A stretch of DNA of 64,000 nt from Gammaproteobacteria bacterium (GTDB lineage Bacteria > Pseudomonadota > Gammaproteobacteria > Ga0077554 > Ga007554): assembly GCA_021731145.1 (NCBI GenBank), contig JAKFXX010000006.1, positions 1-64,000 on the forward strand, read 5' to 3'. This document shows positions 1-64,000 of this stretch, piece by piece. The position numbers and the translations under genes are program-made. How positions within the stretch are numbered: position 1 is the first letter of the stretch; each line of letters starts with the position of its first letter. The notes under the pieces are model-generated. The model searched no databases and had not been told where the DNA came from. It saw only the letters and a program-made list of their open reading frames with translations.

Positions 1-107
1 GGGAGGGGGTGGGGCGGAAGAGTGCAAACGAATGCACTTGCAAAGTTAGATGTGGGCTGCCGGAAAAAGTTCAAGGGGTTTTCGTGACCTTGTCATTTTG
101 GGCGGCT

Positions 108-1247
108 TTACGTTACCAGACCTCTTGCCAGCCGCACCTTGATGCCTCCATTCAGTATCGAGATCGAGGTATCCAGCGTAAGGCGCGTTTGTCCCAGCAG
201 CATCAGGTCATTGCATAGAATGGCGGCGTGCCAGCCGCGACACTTGGCGCGCAGCACGTTGCCAAGCTGGGCATACAGGTTGCGCAGATCCTTATTGCTG
301 CTGACGCGGACGCCATAAGGCGGGTTAGTGACAACCCAGCCGGTCCCGGCAGGCGGGTTGATCGCCGAGACAGCCTGACACGTGAATTGGATATGCTGCG
401 CCACCCCGGCGCGTTCGGCATTTTCCTGCGCCATGCGAATCGCGCCTGCATCGCGGTCGGAGGCCATGATCGGAGGTAGCCCAACCCCGGCGCGGGGTTG
501 GCATTCGGCCAGCAATGCCGCCCAGCGTTTTTCGTCAAAGCCCGGCCAGTCCATAAAAGCGAAACGGCGGTTGCGGCCCGGGGGCAATCCCAGCGCCAGC
601 AGTGCCGCTTCAATCGGCAGGGTGCCTGAGCCACAAAACGGATCGAGCAAAGGGGACGTGGTATCCCACTCCGAGGCAAGCAACATGGCGGCGGCCAGCG
701 TTTCACGCAACGGTGCCTTGGCGACCGCCTGACGGTAACCACGGCGGTGGAGCAGCTCGCCGGACGAATCGATGCTCACAGTGCAGTGATCGTGAACCAG
801 GCGCACCACTATCAATTGCGGCGGATTGTCTGCCTCCTCGTCCCCCGGCTTCTGACGGGTAACGGGCTGGCCCAGCTTGTCGGCAATGGCTCCAGCCACA
901 CGCTCGGCCACCGCGTCGGCGTGGTACAGCTTCGATTTGTGGCACGTGGCGCGAATAGCGACCGCTTGCCCTGGGGCCAGATAGCTTGCCCAGTCCAGGC
1001 GGCTGGCCTTTTTGCGTAACTCGGAAAAGGCCGCAGCGTTAAAATCGCCCAAGCGCACCAAAATCCGGCTGGCGGTGCGCAGGTGCAGGTTGGCGCGGTA
1101 CACAGCATCCAGTTCGCCCTCAAAGGCAACACCACCCGCTTCTGTCGTGGATGGGTTTGTGGCGCCGGGAAGCAGCTTCAGCCGATGCAACTCCTGTGCG
1201 GTGAACGCTTCCAGCCCTGGCGCGGTTACGGCAAAAAATGAATTCAC
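108..1247 (-). CDS. THUMP-domain class I SAM-dependent RNA methyltransferase (COG0116 type)
   Basis: This 379-residue protein looks like a 23S rRNA guanine-N2 methyltransferase of the RlmL/YpsC family. The N-terminal ~160 residues resemble the ferredoxin-like plus THUMP RNA-binding region (start MNSFFAVTAPGLEAFTAQEL). The C-terminal half is a Rossmann methyltransferase with the SAM-binding motif DPFCGSGTLPIEAAL near residue 203 and the catalytic motif NPPYGVRV near residue 308. It lacks the second methyltransferase domain of enterobacterial RlmL, so it has the short stand-alone architecture. It is divergent from nudE and has no operon partner in view. The family is secure; the exact target nucleotide is not, so no symbol is given. 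Confidence 0.85.
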   Translation of the reverse strand: MNSFFAVTAPGLEAFTAQELHRLKLLPGATNPSTTEAGGVAFEGELDAVYRANLHLRTASRILVRLGDFNAAAFSELRKKASRLDWASYLAPGQAVAIRATCHKSKLYHADAVAERVAGAIADKLGQPVTRQKPGDEEADNPPQLIVVRLVHDHCTVSIDSSGELLHRRGYRQAVAKAPLRETLAAAMLLASEWDTTSPLLDPFCGSGTLPIEAALLALGLPPGRNRRFAFMDWPGFDEKRWAALLAECQPRAGVGLPPIMASDRDAGAIRMAQENAERAGVAQHIQFTCQAVSAINPPAGTGWVVTNPPYGVRVSSNKDLRNLYAQLGNVLRAKCRGWHAAILCNDLMLLGQTRLTLDTSISILNGGIKVRLARGLVT

Positions 1248-1477
1248 ACAGCTTCTCTCTTTATCGTATTAAACTATTTTTCCCGCTGCTCCGTGTAACG
1301 CAGGTCTTGCATAATATCATTCCCGCCGCGTCATTGTTGTGAAGGGATCCGTGACATTAACGGCCACGCATCGCCACGCATCAGCAGCGTCATGGATATC
1401 GTGCCAACAGCGAAATTCTAATGAGGCTGCCAGGAGATTTTTCAGTGGTTTCCATGATCTCCAGAAGAATTACGCGG

Positions 1478-1483
1478 TATAAT
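1478..1483 (+). promoter_or_regulatory. candidate -10 element upstream of nudE
   Basis: A perfect TATAAT lies 48 bases before the chosen nudE start, in the 283-base gap between two divergent genes. No good -35 hexamer sits at 16-18 bases spacing, so this is only a candidate promoter for the nudE-cysQ-rsmG-par run. Confidence 0.3.
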
Positions 1484-1530
1484 CGGATAGAATCTTGTTT
1501 TGCACCCCTCTAATCACTCAGAAACCAGGC

Positions 1531-2079
1531 ATGCGTAAACCCCCCCGGATTTTGGATGCGCAGACGATAGCCAAGACACGTCTCTTTCATGTGGAGCAGA
1601 TGGATCTGGAGTTTTCGAACGGCGTTATCGTGCAATATGAACGGCTGAAAGGTTCGAGCCGTGGCGCGGTGCTTGCGGTGCCGATGCTCGATGCGGATAC
1701 CGTGCTGCTGATCCGCGAATACGCCGCCGGGGTGCAGCGCTATGAGCTGGCGTTGCCTAAGGGCCGCATCGAGCCAGGCGAAGACCTGCTGGAGGCCGCC
1801 AATCGTGAGCTTGCCGAAGAGGTGGGGTACGCCGCAAGGAAGTTGCGGCATATCACTTCGCTGACGGTGGCGCCGGGTTATCTGAGCCATACCACGCATG
1901 TGGTGCTGGCTGAGGATCTGTATCCCAGCAAGTCCATTGGCGATGAGCCGGAGGAAATCGAGGTGGTGCCGTGGCGGTTGAGCCGTCTTGGCGAATTGCT
2001 TGAATGCGAAGACTGTACCGAGGCGCGTTCAATCGCAGCCCTATTCATGGTGAGGGAGTTATTGCGTGATGATAATTGA
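1531..2079 (+). CDS. nudE: ADP compounds hydrolase NudE (NUDIX)
   Basis: The protein is predicted to hydrolyse ADP-ribose, NADH and Ap3A-type nucleotides. A full NUDIX box is visible around residues 84-106 (G-x5-E-x7-REL-x-EE-x-GY, beginning GRIEPGEDLLEA). The N-terminal DLEFSNG and C-terminal ALFMVREL segments match NudE specifically. An upstream in-frame TTG at 1495 would add 12 residues; the ATG at 1531 gives MRKPPRILD, which fits the family start better, so it was chosen. The 3' end overlaps cysQ by 11 bases, indicating co-transcription and likely translational coupling. Confidence 0.88.
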   Translation: MRKPPRILDAQTIAKTRLFHVEQMDLEFSNGVIVQYERLKGSSRGAVLAVPMLDADTVLLIREYAAGVQRYELALPKGRIEPGEDLLEAANRELAEEVGYAARKLRHITSLTVAPGYLSHTTHVVLAEDLYPSKSIGDEPEEIEVVPWRLSRLGELLECEDCTEARSIAALFMVRELLRDDN

Positions 2080-2887
2080 AGGCCTTGGCAAACTGCTCAT
2101 GCCGGTAATCGACATAGCCGAGGACGCCGGGCGCAGGATCATGGAAGTCTATGCGCAGGATTTTAGCGTCGCGAGCAAATATGATCGCTCCCCGCTCACC
2201 GATGCCGACATGGCCGCGCATGATGCGATACTGGCAGGCCTGGAAATACTCACGCCTGATGTGCCGGTGCTGTCCGAAGAGTCGGCGGCCATCCCCTTTG
2301 CGGAGCGGGCGGCGTGGAATCGTTACTGGCTGGTGGACCCGTTGGACGGGACGCGCGAATTCATCAAGCGCAACGGTGAGTTCACGGTTAATATTGCGTT
2401 GATTGAGAACCATCAGGCTGTGCTGGGGGTGGTGTACGTTCCGGTGAGCGGCGTTTGTTATTTTGCCAGCAAAGGCGGCGGCGCATATAAGCAAGAGCAT
2501 GGCGGCGAGCCCAGACAGATCCGTGTGCGGCCTTGCGATGGCGGACGCATCACAGTGGCAGGCAGTCAATCGCATCGCAACGAGGCGTTCGACGCCTTTC
2601 TCGCCAACCTCTCCGATCACGAGGTGATTTGCATCGGCAGCTCGCTCAAGTCCTGCCTGGTGGCGGAGGGTAAGATAGATATCTATCCGCGCCTCGGGCT
2701 GACCTCCGAGTGGGACACCGCTGCTGCCCAGTGCGTGGTCGAAGAGGCGGGCGGACAACTCACCGATACCAGCCTGCGGCCTTTGCGCTATAACACCAAG
2801 GATTCGCTGCTCAACCCCTCTTTTCTTGCGTTTGGCGATGCCCGGCATGACTGGTCGAAGTATGTGCCGGAAGAGCACCGAGGTTAA
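2069..2887 (+). CDS. cysQ: 3'(2'),5'-bisphosphate nucleotidase CysQ
   Basis: This inositol-monophosphatase-fold enzyme removes the 3' phosphate from PAP, a by-product of PAPS-dependent sulfate assimilation. The metal-binding signatures are visible: LSEES near residue 70, DPLDGTREFIKRNGEF near 88-103, and WDTAAAQCVVEEAGG near 212. GTG at 2066 is followed directly by ATG at 2069; the ATG was taken. The gene overlaps the end of nudE and is followed 8 bases later by rsmG. The pairing nudE-cysQ is common in gammaproteobacteria. Functionally it belongs with the sulfur-assimilation genes at the other end of the window. Confidence 0.9.
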   Translation: MIIEGLGKLLMPVIDIAEDAGRRIMEVYAQDFSVASKYDRSPLTDADMAAHDAILAGLEILTPDVPVLSEESAAIPFAERAAWNRYWLVDPLDGTREFIKRNGEFTVNIALIENHQAVLGVVYVPVSGVCYFASKGGGAYKQEHGGEPRQIRVRPCDGGRITVAGSQSHRNEAFDAFLANLSDHEVICIGSSLKSCLVAEGKIDIYPRLGLTSEWDTAAAQCVVEEAGGQLTDTSLRPLRYNTKDSLLNPSFLAFGDARHDWSKYVPEEHRG

Positions 2888-2895
2888 CTATTAAC

Positions 2896-3558
2896 GTGAC
2901 AGAGCCTGCTGCCATAGTACCGAATAACGAAGATTTGCCTGTGCTGCTGGCGCGCGGCCTGGAGCAGATGGGTTTACCCCTGCCAGCGCAAACCCAGGCC
3001 AAGCTCATTGCTTACTTGGCGCTACTGACCAAATGGAATCGCGTCTACAACCTGACTGCTGTACGCGATCCTGTGCAGATGGTGATGCGCCACTTGCTCG
3101 ATAGCCTTTCTGTGGCACCCTACATTAAGGGTTCCCGTGTGCTGGATGTGGGGACGGGAGCGGGCCTGCCGGGCATTCCTCTGGCGCTGGCGCTGCCTGA
3201 TGTGCAATTCGTGCTGCTCGACAGCAACCGCAAAAAAACCCGTTTTGTCACCCAGGCCGTAGCGGATCTGGGGTTGAGTAATGTCACCGTCGAGGCGTGC
3301 CGGATCGAGGACTATGCGGGAGAACCCTTCGATACGGTGATCTCGCGGGCGTTTTCGGAGCTTATTGACATGCTGACTGCCACAGATCGTTTGTGCCGCG
3401 CGGGCGGTGTCATGCTCGCCATGAAGGGCGAGTATCCGGCGCAAGAGCTGGCTGTGGTGCCGGAATGTTACGCGGCAGCCACCGTGCATCCGTTGATTGT
3501 GCCGGGGCTGGATGCGCAACGGCATGTCGTGTGCGTCATCGCCAAGGGAACGAAATAA
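2896..3558 (+). CDS. rsmG: 16S rRNA m7G527 methyltransferase RsmG (GidB)
   Basis: This 220-residue SAM-dependent enzyme methylates G527 of 16S rRNA. The SAM-binding motif VLDVGTGAGLPGIPLALALP sits near residues 82-101, and the family segment KWNRVYNLTAVRDP near residues 49-62. The start codon is GTG at 2896. Its TAA shares one base with the ATG of parA (TAATG), so translation is probably coupled. In many relatives mnmG (gidA) precedes rsmG; here cysQ takes that place and mnmG is not in the window. Confidence 0.93.
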   Translation: MTEPAAIVPNNEDLPVLLARGLEQMGLPLPAQTQAKLIAYLALLTKWNRVYNLTAVRDPVQMVMRHLLDSLSVAPYIKGSRVLDVGTGAGLPGIPLALALPDVQFVLLDSNRKKTRFVTQAVADLGLSNVTVEACRIEDYAGEPFDTVISRAFSELIDMLTATDRLCRAGGVMLAMKGEYPAQELAVVPECYAAATVHPLIVPGLDAQRHVVCVIAKGTK

Positions 3559-4427
3559 TGCGCATGGCCAGGATTATTGCGGTAGCCAACCAGAAGGGCG
3601 GCGTCGGCAAGACCACTACCACCGTCAATCTCGCCGCCTCGCTGGCGGCAACCAAGCGCCGCGTCCTGCTGGTTGATCTCGACCCCCAGGGGAACGCCAC
3701 CATGGGCAGCGGCGTCGACAAAAAGTCTCTGGCGCTTTCCAGTTATGACCTGTTGCTCGGTGAGCAGGAGGTGGCGGGTGTCGCCGTGGCGGCAGGGCAG
3801 GCTGGCTATATCTTGGTGCCCGCCAATGCGGACCTGACCGCAGCAGAGGTGAGCCTGATGTCCCTGACCTCGAGCGAGCAGCGGCTACGCGAGCGCCTCG
3901 ATGTTGCGCGCGGCAAGCCGCCCCTGGCCGCGCGTGAGCAGCGGCTGCGGCAAGCCCTGGAACAGGTGCAGGCGGAATATGATTACATCCTCATCGATTG
4001 CCCGCCCTCGCTGAACATGCTTACCGTCAACGCCCTGGTGGCGGCGCACTCGGTGATCATCCCCATGCAGTGCGAATACTACGCGCTGGAAGGCCTGACG
4101 GCGCTGATGGAGACTATCGAGCAGATCCGTGGCACCCTCAATCCGCAGCTCAGGATCGAAGGCCTGCTGCGCACCATGTTTGACCCGCGCAACAATCTTG
4201 CCAACGAAGTCTCCGACCAGCTTGCCCAGCACTTTGGCGAGCAGCTCTACCGCACCGTAATCCCCCGCAATGTGCGCCTCGCCGAAGCACCCAGCCACGG
4301 CTTGCCGGTATTGCTGTATGATAAGGCCTCGCGCGGCGCCTTGGCCTATCTGGCTCTGGCCGGGGAGGTGTTGCGCCGGGAACAGAAAGCGGATGCAGGT
4401 CCGCTTGCCGCGAATGCGGTTGCCTGA
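3558..4427 (+). CDS. parA: chromosome partitioning ATPase ParA (Soj)
   Basis: This Walker-type ATPase works with ParB on origin-proximal parS sites. The deviant Walker A motif KGGVGKTTTTVN is near residue 12, followed by DLDPQGNATMGSG, and the Walker B segment IDCPPSLNML. The open frame extends 55 codons upstream inside rsmG, but ATG 3558 (overlapping the rsmG stop) gives the canonical MRMARIIAVANQKGG start and 289 residues. That is ~20 longer than usual Soj proteins. The excess is an apparent 20-codon insertion between direct 11-base repeats at 3876-3886 and 3936-3946 (EQRLR ... EQRLR), just before Walker B. It is followed by parB after a 63-base gap. Confidence 0.94.
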   Translation: MRMARIIAVANQKGGVGKTTTTVNLAASLAATKRRVLLVDLDPQGNATMGSGVDKKSLALSSYDLLLGEQEVAGVAVAAGQAGYILVPANADLTAAEVSLMSLTSSEQRLRERLDVARGKPPLAAREQRLRQALEQVQAEYDYILIDCPPSLNMLTVNALVAAHSVIIPMQCEYYALEGLTALMETIEQIRGTLNPQLRIEGLLRTMFDPRNNLANEVSDQLAQHFGEQLYRTVIPRNVRLAEAPSHGLPVLLYDKASRGALAYLALAGEVLRREQKADAGPLAANAVA

Positions 4428-4490
4428 TGCTCAATTTTAAACGCCGGGGAGCGCGTTTCGCACGCCCGGTCAACTCGAAACGTGAAGCAT

Positions 4491-5369
4491 ATGTCGACAA
4501 AAAAACGCGGCTTGGGTAAAGGCCTTAACGCCTTGCTGGGCGATATCCGTCCCATAGGGTCGGATGAGGGCGAGGCCGCCGGTGATTTGCGCAATCTCCC
4601 GGTGGATCTGATCCAGCGCGGCAAATATCAACCGCGCATCGACATGCATGCGGAAAGCCTGGAAGATCTGGCCAGCTCGATCCGCGCCCAGGGCGTGGTA
4701 CAGCCCATCATAGTGCGCCCGCTGGCTGAGCCCGGCCGCTACGAGATCATCGCCGGCGAACGCCGCTGGCGTGCCGCGCAGCTCGCTGGTCTGCAGGAGA
4801 TTCCTGCCATAGTGCGCGACGTGCCGGACCGCGCCGCTATCGCCATGTCGCTGATCGAAAACATCCAGCGCGAGAACCTTAACCCGCTGGAAGAGGCCAA
4901 TGCCCTGCAGCGGCTGATCGACGAATTCACCATGACCCACCAGCAGGCTGCGGAGGCGGTGGGGCGTTCGCGCGCCGCTGTGAGCAATCTGTTGCGCTTG
5001 CTGGAGCTGGCCGACGACGTCAAACGCCTGATCGAGCACGGCGACCTGGAGATGGGCCATGCGCGCGCCCTGTTGGGCCTGCAAGGCCAGAGCCAAGGCG
5101 AGGCTGCCCGGCATGTTGTCGCCAAGGGTCTGTCCGTGCGCGAAACCGAGCAACTGGTGCGCCGTTTGCAATTGGTTGCCCAAGGCGAGGGCGAGCAACC
5201 CAAGGAAAAAAGGCATCTTGATCCGGATATCCGCAAATTGCAGGAAAACTTGTCTGAAAAAATCGGTGCCAAGGTGGATGTGCAGCACGGCGCGCGCGGC
5301 ACGGGAAAATTGGTCATCCATTACAATAGCCTCGACGAGCTCGACGGCATCCTGGCGCACATTAAATAG
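4491..5369 (+). CDS. parB: chromosome partitioning protein ParB (Spo0J)
   Basis: This is the CTPase and parS-binding partner of ParA. The N-terminal MSTKKRGLGKGLNALLGD is the ParA-interacting box. The ParB/sulfiredoxin-like domain carries the GERRWRAAQLAGL motif near residue 85, and the HTH region AAEAVGRSRAAVSNLLRLLEL follows near residue 150. The C-terminal dimerisation domain ends the 292-residue protein. A GTG at 4482 is also in frame, but ATG 4491 gives the conserved start. A 114-base gap separates it from the ATP synthase operon, as in many proteobacteria. Confidence 0.94.
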   Translation: MSTKKRGLGKGLNALLGDIRPIGSDEGEAAGDLRNLPVDLIQRGKYQPRIDMHAESLEDLASSIRAQGVVQPIIVRPLAEPGRYEIIAGERRWRAAQLAGLQEIPAIVRDVPDRAAIAMSLIENIQRENLNPLEEANALQRLIDEFTMTHQQAAEAVGRSRAAVSNLLRLLELADDVKRLIEHGDLEMGHARALLGLQGQSQGEAARHVVAKGLSVRETEQLVRRLQLVAQGEGEQPKEKRHLDPDIRKLQENLSEKIGAKVDVQHGARGTGKLVIHYNSLDELDGILAHIK

Positions 5370-5483
5370 TGCCATTATTTCCCGTGTGTCTGGTTGAAGT
5401 GCGATTTTGGCAAAGTTTGGGGTTGTGATGTATGTTTCCCCAGTGTTAGAATGCCGCCCGTCTTTTTGTTCTGTGTGCATGTC

Positions 5484-5684
5484 ATGAAGACTCCGCCGCA
5501 AATGGGTTGGTTGCTGGTGGGGGTTGGCTCCCATTTGGCAGCAATGGTCGTTGTGGGCTTTGTGCTGGGGTACGCCCTGGATGCCTGGCTGGAGACACGT
5601 CCCCTGCTGATGTTTATCTTTGGTTGTCTCGGTTTTGTCGGTGGCATTCTAAAGGCGCATCAGATGTTGAGCAGGTGGGGATAG
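5484..5684 (+). CDS. AtpZ/AtpI-family small membrane protein
   Basis: This 66-residue protein has two predicted transmembrane helices (WLLVGVGSHLAAMVVVGFVL and LLMFIFGCLGFVGGILKA), the layout of AtpZ-type accessory proteins. These are encoded at the 5' end of some F-type ATP synthase operons and are thought to help assembly or Mg2+/Ca2+ handling. The open frame extends 30 codons upstream, but ATG 5484 gives the typical short protein. The stop is one base from the TTG start of atpI. The family call rests on position, size and topology. Confidence 0.72.
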   Translation: MKTPPQMGWLLVGVGSHLAAMVVVGFVLGYALDAWLETRPLLMFIFGCLGFVGGILKAHQMLSRWG

Positions 5685-5685
5685 A

Positions 5686-6075
5686 TTGGGTAACGCTGAG
5701 CACGAAATTGCTGAAAAAACCCGCAAGATCATCGTCCTTCAGGTGATCGTTGGCCTGCTGGCCGCTGCGGGGTTTTATTTTGGTAAGGGCGCCTGGGAGG
5801 CGCGCTCCGCGTTATATGGCGCGTTTATTAGCATCGCTGCCGCTCTGTTGTTGCGCCGGGGTATACGCCGTGCGGCAGCGCAGGCGGCCGAACATGGTCC
5901 CAAGCATGTCATGCTGACGCTCTATATGGGCGCAGTACAACGCTTTGTGATGGTGCTGGCGCTGTTTGGATTGGGTTTGGCGGTATTCAAGCTTGCGCCG
6001 TTGGCGGTCATCGCCGGTTTTGGCGCTGCGCAGTTGGTTTATCTGGCGGGCGCAAGTGGTGCGCGGTCAAGCTGA
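5686..6075 (+). CDS. atpI: ATP synthase subunit I (AtpI)
   Basis: This 129-residue membrane protein has about four hydrophobic segments and matches AtpI, a non-essential factor assisting c-ring assembly. The start is a TTG at 5686, preceded by a strong ribosome-binding stretch (AGGTGGGG) at suitable spacing. No ATG or GTG lies close enough to replace it. It begins one base after the preceding AtpZ-like gene and is followed by atpB after a 44-base gap. Confidence 0.82.
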   Translation: MGNAEHEIAEKTRKIIVLQVIVGLLAAAGFYFGKGAWEARSALYGAFISIAAALLLRRGIRRAAAQAAEHGPKHVMLTLYMGAVQRFVMVLALFGLGLAVFKLAPLAVIAGFGAAQLVYLAGASGARSS

Positions 6076-6083
6076 GTGATTAA

Positions 6084-6965
<882 letters not shown>

Positions 6966-6968
<3 letters not shown>

Positions 6969-7013
6969 GCCGTCGTTCACAATTAATCTGTACATTTAGA
7001 ATGGTGGAACGGC
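6966..7013 (+). repeat. dispersed ~48-bp palindromic repeat, copy A
   Basis: This is one of three related segments in the window (others at 18510-18557 on the minus strand and 23402-23450). The shared pattern is AAGCCGTCGTTCA, four to five variable bases, ATCTGTACA, then TTAGAATGGT and GGGAACGGC. The ends can pair: GCCGT-(CG)-TTC with GAACGGC, leaving a two-base bulge. In this copy the first bases are the atpB stop codon. AACGGC recurs at 7079-7084, as if 71 bases had been inserted relative to copy B. Confidence 0.75.
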
Positions 7014-7027
7014 ATAAAGGGCCGTAA

Positions 7028-7438
<411 letters not shown>

Positions 7439-7481
7439 TTCTGTCGGCTTTGTACGGTAATCATGCCGAGAGGAATGTAAC

Positions 7482-7952
7482 GTGAATATAACCGCAACCC
7501 TGATAGCCCAGATGATAGCCTTCGTGCTGTTGATCTGGTTTGTGAACAAGGTGCTGTGGGGGCCGATGTCCGCCATGCTGGTCGAGCGCCAGAAACGTAT
7601 CGCGGATGGTTTGGCCGCAGCGGAAAAGGGCAAGCACGACCTTGAGCTCGCTGAAAAGCGCGCCAAGGAAGAGCTGCAGACGGCGAAAGCAAAGGCTGCC
7701 GAAATCATGGCCCAGGCCGAGAAGCGCGCCAATGCGATAGTCGACGAAGCCAGGGTTAATGCCCGCACCGAAGGCGAGCGCCAGCTTGCTGCCGCCCAGG
7801 CCGAGATCGAGCGCGAAACGAATCGTGCCAAGGAACAGTTGCGAGGTCAGGTGGCATCTGTCGCCATGGCTGGTGCAGCCAGGATCCTCAAGCGCGAAAT
7901 CGACGCCAAATCGCACGGTGAAGTGCTTAACGACGTAATTGCGCAGATCTAG
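7482..7952 (+). CDS. atpF: F0F1 ATP synthase subunit b (AtpF)
   Basis: This is the peripheral-stalk subunit. One N-terminal membrane helix ([20 protein letters not shown]) is followed by a long charged coiled coil rich in Ala, Glu and Lys (residues ~40-135). The length of 156 residues is standard. The start is GTG at 7482 with AGAGGA upstream; no nearby ATG exists. It is followed by atpH two bases after its stop. Confidence 0.93.
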
Positions 7953-7954
7953 CC

Positions 7955-8491
7955 ATGGCAGAAAAATCTACTGTTGCCCGCCCCTATGCCCAGGCCATTT
8001 TTGACCTGGCGCGCAGCCAAGGGGCATTGCGTGAGTGGTCCGATAGCCTGCAACTGGTGGCGGCGATTGCCGCTGACACCAGGGTGCAGCGTTTGATCAC
8101 CAATCCGCGGGTTCGTGGTGACCAGTTGCAGACCTTGCTGCTGGATATCGGCGGCGCACGGTTTAACCCGGGCGTTCAAAACCTGATCAAAGTGTTGATT
8201 GTAAACCGCCGCCTGGTGCTGCTGCCTGAAATTGCAGCGCTTTATGAGTTTTACCGTGCGGAAGCGGAGCGGACCTTGCAGGCTGAGGTGGTTTCCGCGT
8301 TCCCGGTCAGCGACGAACAGCAAAAGAATATTGCTGCCGCCCTGAAAAAACGCTTGGGGCGTGACATCAGCCTGACCTGTAAAGTTGATAATGATCTGGT
8401 GGGTGGAGCGATTATCCGCGCCGGTGACCTGGTGATCGACGGTTCAGTGAAGGGGCAATTGGCCAAGCTCTCCGGTGCGCTGGCGCGCTGA
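7955..8491 (+). CDS. atpH: F0F1 ATP synthase subunit delta (AtpH)
   Basis: This 178-residue protein links the peripheral stalk to the top of F1. It begins MAEKSTVARPYAQAIFDLA, the conserved OSCP start, and ends with the family segment DLVGGAIIRAGDLVIDGSVK. It lies two bases after atpF. A 106-base gap to atpA contains a GC-rich hairpin. Confidence 0.93.
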   Translation: MAEKSTVARPYAQAIFDLARSQGALREWSDSLQLVAAIAADTRVQRLITNPRVRGDQLQTLLLDIGGARFNPGVQNLIKVLIVNRRLVLLPEIAALYEFYRAEAERTLQAEVVSAFPVSDEQQKNIAAALKKRLGRDISLTCKVDNDLVGGAIIRAGDLVIDGSVKGQLAKLSGALAR

Positions 8492-8502
8492 GAGGATAGA
8501 GT

Positions 8503-8528
8503 AGGGGCGGACTCAAAAGCCCGCCCCT
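8503..8528 (+). other. hairpin between atpH and atpA
   Basis: AGGGGCGG (8503-8510) pairs with CCGCCCCT (8521-8528) around a 10-base loop. No U tract follows, so it is more likely an mRNA processing or stability element inside the operon than a full terminator. Confidence 0.45.
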
Positions 8529-8597
8529 CTGAAAATACCGGCGCACCCCGCGCCACGCAAGGTTTCGCTAATTTTAAGGTTTATAGAGGATTAGATA

Positions 8598-10139
8598 ATG
8601 CAATTGAGCGCTACAGAGATCAGCGAGCTGATTAAACAGCGGATCGAAAAATTCGAGGTGGTGACCGAAGCCCGCACCGAGGGCAGCGTAGTCAGCATCA
8701 CCGACGGTATTGCGCGCGTCCATGGTCTGGCCGACGTGATGCAGGGTGAAATGATCGAGTTTCCCGGCAACACCTATGGTATGGCGCTCAATCTGGAGCG
8801 TGATTCGGTCGGCGCGGTGATTCTGGGCGACTACGAGCACATCAGCGAAGGCGACAGCGTCAAGTGCACCGGTAAGATCCTTGAGGTGCCGGTCGGTGAA
8901 GGTCTGCTGGGGCGCGTCGTTGATTCCCTGGGCACCCCGATTGATGGAAAAGGACCGATCAAAGCCAGCGGCATGTCCCCGATCGAGAAAGTGGCACCTG
9001 GCGTCATCAGCCGCCAGTCGGTGAGCCAGCCGGTACAGACCGGTCTCAAGGCTATCGACGCGATGGTGCCCATCGGGCGCGGTCAGCGCGAGCTGATTAT
9101 TGGCGACCGCCAGACCGGCAAGACCGCCGTGGCCATCGATGCCATCATCAACCAGAAAGGTACTGGCGTTAAGTGTATCTATGTGGCGATTGGCCAGAAG
9201 GCCTCCTCTATTGCCGCCGTGGTGCGCAAGCTGGAAGAACACGGTGCACTGGCCCACACCATCGTGGTGGCTGCCGGCGCTTCCGACTCCGCTGCCATGC
9301 AGTTTATTGCACCCTATGCCGGCTGCGCGATGGGCGAGTTCTTTCGCGACCGCGGCGAGGATGCGCTGATTGTCTATGACGATCTGACCAAGCAGGCCTG
9401 GGCCTACCGTCAAGTGTCGCTGTTGCTGCGCCGTCCGCCGGGCCGCGAAGCCTATCCGGGTGACGTGTTTTACCTGCATTCGCGCCTGCTGGAGCGTGCT
9501 GCACGCATCAATGCCGAGCATGTGGAAAAGATCACCAACGGCGAAGTCAAGGGTAAAACCGGCTCACTGACCGCGCTGCCGATCATTGAGACCCAGGCTG
9601 GCGACGTGTCGGCATTCGTGCCCACCAACGTGATCTCGATCACCGACGGACAGATCTTCCTCGAATCCGATCTGTTCAATGCCGGCGTCCGACCCGCCAT
9701 CAACGCCGGTCTGTCGGTGTCGCGTGTCGGTGGTGCAGCGCAGACCAAGATCATCAAGAAACTCGGCGGTGGTGTGCGTCTTGATCTCGCCCAGTACCGT
9801 GAGCTTGCTGCGTTCGCCCAGTTCGCGTCCGACCTGGATGAGACCACCCGCAAGCAGATCGAGCGTGGCCAGCGCGTCACCGAGTTGATGAAGCAGAAGC
9901 AGTATGCGCCGCTCTCCGTTGCAGAACAGGCGTTGTCGCTGTTTGCCGCCAGCGAAGGCTTCCTGGATGATGTGGACCGCAAAAAGGTCGTGGATTTCGA
10001 GCAGGCCTTGCATGCCTATGCCAGAGCCAATAGTGCCGATTTGTTGGATCTTATCAACAAGACCGGCGATTATAACAACGAAATTGCCAACGGCATGCGC
10101 GAGACGATCAAGGCCTTCAAGGCAAGCAGCGTCTGGTAA
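8598..10139 (+). CDS. atpA: F0F1 ATP synthase subunit alpha (AtpA)
   Basis: This 513-residue non-catalytic nucleotide-binding subunit of F1 has the P-loop GDRQTGKTA near residue 169. The family signature [17 protein letters not shown] is near residue 363, which includes the conserved SxVGG and arginine finger region. Its length is exactly that of E. coli AtpA. Start ATG 8598 follows a weak purine stretch. atpG follows after 14 bases. Confidence 0.97.
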
Positions 10140-10153
10140 TCAGGAGCAGATAA

Positions 10154-11017
10154 ATGGCCGTCGGTAAAGAAATCCGCACCAAGATCAAGAGCGTAAAAAA
10201 TACGCAAAAGATCACCCGCGCCATGGAAATGGTGGCCGCCAGCAAGATGCGCAAGGCGCAGGACCGCATGGGCGCCGCGCGTCCCTACGCGGCAAAGATC
10301 CGCAATGTGATCGGTCACCTCGCGCACGCGCATCCGGAGTATAAGCACCCCTATTTGCAGGATCGGGAAGTCAAGAAGGGTGTAGGATTCATTATCATCT
10401 CTTCTGACCGCGGTTTGTGCGGCGGCCTGAATGCCAATATGTTCAAGGCCACCGTGCGCGCCATGCGCGAGTGGAATGATAAAGGTGTCAGGATTGATCT
10501 GTGTACCATCGGTGCCAAGTCCAATGCATTCTTCAAGCGGCTGGGCGGCAATGTTGTCGCGCAGGCTTCGCACCTGGGCGATACACCGCAGGTGGCGGAC
10601 CTGATCGGGGTGGTCAAGGTAATGCTGGATGCCTACGATGCCGGTCAGATTGACCGGCTGTTCCTGGTGTACAACGAGTTTGTTAACACCATGACGCAGC
10701 GGCCCCACGTCGAGCAACTGTTGCCGATTCACGGTGTGGATGACCCGCAGCTCAAGCATCATTGGGATTATCTCTACGAGCCGGACGCCAAAGACGTGCT
10801 GGATGGCTTGTTGATGCGCTATATCGAGTCGCTGGTCTATCAGGGCGTGGTGGAAAATCTCTCCTGCGAACAGGCGGCGCGCATGGTGGCGATGAAGAGC
10901 GCCTCCGATAACGCGGGCGATCTGATCGGTGATTTGCAGTTGGCCTATAACAAGGCGCGTCAGGCGGCGATTACCCAGGAACTATCCGAGATCGTGGCTG
11001 GCGCTGCGGCCGTATAA
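10154..11017 (+). CDS. atpG: F0F1 ATP synthase subunit gamma (AtpG)
   Basis: This is the central-stalk subunit of 287 residues. The N-terminal helix [20 protein letters not shown] and the C-terminal helix ([20 protein letters not shown]) form the rotating coiled coil seen in the family. The [16 protein letters not shown] segment is near residue 83. It sits 14 bases after atpA, with AGGAG before the ATG. Confidence 0.96.
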
Positions 11018-11068
11018 CAAGTGGTTGTGGTGAACCCAACCTACATCGTTTTTTTATCTTTTGTGTGA

Positions 11069-12457
<1,389 letters not shown>

Positions 12458-12483
12458 TTCGGCAGTCCATGCAGGAGTAAAAT

Positions 12484-12909
12484 ATGGCCATGACCATGCA
12501 CGTAGACATTGTTAGTGCAGAGGCGGAAATCTTCTCCGGCCCTGCGCATATGGTGTTCGCGCCCGGAGTAATGGGCGAGCTCGGTATCATGCCGCGCCAT
12601 GCCCCGCTACTCACCCGCCTCAAACCGGGTGAGGTAAGAGTGCGCACCCCGGAGGGTGAAGAAGAGTTCTTCTATGTTTCCGGCGGTGTTCTGGAAGTTC
12701 AGCCACACAGCATCACTATTCTCAGCGACACGGCACAGCGCGCCAAGGATCTTGATGAGGCGGCGGCGCTTGAGGCCAAGCACCATGCTGAACAGAGACT
12801 GCAGGATCAGGTTTCTGAGTTTGATTATGCTCAGGCTCAAACTGAGCTTGCCGAAGCAATGGCGCAACTGCAGGCCATACAAAAGTTGCGCAAGAAGCTG
12901 GGTCGTTAA
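12484..12909 (+). CDS. atpC: F0F1 ATP synthase subunit epsilon (AtpC)
   Basis: This 141-residue subunit has an N-terminal beta-sandwich (residues 1-85, containing [16 protein letters not shown]) and a C-terminal helical hairpin that in the family can inhibit ATP hydrolysis. A clear AGGAG precedes ATG 12484. It is the last gene of the operon and is followed by a strong hairpin. Confidence 0.95.
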
Positions 12910-12934
12910 GCTTCAAGTCTTAATCTGAAACAGA

Positions 12935-12966
12935 TAGCCAAAGATCCACGCCTGGGTCTTTGGCTA
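12935..12966 (+). terminator. hairpin after the atp operon
   Basis: TAGCCAAAGATCC pairs with GGGTCTTTGGCTA (13 pairs including one G-U) around a six-base loop, 26 bases after the atpC stop. A clean U tract is missing, so termination may be partial or the hairpin may stabilise the transcript. Confidence 0.6.
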
Positions 12967-13527
12967 CAAATGTATCCCCTACCCCTTCCTGGATTTCAGC
13001 TATCTCCGTGCAGTATCGAGATTTGTTGTCATGTTTAAATAAGTAAGCATGATAATCACCTTCAACAAAAAAATGACGATCTATCGCTTTATTTTAAATT
13101 TTTAACAATTTAATTTTTAAATTTACCTTAATATGGTGCGTGGGTTTGTCTGCTTGTGAACCCACATCCCCCATTACGGTGTGCGGGGGCGGGTTGGGTT
13201 GACCGGTTTTCGGAGTGCGGAGTAGCGTTGCGACTTCATGGAATGATACCGTCCCTCATTGTCCCGGCCTTAAAAGGTACGATGCATCACGGTCACCTTC
13301 ATGGTGATTACGGTGACATTGGGGATTCACGCTGGCGTGGCCTTCCCTATGGTTGTTCCTCTTATTTCCCCTATTACTTCGAGAACGGCATGCCCCGCCC
13401 TGTCCAGTGGCCGTTTAAGTTAAGGAGCCTTTAGTTTATTCAGAGGTTCAGCGGCACAAGGACGTGGCTGAAAAATTCTTCGAATGAGTTTTTCAGAATC
13501 TTCTTAAATATAACGGTCGGGGGTATT
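12967..13527. other. long intergenic region with no convincing gene
   Basis: The first part (13020-13135) is markedly AT-rich. A 92-codon open frame (13156-13434) has no recognisable domain, no good ribosome-binding site and a composition unlike its neighbours, so it is not called as a gene. A hairpin CTGAAAAATTC/GAGTTTTTCAG lies at 13468-13496, ahead of the next gene. The whole gap could be a degraded insertion. Confidence 0.5.
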
Positions 13528-14109
13528 ATGAATAAGGATAAAATCATTTCATCTATCATGTTGTTGGCGGCCGGCGTGTTGAGCATAACCGGGTCTGAGG
13601 CGACCGAATATCAATGTAACCTGGTGAGTGGCAGCGTAGTTTTAGTGCCTGATGCCGGGTGTGATATCAAAAAAGCCTACCCAGGTTTTGCCTATGTTGG
13701 TTTGCCGAACACCTGTTTTTCAGTGAGGCTGACAATGGGAAAGCAGAAATTTTCCGGTGTCGCGGGGTTGACGGCTGAGGGAATGACTCATCCCTTGGAA
13801 GGTTCGCAGACGCAGCGTGGTACACCGGCGATACTCAAGGAGCAGGGTCTTCCTGCTGTTACGAATGAATTTGGTCTTGCTGAGTCGCGGCGGGTTTTTA
13901 CCGGGAGAACGGCGTTATCTCTTGCGGGAGGGAAAGTCTATACTGCTGATGCCGGTGTAGCTGCAGGCCCTTCTTCCACCGAGCAATTGTTGATCACAGA
14001 GGGCAGTGGCATCTATTCGGGCGCGAAGGGCACTATCTATGCGGCGGGTGATCTTGTTGGGAAAGGGGGTGGGTATTTTGGTAAAATCTGCACGCCTGTT
14101 TCTCCATAA
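13528..14109 (+). CDS. predicted exported protein of unknown function
   Basis: This 193-residue protein starts with a signal peptide (MNKDKIISSIMLLAAGVLSI, likely cleaved near GSEA-TEY). The mature part has four cysteines (YQCNL, GCDIK, NTCFS, KICTP) that could form two disulfides. The C-terminal pattern TEGSGIYSGAKGTIYAAGDL recalls secreted beta-barrel proteins of the allene-oxide-cyclase-like/dirigent type, where GxGxYxGAxGT is common; this is a tentative similarity. A GGGGGT ribosome-binding site precedes ATG 13528. It stands alone between the atp operon and glmU and is closed by a perfect hairpin. No function is assigned. Confidence 0.7.
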   Translation: MNKDKIISSIMLLAAGVLSITGSEATEYQCNLVSGSVVLVPDAGCDIKKAYPGFAYVGLPNTCFSVRLTMGKQKFSGVAGLTAEGMTHPLEGSQTQRGTPAILKEQGLPAVTNEFGLAESRRVFTGRTALSLAGGKVYTADAGVAAGPSSTEQLLITEGSGIYSGAKGTIYAAGDLVGKGGGYFGKICTPVSP

Positions 14110-14140
14110 GCCCAAGTGGTTGAGTGATGTCTGATCCATA

Positions 14141-14171
14141 GTGAAAAGGCCGCTGCTTGCGGCCTTTTCAC
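14141..14171 (+). terminator. perfect 13-bp hairpin terminator
   Basis: GTGAAAAGGCCGC pairs perfectly with GCGGCCTTTTCAC around a 5-base loop, 31 bases after the exported protein gene. The arms carry the A and T runs, the usual form of an intrinsic terminator. Confidence 0.75.
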
Positions 14172-14386
14172 GTTTGCGGCAGGGTTATGCGATTTGTAAT
14201 CTCTGAGAAACCGAATTAATGTCATTTTGTGCAGCTAAAATGCGGTCATGACTGTGCTTCCAATAGATGTAAATTTAAGCCGTGGTTTTTATTTTGCAAA
14301 TCTGTCTTCTATCGAGAGTCCTGTGAATTTCTCCGGGGCTACAATTCTGGCATTATTAACTCCTTTTCAACCCATCGGTTATCGCT

Positions 14387-15751
14387 ATGAGTCTTAACGT
14401 CATTATTCTCGCGGCAGGTGCGGGGACGCGGATGCGTTCCAAATTGCCCAAGGTGTTGCATGAGGTGGGTGGCAAGCCCATGCTGGAGCATGTGGTGGAT
14501 GCCGCGCGGCAACTCGATGCGCGGCGCATCCAGGTGGTGTACGGCCATGGCGGCGAGGCGGTGCGCTCGGCGCTTGCCCATCTGGAGGTGGTCTGGGTGG
14601 AGCAGGGCGAACAGCTCGGTACCGGCCATGCGGTAGCTCAGACGCTGCCTCATCTGGGGGCGGGCGATACGGTGCTGGTGCTGTATGGCGATGTGCCGTT
14701 GATCAGCGCCGAGACGTTGCGCCAGGTGGTTGCGATGGCGCAGCAGGATAGTCTGGGCCTGTTGACGGTGCGGCTGGATGACCCGCGTGGCTACGGCAGG
14801 ATTGTGCGTGATGACCAGGGCAACGTGGTGCGCATAGTCGAGGAGAAGGATGCCAGCGCAGAAGAGCGCACCATTGCCGAGATCAATACCGGCATGCTGG
14901 CAGTCTCGGGTGAGAGACTCCAGAAATGGCTGGCGGTGCTCGATAACAATAACGCCCAGGGTGAATATTACCTGACTGATATCATCGCCATGGCGGTGCG
15001 CGATGGCGTGAAGGTCAGCACTGTCGTGCCATGTTCGGTGGCCGAGGTCATGGGGGTCAATAACCGGGTGCAACTGGCCGAGGTGGAGCGCCATTACCAG
15101 CGTGCCCAGGCTGAGCGCTTGATGCTGGCTGGCATCACTTTGCGTGATCCGGCGCGCTTTGATGTGCGTGGCGAGCTGAGCGCGGGCAGTGATGTGACGA
15201 TTGATGTGAATGTGGTGATAGAAGGCAAGGTGGTGCTGGGCAACGGCGTGCGGATCGGGCCAAATGTGGTGCTACGCAATGCGGCCATCGGGGATGACGT
15301 GGAGATCCTGGCGCAGTGCGTGATCGAGGACGCCGTGATTGGCGCACACTGCCGCATTGGGCCGTTTGCCCGCATCCGTCCTGATACGCGCTTGGCCGCC
15401 GATGTGCATATCGGCAATTTTGTCGAGATCAAGAAGTCGGAGATCGGTCAGGGCTCCAAGATCAATCATCTGAGTTATGTGGGCGATGCCACTGTGGGTG
15501 GCAACGTGAATATCGGCGCGGGTACGATTACATGTAACTACGATGGCGCGAACAAACATCGCACCATCATCGGCAATGATGTGTTTGTCGGCTCCAGTAC
15601 CCAGCTTGTCGCGCCAGTGACGGTGGGTGACGGTGCGACGATAGGCGCAGGTTCCACCATCACCCGTGATGCCCCGCCCGGCGAACTGACGCTGAGCCGT
15701 GCGCCGCAACAAACACGCCCTGGGTGGAAACGCCCGGTTAAAAAGAAATAG
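14387..15751 (+). CDS. glmU: bifunctional GlmU (GlcNAc-1-P uridyltransferase / GlcN-1-P acetyltransferase)
   Basis: The enzyme makes UDP-GlcNAc for peptidoglycan and LPS in two steps. The N-terminal pyrophosphorylase domain has LAAGAGTRMRSKLPKVLHEV near residue 8 and VLYGDVPLI near residue 103. From about residue 250 the protein is a left-handed beta-helix of hexapeptide repeats (e.g. IGPNVVLRNAAIGDDVEI), with the acetyltransferase segment NIGAGTITCNYDGANKHRT near residue 375. Length 454 matches the family. glmS follows after 11 bases, forming a two-gene amino-sugar operon. Confidence 0.97.
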   Translation: MSLNVIILAAGAGTRMRSKLPKVLHEVGGKPMLEHVVDAARQLDARRIQVVYGHGGEAVRSALAHLEVVWVEQGEQLGTGHAVAQTLPHLGAGDTVLVLYGDVPLISAETLRQVVAMAQQDSLGLLTVRLDDPRGYGRIVRDDQGNVVRIVEEKDASAEERTIAEINTGMLAVSGERLQKWLAVLDNNNAQGEYYLTDIIAMAVRDGVKVSTVVPCSVAEVMGVNNRVQLAEVERHYQRAQAERLMLAGITLRDPARFDVRGELSAGSDVTIDVNVVIEGKVVLGNGVRIGPNVVLRNAAIGDDVEILAQCVIEDAVIGAHCRIGPFARIRPDTRLAADVHIGNFVEIKKSEIGQGSKINHLSYVGDATVGGNVNIGAGTITCNYDGANKHRTIIGNDVFVGSSTQLVAPVTVGDGATIGAGSTITRDAPPGELTLSRAPQQTRPGWKRPVKKK

Positions 15752-15762
15752 GAGATTAGACC

Positions 15763-17592
15763 ATGTGTGGCATTATCGGCGCGGTTGCGCAGCGTAACGT
15801 TGTTCCCATCCTGATCGAAGGCTTGAGCCGCCTGGAATACCGCGGCTATGATTCGGCGGGCGTGGCGGTGCTTAACGGCGGTATTATCAAGCGTGTCCGC
15901 GCAGTGGGCCGCGTTGCCGGCATGCACGCCAAGGCGACGGAGGAAGGCCTGCACGGCTTGGTGGGTATCGGGCATACCCGCTGGGCGACCCACGGCGGTG
16001 TCACTGAGTACAACGCCCATCCGCACATCTCCCACGGCGAGATAGCGGTGGTACATAACGGCATCATCGAAAATCACGACGAGCACCGTGCGCATCTCCA
16101 GTCCCTGGGTTATGTCTTCGAGTCGCAGACCGATACCGAGGTGATCGCGCACCTGATTCATTACCATTATAAGCAGTGCGGTGATTTGTTTGCCGCCACG
16201 CAGCGTGCCGTGGCTGAGCTGGTCGGTGCTTTCGCGATTGGCGCGATGGCCCTCAAGTCGCCGGATATCATCACCTGTGCGCGCGTGGGTTGTCCGCTGC
16301 TGATAGGGTTGGGCGAAGGCGAGAATTTTATTGCATCCGATGTCTCCGCCGTGCTCTCAAGCACGCGCCGTGTGATTTACCTTGAGGAAGGGGATGTCGC
16401 CGAATTGGGGCGCGATCATGTGACCATCGTTGACAGGTCGTGCGCGCAAGTCGTGCGCCCGGTGCATGTCAGTGATGTCTCGCTCGCTTCGATGGAGCTG
16501 GGGCCTTACAGCCATTTCATGCAGAAGGAGATCCATGAGCAGCCGCGCGCACTCACCGACACCATCGAACCCGTCATCAGCGAAGGTTTCAATCCCCTGT
16601 TGTTCGGCACCGAAGCCGAAGCGATTTTCAAGGACATCGACGGCATCCTGATTCTTGCGGCGGGCACCAGCTATTATGCGGGACTCACTGCCAAGTACTG
16701 GATCGAAGCCATTGCGAAACTACCGGTGGCGGTGGAAATCGCCAGCGAATATCGCTACCGCGAGTCGGTGCCGAATCCGAAACAGCTCATTATCACCATC
16801 TCCCAGTCCGGTGAAACACTGGATACGATGGAGGCCTTGAAACATGCCAAGGCTTTGGGGCAGAACAAGACACTGGCTATTTGTAACGTGCCGGAAAGCG
16901 CCATCCCGCGCGCCTCCAGTCTGGTGTTCTACACGCGCGCCGGCGCGGAGATCGGGGTGGCTTCCACCAAGGCCTTCACCACACAGCTTGCCGCGTTGTT
17001 TGCGCTGGCGGTCACGCTTGCCAATACCCGTGGCTTGCTGACGCCGGAGAAGGATGCGGAATATCGCGACGCGTTGCGCCACCTGCCCGGCAGCGTGCAG
17101 CATGCGTTGAATCTGGAGCCTCAGGTCGCCGAATGGGCCAAGGCGTTCGCGCACAAGCATCATGCACTGTTCCTTGGGCGCGGCATCCACTACCCAATCG
17201 GTCTGGAAGGCGCGTTAAAGCTCAAGGAGATCTCCTATATCCATGCCGAGGCCTATCCTGCCGGTGAGCTGAAACACGGGCCGCTGGCGCTGGTGGACAG
17301 CGACATGCCGGTAGTCGTCATTGCCCCCAACGACGCGCTGCTCGAAAAGGTGAAATCCAATATGCAGGAAGTCCGCGCGCGCGGCGGTGAACTTTTTGTC
17401 TTCGCCGATCTGGACAGCCATTTTGCGGAAAGTGAGGGCGTTCATGTCATTCGCACGCCACGCCACGCCGGCATGCTCTCGCCTATCGTCCACGCCATCC
17501 CGGTGCAAATGCTTGCCTATCATGCGGCATTACAGAAAGGCACCGACGTCGACAAGCCGCGCAATCTGGCGAAGTCGGTGACGGTGGAGTAG
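15763..17592 (+). CDS. glmS: glutamine-fructose-6-phosphate transaminase GlmS
   Basis: This makes glucosamine-6-phosphate from fructose-6-phosphate and glutamine, the committed step of amino-sugar synthesis. Cys2 ([10 protein letters not shown]) is the amidotransferase nucleophile, followed by [10 protein letters not shown]. The two SIS sugar-binding domains include [16 protein letters not shown] and [16 protein letters not shown], and the C-terminal segment [15 protein letters not shown] is canonical. Length 609 is standard. No glmS-type ribozyme is seen in the 11-base gap to glmU, as expected outside Firmicutes. Confidence 0.97.
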
Positions 17593-17697
17593 CGATTGGC
17601 TAATGGGATTCTTGGCATGGAAGCCATGGAATATGTTGCGGCTTTTTATGGCAGGGCTTCCGCTTCCGGGCCGCTGTAGTCAGTCGGTTTAGTGCAT

Positions 17698-17847
17698 CTT
17701 TACAAGGAGCGTCACTTGGTAGAGTGCTTTTTCGGAAAAATCAAACACTATCGTAGAATCTTCTCCCGCTACGGAAAAACGGCGCGTAACTATATGAGCT
17801 TTCTGTCTTTCGTCGGCGCACCGGAGGCACTCATCTGCCTTCGCTAA
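17698..17847 (+). pseudogene. C-terminal fragment of an IS5-family transposase
   Basis: Reading 17698-17847 gives LYKERHLVECFFGKIKHYRR and then a continuation to a TAA stop. This is the conserved C-terminal end of IS5/IS1031-group DDE transposases (YKERHLVECFFGKIK, RRIFSRY, RNYMSFLSF). The frame has a stop codon at 17677-17679, so only about 49 residues of an ~250+ residue enzyme remain. Downstream, TGTCAACAGAACCTAAG (17849-17865) may be a remnant of the right inverted repeat; no matching left end is recognised. The remaining glmS-rsfS gap (17593-17697 and 17866-18113) shows no gene. Confidence 0.8.
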
Positions 17848-18113
17848 ATGTCAACAGAACCTAAGTCCAGCAGGTTGCTAGCCGGTGGCCAGCATATAAC
17901 TGACGGATCATTTGGGATGGGGAGACCCGTGGCGAGCCGCGTGTGGTGCGCATGGCGCATCTGCAATAAAGCCCTTTTGCCCGCATTTTGAGCCCCTTAT
18001 AGTGCCGGATCATGAAAACGGGGATACAATAGCGGCATTATCGAGACATTCTCGTGAATCAGGATGTCCTCAAGGGACTCATGTTGTACTGTTTTTGTTA
18101 TCCAGGATAATTA

Positions 18114-18467
18114 ATGCAATCTGAAGAATTGAAGCAACTCGCGGTTGCCGCGCTCGAAGATATGAAGGCGGTTGATATCAAGGTTTTCGATGTGCGCGGC
18201 ATCACCGGCATTACGGACTTTATGGTGATTGCCAGCGGCACGTCCAGCCGGCATGTCAAATCGGTGGCCGATAATGTGAGCGTGGAGGCCAAAAAAGCGG
18301 GGGTACGGCCGCTAGGCGTGGAAGGCGAGCGTGAAGGTGAATGGGTGCTGGTTGATCTGGCGGATGTGGTGGTGCATGTCATGCTGCCGCAGGCGCGCGA
18401 CTTCTACCAGTTGGAGAAACTGTGGGATGGTGGGGCGCGCAAGCAGGATTCACTGGCTGGCGGTTGA
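18114..18467 (+). CDS. rsfS: ribosome silencing factor RsfS
   Basis: This 117-residue protein binds L14 on the 50S subunit and blocks subunit joining in starvation or stationary phase. It shows the RsfS/Iojap core: [29 protein letters not shown], and later [16 protein letters not shown] and [10 protein letters not shown]. It usually stands directly before rlmH and after nadD; here nadD is absent and rlmH is separated from it by an opposing lipoprotein gene. Confidence 0.92.
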
Positions 18468-18477
18468 GCCGCCATAA

Positions 18478-18504
18478 CCGGGCAGGCAAGCCATGCCTGC
18501 CCGG
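18478..18504. terminator. perfect 10-bp hairpin between convergent rsfS and OmpA-domain genes
   Basis: CCGGGCAGGC pairs perfectly with GCCTGCCCGG around a seven-base loop, 11 bases after the rsfS stop. The genes converge here, so it could act in both directions. A U tract is absent. Confidence 0.6.
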
Positions 18505-18509
18505 CGTAT

Positions 18510-18557
18510 GCCGTTCCCACCATTCTAACTGTACAGATTACAATGAACGACGGCTTA
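18510..18557 (-). repeat. dispersed ~48-bp palindromic repeat, copy C
   Basis: Read on the minus strand this segment starts TAAGCCGTCGTTCATTG and ends GAATGGTGGGAACGGC, the same pattern as 6966-7013 and 23402-23450. As in copy A, its first three bases are the TAA stop codon of the preceding gene (the OmpA-domain lipoprotein). The bases after the core (CATA) also match copy A. Confidence 0.75.
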
Positions 18558-19256
18558 TCCCTGGTCTTTCCCGTCTTTGAGTAGCTGGTCGTTCGGGGAT
18601 ATGTGCAGCTCGACACGGCGGTTTTGCGCACGGCCATCGGCGGTATCATTGGAGGCTATCGGGTTGTCCGGGCCGAACCCCATCACTGTCATGCGGCTGG
18701 CTTTTACGCCCTGATCGTTCAGGTAGGCGCGCACGGCATTTGCACGGCGCTCTGAAAGCTGCTGGTTATAGCTCATGGTGCCGACATTGTCGGTGTAACC
18801 CGCCACCGTAATTTCGGTTTTATCATATTTTTTCAAAATGTCAGCCATTTTTTGCAGGCTGGCTTTCGATTCGGGCTTGAGGGTTGACTGGTTAAAGTCA
18901 AAAAGAATCTTGTCCTTCATGGTGGCCACGATACCGTCATCGACACGTTTTACTTCGGCAACTTGCTCCAGTTCCTGCGCCTGTTTGTCCATGTAATTGC
19001 CGATAATGCCGCCAGTCGCCGCACCGACCACGCCGCCGATCAGCGCGCCTTTGCCGGCGTTGGCTTTCTTGCTGCCGATCAGGCCACCGACGATAGCGCC
19101 ACCCAATCCACCGAGCAGAGCGCCTTTCTGGGTGCGTGACATCGGCTCAGCGCCGGAAGAGGTTTGCGCGCCGGGCGTGGTCGCGCATCCAGCCTGTCCA
19201 AGGGCAAGTCCGGCGATGATGGTCAAGGCAATGCCCGTTTTCCAGCGGATGGTCAT
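18555..19256 (-). CDS. OmpA-domain lipoprotein with glycine-zipper region
   Basis: This 233-residue protein has a lipoprotein signal ending in LALGQAGC, so it is probably lipidated at the cysteine and sent to the outer membrane. Residues ~45-95 are glycine-rich (GALLGGLGGAIVGGLIG, GALIGGVVGAATGGIIGNY), a glycine-zipper membrane motif. The C-terminal OmpA domain (ILFDFNQSTLKPESK, TDNVGTMSYNQQLSERRA, NRRVEL) is expected to bind the diaminopimelate of peptidoglycan. ATG 19256 was preferred over ATG 19271 because GGAG lies 9 bases upstream of it. It interrupts the usual rsfS-rlmH pair. Confidence 0.85.
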   Translation of the reverse strand: MTIRWKTGIALTIIAGLALGQAGCATTPGAQTSSGAEPMSRTQKGALLGGLGGAIVGGLIGSKKANAGKGALIGGVVGAATGGIIGNYMDKQAQELEQVAEVKRVDDGIVATMKDKILFDFNQSTLKPESKASLQKMADILKKYDKTEITVAGYTDNVGTMSYNQQLSERRANAVRAYLNDQGVKASRMTVMGFGPDNPIASNDTADGRAQNRRVELHISPNDQLLKDGKDQG

Positions 19257-19390
19257 GAGATGCATCTCCATTCCAAGTAATAAAGTTAAGAGGGTATGTT
19301 TAATACGTGGAGTATATTATATCACGCAAGGTTGTTAGAGCAGCGCGCCCCGAATTTCATGATGTAAAAGTCGTCTTCTGGATAGTTTGA

Positions 19391-19861
19391 ATGCGGATTT
19401 ACTTGATCGCGGTAGGCGACCGTATGCCGGGATGGGTGCAGGAGGGGTATCAGGAATACGCCAAGCGCCTGCCGCCGGAGTGCGGATTGCATCTGATTGA
19501 AATCGTCCCCGGTCGGCGTGGCAAGGGTGTTGATGTGGAACGGACCGTGCATGACGAGGGTGAGCGTATGCTGGCAGCGATACCCCGCGGTTGCCGGGTG
19601 TTTGCGCTCGATGTGCCGGGACGCCAGTGGAGCACGGAGGATCTGTCGCAGAAGTTGGCGGGCTGGCTGCAGGGCGGTTGCGATGTTGCGCTGCTGGTGG
19701 GCGGCCCCGAAGGCCTGTCAGCCGCGTGCCGGCAGCGTGCCGAGGGGTTGTGGTCGCTGTCACTGCTGACATTGCCGCATCCCGTGGTGCGCATCGTGCT
19801 CGCCGAGCAGTTGTACCGGGCATGGAGTATTTTAAAAAATCATCCTTATCACCGGAAATAG
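19391..19861 (+). CDS. rlmH: 23S rRNA pseudouridine1915 N3-methyltransferase RlmH
   Basis: This 156-residue SPOUT methyltransferase modifies pseudouridine 1915 in helix 69 of 23S rRNA. The knotted C-terminal fold is shown by LLVGGPEGLS near residue 102 and the invariant tail SILKNHPYHR. The start MRIYLIAVGDRMPGWV is typical. It is followed after 73 bases by an L,D-transpeptidase gene. Confidence 0.94.
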   Translation: MRIYLIAVGDRMPGWVQEGYQEYAKRLPPECGLHLIEIVPGRRGKGVDVERTVHDEGERMLAAIPRGCRVFALDVPGRQWSTEDLSQKLAGWLQGGCDVALLVGGPEGLSAACRQRAEGLWSLSLLTLPHPVVRIVLAEQLYRAWSILKNHPYHRK

Positions 19862-19934
19862 TTTTTGATTTTTTGACGTCAGTTTAATGACGAGTATAGT
19901 CAAAAATGTGGCGTGTTGAGGTGTAATTGCAACG

Positions 19935-20513
19935 ATGTGGAAATGGCTGACAAATAAAATCGGTTATTTGGTGCGCGCCGCAGCATTGTTGTTGTGCGTC
20001 TTGTCCGGCGTCGCGGATGCGGAGGAAGCTCAGCCATGGATAATGGTGGATAGCCGCCAGCAAACGCTGACCGTCTTCGCGGGACAGGACAAGGTGCTGA
20101 AGCATTTCCCTTATGTGGCGCTGGGGCGGGGTGGCGTGGCCGGTGATCGTCACCGGGGTGATCGCACAACCCCTCTAGGCACATTTCATGTGGCATGGAT
20201 TAATCCGAACAGCCGCTTTGGTATCTTTTTCGGCCTTGACTTCCCTTCGGTGGAAAACGCGGATCGAGCCTATCGCGATAATCTTATTGATAGTGATACC
20301 TACCGCACTATTCTCGACGCCGTTATTGAGCGCCGTGTTCCTCCGCAGGATACGCCGCTGGGCGGGCAGATTGGTATTCATGGCCTGGGCGGCAGGGATC
20401 CACGCCTGCACCGTGGCTTCAATTGGACCGATGGCTGTATTGCTTTGACCGATGCCCAGATCAGGTCTCTTGCGCGTTTAGTGCGGATCGGCACCAAGGT
20501 GTTGATCATCTGA
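19935..20513 (+). CDS. L,D-transpeptidase (YkuD domain), exported
   Basis: This 192-residue protein has an N-terminal signal or anchor (VRAAALLLCVLSGVADA) and a YkuD catalytic domain. The family motif appears as HGLGGRDPRLHRGFNWTDGC, giving the catalytic His and Cys. Substrate-loop sequence GDRHRGDRTTPLGTF lies near residue 73. Such enzymes make 3-3 peptidoglycan cross-links or attach Lpp-type lipoproteins to diaminopimelate. The next gene downstream encodes an Lpp-like lipoprotein ending in lysine, making the latter role attractive. That assignment is inference. Confidence 0.85.
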   Translation: MWKWLTNKIGYLVRAAALLLCVLSGVADAEEAQPWIMVDSRQQTLTVFAGQDKVLKHFPYVALGRGGVAGDRHRGDRTTPLGTFHVAWINPNSRFGIFFGLDFPSVENADRAYRDNLIDSDTYRTILDAVIERRVPPQDTPLGGQIGIHGLGGRDPRLHRGFNWTDGCIALTDAQIRSLARLVRIGTKVLII

Positions 20514-20687
20514 ATACGAGTCCCGCCCGAAGAATTTATTCTCGTCAAACCTTACCCCAAGCCCGGTAGGCTGCTAGCGGCGTCGCCAAAGCCCGACGCG
20601 GTTTTTGAGCATGACGTCTGGTAAAATCCGATCGAGTAGATTACCCTGAAAAAGGTCTTCTAGAGGGCCATTCAACAAGCGTTTTTG

Positions 20688-20693
20688 TATAAT
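20688..20693 (+). promoter_or_regulatory. candidate -10 element of the Lpp-like lipoprotein gene
   Basis: A perfect TATAAT lies 20 bases before the ATG, after a T-rich stretch. It predicts a very short leader containing AAGGAG. No clear -35 hexamer is found at normal spacing. Confidence 0.4.
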
Positions 20694-20712
20694 AAATGTA
20701 AGGAGACATAGT

Positions 20713-21072
20713 ATGAATAAATTATTGAAGTTATCTCCCATCGTGCTGTCTCTTGGGTTGGTTGCCTGCGCAACGAGCGGTGACTTGGACAAGATCCGCG
20801 CCACGGCGGAGCAGGCGCAGGAGACCGCGAGCGCCGCCCAGGCCAAAGCGGATCAGGCGTTAAGCAAAACGGCTGCAGCGCAATCTACCGCTGACCAGGC
20901 GCTAAGCAAGGCGACTAGCGCCGCTTCGACTGCGGATCAGGCCATGAGCAAGGCTAACGCTGCTCAATCAACTGCGGATCAGGCCATGAGCAAGGCCGAT
21001 GAAGCCAGCCAGAAAGCCGATCAAACCAATGAAAAACTTGATCGGATGTTTAAAAAGTCGATGGAAAAATAA
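20713..21072 (+). CDS. elongated Lpp/OprI-type (Braun) lipoprotein
   Basis: This 119-residue protein has a lipoprotein signal ending LGLVAC (Cys19) and an alanine-rich helical mature part. The body contains 14-residue repeats (ADQALSKTAAAQST, ADQALSKATSAAST, ADQAMSKANAAQST, ADQAMSKADEASQK), i.e. paired heptads of a coiled coil. The tail TNEKLDRMFKKSMEK resembles the ends of Pseudomonas OprI and E. coli Lpp, and its last residue is lysine, the residue linked to peptidoglycan in Lpp. The mature chain is about 101 residues against 58 in E. coli Lpp. AAGGAG precedes the ATG. Two L,D-transpeptidase genes flank it. Confidence 0.8.
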   Translation: MNKLLKLSPIVLSLGLVACATSGDLDKIRATAEQAQETASAAQAKADQALSKTAAAQSTADQALSKATSAASTADQAMSKANAAQSTADQAMSKADEASQKADQTNEKLDRMFKKSMEK

Positions 21073-21094
21073 GCGGCGATTTTTAAGCTGCGAG

Positions 21095-21126
21095 AAGCCC
21101 CGCATGCTTTGCGCTACGGGGCTTTT
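21095..21126 (+). terminator. intrinsic terminator of the Lpp-like gene
   Basis: AAGCCCCG pairs with CGGGGCTT and is followed by TT, 22 bases after the stop codon. The position and form are typical of a Rho-independent terminator. Confidence 0.75.
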
Positions 21127-21195
21127 AACTGTATAGATGTGAAATTCCAGGGGCAGATTCTCTGCAACCTGAAAAAATTCTTGATGGGTCCCGCA

Positions 21196-22536
21196 TCAGT
21201 TAATCTGACGCTTCATCTCCGGTGGCTTGATAAAAGTTTCGATCCCCAGGCGGGTCTGCATGAGCTTTTGGTGGGATTGCGCCTCGGTTTTGTTGGCAAA
21301 AGGGCCAGCCAGGACGCGATGTCCTCCCGGCGCGGCAACATGCAGGGCCGGAATGGGTGGCCCCAAATGGCGTAGCATGGCGCTCAAGCGGTGCGCCTTG
21401 TCGATATTTTTGAAGTTGCCGGCCTGCACATACCAGCGCTTGGTATCGTATGCCGCTTGTTCGGATGGGGGCGAGGGCGCATCCGCATCATTATTTTCTG
21501 CATTGGCGCTACGTGCGGGCGCTACGGTGGCGGGTGCGGGTGTTTCCTGAAACTCGTTGACCAGGGGGAGGTCCGTGATGATATCTTCCAGCGCCGGGCT
21601 GTTGGCCGATATGGGTAGCGGGTACCCCCCCCCGCGCCGGGTGATGCGGATGACGTTGCGCCAGTTAATGTCGCGGCGCTTTTCGCCCGATGCGCCAATA
21701 ATGACGTTGACCACAGGTGTCAGATTGCCGTCCAGCGCTTTGGCGTCTTCCTCCAGCGGCTTATGCGTTTCCAGATACAATGTGCCATCCCGCCAGCCAG
21801 CGAGGTACGGTTGATTCGAAATCTGGACGGACACGCCGACCGGGATTTGGTTGAACAGTCTGGCGATATCCTCTGGGTAAAGGTGTATGCAGCCGTGGCT
21901 GACGCGCATGCCGATGCCGGAAGGTTTGTTGGTGCCGTGGATGAGGTAGCCGGGCAGGCCAAGCCGGAAGGCGAATTGCCCCAACGGATTGTCGGGACCG
22001 GGTGGTACCACCGACGGCAACGGCTCACCCTTCTTGGCGTGCTCTTCCCGGATGGAAACCGGAACATTCCAGGTGGGATCCTTCTGCTTGGAGACCACCT
22101 TGGTGACGCCCACAGGGGTAGACCAGCCCTCTTTGCCGATGCCTATGGGGTGTGTGATGACTACAGGGGATTCGCCCGGCTTGGGCGCGGGATAATAAAA
22201 CATGCGCATCGTGGCGATGTTCAGGACAATACCTTGCCGTGGCACGTTGGGAAGGATGAATTGGGTGGGTAGCAATACAGGCGTCCCCGCGCCGGGCAGC
22301 CAGGGGTCCACGGTGGGATTGGCGTCGGTGATTTCGTTATAGCCCAGATTGTAGCGCCGCGCGATGTCCAGCAGCGTGTCTTCCTGACGGGCCATTACCA
22401 CACGCAGGTCGCCGACAACATCAGTGCCGGGCGGGGGCAAGGGAAACGTATCCGCGAGCGTGGGCAAACCGAGAAAGGTCAATATGCCTGCAAGAAAATA
22501 CTTGGGCAGAGACGCATTTGTTTGAAATGTCATCAT
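21196..22536 (-). CDS. L,D-transpeptidase with LysM and SPOR domains
   Basis: This 446-residue exported protein has a signal peptide (residues ~10-30). A LysM-like segment follows (VVMARQEDTLLDIARRYNLG, ~45-95), then the YkuD catalytic domain of ErfK/YbiS type with the motif GMRVSHGCIHLYPED near residue 212. After a proline/alanine-rich linker (~335-365) a SPOR domain closes the protein (RWYVQAGNF ... VLAGPFANKTEAQ). In E. coli, ErfK/YbiS/YcfS enzymes link Lpp to peptidoglycan, and SPOR domains bind denuded glycan at the division site. The two together suggest septal targeting. ATG 22536 and ATG 22533 are adjacent; the first is listed. Confidence 0.88.
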   Translation of the reverse strand: MMTFQTNASLPKYFLAGILTFLGLPTLADTFPLPPPGTDVVGDLRVVMARQEDTLLDIARRYNLGYNEITDANPTVDPWLPGAGTPVLLPTQFILPNVPRQGIVLNIATMRMFYYPAPKPGESPVVITHPIGIGKEGWSTPVGVTKVVSKQKDPTWNVPVSIREEHAKKGEPLPSVVPPGPDNPLGQFAFRLGLPGYLIHGTNKPSGIGMRVSHGCIHLYPEDIARLFNQIPVGVSVQISNQPYLAGWRDGTLYLETHKPLEEDAKALDGNLTPVVNVIIGASGEKRRDINWRNVIRITRRGGGYPLPISANSPALEDIITDLPLVNEFQETPAPATVAPARSANAENNDADAPSPPSEQAAYDTKRWYVQAGNFKNIDKAHRLSAMLRHLGPPIPALHVAAPGGHRVLAGPFANKTEAQSHQKLMQTRLGIETFIKPPEMKRQIN

Positions 22537-22749
22537 GATGAATTAACAGCCTCCTTGCGCGAGTGATGGTGAGCATGGCGAACAGGGCATCCGTGCCCTG
22601 TGCCGCATGGCCAAGAATGGGCGCTGCCTCTATAGTGCAACAAACAAATACCATTTTCCAGTATTTTACCGTGTTTTGTGGCATGCTTTTAATGAAAAAC
22701 ACACTGTACTTGCATCTTGTCGCTTAAAACCTGAAACTTCCTTTCTCAC

Positions 22750-23340
22750 ATGCAAGATCTTCATATATACCTGGCTTCATCATCACCCCGGCGGCGCACG
22801 TTGCTCGAGCAGATTGGTATCCGCTACCGGACGTTGGCCGTGGATGTCGATGAAGGTGTGCGTTTGCACGAGACGCCTGAAATGTACGCGCTGCGCCTGG
22901 CGCTGGAAAAGGCGCGTGCCGGCTGGCGGTCGTTGGACCCGCAGGCGCGATGCCCGGTACTGGGCGCGGATACCGCCGTAGTGATTGACGGCGAGGTGCT
23001 GGGCAAGCCGCATGACCGCGAACATGCGCTGGCGATGCTGGCGCGGATCTCGGGACGTGCCCATCAGGTCTTGACTGCGGTGGCGCTGGTGGATGATGAG
23101 CGGGAGACAGCACGCCTGAGCGTCAGCACGGTTACCTTCCGCACCATCACGGCGGCGGAATGTGAGGCCTATTGGGACAGCGGCGAGCCGCTTGATAAGG
23201 CGGGAGGCTATGCGATCCAGGGACGCGCGGCGGTTTTTATCTCGCGCCTGGACGGGAGCTTTTCTGGCGTGATGGGGCTGCCGTTGTATGAAACTGCCGA
23301 ACTGTTGGGTGAGTTTGGGGTCGATGTTTGTGGGCGTTGA
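22750..23340 (+). CDS. maf: Maf-family nucleoside triphosphate pyrophosphatase
   Basis: This 196-residue enzyme is expected to hydrolyse dTTP/UTP or modified NTPs (YhdE branch). Signatures are [17 protein letters not shown] near residue 7, [17 protein letters not shown] near 74, and [14 protein letters not shown] near 152. In gammaproteobacteria yhdE lies directly upstream of rng, as here. A copy of the dispersed 48-bp repeat lies in the 144-base gap to rng. Confidence 0.92.
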
Positions 23341-23401
23341 TGTTCCCTGTTTTTTGCCGCATAGGCGCGAATTCTCTGCGGCTGTGGCGTAACCCGCAGC
23401 C

Positions 23402-23450
23402 AAGCCGTCGTTCAAAATCAATCTGTGCATTTAGAATGGTTGGGAACGGC
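23402..23450 (+). repeat. dispersed ~48-bp palindromic repeat, copy B
   Basis: The segment starts AAGCCGTCGTTCAAAATC and ends GAATGGTTGGGAACGGC, then CCCTAAAT. It matches copies A and C over nearly the whole length. This copy is 61 bases after the maf stop rather than touching it, and it ends 34 bases before the rng start, so it would lie in the rng leader. Confidence 0.75.
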
Positions 23451-23484
23451 CCCTAAATGTAAAAAATTTATTCAGGATAAATGT

Positions 23485-24957
23485 GTGAGTGAAGAAATAC
23501 TGATCAATATCACGCCACGGGAAACGCGTGTGGCAACGGTCGAAAACGGCATGTTGCAGGAAGTATGCATAGAGCGCACCGGGCGTCGCGGTCTGGTGGG
23601 CAATATTTACAAGGGTCGGGTCAGCCGGGTCTTGCCGGGGATGCAGGCGGCTTTTGTCGAGGTTGGGCTGGAGCGGGCTGCGTTTCTGCACGCATCGGAT
23701 ATATCGGCGTCGCCTATGCCCGGTGAGGAAAAGCCTGCCGAGAGCAAAAAAACAGAGGCGATTACCGATTTGCTCAGGGATGGGCAGGAGGTGCTGGTGC
23801 AGGTGGTGAAAGACCCGCTGGGCAGCAAAGGGGCGCGTCTGACTACACATATCTCCATTCCGTCGCGTTATCTGGTGCTGATGCCGGGGATCCGCACTGT
23901 CGGCGTATCGCAGCGCATCGAGAATGAGCAGGAGCGGCAGCGTCTCAAGGAGATTGCGGCGTCTTTTTTGTCCGGCAAGGATGATGGTTTTATCGTGCGC
24001 ACTGCGGCAGAGGGGGTAACGGAGGATGCCTTGCGCGCGGATATGGAATTTCTATGCCGCTTGTGGGAGTCGATCCGTGAGCGTATCCCTTCACTGCCTG
24101 CGGGTGCTGTGGTGCATGAAGATCTACCGCTGGGTTTGCGCATTCTGCGTGATCTGGTCGCCAGCGCGGTGGAGAAGGTGCGCATTGACTCACGCGAGAC
24201 TCATCGCCGCGCGGTCGAGTTCGCCGAAAATTTTATTCCTGACCTGGTGCCACGCATAGAATATTATCCTGGCGAGCGTCCGATTTTTGATCTGTATTCC
24301 GTGGAGGATGAAATCCAGAAGGCGCTGGAATCCAGGGTTCAGCTCAAGTCGGGCGGCTATCTGGTGATTGATCAGACCGAGGCGATGACGACGATTGATG
24401 TGAACACCGGCTCGTTCGTCGGGCACCGCAATCTGGAAGAGACCATTTTCAAGACCAATCTTGAGGCGGCGCAGTCGATTGCGCGCCAACTGCGTTTGCG
24501 CAATTTGGGCGGCATCATCATCATCGATTTTATCGACATGTCCGAAGAGGATCACAAGCGTCAGGTGTTGCGTGCCCTTGAGAAAAGCCTGGAGCGCGAT
24601 CATGCCAAATGCTACATAAGTGGCGTTTCGGCGTTGGGGCTGGTTGAAATGACGCGCAAACGCACCCGTGAGAGCCTGGCGCATGTGATGTGCGCGCCAT
24701 GTTCTACCTGTAGTGGGCGCGGAATACTGAAAACGCCGGAAACTGTATGTTATGAAATTTTCCGTGAAATTCTGCGTGCCGTGCGCCAGTTCGATGCAAA
24801 ACAGCTCTTGGTGCTGGCGCCACAGGTCGTGGTGGATATGCTGCTGGAGGAGGAATCGGCTACGGTTGCCGAACTGGAGGCTTTCATCGGCAAGCCGATA
24901 AAGTTTCAGGTGGAATCACTTTATGCCCAAGAGCAGTTTGATGTCGTACCCATGTGA
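23485..24957 (+). CDS. rng: ribonuclease G
   Basis: This 490-residue endoribonuclease matures the 16S rRNA 5' end and takes part in mRNA decay. It matches RNase G throughout: ITPRETRVATVENGMLQEV, the S1-type segment GNIYKGRVSRVLPGMQAAFV, the catalytic DQTEAMTTIDVNTGSFVG with its metal-binding aspartates, IIIIDFIDM, and the zinc-link CAPCSTCSGRG. Start GTG 23485 is seven bases after AGGA and gives the family N-terminus; the frame extends 20 codons upstream into the repeat region. yhdP follows after 28 bases. Confidence 0.95.
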   Translation: MSEEILINITPRETRVATVENGMLQEVCIERTGRRGLVGNIYKGRVSRVLPGMQAAFVEVGLERAAFLHASDISASPMPGEEKPAESKKTEAITDLLRDGQEVLVQVVKDPLGSKGARLTTHISIPSRYLVLMPGIRTVGVSQRIENEQERQRLKEIAASFLSGKDDGFIVRTAAEGVTEDALRADMEFLCRLWESIRERIPSLPAGAVVHEDLPLGLRILRDLVASAVEKVRIDSRETHRRAVEFAENFIPDLVPRIEYYPGERPIFDLYSVEDEIQKALESRVQLKSGGYLVIDQTEAMTTIDVNTGSFVGHRNLEETIFKTNLEAAQSIARQLRLRNLGGIIIIDFIDMSEEDHKRQVLRALEKSLERDHAKCYISGVSALGLVEMTRKRTRESLAHVMCAPCSTCSGRGILKTPETVCYEIFREILRAVRQFDAKQLLVLAPQVVVDMLLEEESATVAELEAFIGKPIKFQVESLYAQEQFDVVPM

Positions 24958-24985
24958 CGTGGCTCTTTTCCGTACCCTCTAACGT

Positions 24986-27900
24986 TTGCCGTCAAAGTTT
25001 GCTGTGAAGCCGCATCAAAATATAGTCCGTTATTGCCGGTCGCTGGTGTGGCCGCTGTTTGCCGCCGTGGTGGTGTTGCTGGCGGTGGCGTTCACCCTGG
25101 CGCGCCTGTGGCTGCCGGAAATAGGGCAATACCGCGAGGATATCCAGCGTTGGGTGTCTGAATATACCGGGTTGCCGGTCACCGTGGGCGCCATTCAGGT
25201 GCAATGGCACGGGCTGAGTCCGCGTCTTGCGCTAAGCGATATCTGCCTGCTGGAAAAACAGGGCGTGCGTCCCGTGATGTGCTTCAAAGAGGCACAGCTT
25301 TCCATGGACCTGCCTGCGTCCTTGTGGCACGTCAGACCCGAGCCAAGTGACCTGACTGTGGTGGGCGCCAATCTCTCCATAATGCGGAACGTGGACGGTA
25401 GTTTTACTATCGCTGGCCTGGAAGGCATGCCGCCCGATCCCCGTCTTCAGGAAATGTTGCAGCAATGGCTGCTGAGCCAGGCTTATCTGATTGTCAAAAA
25501 CAGCCAGTTGCACTGGCGCGACATGAGCACCGGCCGGGAACGGCATTTCACCAGCGTCAACCTGAATCTGCGTAACGATGGGCAACGGCATCGGTTATCA
25601 GGCGCCGTCGTCCTGCCAGCCAGCCTGGGCAAAAAAATTACCTTTGTGCTTGATCTGACGGGCAACGTGTTTCAGGCGAATGCCTGGTCAGGCATGGGGT
25701 ACATGGATGGTTCGGGGGTGAATTTCGGGCAATGGCTCGATGGGCGCGAGGCAATGGGCCTCACCGCCCGCGATGGTATTGCCGATGTCAAACTGTGGGC
25801 CGAATGGAGGTATGCGCGCCTGCATCGGTTGACGGGCGAAGCGGGCGTTCGTGATTTGCGTTTGACGGCGGGCCAGGGATCGGAAGGCAGCGTGACGCCT
25901 GTCGATATCGCCACGCTCTCCGGGCGCTTTGCCTGGCAGCGTCAGATACGCCAGGGATGGAAGCTTGATGTAGATCGCTTTGTGCTTGCGCGCAACGGCG
26001 GCGCCCCACCGCCTGCCACTTCTTTTAAGGCCACCATGACGCGAAACGGTCAAGCATCCGTGCTGGAAGCGGGCGTTGGCCGGTTGCGGTTGCAGGATGC
26101 CGTAGCGTTGCTGACGTTAAGCAATGCGCTCGACACGTCCAGCCGCGATGCCTTGGCAGCATCACAACCCGGCGCGGATCTGCGCGATGTCTATATCCGT
26201 TTCCGGTCTGGCGAGGGAGTGGAACATTCCTATGTGGCCCACGCCCAGTTTCAAAATCTCGTTATGCGGCGCTGGAAAAATATTCCGGCTGTCTCTGGCG
26301 CAGGCCTGAGTGGCGTGCTGCGCATGGATGATCACTCCGGCATAGTTGCATTGGCAGCGGCTGGTTTGAAACCCGCAGCGACCATTGTTGATTTCGGCAC
26401 ATTGTTTCGTGGCCCCTTGTCTGCCGATAGCCCGACGGGCCATGTAGCCTGGCGTCACCAGGACGGCGTATGGCGCGTGCAGGCCAGCGATCTGGTATTG
26501 CGCAACGCGGACGTGAGTGGGCGTGTCAATGGCGTGGTGGATATACCTGATAATGGAGCGTCACCCTTTCTCAATCTGGTGGCCCATTTTGAAAACGGCA
26601 ATGCGGAGCGCACCTCGCGTTATTTGCCCGTCGCAATCATGCCGGATGATGTCGTGCAATGGTTGGATAGCGCTATTGTCAGCGGGCGAGTAACGTCGGG
26701 GGCGCTGCTGCTGCATGGCCGTGTCAGTGACTTCCCTTACGCGCGCGGCACGGGCCGCTTTGAGGTGCGCTTTAATGTCATAGACGGCATACTTGATTAT
26801 GCCCCTGGCTGGCCGCGCCTGGAAGAGATCGAAACCGAGGTTGTTTTCAATGGCCCCCGCATGGAGGTCAATGCCGTTGGCGGCAAGACTTTCGATTCCG
26901 CAATCCAGAAAACACACGTTGCAATAAATGACATGGAAGCAGAACCGGCCATTCTTACCATTCTTGGCAAGGCGCAGGGGCCAACGGCTGATGCGCTACG
27001 CTTTGTCAGGGAAAGCCCGCTCCACGAGACCCTTGGCAAATATCTCGACAAAGCCCGCGCCGACGGGCACAGCACGCTTGACCTCGATGTGCGCATGCCG
27101 CTGTCATCGCAACACCCGAATCAAATCAAGGGCGCGCTGAGCTTTGATAACAGCATTCTGACTTTCGCTGATGGTGACCTTGAGCTGGCACATGTGAACG
27201 GCGTGCTGGGCTTTACCGAGTCCAGCTTGAAGGCGCGCGGCGTCCATGCCCGGCTGCTGGGCATGGACGCCGCCATCGACGTCGATACGCCATCTTCGCC
27301 GCAGGAGGGCATGCTCCGCTTTGACGCGCGTGGCAAGGCTACGGCTGACGATCTTGTGCGACAATTCAAATCCCCGCTTCTGAATCACCTCGAAGGCAGC
27401 GCGGATTGGCTGGCCACGTTGCGTATTCGTGAGGGGCAGGATAAAACCATGAGCGCAGGATTGCGTGTTGAATCCGACCTGAAGGGCATGGCGGTAACAC
27501 TCCCGGATCCGCTGGACAAAGCTGCGGCACAGCGGCGCGCACTGGTGCTTGAAACAGTTTTTCCGCGTACACAAAGCACCCCGTTTACCGTGCGTTATGG
27601 TGACAACCTGAGAGGTATTTTTACGCTTGCCGCCAACAATGACCTGGAGCGTGGCGAGCTGCGCTTTGGCAGTGGCGAGGCGACGCTTCCCGAGCGCAAA
27701 GGTCTGCGCATCACAGGGGAGACACCGCGCATCTCCGCGACAGAATGGGTGTCTTTCCTGAAGCCGGGCAAAGGCAGCACCACACCGGCGTCAACGCACG
27801 ATGCAAGCAGCGTCGATCTGCATGCGGGAGAATTGGAAATCTTCGGCCAGCGATTCACTAACATCGACCTGCGGGCCGAGAATACACCACAGGCCTGGGC

Positions 27901-28855
27901 CGCCAATATTGATAGCGCCAGACTGGCGGGCAGTTTGCGACTTCCTCACGCGCCGTCCTCCACCGTCACGGCCGATCTGGGGCGCCTTGTTCTGGAAAAA
28001 ATGCCGGAAGTAAAAGGTCGCAGCGAAACCGAGACTGATCCGCGCCAGATTCCTCCCTTGCGCCTGCAAGTCAAACAATTCACATACGCCGGCAACGATT
28101 TTGGCGCTCTCACCGTAGCGACATCCCAGCGTCCCACCGGGCTGCATCTGGACAACCTTGCCATGGGTTCCGACACCTTGCGTATTACCTCGTCGGGTGA
28201 CTGGGTGATCGACAAGGGGCAGCAGGTGTCGTCCTTCACTATCGCCATGGAGAGTGACGACCTGGAGAAGGCCTTCGCCCTGTTTGGTCATGTGGGCGCT
28301 ATCGAAAACGGTAAAGGCCGCAGCGATATCGTGGCGCGCTGGAACGGAGCGCCCAGCGCGTTTGCATACGAACGGCTCAATGGCAGCATGCGCCTGAATT
28401 TCAAAAAAGGACGGGTACTTGGTATCGAGCCCGGCGCGGGGAGGGTGTTCGGCCTGCTGGGAACGCTAAACTTTAATGACTTGTTCTCCAAAGGCTTTAC
28501 GTTTGACCGCATCGACGGGGATTTTTCCATCAAGAATGGCAATGCCTACACCGACAATCTTGCCATGGAGGGACCGGTGGCCAAGGTTGCCATTCAGGGC
28601 CGGGTGGGTTTGGCAGCCAAGGATTACGACCAGCGCGTCACCGTCACACCGCGCTCATCCACCACGCTTCCATTGGCGGGCGCCTTGGCGGGAGGGTTAC
28701 CCCTCGGCGCGGCGGTGTTCTTGTTTCAGAAACTTTTACAGCCTGGCCTTGACCGCCTTACCCGCTATCAGTACACAGTAAAAGGCTCGTGGGATAATCC
28801 CGTCATTGATGTACCGGTTGGCGAAAAAAAGACGGATATGGCGCCGGGAAAGTAA
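24986..28855 (+). CDS. yhdP: YhdP-family AsmA-like envelope protein
   Basis: This 1289-residue protein has one N-terminal membrane helix (SLVWPLFAAVVVLLAVAFTL) and then a very long beta-rich periplasmic body with repeated AsmA-like segments. The C-terminal part (GRVLGIEPGAGRVFGLLGTL, GDFSIKNGNAYTDNLAMEGP) is the conserved AsmA_2/YhdP end. In E. coli YhdP works with TamB and YdbH in phospholipid transport to the outer membrane, and lies downstream of rng as here. The start is uncertain: TTG 24986 or GTG 25004, neither with a clear ribosome-binding site. It converges on psd with a 5-base gap. Confidence 0.88.
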   Translation: MPSKFAVKPHQNIVRYCRSLVWPLFAAVVVLLAVAFTLARLWLPEIGQYREDIQRWVSEYTGLPVTVGAIQVQWHGLSPRLALSDICLLEKQGVRPVMCFKEAQLSMDLPASLWHVRPEPSDLTVVGANLSIMRNVDGSFTIAGLEGMPPDPRLQEMLQQWLLSQAYLIVKNSQLHWRDMSTGRERHFTSVNLNLRNDGQRHRLSGAVVLPASLGKKITFVLDLTGNVFQANAWSGMGYMDGSGVNFGQWLDGREAMGLTARDGIADVKLWAEWRYARLHRLTGEAGVRDLRLTAGQGSEGSVTPVDIATLSGRFAWQRQIRQGWKLDVDRFVLARNGGAPPPATSFKATMTRNGQASVLEAGVGRLRLQDAVALLTLSNALDTSSRDALAASQPGADLRDVYIRFRSGEGVEHSYVAHAQFQNLVMRRWKNIPAVSGAGLSGVLRMDDHSGIVALAAAGLKPAATIVDFGTLFRGPLSADSPTGHVAWRHQDGVWRVQASDLVLRNADVSGRVNGVVDIPDNGASPFLNLVAHFENGNAERTSRYLPVAIMPDDVVQWLDSAIVSGRVTSGALLLHGRVSDFPYARGTGRFEVRFNVIDGILDYAPGWPRLEEIETEVVFNGPRMEVNAVGGKTFDSAIQKTHVAINDMEAEPAILTILGKAQGPTADALRFVRESPLHETLGKYLDKARADGHSTLDLDVRMPLSSQHPNQIKGALSFDNSILTFADGDLELAHVNGVLGFTESSLKARGVHARLLGMDAAIDVDTPSSPQEGMLRFDARGKATADDLVRQFKSPLLNHLEGSADWLATLRIREGQDKTMSAGLRVESDLKGMAVTLPDPLDKAAAQRRALVLETVFPRTQSTPFTVRYGDNLRGIFTLAANNDLERGELRFGSGEATLPERKGLRITGETPRISATEWVSFLKPGKGSTTPASTHDASSVDLHAGELEIFGQRFTNIDLRAENTPQAWAANIDSARLAGSLRLPHAPSSTVTADLGRLVLEKMPEVKGRSETETDPRQIPPLRLQVKQFTYAGNDFGALTVATSQRPTGLHLDNLAMGSDTLRITSSGDWVIDKGQQVSSFTIAMESDDLEKAFALFGHVGAIENGKGRSDIVARWNGAPSAFAYERLNGSMRLNFKKGRVLGIEPGAGRVFGLLGTLNFNDLFSKGFTFDRIDGDFSIKNGNAYTDNLAMEGPVAKVAIQGRVGLAAKDYDQRVTVTPRSSTTLPLAGALAGGLPLGAAVFLFQKLLQPGLDRLTRYQYTVKGSWDNPVIDVPVGEKKTDMAPGK

Positions 28856-28860
28856 TAGTT

Positions 28861-29757
28861 TTAGCGGCCTGCCGGGTCAAACGTCCCCATCAGTTGCCCC
28901 ATGTTGACCGGGGTATCCGGCTGGAGGGTTGCAGCGAGATCGACGCAATCCGCGCCGAACAGCACGATCACCGTCGAGCCCATATTAAAGCGCCCCATCT
29001 CCGCGCCGTGTTCCAGCGTGATGGGGGAATCGCGGTAATTCCAGGTCTGCGGGGTAGTGCTGGGATGGGGGTTGACCAGCCCCGCCCAGACAGTCTCGAT
29101 GCCCGCGACGAACAGCGCGCCGACCAGGATCAGCGCCATCGGCCCGGCAGGGGTATCAAATATCGTGACCAGCCGCTCGTTGCGGGCGAACAGACCCGGC
29201 ACATAGCGTGTGGTGCGCGGGTTGACGCTGAACAGGCGGCCGGGGATATACGCCATTTCCTGCAAACGCCCCGTCAGCGGCATGTGGATGCGGTGGTAGT
29301 CCTTGGGGGAGAGATAAATTGTGGCGTAGCGCCCACCGGCGAACAGGGCCGCCCGCTCCGGTGAGCCACCCAGCAGGGTCTCCAGGCTGTAATCGTGTCC
29401 TTTGGCCTGGAAGATGCGTCCGTCCACGATATCACCGGCCTGACTCACCGCGCCATCCACCGGGCAGGCGATTTCACCTGGGCCGTGTACTATTGGGCGT
29501 GCTCCGGGCTTCAGGGCGCGAGTGAAAAACGTGTTGAAGTCCGGGTAGGCAAGCGGGTCGGACTCCAGAGCGATGCCCATGTCTACCTGATAACGCTTGA
29601 TAAACCACCTGATCTGCCACTTTTTCCAGGCGGGCAAGCGCGCACGCGTCAGAATATACATGAGCTGCGTCAGCCAATGGTGCGGCAGCGGGTATTGGGT
29701 GATCAGGGTTTTCAAGTAGTCAGAGAGCGAAGAGGACGTGATCGGCGAATCGGCCAT
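28861..29757 (-). CDS. psd: phosphatidylserine decarboxylase proenzyme
   Basis: This 298-residue membrane-associated enzyme makes phosphatidylethanolamine. The self-cleavage site, usually LGST, is present as FNMGSTVIVLFG near residue 257; serine becomes the pyruvoyl group. The family segments CPVDGAVSQAG and YHRIHMPLTGRL (with the catalytic His) are visible. It converges with yhdP, another phospholipid-related gene, and no terminator fits between them. Confidence 0.94.
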   Translation of the reverse strand: MADSPITSSSLSDYLKTLITQYPLPHHWLTQLMYILTRARLPAWKKWQIRWFIKRYQVDMGIALESDPLAYPDFNTFFTRALKPGARPIVHGPGEIACPVDGAVSQAGDIVDGRIFQAKGHDYSLETLLGGSPERAALFAGGRYATIYLSPKDYHRIHMPLTGRLQEMAYIPGRLFSVNPRTTRYVPGLFARNERLVTIFDTPAGPMALILVGALFVAGIETVWAGLVNPHPSTTPQTWNYRDSPITLEHGAEMGRFNMGSTVIVLFGADCVDLAATLQPDTPVNMGQLMGTFDPAGR

Positions 29758-29866
29758 GCGGAAAATGAGTCCCTGTTTTGTAGTAAAACGCGTTATTTTA
29801 CCAAAAATGACCGGCTTTGGGCAGCGTCGCGTGGTATTTAATCAAGGTGGTTGCTAGAATTTGCAG

Positions 29867-30361
29867 ATGGATGAGGAACTTGACATATTGTCTGCGCAGG
29901 TTGGCGATGCCTTGCGGCGCCAGGGCTGCATGCTCGCCACTGCCGAGTCCTGCACGGGTGGCTGGGTGGCGCAGACGGTAACGGCGGTGGCGGGGAGCTC
30001 GCGGTGGTTTGAGCGTGGTTTTGTCACCTACACCAATATCGCCAAGCAGGAGATGTTGGGCGTGCGTGCCGCCACCCTGGCCGAATTTGGCGCAGTCAGT
30101 GAACAGACGGTGCGCGAGATGGCCCAGGGGGCACTCAACAACAGCCATGCCCAGATCAGCCTTGCCATCAGCGGTATCGCCGGGCCGGGCGGGGCGACCC
30201 TCGATAAGCCGGTGGGAATGGTGTGCTTTGCGTGGGCGGGGATTGATATGCCCGTGCGCAGCCGCACCGAACATTTTTTGGGCAACCGCGAGGCGGTGCG
30301 GCGTCAGGCGGTATTGGCCGCCTTGCGTGGCGTGCTGACGGCCATTGACGAAAAGCGCTGA
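29867..30361 (+). CDS. pncC: nicotinamide-nucleotide amidase PncC (CinA C-terminal family)
   Basis: This 164-residue enzyme deamidates NMN to nicotinate mononucleotide in the pyridine nucleotide cycle. It has the CinA C-terminal signatures LATAESCTGGWVAQTVTAV near residue 24, GFVTYTNIAKQEMLGV near 48, and AISGIAGPGGATLDKPVG near 102. TTG 29861 is also in frame, but ATG 29867 is preferred. In many proteobacteria it lies near recA; here it precedes thpR instead. Confidence 0.93.
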   Translation: MDEELDILSAQVGDALRRQGCMLATAESCTGGWVAQTVTAVAGSSRWFERGFVTYTNIAKQEMLGVRAATLAEFGAVSEQTVREMAQGALNNSHAQISLAISGIAGPGGATLDKPVGMVCFAWAGIDMPVRSRTEHFLGNREAVRRQAVLAALRGVLTAIDEKR

Positions 30362-30404
30362 ACAACAAATTCAGAGCACCCCAGCGGACCAAGCCAAGGA
30401 GGAT

Positions 30405-30923
30405 GTGACTCAGCGGCTGTTTTTCGCGCTATGGCCGGACGATGCCTTGCGGCGGCGGTTGGCCGGACTCGCGGAGGATGTTGGTTCGCGCGTAACAGGC
30501 CGGATTGTGGCGGCGGACAACCTGCATATCACGCTGGTTTTTCTTGGCGCCCTGAACAGCGCACACAGGCAATGCGCGGAAGAAGTGGCGGCAGCCATCC
30601 GGTGTGAGCAGTTCACGCTTACGCTGGACCGGGTGGGCTATTGGTCCACGCCTCGTATCCTGTGGGCCGGTTCGATGCAGATCCCGGAGGCATTGCAATC
30701 GCTGGTGGATGGATTACAGACTGGCCTGGCGAGTTGCGGCATCCCCCTCGAAAACCGGCCCTACCAGCCCCATTTGACGCTCATGCGCAAGGTGGGCCGC
30801 CGGCCTGCCGCAGCCGCCATTGATCCCATCAGTTGGAGCGTCGAGCGGTTTTGTCTGGTGGAGTCTGTCTCCGGAAGCAATGGCGTGAGTTATCGCGTGG
30901 TGGCGTCCTGGCGCCTGGGGTAG
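30405..30923 (+). CDS. thpR: RNA 2',3'-cyclic phosphodiesterase ThpR (LigT)
   Basis: This two-histidine phosphoesterase hydrolyses 2',3'-cyclic phosphate ends of RNA. Both HxT/S motifs are present: NLHITLVFLG near residue 38 and QPHLTLMRKV near residue 123. The frame is open from TTG 30345, but GTG 30405 gives TQRLFFALWPDD, the usual family start, and 172 residues. AAGGAGG (30396-30402) lies only two bases from this GTG, which is close. The gene follows pncC by 43 bases. Confidence 0.88.
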   Translation: MTQRLFFALWPDDALRRRLAGLAEDVGSRVTGRIVAADNLHITLVFLGALNSAHRQCAEEVAAAIRCEQFTLTLDRVGYWSTPRILWAGSMQIPEALQSLVDGLQTGLASCGIPLENRPYQPHLTLMRKVGRRPAAAAIDPISWSVERFCLVESVSGSNGVSYRVVASWRLG

Positions 30924-31061
30924 CTACGCACCCTAATTGTCTGCAACTCTTTTTCCATAGTCTTGTCGAACCGCGCAATGTGGACGGAATTTGCATGTGC
31001 TCGGGTACTTGGTGGTTTCGTTACTGTAACAGCACACATGTATCACAAAGGTAGATTGATA

Positions 31062-32441
31062 ATGAAAGCAAGATATAAGTCTGTTGCGGCTGGTTTGCTG
31101 CTGGTGGCGGCCGGTACGTTATCCACACCAATCATGGCGGCGCTGCCGTTGGCGGACAGTCAGGGCGTGACCATGCCGACGCTTGCGCCCATGATCGAAA
31201 AAACGGCGCCTGCGGTGGTGAATATCTCCACGCGTGGGCGCGTTCGTGTGGAAGACAATCCATTGCTCCAGGATCCCTTCTTTCGCCGCTTCTTTGGCGC
31301 GCCCGACATGCCGCGCGAGCGGCCTACACAGAGTCTGGGTTCGGGCGTAGTGGTGGATGCGGTCAAAGGCTATGTGTTGACCAATAATCACGTCATCGAC
31401 AAGGCGGATGAGATCACCGTTACCTTGCGCGACGGGCGCAGCCATACCGCCAAGCTGATCGGCGCGGATCCCGAGGCGGATGTGGCGGTGATCCAGATCC
31501 CCGCCCAGGGCCTTAGCGCGCTACCGCTGGCCGATTCGAGCAAGCTGCGCGTGGGTGATTTTGTGGTCGCCATCGGCAACCCGTTCGGTTTGGGCCAGAC
31601 GGTCACTTCCGGCATTGTCAGCGCACTGGGACGCACCGGCCTGGGGATCGAAGGCTATGAGAACTTCATTCAGACCGACGCCTCCATCAACCCCGGAAAT
31701 TCAGGGGGCGCGCTGGTCAATCTGCGTGGTGAGCTGGTGGGCGTCAATACCGCCATCCTTGCGCCCGGCGGCGGCAATGTCGGCATTGGTTTCGCCATTC
31801 CCAGCAACATGGCGCACGACATCATGCGGCAACTGGTGACCTACGGCGAGGTAAAGCGTGGCCAGATGGGTATTATGATGCAGGATCTGACACCGGATCT
31901 GGCCAAGGCATTCAACATCAAAGAGCAGTCAGGCGCGGTAGTGGCCAAAGTGTTGAAGGGATCTCCGGCGGACAAGGCGGGCTTGGCTAGCGGCGATATC
32001 ATCACCACTGCGAATGGCAATCCGGTACGCGGCGCGGCCGAGTTGCGTAATGCCATCGGTCTGCTGCGCGTGGGCGAAAAGGTGGCGTTGGGCGTGCTGC
32101 GTGAGGGTAAGCCGCATACCATTACTGTTCTGATAGCGCAGGCCTCGCAGGCCAAGGTGGACATGGGCCGGGTTCAACCGCACCTGGCGGGTGCGACACT
32201 GGGCATGATCGAAGAGGGTTCTCCGCTGTATGGGCGCATCGAGGGCATGGTGGTGCTGGATGTCGAGTCTGGCAGCCGGGCGTGGAATGCCGGCTTGCGT
32301 AAGGGTGACATTGTCCAATCAGTCAACCGCCTGCCGGTGCGCACCATTGATGAACTCAAGCGCGCCATCAAAGCCAATGAGCGGCGTTTGCTGCTCGATG
32401 TGCGCCGAGGCAGGGGCAGGATGTTTATTGTTATTCAGTGA
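31062..32441 (+). CDS. degQ: periplasmic serine endoprotease DegQ (Do/HtrA family)
   Basis: This 459-residue quality-control protease has a signal peptide ending near STPIMA-ALP. The catalytic triad is in LTNNHVIDKAD (His), DPEADVAVIQI (Asp) and NPGNSGGALVN (Ser). Two PDZ domains follow (~255-350 and ~370-455). It lacks the long Q-linker of DegP and matches DegQ closely (FVVAIGNPFGLGQTVTSGIV). The frame extends 33 codons upstream, but ATG 31062 gives the proper signal peptide. An inverted repeat follows the stop codon. Confidence 0.93.
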   Translation: MKARYKSVAAGLLLVAAGTLSTPIMAALPLADSQGVTMPTLAPMIEKTAPAVVNISTRGRVRVEDNPLLQDPFFRRFFGAPDMPRERPTQSLGSGVVVDAVKGYVLTNNHVIDKADEITVTLRDGRSHTAKLIGADPEADVAVIQIPAQGLSALPLADSSKLRVGDFVVAIGNPFGLGQTVTSGIVSALGRTGLGIEGYENFIQTDASINPGNSGGALVNLRGELVGVNTAILAPGGGNVGIGFAIPSNMAHDIMRQLVTYGEVKRGQMGIMMQDLTPDLAKAFNIKEQSGAVVAKVLKGSPADKAGLASGDIITTANGNPVRGAAELRNAIGLLRVGEKVALGVLREGKPHTITVLIAQASQAKVDMGRVQPHLAGATLGMIEEGSPLYGRIEGMVVLDVESGSRAWNAGLRKGDIVQSVNRLPVRTIDELKRAIKANERRLLLDVRRGRGRMFIVIQ

Positions 32442-32448
32442 GGTTAGA

Positions 32449-32498
32449 ACCTGTCCACGAAAAATAGTTGAGTATTTTCGTACCTTTCGCGGACAGGT
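32449..32498. terminator. 14-bp inverted repeat after degQ
   Basis: ACCTGTCCACGAAA (32449-32463) pairs with TTTCGCGGACAGGT (32485-32498) with one mismatch, around a loop of about 21 bases. It lies eight bases after the degQ stop and 19 bases before the end of the convergent Sel1 gene, so it may serve both. It could also be a short mobile-element remnant. Confidence 0.5.
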
Positions 32499-32516
32499 AC
32501 GACTTCAACGCGGGAT

Positions 32517-32909
32517 TTACTGGTCGCCTCCCGCCTCCACCATCCTGTCATACCAGTATTGCGCCCTCTTCGGGTCGCGTTCCACCCCGAACCAGCCGTT
32601 TTCATAGGCTGCGGACATGAATTCCATGGCTTTGACCGAGCCGCTTTCGGCCGCAGTGATGTACCACTTTACCGCCTCCTGCTCATCCATTTTTACGCCC
32701 AGGCCGCTATGAAACATCATGGCCATGGTGAATTGGGCATTCGCATCCCCTTCTATCGCCTTGGATCGGATAATCAGGAACGCTTCATCGTAGTCGCCTT
32801 TTATGGCGGCTTTGTATCCGTCGTTAAGGCTCGCTGTCTGGGCATGCGGCGCGAGGGCCAATAACATGCCGGCAAGCAGAATTTTGGGGAGGCTGGATTT
32901 GATAGGCAC
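32517..32909 (-). CDS. small exported Sel1-repeat protein
   Basis: This 130-residue protein has a signal peptide (ILLAGMLLALAPHAQTA) and two or three Sel1-like helical repeats (AIEGDANAQFTMAMMFHSG, AVKWYITAAESGSVKAMEF, and AYENGWFGVERDPKRAQYWY). Such repeats usually mediate protein contacts in the periplasm. No partner is evident: degQ converges on it and the GGDEF gene lies upstream on the same strand, 74 bases away. Confidence 0.8.
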   Translation of the reverse strand: MPIKSSLPKILLAGMLLALAPHAQTASLNDGYKAAIKGDYDEAFLIIRSKAIEGDANAQFTMAMMFHSGLGVKMDEQEAVKWYITAAESGSVKAMEFMSAAYENGWFGVERDPKRAQYWYDRMVEAGGDQ

Positions 32910-32983
32910 CGTTCATCTCCGAGGAAGGTTGGGGTTGCAAAGGACGCTCTTTTTGACAAAATTGGCTGGACTCTATTTACATT

Positions 32984-34652
32984 TCATCCGCCCGCCAGCA
33001 CTACCTTGTTTCTCCCGCTGCGCTTGGCCTCATAAAGCGCCTTGTCGGCGGCCTCGCTGAATTCAGCGGCACTGCCATTGGGCGGAAAGACCGCCAAGCC
33101 ACAGCTAAAAGTGACATTAAATTCCCTGTCATCCACCCGGTGGCGTATTTGTTCGAAGCTGACACTAATCTCGTTCATGATGCTTTCTGCACGCGTGGCA
33201 TCGGCATCAATGAGAGCCACGGCGAATTCCTCGCCACCGTAGCGGCCAATGATGTCGGTCTTGCGCAGGCGCTGCTGCAACAGCCGTGACAGGCTTTTAA
33301 TAACCCGATCGCCGGTCGCATGCCCATAGGTGTCATTCACCGACTTGAAATGATCGATGTCGATCATGGCAAAGGCAAGCGGGGTGTTGCGGCGCTGGGC
33401 GAGTTCTGCGGCGTTATTCAGTAGATCCTTGGTGGCGGTGTGATTATAGAGCCCGGTCAGGCTGTCGCGCGTCATGAAGGAGCGCAGCATGTGGTAACGC
33501 CGTGCCCGGCTTGTCACTGCCGAAACCAGGTGGTCCGGCTGGATCGGTTTGACCAGAAAGTCATCGCCCCCTTGGCGCATCGCCTCAAGCTGCTTGTTCA
33601 GGTCGGTCTCGGCGGAGAGGAATACGATCGGTATGCCGATGTAAGCCTCCTGCTGGCGGATCACCATCGCCAGCTCCAGGCCGTTGCAGCCGGGCATGTA
33701 CATATCCATCAGGATCAGTTCCGGCGCGAATTCAACCAGCGCCTTCATGATGCTCATGGGGTCGGTCACTACCTCGGTGATCATCCCGGCCTCCTGCAGT
33801 GTCAATGCAAAAAAACGCGCCAGTGAAGGCGTGTCATCGACAATCAGGATACGGTAGGGTTCGGACGCTTTTTGCGCAGTGAGTGTATCGAGTGCGTCGA
33901 CCATGGCGCCGATGTCCACCGGCTTGGTGAAATAGGCCGCGCCTCCGGCACGCACCCCCGCCAGCCGCGCCTCCAGGTCGCCACGTCCGGACAGGAATAT
34001 CACAGGCAAGGGGGTTGCGCGGCCTTCCTGTATTTCCGCAACAGCATCGGCGCCATTACCATCGGGCAGACCCATGTCCATGATGAGCGCTGCCGGATTG
34101 GCTTGGCGCACCGCCTGTCTAAAGTCAGAGAGGTTGTGAAAGATGCGCGTTGTGTAATTGAAATTGCCGAGTTGCAGGGCCAGATCCTGGGCCAGAAGGG
34201 GGTCATCCTCGACCAGGTAGATCAGCCGGTGTTCGCTAGCGCTGTTGGGTATTTCCGATATGTGCGGCGCGGGAGAGGAAGATTCTTGCCAGTAATTGGC
34301 CCCGCTTTTCTTGTCACGCTGCTCCGCAGCCTGTTGCAGACCTTCCAGATAGCCACGGATTTGCGCACGCTGTGCCGCAGTGGATGGAGTTGCATGATCA
34401 AGTATCTCCTTGGCAAACTTCTCCAGAACGCGCGCCGCATCACTCACGGCGTTAAAACCGAATGTGGCGCCGGATCCCGTCAGCTTGTGCGATAAATAGT
34501 GTATGAGTTCCTTCTTCCGTCTCGCTGCATTTGCCGCCGCACAGCGTCGCTCCCACCGCCTCGATCTCCTGAATCCTGCCAGGCAATTGCGCCGCAAAAG
34601 AATCACGCAACGCTTGCAATTTCGCCATCACATCACCAGATGGATTAGACAT
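32984..34652 (-). CDS. HPT-REC-REC-GGDEF diguanylate cyclase with a frameshift
   Basis: The gene combines a histidine phosphotransfer domain ([11 protein letters not shown]), two receiver domains (LIYLVEDD ... [12 protein letters not shown] and ILIVDDTPS ... [13 protein letters not shown]) and a GGDEF domain with the intact active motif GGEEF. It should make cyclic di-GMP under phosphorelay control. The first HPT helix is encoded from ATG 34652 ([19 protein letters not shown]) in another frame. The two frames join if one G is removed at the CC of 34510-34511, giving [14 protein letters not shown]. Either a mutation or an assembly error splits the gene; a shorter product from 34606 would lack helix 1. 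ATG 34652 overlaps the stop of the next REC gene. Confidence 0.8.
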
Positions 34653-35037
34653 GGGCTTCCTCCCACAGACGGCGGACGGTGGCGGACAGCGTCATTGGAT
34701 CAAAGGGTTTGGGGATCACGGCGATCGCGCCCATTTCTTTATATTGGGCCACCTCATGCGGCTGCACCTTGGCGGTCATGAAAATCACCGGCGTGGCGGC
34801 GGTTTGCGGGAGGCCGCGCAAGGCCTTGAGTGTGCTCGGGCCATCCATGTCGGGCATCATGACGTCAAGTAAAATCAGGTCATGGCTCAGCCCTGACGCA
34901 GCTTGAACGGCCTCTCTCCCTGAGCTGCATATCGTTACCGAAAAGCCGCCAATGGCCTCAAGGGCGATCTGGGCCACGGCTTGAATATCAGCTTCGTCTT
35001 CAACGTACAGGATACGGTTTAATGTAGGTCGCGTCAT
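34645..35037 (-). CDS. single-domain response regulator (CheY-like)
   Basis: This 130-residue receiver protein has the acidic pair VEDEAD, the phosphoacceptor aspartate in [14 protein letters not shown] near residue 56, threonine in FMTAKV and lysine in PKPFDP. It has no output domain, so it probably relays phosphate. It lies between the GAF/PAS histidine kinase (21 bases upstream) and the HPT-GGDEF gene (8-base overlap). The three form one minus-strand operon with a kinase, a relay receiver and an HPT acceptor. Confidence 0.88.
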
Positions 35038-35058
35038 TGTGTTTTCACCTTGAATACA

Positions 35059-37998
35059 TCAGTCGTCCAGCTCTCGCCATTCCGGCAGGTCGAAATAAAA
35101 CGTGGTGCCAGTGCCAGATTGTGTTTTAAAACCAATCTCTCCGCCATGTTTTTCGACAATCGCCTTGCTGATATTGAGTCCCAGGCCAGTGCCACCTTTC
35201 TGTCGCGTATCCGAGGCGTCGGCCTGCGCGAATTTCTGGAAAATGCGGTGATGGAACTCTTCTGGTATACCGGGGCCGTGATCTGTGACGCTGACCCGAA
35301 TCTCCCGGCCATGCCGCGCTACTGAAACGACCACCACATCGTTGGTGGGAGAAAATTTTGCGGCATTGGACAGCAGATTGGCCATTACCTGCATCAGCCT
35401 GTCGTTGTCGGCCAGTGTCTTGACACCGGAAAGATCACCGTCCAGCGTATATTGAACGCGAAATTGTTCCGCATAGGCCTGGTTGGCTTCCAGTGCCACT
35501 CTCATGAGCTGCATGATTTCCACGGGATGAAAATCAAACACCAGTTTTCCCGATTCGATTTTTTCGATATCCAATATGTCGTTGATCAGGCGCACCAGAC
35601 GTTCGCAGTTGTTATGGGCGATATCCACCAGGCTTTTTGCCTGCGCGGGAATTTCTCCGGCCACGCCCCCCGCGATCAATCCCAGCGCGCCGCGAATCGA
35701 AGTGAGCGGTGTTCTGAGTTCGTGGCTCACCGTGGACACAAACTCATTCTTCAGGCGATCCACCTTCTTGCGCTCGGTGATATCGCGTACAATGCCCGTG
35801 AACAAACGCCGTTCCCCCAGCCTCATCTCGCTCACCGCAAGATCCATCGGGAAGGTCGAGCCGTCCTTGCGCCGCCCGGTAACTTCGCGCCCGATACCTA
35901 TCACTTTAGCGGCCCCGCCGCCCATGTAATTGGCAAGATAACCGTCATGGCCGCTATGGTAAGGCTCCGGCATGAGCATTTTGATATTCTTGCCGATCAC
36001 CTCGTTGGGCGCATAGCCAAAGATTTGCTCGGCGGCGACATTGAATGACTCGACAGTGCCTCGCTCGCTAATGGTGATGATGCCATCCAGCACATTGTCC
36101 AGAACAGCGCGGATGCGCGTTTCGCTGGCACGCAATTCTTCTTCTTTCTGTTTGCGCTCGGTGATGTCGCGCACTATACCCGTGAACAAACGCCTTCCCC
36201 CCACGCTCATCTCGCTCACCGCAAGATCCATCGGGAAAGTCGAGCCATCCCTGCGCCGTCCAGTGACCTCGCGCCCAATGCCTATCACCTTGGCGGTCCC
36301 GCCGCCCATGTAATTGGCAAGATAACCGTCATGGCCGCTATGGTAAGGCTCCGGCATGAGCATTTTGATATTCTTGCCGATCACCTCGCCGGGCGCATAG
36401 CCAAAGATTTGCTCTGCGGCGAGATTGAATGACTCGACGGTGCCTTGTTCGCTGATGGTGATGATGCCGTCCAGCACATTGTCCAGCACAGCGCGGATGC
36501 GCGTTTCGTTGGCGCGCAATCCGTCTTCGGCCTGTATGCGCGAGGTGATATCGGTTGACATGCCGCAAATGGCATAAAGATTCCCGCTGGCGTCATGCAA
36601 TGGGAATTTAACGGAGAGATAGGTATGTAACCCATCTTCATGGGGCGCGGCTTCCTCCCACATCAGCGAGGATTTTTCCTCGGCCACCTTCACGTCATTG
36701 GCGCGAAATGCGTCAGCGATCTCTTTGGGGAAGATGTCGTGGTCGGTTTTGCCCTTTACAGATGCACGGTCGAGATGGCAGAAGCGTTCATATGCGCTGT
36801 TTATTAATAAATACCGGCCTTGCAAATCCTTAACGTAAATTACCGCCGTGGAGTTATCCAGAACAGCCTGTAACTGTTGCTGGCTATTCTTCAAGGCCGC
36901 TTCAGTTTCCTGGCGTTGCCGGTTATTTTTGTGCGCGATGATGATGTTGGCGCATGTGTTCAGCATAGGCTGTAAATAGAGAAGAATATCGTCGTTGTAA
37001 CCGCCGGGCCGGTTGGCTATGCCAACCATGCCTACCATCTGGCCGCCGCTGTAGAGCGGCACGCCTAAAAAGGCATTGAGCGCGGGATGGCCTTCGGGAA
37101 GCCCGCCGCGCCGTGGGTCTGTCGCCGGATTATTGGCGACGACGGGCAGTTGGGTGCGGAGCACTTCGCCGAACAAGGTTTTTAAATTGTAAAAATTCAG
37201 GCCGTCCGCAATATTGTTTTCATAAAAATCCCGCGTTGCCGCATCCCAGGTAATATTGGTAATGGCGCAAGTGTGGAGATAAGGCTGGTTTTCCGCCGTA
37301 TGGAGCACTTCGCCAATGAAGCCGTATTCGCTATTGGTTAAGGCAAGCAGATCCGACAATAGCTCGTTAAATACCAGTGATGGATCGGTGTCGGCAATAA
37401 AGCGTGTCTGCGCCCGGCTCACGGCATTCAAGAGATTATGGTTGTAGCGCAGCTCTTCCTCGGCATGTTTGAGGATGTCGTTCGCATTGTTGAGCGCCCA
37501 CGCCTCATGAAGGCGGATGAGATTCAGCTCCTGCTGCGCCAGAATGGCAAAATGCCGTAGCGCCTCCCGATCCTGTTCGTTCAGGTGTTTTGGCTTATGA
37601 CCAATGATGCACAGGGTGCCTAGTTTGCTGCCATCCATGCCAATCAGCGGTTGTCCGGCATAAAAGCGGACATGCGGCTCGCCGGTAACAAGCGGATTAT
37701 CGGCAAAACGCACGTCAAGCAGGGCATCCGGAATGACAAATATGTCATCGCCGAGAATGGCATGTCCGCAAAAAGAGACGCTGCGTGGCGTTTCCGTTGC
37801 GGATAGTCCATAGCAGGATTTAAACCACTGGCGGTTTGCGTCCACCAGGCTAACCAGGGCGATGGGCACGTCAAACATCCGTGCAGCCAGCCGGGTGATC
37901 CGGTCAAAGCGGTCTTCTGGCGTGGTATCAAGAACATTCAGCGCACGCAGTGCGGCAAGCCGCTCGCTTTCATCAACAGGCAGTGGTGGTTCCAGCAT
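35059..37998 (-). CDS. GAF-GAF-PAS-PAS-PAS sensor histidine kinase
   Basis: This 979-residue soluble kinase has two GAF domains (~25-165 and ~195-355), a PAS domain (~370-490), and two nearly identical PAS units (496-623 and 624-751). A HisKA domain follows with phosphoacceptor His759 (STVSHELRTPLTS). The ATPase domain has an N box (ANLLSNAAKF), G1 (DHGPGIP) and G2 (GGTGLGL). No membrane segments are seen, so the signal is probably cytoplasmic, such as redox, light or a small ligand; no ligand can be named. It heads the operon with the single REC and the HPT-REC-REC-GGDEF genes. Confidence 0.9.
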   Translation of the reverse strand: MLEPPLPVDESERLAALRALNVLDTTPEDRFDRITRLAARMFDVPIALVSLVDANRQWFKSCYGLSATETPRSVSFCGHAILGDDIFVIPDALLDVRFADNPLVTGEPHVRFYAGQPLIGMDGSKLGTLCIIGHKPKHLNEQDREALRHFAILAQQELNLIRLHEAWALNNANDILKHAEEELRYNHNLLNAVSRAQTRFIADTDPSLVFNELLSDLLALTNSEYGFIGEVLHTAENQPYLHTCAITNITWDAATRDFYENNIADGLNFYNLKTLFGEVLRTQLPVVANNPATDPRRGGLPEGHPALNAFLGVPLYSGGQMVGMVGIANRPGGYNDDILLYLQPMLNTCANIIIAHKNNRQRQETEAALKNSQQQLQAVLDNSTAVIYVKDLQGRYLLINSAYERFCHLDRASVKGKTDHDIFPKEIADAFRANDVKVAEEKSSLMWEEAAPHEDGLHTYLSVKFPLHDASGNLYAICGMSTDITSRIQAEDGLRANETRIRAVLDNVLDGIITISEQGTVESFNLAAEQIFGYAPGEVIGKNIKMLMPEPYHSGHDGYLANYMGGGTAKVIGIGREVTGRRRDGSTFPMDLAVSEMSVGGRRLFTGIVRDITERKQKEEELRASETRIRAVLDNVLDGIITISERGTVESFNVAAEQIFGYAPNEVIGKNIKMLMPEPYHSGHDGYLANYMGGGAAKVIGIGREVTGRRKDGSTFPMDLAVSEMRLGERRLFTGIVRDITERKKVDRLKNEFVSTVSHELRTPLTSIRGALGLIAGGVAGEIPAQAKSLVDIAHNNCERLVRLINDILDIEKIESGKLVFDFHPVEIMQLMRVALEANQAYAEQFRVQYTLDGDLSGVKTLADNDRLMQVMANLLSNAAKFSPTNDVVVVSVARHGREIRVSVTDHGPGIPEEFHHRIFQKFAQADASDTRQKGGTGLGLNISKAIVEKHGGEIGFKTQSGTGTTFYFDLPEWRELDD
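35746..36513 (-). repeat. tandem duplication of a 384-bp PAS-coding unit
   Basis: Two 128-codon units in the histidine kinase gene are almost the same. A block of about 84 bases starting at 35921 recurs unchanged at 36305, exactly 384 bases away. The proteins of the units differ at only a handful of positions. This implies a recent duplication or gene conversion. Confidence 0.9.
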
Positions 37999-38370
37999 GA
38001 GGACTCCCTGGGTTTGGCTACCGTGAAAGCGCCATTATTCCGTCAATAATTGGTCGTGGGGATAGGTTATGCAATACACACGCCAATATTTTGCCATGCC
38101 CCCTGCGATGAATCTCCCGTACCTCACCCGTCCGATCCCGCCGGAATTAAGTTTGCAGGGCTAGGCCATTTAGCACAATCTGTGGAATAATGAGAGATAT
38201 TTTCAGGGAGTCTGAAAAATCCCGTGCCGGGGTTTTTTCAGGACACTCCTACGCTACACGCAACCCATGGAAATCAATGGATTGCGTTTGTCTTTTGCTT
38301 GCATTGTCCCCCATTGTCCCCTTCACGGGGATTTACGGGGAAATAAACCCACACAACAGGTGCCAAACAC
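37999..38370. other. intergenic region between the histidine kinase and recA
   Basis: The 372 bases separate divergent genes and should hold both promoters. A hairpin built on CTGAAAAATCCC and GGGGTTTTTTCAG lies at 38212-38240. No CTGT-N8-ACAG type LexA box was found by eye ahead of recA. No gene is seen. Confidence 0.5.
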
Positions 38371-39405
38371 ATGAGCATGACAGATGAACACAAGAAAAAG
38401 GCGCTGGGCGCGGCGCTGAGCCAGATTGAAAAGCAGTTCGGCAAGGGTTCGGTGATGCGCATGGGCGATGGCGGCGTGGCACGCGATATCGGCGTAATTT
38501 CGACCGGCTCGTTGGGGTTGGACATTGCGCTGGGCATCGGCGGCCTGCCGCGCGGGCGCATTGTTGAGATCTACGGGCCGGAGTCTTCGGGCAAAACCAC
38601 ATTGACGCTGCAAGTGATCGCCCAAGCGCAAAAGCTGGGGGGTACCGCAGCCTTCATCGACGCCGAGCACGCCCTGGACCCGGCCTATGCCCGCAAGCTG
38701 GGTGTGAATATTGATGATCTGCTGGTGTCGCAGCCGGATACCGGCGAACAGGCCCTGGAAATCGCCGACATGCTGGTGCGTTCCGGTGCGGTGGATGTGG
38801 TGGTCATCGACTCGGTGGCGGCGCTCACGCCCAAGGCCGAGATTGAAGGCGAGATGGGCGATTCCCATATGGGCCTGCAAGCGCGCCTGATGTCCCAGGC
38901 GCTGCGCAAGCTGACCGGCAACATCAATCGCTCCAACACCATGGTGATCTTCATCAACCAGATCCGCATGAAGATCGGCGTGATGTTCGGCAATCCCGAA
39001 ACCACCACCGGCGGCAATGCGCTCAAGTTCTATGCCTCGGTGCGCCTCGACATCCGCCGCACCGGCGCCATCAAGAAGGGCGATGAGATCGTCGGCAGCG
39101 AGACGCGTGTCAAGGTGGTCAAAAACAAGGTGGCGCCACCCTTTAAAGAGGCGAATTTCGAGATCATGTATGGCGAGGGCACGTCCCGCGAGGGCGAACT
39201 CATCGAGCTGGGTGTCGAGCACGGTTTCGTTGAAAAATCCGGCGCCTGGTATAGTTGCAGCGGCGAACGTATCGGTCAGGGTAAAGACAATGTGCGCACC
39301 TACCTGAAGGAACACCCCGACATGGCGCGTGATATCGAAGAAAAGATTCGCGCCAAGTTGTTGCACAAGGCTAGCGCTGCCGAGACGGAACAGGCTGACG
39401 CCTGA
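38371..39405 (+). CDS. recA: recombinase RecA
   Basis: This 344-residue DNA strand-exchange protein is also the co-protease for LexA. The Walker [14 protein letters not shown] is near residue 66, and the signature [14 protein letters not shown] near 215. The N-terminal [22 protein letters not shown] is standard. A start alternative at the second Met gives only two residues less. AGGTG lies eight bases before the ATG. recX follows. Confidence 0.97.
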
Positions 39406-39461
39406 ACAGGAAGCGTACTCCGCCGGATGACAGTGCCGAGGGGGAGGTCAAGCCTTCTGTC

Positions 39462-39899
39462 GTGCGCAGTACCGCCATGAATCTGCTCGCCCGGCGCGAG
39501 CACTCCACCCGGCAGTTGCGGCGCAAGTTGAGCGCCCGAGGCATGGACGGCGCCGTCGTCGATGATACCTTGGCGGCGCTCGCCGAAGAGCGCCTGCTCA
39601 GCGACGAGCGCTTTATCGAAAGTCTGGTGCGTTCGCGCATTGCCAGGGGTTATGGGCCATTGCGTATCCAGGCCGAATTGCGTGAGCATGGCATCGGCGA
39701 CGAACAGATCGGCAATGCCGTCGACGCTGACGCCGGGTTTTGGCGCGACAGGATTGTTGATGTAAGGCGCAAGCGCTTCGGCACCGCCCCGCCATCCGAC
39801 TTAAACGAACGCGCCAAACAAACGCGTTTTCTACAATACCGGGGCTTTACCTCCGAACAGATCAGGGCCGCCTTCAAGCAGGCCGATAGTGATGAGTGA
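39462..39899 (+). CDS. recX: RecA regulator RecX
   Basis: This 145-residue helical-repeat protein inhibits RecA filament growth. It shows the RecX pattern AMNLLARREHSTRQLRRKL, EERLLSDERFIESLVRSRI and RFLQYRGFTSEQIRAAFK. GTG 39462 is used; ATG 39477 is a possible shorter start. The gap to recA is 56 bases, typical for a recA-recX operon with partial read-through. Confidence 0.92.
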   Translation: MRSTAMNLLARREHSTRQLRRKLSARGMDGAVVDDTLAALAEERLLSDERFIESLVRSRIARGYGPLRIQAELREHGIGDEQIGNAVDADAGFWRDRIVDVRRKRFGTAPPSDLNERAKQTRFLQYRGFTSEQIRAAFKQADSDE

Positions 39900-39907
39900 T
39901 TGATTGA

Positions 39908-42517
39908 ATGATGACCAGTGCCGAAGTGCGTAGCGCCTTTATCGACTTTTTTCGCAGCCACGGCCATACGGCGGTGCCCAGCAGTTCGTTGGTGCCTGCC
40001 AATGACCCCACCCTGTTGTTCACCAATGCAGGCATGGTGCAGTTCAAGGATGTCTTTCTGGGGCTTGAGCATCGCCCCTACACCCGCGCCGTGAGTTCCC
40101 AACGCTGTGTGCGCGCCGGCGGCAAACACAACGATCTGGAAAACGTCGGCTATACCGCGCGCCACCACACCTTCTTCGAGATGCTGGGCAATTTCAGCTT
40201 CGGTGATTACTTCAAGCGCGAGGCGATTCAATACGCCTGGGAATTTCTCACGCAAGAGCTGAAGCTGCCGCCCGAGCGCTTGTGGATTACGGTGTTCGAG
40301 GAAGACGACGAGGCCGCCGGCATCTGGCTCAATGAAATCAAGGTAGATCCGGCGCGGTTTTCAAGGATAGGTGCGCACGACAACTTCTGGTCGATGGGCG
40401 ACACCGGCCCCTGCGGCCCCTGTTCCGAAATCTTCTACGATCACGGACCCGCCGTGGCGGGTGGGCCGCCGGGTACGCCGGAGGCCGATGGCGACCGCTA
40501 CATCGAAATCTGGAACCTGGTGTTCATGCAATACAACCGCGCCCCGGACGGCACGCTCACGCCCTTGCCCAAGCCCTCTGTGGATACCGGCATGGGGCTG
40601 GAGCGTTTGGCGGCGGTGATGCAGCATGTGCATGGCAATTACGAGATTGACCTGTTCCGCAATCTGATTCGCGCGGTGGCGCAACTGGCGGGGGCCGCCG
40701 ATCTGGGCAACAACTCGCTCAAGGTTGTGGCGGATCATATCCGCGCCAGCGCCTTCCTGATTACCGATGGCGTGATGCCCTCCAATGAAGGGCGCGGCTA
40801 TGTGCTGCGTCGCATCATCCGCCGCGCCATTCGTCATGGTAACAAGCTGGGCATCAAAGACGCCTTTTTCTACAAGCTGGTGGCGCCCCTGGTTGCCGAA
40901 ATGGGCGCCGCCTATCCCGAATTGACGCACGCCCAGCAGCAGGTGGAGCGGATGCTGCGCCTCGAAGAAGAGCGCTTTGCCGAAACGCTGGAACACGGCC
41001 TCAAAATCCTGGAGCAGGACATCAGCAAGTTGGCGGGCAAGGTGATTCCGGGCGGCACAGTGTTTCGCCTCTACGACACCTACGGCTTCCCCGTCGATCT
41101 CACCGGCGATATCGCCCGTGAGCATGGCTTGACCCTTGATACGGCCGGATTCGAACGCGAGATGGAGGCGCAACGCGAGCGCGCCCGCGCCGCCAGCCAG
41201 TTCGACGTGGCCTATGCCGGCAAGCTGATGGGTGTGGAGGGGAGCACGGATTTTACCGGCTATGAGCGCCTTGTGGACGAAGCCTCAATCATCGCCTTGT
41301 ACCGGGATGACGGCACGGCGGTAAATGCGCTGGAAGCCGGACAAACCGGCAAGGTTATTCTAGACCGTACCCCGTTTTATGCCGAATCCGGCGGCCAGTC
41401 AGGCGACAGCGGTGTTATCAAGGGCGGCCAGGCCGGATTTGAGGTGCATGGCACCCAAAAGCAGGGCGAGGGCGTGCATATCCACAGTGGCGTACTGAAG
41501 TCCGGCGCCTTGCGCGTGGGAGACAAGGTAGGAGCGGAGGTCAATGCCGCCCAGCGCCAGGCCATCGCCCTCAACCACTCCGCTACCCATTTGCTGCATG
41601 CCGCATTGCGCCAGGTGCTGGGTCCGCACGTCGCCCAGAAGGGTTCGCTGGTCGAACCCGAGCGGCTGCGCTTCGACTTTTCCCACTTCGAACCGCTTAC
41701 TCCTGTGCAAATCAGGGAGGTCGAACGTCTGGTCAACGGGCAGATCCGCGCCAACCGTGAGGCGCAGACCCGCGTCATGTCCTATGATGAGGCGGTAGCA
41801 GCGGGGGCCATGGCGCTGTTCGGCGAAAAATACGGTGACCAGGTGCGCGTACTCAGCATTGGTGAATTTTCAACCGAACTGTGCGGCGGCACCCATGTTC
41901 GTCGCGCAGGTGACATTGGCCTGTTCAAACTTGTCTCTGAAGCGGGTGTGGCGTCAGGTGTGCGCCGCATCGAGGCCATTACTGGTCAACGCGCGCTTGA
42001 GTGGGTGGAGGAGGAGGAAGACCGCCTGCTGCGCATTGCCGATGCTGTCAAATCAGGCCGCGATAACGTGGATGACAAGGTTGGGCAACTTGTCGAACGG
42101 GCGCGCAAGTTGGAAAAGGAGCTGGAGCAGATCAAAGGCAAGCTGGCCAGCAACCAGGGTAGTGACCTTGCCGCGCAGGCGGTGGAGATCAACGGCATCA
42201 AGGTGCTCGCCGCCTGTCTTGAAGGGGTAGACCCCAAGGCATTGCGTGACACTGTCGACCAGCTCAAGAACAAGCTTGGCTCTGCTGCCGTGGTGCTGGC
42301 CGCCGTGGTAGATGGCAAGGTCAGCCTGGTGGCGGGCGTCACCAAAGATCACATCGCCCAGATCAAGGCGGGCGAGTTGGTCAACATGGTGGCCCTACAG
42401 GTGGGCGGCAAGGGCGGAGGGCGGCCTGATATGGCCCAGGCGGGCGGTGATAACCCCACCGCTCTCCCCGCAGCCCTTGCTGCCGTACCGGAATGGGTGC
42501 GGCAGCAGCTCGCATAG
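39908..42517 (+). CDS. alaS: alanyl-tRNA synthetase
   Basis: This 869-residue enzyme charges tRNA-Ala. The class II catalytic core starts at [21 protein letters not shown] and includes [20 protein letters not shown]. The editing domain has the metal motif [12 protein letters not shown] near residue 558 and [13 protein letters not shown] near 659. A coiled coil and the C-Ala domain ([15 protein letters not shown]) end the protein. The order recX-alaS-lysC-csrA is common in gammaproteobacteria. A palindrome follows the stop. Confidence 0.97.
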
Positions 42518-42549
42518 AGGTTAAAGACGAATATTTGGGCAGTGTGTAG

Positions 42550-42582
42550 GTTGGGTCAAGGAGCGTAAGCTCCGGACCCAAC
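42550..42582. repeat. REP-like palindrome in the alaS-lysC gap
   Basis: GTTGGGTC pairs with GACCCAAC, and inside GGAGC pairs with GCTCC around GTAA. Similar GTTGGGT palindromes occur between genes in many gammaproteobacterial genomes, so this is probably a dispersed REP-like element. It may also end alaS transcription, though no U tract follows. Confidence 0.6.
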
Positions 42583-42703
42583 GTTGTACTTTAAGTCAAC
42601 GGTTTCAGGGCTCGGGACAATCTAAGCTTAAGGTTTTTGTCTACCTTATTTCTCTTTTCCCTGAAATTAAAGTAAAATCCGCGTCTTTTCCTGGCAACTC
42701 ACT

Positions 42704-43924
42704 ATGGCCCTGATTGTCCAAAAATACGGCGGCACCTCGGTAGGGTCGCTTGAACGCATCGCCAATGTGGCGGAAAAGGTCATTGCCGCGCGTGCGGCGG
42801 GGCATGATCTGATTGTGGTGGTGTCCGCCATGACGGGCGAAACCGACCGGCTGCTCGGGCTTGCCAAAGGTATTGATCCCCAGCCCAACCCGCGCGAGCT
42901 GGATGTTCTGCTTTCCACCGGCGAGCAGGCCACCATTGCATTGCTGAGCATGGCGCTGGAAAAGCGCGGCTGTCCGGCGCGCTCCTACACCGGCGCCCAG
43001 GTGCGCATCCTGACCGACAGCGCCTTCAACAAGGCGCGCATCGTGGATATCGACGCGCAACGCCTGCGCGCGGACCTGGCCTGCGGGCGGGTGCTGGTGG
43101 TCGCGGGCTTTCAGGGTGTCGACGACGCAGGCAACATCACCACGCTGGGGCGCGGCGGATCGGATACCACGGCGGTGGCATTGGCTGCGGCATTGAAGGC
43201 CGATGAATGCCAGATCTATACCGACGTGGATGGCGTCTACACCACCGATCCACGCGTCGTCCCCGATGCGCGCCGCTTGGATCGCATCACCTACGAAGAA
43301 ATGCTGGAGATGGCGAGCCTGGGTGCCAAGGTGTTGCAGATCCGCTCGGTGGAGTTTGCCAGCAAGTACAACGTACCTTTGCGTGTCCTGTCCTCTTTTG
43401 CGGAGGGTCAGGGCACATTGATTAGTTCTGAGGAAGATGTAATGGAGCAGGCGCTGATTTCCGGCATCGCGTTTAACCGTGACGAGGCCAAGCTGACCGT
43501 ATTGGGCGTGCCCGATCAACCCGGCGTGGCCTACCGCATCCTCGGCCCTATCGCAGACGCCAATATCGAAGTAGACATGATCGTGCAGAACGTCGCCGAA
43601 GATTCGACGACGGATTTCACTTTCACGGTACACCGCGACGATTACGACAAGGCGTTGCGCATTCTGCGTGAAACTGCGAATGAGCTGGGCGCGCGTGAGG
43701 TGACCGGCGACAATAAAATCGTCAAAATTTCATTGGTAGGCGTAGGGATGCGCTCCCATGCAGGCATCGCCAGCACCATGTTCCAGACACTGGCCGCCGA
43801 GGGGATCAATATCCGCATGATTTCGACATCGGAGATCAAGATTTCCGTCGTGGTGGATGAAAAATACCTGGAGCTGGGCGTGCGCGCGCTGCATGCTGCA
43901 TTTCACCTTGACAGCAAGAAATAG
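42704..43924 (+). CDS. lysC: aspartate kinase
   Basis: This 406-residue enzyme phosphorylates aspartate, the first step to lysine, threonine and methionine. The kinase domain has VQKYGGTSVGSLERI near residue 5, LLSTGEQATIALLS near 68 and GRGGSDTTAVALAAAL near 151. Two C-terminal ACT domains (~265-335 and ~345-405) carry allosteric sites, typical of the single-function type. The 186-base gap to alaS suggests its own promoter. Confidence 0.95.
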   Translation: MALIVQKYGGTSVGSLERIANVAEKVIAARAAGHDLIVVVSAMTGETDRLLGLAKGIDPQPNPRELDVLLSTGEQATIALLSMALEKRGCPARSYTGAQVRILTDSAFNKARIVDIDAQRLRADLACGRVLVVAGFQGVDDAGNITTLGRGGSDTTAVALAAALKADECQIYTDVDGVYTTDPRVVPDARRLDRITYEEMLEMASLGAKVLQIRSVEFASKYNVPLRVLSSFAEGQGTLISSEEDVMEQALISGIAFNRDEAKLTVLGVPDQPGVAYRILGPIADANIEVDMIVQNVAEDSTTDFTFTVHRDDYDKALRILRETANELGAREVTGDNKIVKISLVGVGMRSHAGIASTMFQTLAAEGINIRMISTSEIKISVVVDEKYLELGVRALHAAFHLDSKK

Positions 43925-44073
43925 CATTAAAAAAACAGCACATTATTGTTGCAGCTCAAGTTTCGAAGGAATGCGTCTAAGGAAAGATTGAAAAGTATTT
44001 TTTTATTGCGGCAGGGATTGATCAGCACTTCTGTATTCAGTTTCGGGTCGTGTGGCCGATACAACACAAGAGC

Positions 44074-44095
44074 GGATCATGGCAGGAAGTGATCC
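44074..44095 (+). promoter_or_regulatory. hairpin with a GGA loop in the csrA leader (candidate CsrA site)
   Basis: GGATCA pairs with TGATCC around the loop TGGCAGGAAG, placing AGGA in the loop. CsrA binds GGA in hairpin loops and often represses its own mRNA. A second GGA lies in the ribosome-binding site (AAGGAG) before the csrA ATG. The site is 53 bases upstream of the start codon. Confidence 0.45.
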
Positions 44096-44148
44096 AGTCA
44101 TAGACCAGAGAAGTGACGCATACATTAGAATTCTTAAGGAGATGAATC

Positions 44149-44352
44149 ATGCTGATTCTAACCCGTCGTGTGGGTGAAACACTGATAATTGGTGACGATG
44201 TCACCGTAACTGTTTTAGGCGTCAAAGGTAATCAAGTTCGGATTGGCGTGAATGCGCCCAAAGATGTGAGCGTGCATCGCGAAGAGATATACCAGCGCAT
44301 CCAGAAAGAAAAGGAGCATGCGCACGCCGAGGAAGAAGGATTAGGCGTATAA
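44149..44352 (+). CDS. csrA: carbon storage regulator CsrA
   Basis: This 67-residue RNA-binding dimer controls translation of central metabolism and motility mRNAs. The sequence [20 protein letters not shown] is canonical, with the RNA-binding Arg residues in LTRRVGE and VSVHREEI. The C-terminal tail is rich in Glu and His. A strong AAGGAG precedes the ATG. It lies between lysC and tRNA-Ser, as usual. Confidence 0.96.
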
Positions 44353-44653
44353 GGGCCGGCCGATGCTTGGTCATCGCATGTAAATAAACCAGCGAGCCAT
44401 GATACGGGCTGCGCGGGGGCGTACTCTAAGCCCTCCCTGCCCCTCGTCAGAGGTGACGGTGGTCATGCTTGTTTGTGAGATAACCCCCGGTTTGTGGGTG
44501 TGCGCCATTTTTCCGGTTGATGGAGACAAGCGCCGCTCCATGCTCAAGAAAAAAGATGTGGCTGGTTAAAATAGATATCCCATCTTTCCAGAAGTTCGTG
44601 GTAATATACTCGGCCTTGTGGTTTGAAAGACCTTTGGGTAACCTGGATTATCC
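44353..44653. other. csrA-tRNA-Ser intergenic region
   Basis: About 300 bases without a gene. It must carry the csrA terminator and the tRNA promoter. AATATACT at 44603-44610 could be part of a -10 element, but no -35 at proper spacing was found. No clear terminator was seen. Confidence 0.4.
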
Positions 44654-44747
44654 GGAGAGATGGCCGAGCTGGTCGAAGGCGCTCCCCTGCTAAGGGAGTA
44701 TGGGGTCAAAAACTCCATCGAGGGTTCGAATCCCTCTCTCTCCGCCA
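44654..44747 (+). tRNA. tRNA-Ser (GCU)
   Basis: The acceptor arms GGAGAGA and TCTCTCC pair over seven bases. The anticodon loop CTGCTAA gives anticodon GCT, reading AGC/AGU. The long variable arm of class II tRNAs is present, the T loop is GGTTCGAATCC, and CCA is encoded. tRNA-Ser directly after csrA is a common gammaproteobacterial arrangement. Confidence 0.95.
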
Positions 44748-44809
44748 TATTTCGCTTGATGTCTCTTGACACTAAGCGCTGGGGTCTGGATAATGCCCCA
44801 CCTTGAATT

Positions 44810-44886
44810 GCGCCCGTAGCTCAGTTGGATAGAGTACCTGGCTACGAACCAGGCGGTCGGGAGTTCGAATCTCTCCGGGCGCACCA
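44810..44886 (+). tRNA. tRNA-Arg (ACG)
   Basis: The acceptor arms GCGCCCG and CGGGCGC pair over seven bases. The anticodon stem-loop CTGGCTACGAACCAG gives anticodon ACG, where the first base is usually edited to inosine to read CGN. The T arm is GGAGTTCGAATCTCTCC-like and CCA is encoded. It follows tRNA-Ser by 62 bases. Confidence 0.95.
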
Positions 44887-45059
44887 TTTTTACCCCGCCT
44901 TAACAGCTTCCTTGGTCGATATACTTACAATTCCTTCAAGCCCAAAGCCGCTTATTTAAAGTATGGCGCGCCGTCATAACGCCGCCCAGGGTTCAAATCG
45001 CCGTTTTTAGGATATTATCTGCTGGAGGTCACGCCCCGTGACGCGCAGAAGATCCTAGC

Positions 45060-46841
45060 ATGACCGCATTGCCAGCTTTAACAACGAGAAGCTTCACCTC
45101 TCACTCTGTGATCGCCTATCTGGCAGGTCTCGCTTCGATCATGCTGACTCTTGTGGCATGGCACTATGCCACGCAACTTGCCGAAACGAAAGAACACGTA
45201 AAACTCGCCAGTGAATCACATGTGCTTGCTGATACCATCAATCGCCAATTAGGTAACTATCAGCAAATACTCGATGGATTAACCGGGCTGTTCGCCGCAA
45301 GTGTCTCCGTCGACCGTAGCGAGTTTCGCGCTTATGCCAAGCAGATCGATGCCATCCGCCGCTTTCCGGGAATACGCCGGTTCGCATATTGCAGCATGGT
45401 GCGCGCAGAGGCCCTCCGCGATCATATCACCGCAGTCCGCGCGGAAGGTTTTCCGGCGTACACCGTCACGCCGCCGGGTAGCCGGCCCGAGTACTGTCCG
45501 GTAATTTATTTGGAGCCGTTCGAGCATGGCAAACTGAAATCATTTGGTGCGGACATACTGGCTGAACCCATACGTCATGAAGCCATGTCGCAAGCGCGCG
45601 ATTCGGGCGAGTCTGTCTCCACGAAACGGCTTACACTGCTGCAGGATGCAGGAGTATCCTCAAAACCTGGTTTCGTCATTTTCTCCCCTGTCTACCGGAA
45701 CGATGAGTCCCAGCGGTCAGTAGAGGAGCGCCGCAAGGCACTTGTGGGGTTCGTGTATGCCAGCTTCCGCCTGGATGAACTCTTTGCCGGGATTATGGCG
45801 CAAGACCGCTTCCCGGGTTTGGTGTTTAATGTCTATGAAGGTGACTCGCTCGACGCCGGCTCCCTGCTCTACAGTTCCGCTCCGCGCGTATCCTGGGCCG
45901 GGCAGGATACGGTGACCGAGAAGGTCAAAATAGCAGGCCGCCTCTGGACGCTCAAAATCATGTCCGCTGGAAAGCCTGGAAATATTACCGGCAATGTGGC
46001 CGCGCTCACCCTGATAGGCGGGCTTTCCATCAGCGCCATTCTCTTCTGGGTAACATTATTGCAGGCGCGTAATGTTGCACAACGCGCCGCGTCCGAACAG
46101 CAGATTCGCATGTTGAACACGGAGTTGGAACATCGCGTGAAACAACGCACCGCGCAGCTCGAAGCCGCCGTTAAGGAGCTTGAGGCATTCAGTTACTCGG
46201 TATCCCATGATTTGCGCGCGCCTCTCCGAAGCATCGATGGCTTCAGCCAGGCTTTGCTGGACGACTACGAAAGCAGTCTCGACGCCACGGCACAGGATTA
46301 CCTACGGCGAGTGCGTGCAGCGGCTCAGCGCATGGGAATATTGATCGACGATTTGCTTAAACTGTCCCGCACCACCCGTGTCAGCTTGAACGTGGGTCCG
46401 GTTAATCTTTCGAGTCTCGCCAGCGAGATTGCCATAGATCTGTCCAAGACATTCCCCGGCCAACGTGTAGAATTCATAACCCACCCCAGCATCATTGCTG
46501 AAGGCGACCGCGTGCTACTGCGGATTGTCCTCGAAAACCTGCTTGGCAATGCCTGGAAATACTCATCAAAGATCCCTGACCCCCGCATCGAATTTGGCCA
46601 GATAGAAGAATCTGACCACACGGTCTACTTTGTGCGGGACAACGGTGCGGGTTTCGATATGCGTTATGTGGACAAACTCTTTGTTGCTTTCCAGCGATTG
46701 CATGGCCCGAAAGAGTTTTCAGGCTCAGGCATCGGGCTGGCGACTGTGCAGCGGATTATTGCCCGCCACGGCGGAAAAATTTGGGCGGAAAGCAAGGCGG
46801 GAGAAGGCACGACGCTTTATTTCACCTTGTCAGCGCCATGA
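45060..46841 (+). CDS. CHASE-domain membrane sensor histidine kinase
   Basis: This 593-residue protein has an N-terminal membrane helix (~19-38), a periplasmic CHASE domain (~75-290, with the typical FPGIRRFAYCSMV), a second helix (~310-335), a short coiled coil, and a HisKA domain with phosphoacceptor His in SYSVSHDLRAPLRS near residue 383. The ATPase domain has ENLLGNAWKYS, RDNGAGFDMRY and GSGIGLATVQRI. This is the phytochrome-like kinase type; no adjacent response regulator exists, so it is an orphan. The ligand is unknown. It converges with slyD. Confidence 0.88.
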   Translation: MTALPALTTRSFTSHSVIAYLAGLASIMLTLVAWHYATQLAETKEHVKLASESHVLADTINRQLGNYQQILDGLTGLFAASVSVDRSEFRAYAKQIDAIRRFPGIRRFAYCSMVRAEALRDHITAVRAEGFPAYTVTPPGSRPEYCPVIYLEPFEHGKLKSFGADILAEPIRHEAMSQARDSGESVSTKRLTLLQDAGVSSKPGFVIFSPVYRNDESQRSVEERRKALVGFVYASFRLDELFAGIMAQDRFPGLVFNVYEGDSLDAGSLLYSSAPRVSWAGQDTVTEKVKIAGRLWTLKIMSAGKPGNITGNVAALTLIGGLSISAILFWVTLLQARNVAQRAASEQQIRMLNTELEHRVKQRTAQLEAAVKELEAFSYSVSHDLRAPLRSIDGFSQALLDDYESSLDATAQDYLRRVRAAAQRMGILIDDLLKLSRTTRVSLNVGPVNLSSLASEIAIDLSKTFPGQRVEFITHPSIIAEGDRVLLRIVLENLLGNAWKYSSKIPDPRIEFGQIEESDHTVYFVRDNGAGFDMRYVDKLFVAFQRLHGPKEFSGSGIGLATVQRIIARHGGKIWAESKAGEGTTLYFTLSAP

Positions 46842-46871
46842 ACAGAAGCCATTCACCATGTGGATGCGAAC

Positions 46872-47366
46872 TCAATGATGGTGGCCGCCGTCGCCATGCA
46901 CATGCCGATGGGAAATTTCTTCCGCTGATGCTGCACGCACATCAACCACATCTATTTCAAAGGTCAGCGTCTTGCCCGCCAAAGGGTGATTGGTGTCCAC
47001 ATCAATCGTTTTGAGTCCTGCCTTAACCACAACAACTTCCCGTGGGCCGTCATTGGTATTGACCTGCACCACCATGCCCGGCTTATAGACAATCTTTCTA
47101 CCGGAAGGATTGACCACATGTTTAACGGATATCCTCTGTTGCGAATTTTCACGTCGCAGACCATAGGCCTGCTCTGGTGGCAGCGTTACCGTAAACGTGT
47201 CACCGGCTTGCTTGCCCGTCAGAGCGCCTTCCAATCCCGGCAGCATTCCGTGATGCCCATGCAAATAAACCATAGGATTACCCTGGTGCGAATCTTCAAG
47301 GACCTCTGTGCCAGGCTCACTCAAGCGATAATGAAACGTCACTACTTTATTGGTTTCAATCAACAT
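46872..47366 (-). CDS. slyD: SlyD-like FKBP peptidyl-prolyl isomerase
   Basis: This 164-residue protein has an FKBP domain (VTFHYRLSEPGTEVLEDS, MLPGLEGALTGKQAGD) with the insert-in-flap chaperone segment, and ends in a His-rich tail (HRHVHGDGGHHH) that should bind Ni2+ or Zn2+. It is shorter in the tail than E. coli SlyD but matches otherwise. ATG 47366 (GAGAGAAAG upstream) was preferred over ATG 47381. Role: folding of proline-limited proteins and metal supply, by family. Confidence 0.88.
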   Translation of the reverse strand: MLIETNKVVTFHYRLSEPGTEVLEDSHQGNPMVYLHGHHGMLPGLEGALTGKQAGDTFTVTLPPEQAYGLRRENSQQRISVKHVVNPSGRKIVYKPGMVVQVNTNDGPREVVVVKAGLKTIDVDTNHPLAGKTLTFEIDVVDVRAASAEEISHRHVHGDGGHHH

Positions 47367-47484
47367 GCTTTCTCTCTCCATATATCTAATTTTGCCTTGA
47401 TCGCGATTTTACTACCAAACGTGACGCATGGCTCGTGGCCTGTTAAGAAATCGCTGATTTACTCAATGTGTCAGCGCTCAACTT

Positions 47485-48354
47485 TTACTTCCATGGCCGA
47501 TCACCCCACTGATGCAAGACCAGACCCGCCATAATCAATGCGGTACCCATCCAGACTTGCATTCCCACATGCTCGTCATTCAAGAAGGACCCCAACAGCA
47601 GCGCGGTTATCGGCGTTATCAAGGTTATCAATGCTATCCGTCCCACCGCGAGGTGCTTGAGGGCATAGTAATACAGAATAAAACCCAGCACAGAGCCTAC
47701 CGTCCCTAAGTAGCCGATGGACAGCATCGCACGAATGGGCAATGCCCGAGGCAGCGAGCCATCCACCAGCACCCACGTCGTCAAATACAGTGGCGCTGCC
47801 ACCAACAGACCACCCCCCGTTACTGCCATGGCAGACAGATCCGCACCGATACGTTTAATCCACACAGCGCTTGCCGCATGCAGAAATACGGAAAGCAGGA
47901 CAGCCGCCATGCCTAATACCGCGAAGGTATCAGTACGCACCCCCACACCGAAGATAACCGCCAGCCCCACTACACCTGCCACCATACCCGCAAACTTGCT
48001 TGGCGTAGCGCTGCTTTCACCCAAAAACACAGCGGCCAGCACGCCTGTCATCAATGGCGTCAAGCCGTACAAAACCGAGATCAACCCCGAGGGGATATAC
48101 TGCGCACCCCAGTAAACGCTGATCATCGCGCCATAGATACCTAGCCCGGCCGCCAAATAGGTGCGCCGCGCGCTTTTATGCCAAGGCATATCGACGCGCA
48201 GCACGCGGACGAGCGCCAGACACAGTGCGGCGCCAAGCAACATGCGCCCGGTCACCCCAAACAAAAACCCGCCACCCTCACTGCTCCACTTGATCGCCAA
48301 AGGCGTGGTAGACCAAATGAGAATGACACCGATAAAAGCGGCCGGCACAGACAC
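47485..48354 (-). CDS. EamA/DMT-family membrane transporter
   Basis: This 289-residue protein has about ten hydrophobic helices forming two EamA repeats (the second starts near residue 150, e.g. VLLSVFLHAASAVWIKRIGA). It resembles inner-membrane exporters of amino acids or metabolites of the RhaT/YdcZ class. The substrate cannot be told. It lies alone on the minus strand, and the terminator of the upstream patatin gene precedes it. Confidence 0.82.
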   Translation of the reverse strand: MSVPAAFIGVILIWSTTPLAIKWSSEGGGFLFGVTGRMLLGAALCLALVRVLRVDMPWHKSARRTYLAAGLGIYGAMISVYWGAQYIPSGLISVLYGLTPLMTGVLAAVFLGESSATPSKFAGMVAGVVGLAVIFGVGVRTDTFAVLGMAAVLLSVFLHAASAVWIKRIGADLSAMAVTGGGLLVAAPLYLTTWVLVDGSLPRALPIRAMLSIGYLGTVGSVLGFILYYYALKHLAVGRIALITLITPITALLLGSFLNDEHVGMQVWMGTALIMAGLVLHQWGDRPWK

Positions 48355-48380
48355 TGCCTTTTCTCCCCAATGATGACGCC

Positions 48381-48418
48381 AAAAACAAAAAGGCCGCGGA
48401 ACGTGAGTTCTGCGGCCT
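48381..48418 (-). terminator. intrinsic terminator on the minus strand
   Basis: Read on the minus strand, AGGCCGCAGAAC pairs with GTTCCGCGGCCT (one wobble) around a four-base loop and is followed by TTTTTGTTTTT. It lies about 200 bases beyond the patatin gene and ends that transcript. Confidence 0.85.
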
Positions 48419-48619
48419 TCGGAATACTACTGACTAATACTAAATAATCAGCAGATTACATCCCTCCAGCACGCAAGCGCACGCCATGCGCGCAGCTTGG
48501 ACAAGCAGCGTGCCGCAGGAATGGTCATTGAATGGAGGTAGGTAGACATGCGCTGAGTCTGCCAGCACACACATGGATATGCAAGTACAAACTGACTTCA
48601 GGTATTTCGGGCACCCAGC

Positions 48620-49585
48620 TCACTTCCTGCGCCATTCCTGGATTTGCTTGCGGATCAGCGGTAATGCCGCTTGCGCCGCCTTCTCCCCTTCCAGAATAGC
48701 AAGATGCTTGCTTTCGAAATCGGTGGCGCCGATCATGCCCGTGTTGGGACGAATCACTATGTCGGCACCGGCTAATTCATAACTGCTGATCGATTGCCCC
48801 ATGATAGTGAAGGTCTGCAACAGGACGTCCAGCGTGTCTTCGATTTTGGCGTTGCCTGGTTTCTTGGAGATATCTACCGCGATCACGATATCAGCGCCGA
48901 GGGTGCGCGCCGCTTTGACAGGAACCGGGCTGACCAGCCCGCCGTCCACATATTCATGCCCGGCAATCGAGACCGGCTGAAACACGCCTGGCACGCTGCT
49001 GGAGGCGCGCACTGCCATGCCGGTATTGCCGCGCCGAAACGCGATCATTTCTCCGCTTTGCAAGTCGGTTGCCACGGCGGCATAGGGCTTGGGCAGATTC
49101 TCTATGCCCCGGTTCTGCAACGCCTTATTTATAAAGGCCTGTAATTGCTCACCCTTGATGAAGCCGCGCGATGGCAGCATATAATCGCTCACGCTGGATT
49201 CCTCCAACTGGAATGCGATTTTCTGTAGATCAAAGCCGGTATACCCACCGGCGTACAGCGCACCGACCACGCTTCCCGCGCTGGTGCCGACCACCATATC
49301 CGGCACGATGCCCTGCGCCTCCAGAACCTTGATGACACCGATATGAGCGAATCCCCGCGCCGCCCCACCACCCAGTACCAAAGCGATCTTCGGTGGTGGT
49401 GGCGGCTTGACGGCCGCTGGCGGAGGCAGGGGTGGCGCCTCCTTTACCACGGGCGGAGCAGCACAGGCGGCCACAAACCAGATCATTAGCGAAAAGCACA
49501 GGTGGCGGATTGAGGAGAGCGTGTAAGGATCACGCCGCCGGTTGGCGCCTTGGCCGATGTGTCCAGGGCCATTCGACCTATTCAT
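48620..49585 (-). CDS. patatin-like phospholipase, predicted lipoprotein
   Basis: This 321-residue protein (RssA-like) has a late lipoprotein-type signal (HLCFSLMIWFVAACAAPP), a proline-rich linker, and a patatin domain. The oxyanion motif is GGGAARGFAHIG, the nucleophile GTSAG (Ser near residue 95) and the catalytic Asp in DGGLVSP. ATG 49585 is supported by its ATGAATAG overlap with the stop of the small ORF upstream. Its likely role is lipid or ester hydrolysis at the envelope; the substrate is unknown. Confidence 0.82.
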   Translation of the reverse strand: MNRSNGPGHIGQGANRRRDPYTLSSIRHLCFSLMIWFVAACAAPPVVKEAPPLPPPAAVKPPPPPKIALVLGGGAARGFAHIGVIKVLEAQGIVPDMVVGTSAGSVVGALYAGGYTGFDLQKIAFQLEESSVSDYMLPSRGFIKGEQLQAFINKALQNRGIENLPKPYAAVATDLQSGEMIAFRRGNTGMAVRASSSVPGVFQPVSIAGHEYVDGGLVSPVPVKAARTLGADIVIAVDISKKPGNAKIEDTLDVLLQTFTIMGQSISSYELAGADIVIRPNTGMIGATDFESKHLAILEGEKAAQAALPLIRKQIQEWRRK

Positions 49586-49697
49586 GTTTGCGCAGCAGTG
49601 AGCGCATGCCGGAAGCCCCTGCATCGGCATCCAATATGAACGTTTCATGGTCATCCCATCGCCCCCCTGTCAGGATATTTTTCATGCGCTGCGTCAC
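49578..49697 (-). CDS. 39-residue ORF translationally coupled to the patatin gene
   Basis: The frame begins with GTG 49697, seven bases after a textbook GGAGG, and encodes VTQRMKNILTGGRWDDHETF and 19 further residues to TAG. Its stop overlaps the patatin start (ATGAATAG), which is the arrangement of coupled genes. The product is polar with no membrane segment and no known domain. It may be a real small protein or a leader peptide controlling the patatin gene. It lies 53 bases after purK. Confidence 0.5.
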   Translation of the reverse strand: MTQRMKNILTGGRWDDHETFILDADAGASGMRSLLRKHE

Positions 49698-49750
49698 TTT
49701 TTTACCTCCAAGGCTGAAATGCATGAGGGTGCGGCAAACCCCACGCCAAC

Positions 49751-50887
49751 CTACACGTCCCTGCTCGCAATCTGCCCTTTGATTTTCAGTGCCACGGCCA
49801 ATGCTCTCTCGGCCGAGGCATCCACACAGGTATAGTGCCCCATTTTGCGCCCAGGGCGGGCTTCGCGTTTGCCGTAGAGATGGAGTTTGGTTTGGGGGTG
49901 AACAAGAAGGTGTTCCCACTGCGGTGCGCCCTTGCCCCACAGGTCACCGAGGAGGTTGACCATCACGGCGGGGGTGAGAAGGCGGGTGTCGCCGAGTGGC
50001 AGGCCACACAGGGCGCGCACTTGCTGTTCGAACTGATTGGTAGCGCAGGCGTCCAGCGTGTAGTGGCCGCTGTTGTGGGGGCGCGGCGCCATCTCGTTGA
50101 TGAGCAGGCGTTCGCCTTGCAAAACAAAAAACTCCACAGCCAGCACGCCGCAATAATCGAGCCGCTCCGCCAGTGCAGCGGCAGTCTGCGTGGCCTTGAG
50201 CGCCAGGCCATCGGAGATGCGCGCGGGGATGATGCTTACGTCGAGGATACCATCGCGGTGCTGGTTTTCGGCCACGGGATAGACAACAGTCTGACCGTCC
50301 GCGCCGCGCGCCAGCACTACGGAGACTTCCCGTTCCAGCGGCAGCAATTCCTCCAGCACGCAGGGCGCGGCGCCCATTCCATCAAAGGCCGCCAGCGCCT
50401 CTTCAACGTTGTTTACCCGCGCCTGGCCCTTGCCGTCGTATCCAAACTGGCTGACCTTGAGCAGGGCGGGCGCGCCGATCTGCTGCATCGTCTCGACTAT
50501 CTCTTGTCGTGAGCGGATCACTGCGAAGCGGGCGCAGGGGAAGCCGTTCTCCGCCAGATAGCTCTTTTCCGTGATGCGATCCTGGGCTACCGCCACAGGC
50601 TCCGCCGCCGGGCGCACAGTGCAGAATTGGGCGAGAAAACGCAGGGTATCCGCGGGAACATTTTCGAATTCAGTGCTGATGGCAGCACAGGTTTTTCCTA
50701 GCTGCTCCAGTGCCTTTCTGTCAGAAAAGCCGGCAACGATATGGGCATCGGCAAAGTGTGCTGCCGGGCTGTCAGGGTCGGGGTCCAGCACGGTAACCTG
50801 ATAGCCCATGGTGCGCGCCGCGACGGCAAACATGCGGCCCAACTGGCCGCCTCCAAGGATGCCTAACATCGCACCCGGCAGTATCAT
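49751..50887 (-). CDS. purK: N5-carboxyaminoimidazole ribonucleotide synthase PurK
   Basis: This 378-residue ATP-grasp enzyme carboxylates AIR using bicarbonate in purine synthesis. The N-terminal [20 protein letters not shown] is canonical, with [14 protein letters not shown] and [19 protein letters not shown] in the ATP-grasp core. Its start overlaps the purE stop by 4 bases (ATGA), showing a purEK operon. Confidence 0.95.
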
Positions 50888-51378
50888 TGCGGCGCGGGCA
50901 GTTCCATCGCCAAAACAGTTTCTTTCTGGCGGGCGCGAAAGGCGTTGAGGCGTTGCGCAAGATCGGGGTTGGTGCGCGCCAGCAGGGCAGCGGCAAACAA
51001 GCCGGCATTGGCGGCACCCGCTTCGCCGATGGCGAAGGTGGCGACAGGAATGCCCTTGGGCATCTGCACGATGGAAAGTAAGGAATCCATGCCATTGAGG
51101 TGTTTGGAAGGTACTGGCACACCGAGTACCGGCACGATAGTTTTGGCGGCCAGCATTCCCGGCAGATGTGCCGCGCCACCCGCGCCTGCGATGATGCAGG
51201 CGAGGCCACGCGCCTCGGCGGTCTCGGCATATTCAAAAAGGAGATCAGGTGTGCGGTGTGCCGACACCACTTTGGCTTCATACGGAATGCCAAAGGCGTC
51301 CAACTGCTTGACGGCGTGCTGCATGACATCCCAGTCACTGTTACTGCCCATCACCACGCCGACCAGTGGATTGCTCAT
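50884..51378 (-). CDS. purE: N5-carboxyaminoimidazole ribonucleotide mutase PurE
   Basis: This 164-residue class I PurE moves the carboxyl group from N5-CAIR to CAIR. Its signature motifs are [14 protein letters not shown] near residue 6, [13 protein letters not shown] near 40 and [17 protein letters not shown] near 64. It is the first gene of the purE-purK pair, and tRNA-Arg(CCG) lies just upstream on the same strand. Confidence 0.96.
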
Positions 51379-51413
51379 GTCTTTGATCTTTGTTGTGTGC
51401 GGAATTTCTGTTG

Positions 51414-51490
<77 letters not shown>

Positions 51491-51793
51491 GGAATCGCGT
51501 AGAATAACTTATTATTGGGGATGACGTCCAGACCCAGCCTTGTCCAATGACACATTAGCCTGAAGGGAGTGCTGAGAATCCAAGGTGAGATGAACCTGGC
51601 GGGGCGGAAGTTGGGATCATGGAGGCATGATCGTGACTTTACATACCCAAAAATTACAAACGCTGGAACAGGTGCGCGCTTTCGTGGCGGGCAACACGCT
51701 GGTTTCCTTTCCCTTATACTGACCGCGCAGCGCCTAGCCACTCTTCCCTTCTTGCTGTTATGCTAAACCACATTTAATTTGGAGGATCCAGCT
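51491..51793. other. intergenic region between tRNA-Arg and bfr
   Basis: About 300 bases between divergent genes, holding the promoters of tRNA-Arg (minus) and bfr (plus). No gene or clear repeat was recognised. GGAGGATC just before the end is the bfr ribosome-binding site. No palindromic iron box was identified. Confidence 0.4.
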
Positions 51794-52258
51794 ATGCAAG
51801 GCGACAAAAAGGTCATCGCTTATCTCAATCAGCAGCTCACCTGTGAGCTCACTGCCATTAACCAGTATTTCATGCATTACAAGATGCAGGAAAACTGGGG
51901 GTTCAAGAAACTTGCCGAGAAAGTCCGCGCCGAAAGCATCGAGGAAATGAAGCACGCTGAGCAGTTGATGGACCGCATCCTGTTTCTTGAAGGCCTGCCC
52001 AATCTGCAAGATCTGCACAAGCTCAACGTAGGCGAAAACGTCGAAGAACAGCTCAAGCTGGATTTGGCGCTGGAAACCCAGTCCAGGCCGCTGCTTATCG
52101 AGGCGCTACAATACTGCCGCACGCAGCCAGATGATGTTTCCAAGGCGCTTTTCCAGGAGCTGCTGGAAGACACCGAAAAACACATTGACTGGCTGGAGAC
52201 GCAACTGGACTTGATTCAGAAGGTCGGCATACACAACTACCTGCAATCTCAAATGTAA
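51794..52258 (+). CDS. bfr: bacterioferritin
   Basis: This 154-residue four-helix protein forms the 24-mer iron store. The ferroxidase ligands are in LTCELTAINQYFMHYKM (Glu18), EEMKHAEQLMDR (Glu51, His54) and downstream Glu residues in helices C and D (ELLEDTEKHIDWLE). The heme-ligand methionine is present in SIEEMKHAE. ATG 51794, with GGAGG upstream, was chosen over an earlier in-frame codon. It is closed by a strong terminator. Confidence 0.95.
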   Translation: MQGDKKVIAYLNQQLTCELTAINQYFMHYKMQENWGFKKLAEKVRAESIEEMKHAEQLMDRILFLEGLPNLQDLHKLNVGENVEEQLKLDLALETQSRPLLIEALQYCRTQPDDVSKALFQELLEDTEKHIDWLETQLDLIQKVGIHNYLQSQM

Positions 52259-52309
52259 TCTATTCCTGCAGCTAAGGGGTGGCGCAAGCCCCCTGACGAT
52301 GTCGCATTG

Positions 52310-52349
52310 AACGGGCCAAGCTGTGTACACGCTTGGCCCGTTACTTTTT
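52310..52349 (+). terminator. intrinsic terminator of bfr
   Basis: AACGGGCCAAGC pairs perfectly with GCTTGGCCCGTT around a nine-base loop and is followed by ACTTTTTAG, 51 bases after the bfr stop. Confidence 0.9.
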
Positions 52350-52406
52350 AGGCTGCGAATTCGTGGCGTAAAAGGTATTATTAGCCATTTTCAGCAGAGG
52401 GTGGCT

Positions 52407-53603
52407 ATGGAGACCTTAAAATCAGGCAGTGATGTGCTGTTCATCCTGCTCGGCGCGATCATGGTGTTGGCGATGCACGCAGGCTTCGCCTTCCTTGAGG
52501 TCGGCACGGTGCGTAAAAAGAACCAGGTCAACGCACTGGTCAAGATCGTCACCGACTTTTCCGTGTCCACCATCGCCTACTTCTTCGTTGGTTACGGCAT
52601 CGCCTACGGCATTGATTTTCTGCATGGCGCACAGACGCTAACGGAAAAGAACGGTTACGAGCTGGTCAAATTTTTCTTCCTGCTGACATTTGCAGCGGCG
52701 ATTCCCGCCATCGTCTCCGGCGGCATCGCCGAGCGCGCCCGGTTTTACCCGCAATTGGCGGCGACCTTCCTGCTGGTGGCGTTGATCTACCCGCTGTTCG
52801 AAGGGATTGCATGGAATGGACGCTTTGGTATCCAGGATTGGCTGATGCAGCAGTTCGGCGCTAAATTTCACGACTTCGCCGGTTCAGTGGTGGTACACGC
52901 CGTGGGTGGCTGGATTGCACTCGGTGCAGTTCTCCTCCTGGGCGCGCGGCATGGACGCTACGGGCGTGATGGCGCGATTGCTGCGCACCCGCCCTCCAGC
53001 ATCCCCTTCCTCGCGCTGGGGGCCTGGATACTGGCGGTGGGCTGGTTCGGCTTCAATGTCATGTCCGCGCAGACCGTTGAGGCCGTGAGCGGACTGGTCG
53101 CCGTCAACTCGCTGATGGCGATGGTTGGCGGCATCCTCGCCGCATTGTTCGCAGGCCGTAACGATCCCGGCTTCGTCCATAACGGCGCGCTGGCGGGACT
53201 GGTGGCGGTATGTGCCGGATCGGATGTTATGCACCCGCTGGGCGCGCTTACCACCGGCGCTGTGGCGGGTGCGCTGTTTGTATGGACCTTTACCCTCACC
53301 CAAAACAAGTGGAAAATCGACGATGTGCTCGGCGTATGGCCGCTGCATGGACTGTGCGGCACATGGGGTGGTATCGCCGCAGGGATCTTCGGGATGCAGG
53401 CGCTGGGCGGCGTGGGTGGCGTCAGCCTTGTCTCTCAGCTCGTTGGCACACTGCTCGGCGTCACCATTGCGCTCGCTGGCGGTTTTGTCGTGTATGGCGC
53501 GCTAAAGAAATTGGTCGGCCTGCGCCTGACCCAAGAGGAAGAGTTCAATGGTGCGGATCTCAGCATCCACAAGATCAGCGCCGAACCACGTTACGGGGAT
53601 TGA
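52407..53603 (+). CDS. amt: ammonium transporter (Amt/Rh family)
   Basis: This 398-residue protein has about eleven membrane helices. The twin pore histidines are present in DFAGSVVVHAVGGW and VWPLHGLCGTWGG, and the family segment is GGIAERARFYP. ATG 52407 with GAGGG upstream is preferred; an open frame runs 28 codons further upstream into the bfr terminator. No glnK lies next to it, which is unusual since glnK-amtB pairs are common, so any control by a PII protein must come from elsewhere. Confidence 0.92.
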   Translation: METLKSGSDVLFILLGAIMVLAMHAGFAFLEVGTVRKKNQVNALVKIVTDFSVSTIAYFFVGYGIAYGIDFLHGAQTLTEKNGYELVKFFFLLTFAAAIPAIVSGGIAERARFYPQLAATFLLVALIYPLFEGIAWNGRFGIQDWLMQQFGAKFHDFAGSVVVHAVGGWIALGAVLLLGARHGRYGRDGAIAAHPPSSIPFLALGAWILAVGWFGFNVMSAQTVEAVSGLVAVNSLMAMVGGILAALFAGRNDPGFVHNGALAGLVAVCAGSDVMHPLGALTTGAVAGALFVWTFTLTQNKWKIDDVLGVWPLHGLCGTWGGIAAGIFGMQALGGVGGVSLVSQLVGTLLGVTIALAGGFVVYGALKKLVGLRLTQEEEFNGADLSIHKISAEPRYGD

Positions 53604-53659
53604 TTCTACTCTGATTGCAGGAGCAGGCTCGCTCCTGCAACACCCGCAAAAAAGGGCAG

Positions 53660-54175
53660 CTATTTTGCTGCACGCTCAAACACCGACCCATGGCACTTGG
53701 GGCAAGGCGGAATATGGCTGGTGGCGTGAAAATGCAGTTGTTTTCCGCAGTTGACGCATTGCAGCGTGCCGATGCCGGTGATCTCGCCGGTGTGATACAG
53801 CGACGCCTGTCTGGCGCGCTCCGCCAGCAGCAACAACTCCAGCTTGGTCTGGTCCGCCGCAGCTGCAAATGCCTCCAGCAACCGTTCCTCGATAAGCTGC
53901 AAATCAAAACGCAGCCAATCCTTTAGCTCGCCGCCGGTATCGGCCAGGTACGTTCCTGCGTCCTCCACGTCGCGCACCAGATAATCGCCGATCAACTCTG
54001 CTTCCTCGCGCGTCAGCTCGCCAATCTCGATAGCCTTTTCTTTGACTGTCTCGACAGCATGCCTGATATCCTTGTAACTGGCGTGTGCCATCAGCGCCTT
54101 CACCTGTCCCATCATGCGGTCATAGGCGTGAACATGTTTTTCGTCGGGCGCGTGTTTTTTCTGTGTCATAGCCAT
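53660..54175 (-). CDS. zinc-ribbon protein of the YbeL (DUF1451) family
   Basis: This 171-residue protein has a helical N-terminal two thirds (DRMMGQVKALMAHASYK, EEAELIGDYLVRDVEDAGTY) and a C-terminal zinc ribbon with paired cysteines CVNCGKQ and CPKCHGS. The family is of unknown function. In E. coli ybeL lies next to leuS, as here, but divergently oriented, so the link is conserved. It shares its promoter region with leuS. Confidence 0.85.
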   Translation of the reverse strand: MAMTQKKHAPDEKHVHAYDRMMGQVKALMAHASYKDIRHAVETVKEKAIEIGELTREEAELIGDYLVRDVEDAGTYLADTGGELKDWLRFDLQLIEERLLEAFAAAADQTKLELLLLAERARQASLYHTGEITGIGTLQCVNCGKQLHFHATSHIPPCPKCHGSVFERAAK

Positions 54176-54298
54176 AGCCTCAAAAGTAAGAAATCCTACA
54201 TTACCACAGCAGGGTTAATGTATTCCTGCGTCGATCTCAAAAAATGCATCTTGTCATGCCAAAACCTTATAATAGCCACCCATAACCACTCATAATAG

Positions 54299-56905
<2,607 letters not shown>

Positions 56906-56917
56906 TAGCGCACCCTG

Positions 56918-57838
56918 TTACCCCGCCATCGCCGCCTCCACTACCTTTCGCGTCAAGTGCGGCGCGAAGAGTTCGATGAAGGCATACATATAACCGCGCA
57001 GATAGCTGCCACGGCGGATACCGATGCGGGTGGTGCTGGGCTCGAACAGATGCGCGGCGTCGATGGCGCGCAGGCTTGTGTCGCGCGCGGGGTCGAAGGC
57101 CATGCTGGTAAGCAGCCCTATCCCCAGCCCCAGTTCGACATAGGTCTTGATCACGTCCGAGTCGAGCGCGGTAAATACCACGTTCGGTTCCAGCCCGTGC
57201 GCCTCGAAGGCCTGGTTGATCTTGGAACGCCCGGTGAAGGCAGAGTCATAGGTAACAATGGGATAACGGGCAACAGCTTCCAGCGTCAGTGGCCTCTCAT
57301 CCAATACCGGATGCCCGGGCGGCGCTACCACGCAGCGGTTCCATTGGTAACACGGCAGGGTCGCCAGGTCCTCGAACGAGGTAAGCGTCTCCGTGGCTAT
57401 CGCAATATCCGACACCCCTGATCTGACAAATTCCGTGACCTGCGCCGGGTTGCCCTGGTGCATGTGCAGGCTTACACCGGGATACCGTTCGGTGAAGGCC
57501 TTCACCACGGGGGGTAGGGCGTAGCGCGCCTGGGTGTGGGTGGTGGCAATGGAAAATGCACCGATGGTTTCGTTGGAAAACTCCTCACCCACCTGCCTGA
57601 TGTTCTCCATGTCGCGCAAAATGCGCTCCGCTATCGCCAGCACCTCCTTGCCAGGCGACGTCAGCCCGGTCAGACGCTTGGCGCCGCGTTCGAAGATATG
57701 CACATTCAGTTCTTCCTCAAGCAAACGGATCTGGTTGCTGATGCCGGGCTGGGCGGTGTGCAGTTTTTTGGCGGCGGCTGAAACACTGAGTCCCGAGCGC
57801 GCCACTTCACGGATGTAACGCAATTGCTGAATATTCAT
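56918..57838 (-). CDS. cysB: LysR-type regulator CysB
   Basis: This 306-residue regulator matches CysB along its length. The N-terminal winged HTH begins MNIQQLRYIREVARSGLSVS with LHTAQPGISNQIRLLEEEL. The inducer-binding part has FSIATTHTQARYALPP, DIAIATET and LDSDVIKTYVELGLGIGLL, where CysB binds N-acetylserine and sulfate or thiosulfate. It is divergent from an ABC transporter for sulfur compounds. A 17-bp palindrome in the 120-base gap is a good candidate for its operator. By family it activates sulfur-assimilation genes. Confidence 0.9.
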   Translation of the reverse strand: MNIQQLRYIREVARSGLSVSAAAKKLHTAQPGISNQIRLLEEELNVHIFERGAKRLTGLTSPGKEVLAIAERILRDMENIRQVGEEFSNETIGAFSIATTHTQARYALPPVVKAFTERYPGVSLHMHQGNPAQVTEFVRSGVSDIAIATETLTSFEDLATLPCYQWNRCVVAPPGHPVLDERPLTLEAVARYPIVTYDSAFTGRSKINQAFEAHGLEPNVVFTALDSDVIKTYVELGLGIGLLTSMAFDPARDTSLRAIDAAHLFEPSTTRIGIRRGSYLRGYMYAFIELFAPHLTRKVVEAAMAG

Positions 57839-57851
57839 ACGATCACCAAAA

Positions 57852-57868
57852 TATAATATTAAGTTATA
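57852..57868. promoter_or_regulatory. palindrome TATAAT-N5-GTTATA in the cysB / ABC-transporter gap
   Basis: The sequence TATAATATTAAGTTATA is a near-perfect 17-bp palindrome 14 bases from the cysB start, in a very AT-rich intergenic region. The same layout recurs at 60633-60649 ahead of tauE. It is a candidate CysB-binding site; no database comparison was possible. Confidence 0.45.
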
Positions 57869-57958
57869 TGTCGATCATATTTTATTATTTTTTATTCTAA
57901 GTCAACTCCCCTATAGTTCGCTTCAAGTGCATTACACAGCTCCAAGGAGATTATCGAT

Positions 57959-58987
57959 ATGCGTTGGCGGTTATTAGCAGGGTTTTATGGCGTGATTCTG
58001 TCACTCGCAACGGGTTCGCCCGCCTTCGCGGATACGGTTATACGCGTCGGGCATCTTCCCAATCTCACCCACCCTCAGGCGCTGGTTGGGCGGGCGACAG
58101 GTGAATTCGAAAAAAATGCCGGGGCCAAGGTTGAATGGACGGCGTTTAATGCAGGCGCATCCGCCATGGAAGCCTTGCTGGCAGACGAACTGGATCTTGC
58201 CTATGTCGGCCCCAGTCCCGCGCTCAACGCCTATGTCCGCTCCAAAGGCCGGGTGTTGCGCGTCGTTGCCGGTGCGGCCAGTGGCGGCGTAGCGCTGGTG
58301 GTGCGCAAGGATGCAGGCATTCGCAACCCGGCTGATTTGAAAGGCAAACGGGTAGCTGTGCCGGGGCTGGGCAATACCCAGGATGTCGCCCTGCGTTCCT
58401 GGCTCAAGGCCAAGGGCTTGGGCGCGGGCAGCAGTGTGCAGGTCATGCCGGTCAAAAACCCGGAAATTTTCACTCTATTCCAGCGCAAAGAGCTGGATGC
58501 CGCCTGGGTGCCCGAGCCATGGGCCACGCGCCTGATACAGGAAGCCGGTGGCGTATTGTTTGTGGACGAAAGAGATTTGTGGCCGGAGGGAAAGTTTCCC
58601 TCCACCCTGCTGGTTGCCCGCACCGATTTTCTGGCGAAAAACCGTGCCTTGGTTAAGCGCTTTGTCGGCACCCATGTAGACCTGACGGAAGCGATTATTC
58701 AGAAGCCTGACGAGGCCAAGCACAACATCAACGCCCAGTTGGCCAAGCTGATGGGTAAACCCCTGCCTGCGGCGCAATTGGATGAAGCCTTTACGCGGAT
58801 CGCCGCCACTTACGACCCCATCCCCGGCGCACTCCTGAAAGCTGCCAGACAGGCTTGGGAATTGAAGTATCTGCCGGGCGCCCAGCCACCCGATGTGGCG
58901 CCTATTTTTGACCTGTCACTGCTCAATGAGACTCTGCGCGAACGCGGCAAACCCCTGGTCGCCGTTCCCGCTACGGTCAAGCGCTAA
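57959..58987 (+). CDS. SsuA-like sulfonate-type ABC substrate-binding protein
   Basis: This 342-residue periplasmic protein has a signal peptide (LLAGFYGVILSLATGSPAFA). The NitT/TauT-type binding fold starts TVIRVGHLPNLTHPQALVGR and includes GASAMEALLADELDLAYVGP and WVPEPWATRL. Closest families bind aliphatic sulfonates, taurine or nitrate. Adjacent CysB and sulfite reductase genes favour a sulfur compound. AAGGAG precedes ATG 57959. No desulfonating oxygenase (SsuD/TauD) is in view, so the compound remains open. Confidence 0.85.
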   Translation: MRWRLLAGFYGVILSLATGSPAFADTVIRVGHLPNLTHPQALVGRATGEFEKNAGAKVEWTAFNAGASAMEALLADELDLAYVGPSPALNAYVRSKGRVLRVVAGAASGGVALVVRKDAGIRNPADLKGKRVAVPGLGNTQDVALRSWLKAKGLGAGSSVQVMPVKNPEIFTLFQRKELDAAWVPEPWATRLIQEAGGVLFVDERDLWPEGKFPSTLLVARTDFLAKNRALVKRFVGTHVDLTEAIIQKPDEAKHNINAQLAKLMGKPLPAAQLDEAFTRIAATYDPIPGALLKAARQAWELKYLPGAQPPDVAPIFDLSLLNETLRERGKPLVAVPATVKR

Positions 58988-59008
58988 TACTGGACCAGGA
59001 GAGGCGAA

Positions 59009-59788
59009 ATGCCCAAAGTAGAGATCAACGGCGTATCCCAGGTGTTCTGGTCGCAATCCGGCGCGGTGCAGGCGCTGGCGGAAACGTCACTGTCGATAGA
59101 CGAAGGTGAATTTGTCTGTATCGTTGGCCCGTCGGGCTGTGGCAAATCCACTTTGCTGAATCTGGTCGCAGGGCTGGCAAAACCGGACACCGGCCACGTG
59201 ATTGCAAATGGCAAGCCCGTGACCGGCCCCGGCCCCGACCGCGTGGTGATGTTTCAGGAGTCCGGCCTCTTTCCGTGGCTTAACGTCCTGCAAAACGTCA
59301 TGTTCGGGCTGAAAATGGCTGGCGTGCCCGAGCCGGAAAGGCGTGAACGTGCCGAAAAGCTGCTGCACATGGTTCACTTGTCGCGCTTCACCCAGGCATG
59401 GGTGCATGAGCTGTCGGGCGGCATGAAACAGCGCGTGGCTCTGGCGCGGGCATTGGCGCCGAACCCTGACATCTTGCTCATGGACGAACCGTTTGCCGCG
59501 CTGGACGCCCAGACGCGAGACATGCTCCACGATGAACTCGAAGACTTGTGGGCTAGCACCCGCAAAACCATCATCTTCGTTACCCACAATGTGCGCGAAG
59601 CAGTGCGTCTCGGCACCCGGGTCATCGTCATGACCGCCCGTCCGGGCCGGGTAAAGAGCATCTATGACATTGACCTGCCTCGCCCCCGTCATATTGAGGA
59701 TGTCGGACTGGTCAAAATCGCGGCGACCATCCGCGACGACTTGCGTGGCGAAGTGTTACAGGCCACTCACGAGGAAGGAATAGACTGA
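59009..59788 (+). CDS. SsuB/TauB-type ABC transporter ATPase
   Basis: This 259-residue ATPase powers the transporter. Walker A is GPSGCGKST near residue 41, the signature is LSGGMKQRVALARAL near 138, and Walker B is ILLMDEPFAALDAQT near 160, with the H-loop in FVTHNVREAV. Its stop overlaps the start of the permease gene by one base. It lies 21 bases after the binding-protein gene. Confidence 0.92.
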   Translation: MPKVEINGVSQVFWSQSGAVQALAETSLSIDEGEFVCIVGPSGCGKSTLLNLVAGLAKPDTGHVIANGKPVTGPGPDRVVMFQESGLFPWLNVLQNVMFGLKMAGVPEPERRERAEKLLHMVHLSRFTQAWVHELSGGMKQRVALARALAPNPDILLMDEPFAALDAQTRDMLHDELEDLWASTRKTIIFVTHNVREAVRLGTRVIVMTARPGRVKSIYDIDLPRPRHIEDVGLVKIAATIRDDLRGEVLQATHEEGID

Positions 59789-60630
59789 TGAATAACGTTG
59801 CGCACCAAGCCCCATCCGCAGCGCTCACTGCCATCGCGCAAACCAAGGCGCGCAAAGACCGGCTCGACCGCTGGCGCATCTATGCAATGCGCCTGGCATT
59901 TTTTGCCTCATTGATAGGCCTGTGGCACGCGCTGGTGTGGCTGGAAGTATGGGACGAGATGATCTTCCCCTCATTGCCGCAGGTGACAGAAACACTGTGG
60001 CTTGGCATGAGCGACCAATCGCTGCCGGCCGCCATCGCCATCAGCATGCAACGGCTACTAATCGGATATGGACTGGCGCTGTGCATCGGCATACCGCTCG
60101 GCCTGTTGCTGGGCCGTGTGCGCTGGCTGAACGAGACGGTTGGGATGCTTGCGATGGGGCTACAGGCACTGCCGAGTATTTGCTGGTTGCCCCTGGCGGT
60201 GCTGTGGTTCGGCCTGGGCGAGAGCGCGATGATCTTTGTGGTGGTGATGGGCGCCCTCATGGCGCTGACTTTGGCGACACGCGACGGGGTCAAAAACATG
60301 CCGCCACTTTATATGCGGGCGGCCCATGTGCTGGGCGCCAGCGGCTGGCGGCTGTATGTTCATGTGATGTTGCCTGCCACACTGCCCGCTGTACTGACCG
60401 GAGCAAAGCTGGGCTGGTCGTTTGCCTGGCGCTCATTAATGGCCGCCGAACTGCTGCTGGTGGGGGTGGGTCTTGGCTCATTGCTGGAACGAGGCCGCGA
60501 ATTGCACGACATGTCGCTGGTGGTGGCGGTGATGGTGGTCATCATGTTCGTTGGCCTGATGACCGATCGCTGGCTGTTCAGCCGCCTGGAACAGCGATTC
60601 GTCCATCGCCGCTGGGGAACGTCCGCATAA
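59788..60630 (+). CDS. SsuC/TauC-type ABC transporter permease
   Basis: This 280-residue permease has about six membrane helices. The cytoplasmic EAA-like loop reads YMRAAHVLGASGWRLYVHVM-LP. The C-terminal helix VVAVMVVIMFVGLMTDRWLF is typical for SsuC. The TGATG overlap with the ATPase gene shows tight coupling. It closes the three-gene transporter operon; the AT-rich region with the second palindrome follows. Confidence 0.9.
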   Translation: MNNVAHQAPSAALTAIAQTKARKDRLDRWRIYAMRLAFFASLIGLWHALVWLEVWDEMIFPSLPQVTETLWLGMSDQSLPAAIAISMQRLLIGYGLALCIGIPLGLLLGRVRWLNETVGMLAMGLQALPSICWLPLAVLWFGLGESAMIFVVVMGALMALTLATRDGVKNMPPLYMRAAHVLGASGWRLYVHVMLPATLPAVLTGAKLGWSFAWRSLMAAELLLVGVGLGSLLERGRELHDMSLVVAVMVVIMFVGLMTDRWLFSRLEQRFVHRRWGTSA

Positions 60631-60632
60631 AA

Positions 60633-60649
60633 TATAACCAATAGTTATA
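60633..60649. promoter_or_regulatory. palindrome TATAAC-N5-GTTATA upstream of tauE
   Basis: TATAACCAATAGTTATA is a perfect inverted repeat with a 5-base centre, three bases after the permease stop. It shares 11 of its 12 arm bases with the site at 57852-57868. The surroundings (60631-60700) are strongly AT-rich. It may be a second CysB-type operator for the tauE/sulfite reductase genes. Confidence 0.45.
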
Positions 60650-60730
60650 ATATAATAATAATTTATTACTTTTAATGATATTTAGGGATTGTTATAGTTT
60701 CAGGCTGCGTCGTTTAAAATAGCGCAACCG

Positions 60731-60879
60731 TACTTGTGCTGTGTCACAAAGCGATCAAGGGATGCAGTGCAAGGCAAAATCGGGCGAAAAAGCGGAGTTT
60801 ACAGGTAGTAAATGAGCATTTTGAGTCCGATTTTAACGCCGCAATGCGCCCTTCAGCGCTTTGTGACACAGTACAAGTA
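60731..60879. mobile_element. 149-bp MITE-like palindromic element
   Basis: The ends are 23-base inverted repeats with a single mismatch: TACTTGTGCTGTGTCACAAA (then GCG) on the left and its complement at 60857-60879. The interior is also an imperfect palindrome (GCAAGGCAAAATCGG against CCGATTTTAACGCCGC), so the whole unit can fold as one long hairpin. It encodes nothing. No clear target-site duplication was found. It ends 14 bases before the tauE start codon. Confidence 0.8.
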
Positions 60880-60893
60880 GTGAGGCCGACTGG

Positions 60894-61673
60894 ATGGAAT
60901 GGGCATATACCGTAGCAGGCCTGGTGGTCGGCTTCATCGTGGGCGTGACCGGCATGGGCGGCGGCGCGTTGATGACGCCGCTGCTGATCCTGCTGTTCAA
61001 CATCTCCCCGGCCATGGCGATAGGCACGGACCTTTTGTTTGCCTCGATCACCAAATCAGGCGGTGTCTTGGTACATGGGCGCCGTGGCAATGTGGACTGG
61101 AAGATCGTCAAGCTGCTGTGCATGGGCAGCCTGCCTGCGGCGGCGCTGGTGGTTCTCCTGCTCCAGCAGTACAGTGGCGGTAGCTCTGGCGATATGAAGA
61201 AGGTGTTGACCACGTCACTGGGCATTGCGCTGCTGCTTACCGCGCCAGTGATTCTGTTCAAAAATCGATTATTGCACATCGCCCAGTCCAGGTTGAACCT
61301 GCAGCGCTTTGTTCATTGGCGCGGTCCGGCCACGATCCTTGCCGGTGCCGTGGTAGGGGCGCTGGTGACGCTGTCGTCGGTTGGTGCGGGTGTACTGGGC
61401 ACCATGACGCTGTTTTTCCTGTATCCCTACCTGTCCTCAGTGAGGGTGGTAGGCACCGACATCGCCCACGCCGTACCGTTAACGGCGGTCGCGGGCTTGG
61501 GTCATATGAGTTTGGGCCATGTCGACTTCACGTTGCTGGGAAGCCTGCTGCTCGGTTCACTGCCTGGTATTTACCTCGGTAGCCATTTAAGCAGTAAAAT
61601 TCCCGAAAAGGTATTGCGCCCTATCCTGGGCAGTGTGCTGCTGTTGTTCGGCGCCAAATTTACCTTTGCCTGA
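60894..61673 (+). CDS. TauE/SafE-family sulfite exporter-like permease
   Basis: This 259-residue membrane protein has two repeated halves, the first starting AGLVVGFIVGVTGMGGGALM and the second near VVGALVTLSSVGAGVLG, the layout of the TauE/SafE (DUF81) family. Members export sulfite or sulfoacetate or move other sulfur anions. Its setting between a sulfur ABC transporter and sulfite reductase supports a sulfite-related job. GTGAGG upstream of the ATG lies at the edge of the MITE-like element. The direction of transport is not known. Confidence 0.85.
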   Translation: MEWAYTVAGLVVGFIVGVTGMGGGALMTPLLILLFNISPAMAIGTDLLFASITKSGGVLVHGRRGNVDWKIVKLLCMGSLPAAALVVLLLQQYSGGSSGDMKKVLTTSLGIALLLTAPVILFKNRLLHIAQSRLNLQRFVHWRGPATILAGAVVGALVTLSSVGAGVLGTMTLFFLYPYLSSVRVVGTDIAHAVPLTAVAGLGHMSLGHVDFTLLGSLLLGSLPGIYLGSHLSSKIPEKVLRPILGSVLLLFGAKFTFA

Positions 61674-61740
61674 CAGACGATTATCATAACAATATATTGA
61701 CCAAGGGACGCCGTGGCGCCCATGAAGTGGAGAACAACCA

Positions 61741-64000
61741 ATGATTAACGCAGAACATCTCGTCAATAGCGAGGAGATCAGCCGCTACGAAGAGGCGGTA
61801 AAGTCCTACCTGGGCTTACAGATCGACCCTGACCGCTTCATGTCGATCCGACTGCAGCATGGCGTCTACGGCCAGCGTCAGGATGGCGTGCACATGATGC
61901 GCGTCAAGATCCCCGGCGGCACGCTGAATCCCGCGCAACTCACCGCCATTGCCGATGTGCTGGAGCAGTACGTCAACCATCCGGTGGCGCACATTACCAC
62001 CCGCCAGGACATCCAGATTCACTACGTGCCTCTGGAGGACACCCCTGCGGCGATGCGTCGCCTGGCCGACGCCGGGCTGACCACGCGCGAGGCCTGCGGC
62101 AATACCGTGCGCAACATCACCGCCTGCCCGCTTGCGGGGGTGTGCCCGCGTGAACATCTCGACATCACGCCGCTGATGGAAGGGACGGTTACGCACTTCC
62201 TGCGTCATCCGCTGACACAGCATCTGCCACGCAAGTTCAAAATGAGCTTCTCCGGCTGCGAGGCCGATTGCGCGCAGGGCATGATGCACGATCTGGGCGC
62301 GGTGGCGGTCAAGAAGGACGGGCGTTATGGCTTCAAGATCGTGGCGGGCGGCGGGCTGGGCCACAAGCCGCACGAGGCGATTACGGTTGAAGAGTTCATC
62401 GAGGAGCAAGACCTGCTGCCCAGCATCGAGGCTATCGTCTCCCTGCACCACCGCTATTCCGACCGCAAACGCCGCGCCAAGGCGCGCATCAAATTCCTGG
62501 TGGATAAGTTTGGCGCGCAAGGTTTTGTCGAAAAATACAAAGAGGAATTTGCCCGCACCAAGGCGGCCCTCGCGGACAAACCCCGCCCCGCCGGTGTGTG
62601 GACAGGCGGTACGCCGGGTGTAGCCTGCGGCATGGGTGCGCCGCGCCATGTGTTCGCGCAAAAACAGTCCGGCTTGCACGTATTCCCGGTCAGTATTCCC
62701 ATCGGTGACATCACCGGCCCGCAGATGCGCGGCATCGTCAAGCTGATGGAAGACCAAGGCTTGCAGGAAATGCGCGTCACCCAGGATCAAAACCTGATGC
62801 TGCTCAATGTGCCCGAGACCGCCATCCCGTCAATTCGCGCCGGGATTGAAGCGTTGGGTCTGGGCGAACCCAAGGCCGGTGACGATGTTGTCGCCTGCCC
62901 CGGCACCTCCACCTGCCGCCTGGGTATCACCTCCAGCAAGATCATCGGCACCAAGATCTCCGGCGGGACCGCCGATCTGCGCATCCGCGCCAGCGGTTGC
63001 CATAACGGCTGCGCGCAGCCCGAGACCGGCGACATCGGCATCTACGGCGAGGGCAACCGCCTGCATGGCAAGCTGGTGCCGCACTACCAGATGTACTTCG
63101 GCGGCGATGGCCGTAGCGCAGGCGGGCTGGCCCTCAAAGGCCCTTCCGTGCCCGCCGCACGCATCGAGGCTGCGGTTACACGCGTAGAGGAGACCTACAC
63201 CAAGGATCGTAATGAAGGCGAAACCTTCTTCCACTGGGCGCACCGCCACGGTAAGGAATACTTTACGGCGCTGCTGCAAGATCTCGTCAAGGTCGCGCCC
63301 GAGGAATTGTCTTCCGTGCTCCACGATCACGGTGAGGCCAATGACTTCAAAGTGCTGCAACTCGGTGGTGGTGAGTGCGCCGGTGCAGCACAGGAGTTCG
63401 TCGCCTCACACTTTGCCGAGGCAACCTACGAGCGCGATTGCCGCAATTCCTTTGCCTCCCAGCACAAATACCTGGACGCACTGGAGTGCAGCGAAGCGAT
63501 AGGCCGTCTGATCGGCGAGTCATTGCTGTTCTCTTCAGGGCGCGCAGCCGTACCCGGATTGCCCGCAATCGCTGCGGTGTTGCAGGAGTCGTTGCAGCAG
63601 GACGCCCACCTGGGTGCCAAGCTGGCGGAAATGGCCAGCAGCATCGCGCAATTGAAAGACACCTTCGATGAACAGGGATACGCCAGGCTGGTGGCGGATC
63701 AGGATACCTGGATCGCGCAATCCGCCCAGGCCTGCCAAGGCCTTGACCGCCAGCTTAACCTGACCGTCTCCATCACCGCACCTGCGGCGAAGGCCAAAAT
63801 CGCCGAAGTCATAGACTTGTCCACCTACGGTTGCCCGCTGCACTACCTCAAGGCACGCAACGCGCTGAATGCCGTGCAGATAGGCGATGTGGTGGATTTT
63901 CTGCTGGAATCCGGTGAATCCACCCAGCAGGTAGCCTCCAGCCTGGAAGGCGATGGGCACCGCGTGCTCTACAAAGAGGAGCGCGGCACGACAACGCGCA
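61741..64000 (+). CDS. nitrite/sulfite reductase fused to a TusA domain (runs off the window)
   Basis: At least 753 residues are encoded. Two ferredoxin-like/siroheme halves span ~1-500. Half one has ITACPLAGVC (~residue 130) and SGCEADC (~173); half two has ACPGTSTC (~386) and SGCHNGC (~422). Each is the C-x5-C ... C-x3-C pattern that binds a 4Fe-4S cluster and siroheme. A helical region follows (~500-685, with GGGECAGAAQEF). A TusA/SirA-like domain begins ~690 (VIDLSTYGCPLHYLKARNAL), with the sulfur-carrying cysteine in CP. Assimilatory sulfite reduction by ferredoxin or a similar donor is likely. ATG 61741 follows GGAG. Confidence 0.88.
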   Translation, partial: MINAEHLVNSEEISRYEEAVKSYLGLQIDPDRFMSIRLQHGVYGQRQDGVHMMRVKIPGGTLNPAQLTAIADVLEQYVNHPVAHITTRQDIQIHYVPLEDTPAAMRRLADAGLTTREACGNTVRNITACPLAGVCPREHLDITPLMEGTVTHFLRHPLTQHLPRKFKMSFSGCEADCAQGMMHDLGAVAVKKDGRYGFKIVAGGGLGHKPHEAITVEEFIEEQDLLPSIEAIVSLHHRYSDRKRRAKARIKFLVDKFGAQGFVEKYKEEFARTKAALADKPRPAGVWTGGTPGVACGMGAPRHVFAQKQSGLHVFPVSIPIGDITGPQMRGIVKLMEDQGLQEMRVTQDQNLMLLNVPETAIPSIRAGIEALGLGEPKAGDDVVACPGTSTCRLGITSSKIIGTKISGGTADLRIRASGCHNGCAQPETGDIGIYGEGNRLHGKLVPHYQMYFGGDGRSAGGLALKGPSVPAARIEAAVTRVEETYTKDRNEGETFFHWAHRHGKEYFTALLQDLVKVAPEELSSVLHDHGEANDFKVLQLGGGECAGAAQEFVASHFAEATYERDCRNSFASQHKYLDALECSEAIGRLIGESLLFSSGRAAVPGLPAIAAVLQESLQQDAHLGAKLAEMASSIAQLKDTFDEQGYARLVADQDTWIAQSAQACQGLDRQLNLTVSITAPAAKAKIAEVIDLSTYGCPLHYLKARNALNAVQIGDVVDFLLESGESTQQVASSLEGDGHRVLYKEERGTTTR

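Follow-up and report, generated by a model that had tools for sequence, protein, structure and literature searches.

Gene organization

The last gene in the window (the whole stretch of DNA analysed, 64,000 nucleotides long) encodes a sulfite reductase-HEPN-TusA fusion protein. The frame opens with the ATG at 61741 on the plus strand and is cut by the window end; the contig (G000:C1, 203,697 bp) continues it to 64038, 38 bp beyond the window, giving a protein of 765 aa. All of the motifs quoted in an earlier note on this DNA (CPLAGVC, GCEADC, CPGTSTC, GCHNGC and YGCPLHYLKAR, the last containing Cys698) are found in this single frame. A chance frame or pseudogene is ruled out by conservation in 81 relatives. 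The gene and its upstream neighbours are as follows:

56918..57838, minus strand: CysB-type LysR regulator (profile match; order seen in the loci of relatives)
57959..60630, plus strand: ABC transporter with NMT1-type binding protein, ATPase and permease (profile matches)
60894..61673, plus strand: TauE/SafE sulfite-exporter family protein (upstream neighbour, kept in the clusters of relatives)
61741..64000 in the window, to 64038 in the contig, plus strand: sulfite reductase-HEPN-TusA fusion gene (Pfam; AlphaFold2 model)

The ABC transporter is likely to take up sulfonates or sulfate esters. Downstream of the fusion gene are genes for CysH, which passes the APS-reductase cut-off (TIGR02055, 260.9 against 235.3), and then phosphoribulokinase. 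The order CysB, TauE, fusion-family sulfite reductase (SiR) and CysH, often with CysD and CysN, is found again in Nitrosospira and Gallionella and at many gammaproteobacterial loci. In Nitrospira loci the order is Rrf2, family SiR, CysH, TrpD-like, CysD and CysNC. The TrpD-like gene, a glycosyl transferase family 3 gene between CysH and CysD, is conserved in L086 (9214-10320) and about 25 Nitrospira loci. A locus titled uncultured Nitrosospira (L098, CAADGK010000033) has the Nitrospira order (Rrf2, SiR-TusA, CysH, TrpD) and is probably mislabelled.

The only other siroheme reductase found in the window genome (99.99% complete) is NirB, encoded elsewhere in the genome, and the dsrA model has no match above its cut-off there. 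Because of these two results and the sulfate-assimilation neighbours, the fusion protein is read as an assimilatory sulfite reductase; it very likely reduces sulfite, and its gene is the sole candidate in this cell for dedicated sulfite reduction.

Domain architecture and predicted structure

The chain consists of two NiR/SiR halves, a flexible GECAG loop, a HEPN-like four-helix bundle and a TusA domain. In the list below, R/R/K/K denotes the predicted sulfite-binding residues Arg88, Arg124, Lys165 and Lys167, and Cys4 a set of four cluster cysteines (CX5C and CX3C).

61867..62556, plus strand: N-terminal NiR/SiR half, residues 43-272, DsrA-like, with R/R/K/K and Cys4 (Pfam, half alignment, structure comparison)
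62653..63270, plus strand: C-terminal NiR/SiR half, residues 305-510, DsrB-like, with Cys4 and without R/R/K/K (Pfam, half alignment, structure comparison)
63370..63384, plus strand: GECAG loop with Cys546 (conservation among relatives; model)
63391..63768, plus strand: HEPN-like four-helix bundle, residues 551-676, model match from 550 (2hsb, Z 13.9-14.1, rmsd 2.4 over 119; a Z near 14 can be generic among helical bundles)
63808..63993, plus strand: TusA domain, residues 690-751 matched, with Cys698 at 63832-63834 (Pfam, structure comparison, conservation)

The earlier note had called for a comparison with protein families and known structures. This identified NIR_SIR, NIR_SIR_ferr and TusA by Pfam, and the NirA, HEPN and TusA folds by structure. 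NIR_SIR_ferr and NIR_SIR each match twice (4e-48 over the full chain); with these modules, R/R/K/K and a Cys4 set, the protein belongs to the siroheme NiR/SiR superfamily. The AlphaFold2 model was built with 38 family sequences (pLDDT 89.7, pTM 0.83). Residues 11-509 of the model superpose on Mycobacterium tuberculosis NirA (1zj8; Z 39.5, rmsd 2.7 over 475), and the N-half also matches Fsr (Z 21.4).

A NirA-type enzyme is thus the closest structure, and there is also a sub-threshold match to NCBIfam PRK09567, so that a nitrite reductase might be considered in place of a sulfite reductase. Such a function is extremely improbable. Every equivalog cut-off is missed, those of the NirA nitrite reductases included (PRK09567, 229 against 523 bits; PRK09566, 221 against 594 bits), the surrounding genes are those of sulfate assimilation, and NirB is located elsewhere in the genome. 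This reading was set aside because of the gene context and the missed cut-offs.

When the helical part was folded alone, its top structural matches were the HEPN entries 2hsb, 4nqf and 3o10. The Pfam HEPN cut-off is exceeded by relatives from Nitrospira and Nitrospinae (L086, L110) but not by the window protein. The sole candidate for the HEPN RNase-toxin motif RX4-6H, RNSFASQH, is unconserved by eye among the listed sequences. Cys546 of the GECAG loop, absent from the earlier note, is a ninth invariant cysteine (80/80 sequences); the adjoining residues 547-551 have a pLDDT below 50. The model shows disorder in the linker ahead of TusA (681-687). The TusA domain itself has the expected fold, a CPxx cysteine and a PF01206 match above the cut-off (31.9 bits against 28.6), and model residues 685-753 superpose on 3hz7 (Z 9.9) and E. 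coli TusA (3lvj, Z 9.7).

Two cysteine sets and one set of sulfite-binding residues

Conservation was scored in 81 non-redundant relatives below 85% identity, out of 120 family sequences. The residues concerned are:

62002..62004, plus strand: Arg88 of the TTRQ motif, predicted sulfite/siroheme site (position of E. coli CysI Arg83 in the half alignment; invariant, 81 relatives)
62110..62112, plus strand: Arg124, predicted sulfite/siroheme site (position of E. coli Arg153; invariant, 81 relatives)
62125..62145, plus strand: N-half CX5C, CPLAGVC, Cys129 and Cys135 (99% and 99% Cys, 81 relatives)
62233..62241, plus strand: Lys165 and Lys167 (RKFK), predicted sulfite-binding lysines (half alignment; invariant, 81 relatives)
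62257..62271, plus strand: N-half CX3C, GCEADC, Cys173 and Cys177 (100% and 99% Cys, 81 relatives)
62896..62916, plus strand: C-half CX5C, CPGTSTC, Cys386 and Cys392 (100% Cys, 81 relatives)
62998..63012, plus strand: C-half CX3C, GCHNGC, Cys420 and Cys424 (100% Cys, 81 relatives)

From its role in known SiR structures, Cys424 is presumed to be the bridge between the cluster and the siroheme iron. Four control cysteines outside these sets (C296, C567, C583, C665) are 9-44% conserved, and C119 is 95% conserved (81 relatives). All four N-half cysteines are present in 118/120 family sequences. This set is absent outside the family (E. coli CysI, the CysI-like proteins L016-L021 and the Deinococcus, Acinetobacter and Burkholderia enzymes), which bears out, for the usual ferredoxin and NADPH enzymes, the earlier statement that the C-half alone keeps all four cysteines. 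The supposition that a group of bacterial reductases shares both features also proved correct, with the N-half set in those 118 sequences and TusA in 46 relatives.

The single-repeat relatives NirB and DsrA carry the same Cys4 motif as each half. Two haloarchaeal plasmid reductases (L169:460-2223 and L170:463-2235, annotated as ferredoxin--nitrite reductase and nitrate-sulfite reductase) have N-half cysteines at the C129, C173 and C177 positions, three out of four; these may be a remnant of a second cluster site outside the fusion family. Rooting of the fused enzymes falls where long branches meet, and the argument for the age of the two sets is based on the motif common to single-repeat relatives and on this three-of-four remnant, which suggest that both are ancestral.

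The half alignment likens the N-half to DsrA, with which it shares KFK lysines and a CX5C..CX3C set of its own, and the C-half to DsrB, which likewise has the cysteines without the basic residues. At the C-half positions equivalent to R/R/K/K, the first three are mostly D/E, D/N and D/G, and the fourth is variable and sometimes basic (81 relatives). The siroheme site kept by DsrA is inactive and structural (PMC10229431). Because of this DsrA/DsrB precedent and the restriction of R/R/K/K to the N-half, each chain very probably has one catalytic site and, at the N-half cysteines, a second cluster site whose role is probably structural. The earlier suggestion of two cofactor sites in one chain therefore stands for the clusters but not for the active sites, as R/R/K/K occurs once, in the N-half, where it is predicted to serve the C-half cluster.

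Two catalytic siroheme-[4Fe-4S] sites per chain would agree with the completeness and conservation of both Cys4 sets, with the motif shared by single-repeat NirB and DsrA, and with the working site in each Fsr protomer (PMC10229431). Given that the sulfite-binding residues are found in the N-half only, with acidic or small residues at the C-half positions in most of the 81 relatives, this arrangement is very unlikely and was set aside as the main reading.

The N-half cluster could also be a bare [4Fe-4S] relay, carrying electrons from ferredoxin to the catalytic siroheme and holding no tetrapyrrole. Conservation of its cysteines contrasts with an acidic, variable surface on the facing C-half, and the N-half CX3C spacing varies by lineage (CX2C and CX4C are also seen), as might be expected of a site freed of siroheme bridging. 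However, DsrB also lacks the basic residues, yet the DsrA site holds a tetrapyrrole (PMC10229431). Canonical enzymes, moreover, work without an N-half cluster, as do L115 and L166, and the relay is considered a doubtful alternative to a structural site.

The last two are exceptions within the sequences compared. L166:1408-3591, on a Persicobacter plasmid (CP012860, Bacteroidota), keeps GECAG and the C-terminal helical region, with none of the four N-half cysteines and no TusA. In L115 (L161:4805-7090, genome G364) two N-half cysteines and the fused-TusA cysteine are gone but all catalytic residues remain; in this one lineage the two features lapsed together. These losses indicate that neither the N-half set nor the TusA cysteine is essential to reduction.

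Distribution of the TusA domain

The family has members in Pseudomonadota, Nitrospirota, Nitrospinota and Omnitrophota, among them Nitrospira, Mariprofundus, Nitrosospira and Gallionella, and is a widespread, little-described type of bacterial sulfite reductase. A fusion of HEPN or TusA to a sulfite reductase was not found described in the open-access literature, the scope of that search, subscription papers lying outside it. The TusA cysteine, whose conservation the earlier note had proposed to check, is kept in 45 of the 46 TusA-bearing relatives. In many close orthologues (Nitrosospira/Nitrosomonadaceae, Gallionella, Magnetospirillum) everything else is kept but the domain is absent altogether; TusA is therefore an add-on that is not essential to reduction. 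A single clade of TusA-bearing sequences is rejected (AU p 2e-53), which rules out a lineage-specific accident and means that the fusion is either old, with losses, or recurrent. Some Mariprofundia genomes also have a second, different large TusA-bearing frame of 852-865 aa (G089:C42:95189, G097:C1:285597, G161:C3:899599).

In all seven gene-bearing genomes of the window organism's family, the fused TusA is the sole TusA found, so it must also cover any general TusA role there. The domain might accordingly serve another pathway (tRNA thiolation or molybdopterin), being fused for co-expression or supply and receiving no sulfur from the reductase; that many relatives do without the fusion fits such a role. 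This explanation is possible but rather unlikely. In Mariprofundia, the adjacent genes for E1, a CysO-like carrier and CysK point to sulfur assimilation, and G364, which has free TusA genes besides the degenerate fused TusA, has lost the fused cysteine, so that fused and general roles look separable.

Mariprofundia operons and proposed sulfur transfer

An E1 protein (ThiF family, 273 aa, without rhodanese) is encoded directly upstream of the fusion gene in 25/25 Mariprofundia loci of one set, and the same E1 is directly upstream in further Mariprofundia loci that reach far enough. Five Mariprofundia loci have the order thrC, CysO-like ThiS, NIL, cysK, E1, SiR-TusA, and the operon also has CysHDN. 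The ThiS-family carrier in these five loci is 91-98 aa long, ends in PAIAGG and in Mariprofundus PV-1 scores 65.6 bits (against 22.5). The GG end is exact in L072; in the other four (L104:3116-3409, L105, L109 and L114) GG is followed by one residue (R, C, R, K), and such a carrier would need clipping before activation. A JAB protein is encoded elsewhere in the same genomes. In PV-1, a single 894-aa frame (L104:8295-10976) matches both radical SAM and a sodium:sulfate symporter; in L072 these are two separate frames.

An operon combining the fusion gene with those for carrier, E1 and cysteine synthase was seen in Mariprofundia only. Profile searches of the window genome (PF00899, PF02597, PF14464) found no CysO-like gene or operon; instead it encodes MoeB, a rhodanese-E1, MoaD beside MoaE, ThiS beside ThiG and a stand-alone JAB protein. 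Two incomplete ThiF (E1) matches, each at the edge of a contig (G000:C11:6-299 and G000:C18:3-545), probably belong to one E1 split by assembly; in the congener G003 the rhodanese-E1 gene is intact.

SirA (TusA-type), a predicted rhodanese stand-in, is always present in sulfur-assimilation operons that combine ThiS/MoaD, JAB and a rhodanese-free E1 (PMC1779556). The sulfur source of mycobacterial CysO is described as unknown (PMC3227635), and assimilatory SiRs are reported to make zero-valent sulfur (S0) rather than sulfide (PMC13188885). Together with the operon, these reports favour, in Mariprofundia, a relay from sulfite through siroheme-bound sulfur, Cys698 persulfide and CysO thiocarboxylate to cysteine. 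The earlier proposal that TusA takes sulfide or persulfide from the reductase is thus upheld in part: the cysteine is conserved, and the Mariprofundia CysO/E1/CysK operon gives the best support for a direct hand-over via TusA to a carrier protein. Against it, the domain is absent from many orthologues. The transfer, both to TusA and onward, is an inference.

Proposed model

The explanation preferred here, which is considered moderately probable, is a distinct family of assimilatory siroheme sulfite reductases with one catalytic site, a second, non-catalytic [4Fe-4S] cluster, and a TusA Cys698 that takes and passes on persulfide sulfur. Each half of the fused, duplicated chain would have kept its ancestral Cys4 set. 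The catalytic site would be formed by the C-half cluster, siroheme and N-half R88, R124, K165 and K167. The N-half cysteines would hold the second [4Fe-4S], with or without siroheme, at a pseudo-symmetric non-catalytic position like the DsrAB structural site. The C-terminal HEPN bundle would hold the TusA domain, whose Cys698 would receive sulfur from the reduction site as persulfide and donate it to an acceptor downstream; in Mariprofundia this would be the E1/CysO-like pair for cysteine synthesis. More tentatively, and with doubt, a channel without free sulfide could be envisaged, in which siroheme sulfur passes to TusA (perhaps via Cys546, in a DsrC-like manner), then to the E1-activated CysO-like protein and into cysteine by a persulfide/thiocarboxylate relay. 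The core would then be a surviving duplication-fusion intermediate with both cluster sites loaded.

Assimilatory SiRs are reported to have been born of duplication and fusion, with one of the two sites lost (PMC10229431). As the fusion family keeps both, this evolutionary step can be tested on extant enzymes. In Mariprofundia, where the fused TusA neighbours cysK, a CysO-like carrier and a rhodanese-free E1, the reductase is a concrete candidate sulfur source for such carriers, and the family bears on the report of S0 as the product of assimilatory SiRs (PMC13188885). If the model is true, sulfur may pass straight into cysteine synthesis with no toxic sulfide released.

Comparison with known systems

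The window protein shares the fused pseudo-dimer, the fold, R/R/K/K and the C-half Cys4 with M. tuberculosis NirA, plant ferredoxin NiR/SiR and E. coli CysI. Those enzymes lack the N-half Cys4, the GECAG loop, HEPN and TusA, all of which it has. The canonical SiR cut-offs in NCBIfam are missed (TIGR02041, 112 against 756.6; TIGR02042, 111 against 731.5; PRK13504, 168 against 457 bits), and the canonical confinement of Cys4 to the C-half does not hold for a family with a nearly universal N-half set (118/120). Fsr and NirB each have a single half with CX5C..CX3C, as in both halves of the window protein, but have no duplication within the chain and other electron-donor modules.

DsrAB is alike in having two cluster sites, a DsrA-like half with KFK and Cys4 and a DsrB-like half with cysteines and no KFK. 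DsrAB hands sulfur to a protein cysteine, that of DsrC, and a similar hand-over is proposed here. Unlike DsrAB, the window enzyme is one chain rather than two, retains the arginine that DsrA replaces and lies in an assimilatory gene context; separate DsrA and DsrB chains scoring above the dsrA/dsrB cut-offs are not found.

The class 4e operons of Iyer et al. 2006 combine ThiS/MoaD, JAB, an E1 without rhodanese, SirA and a sulfite reductase, and in actinobacteria ThiS is fused to the sulfite reductase C-terminus (PMC1779556). The Mariprofundia operon shares with class 4e the ThiS-like carrier, the E1 without rhodanese, SirA/TusA and the sulfite reductase, with the JAB gene elsewhere in the genome. 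It differs in having TusA covalently joined to a reductase that also contains a HEPN spacer and a second cluster site, and the window genome lacks the carrier operon. The CysO-like carrier beside cysteine synthase and E1 also recalls the CysO-CysM-MoeZ system of M. tuberculosis, in which MoeZ has its own rhodanese and the sulfur source is the one described as unknown (PMC3227635); in Mariprofundia, SiR-TusA would be that source.
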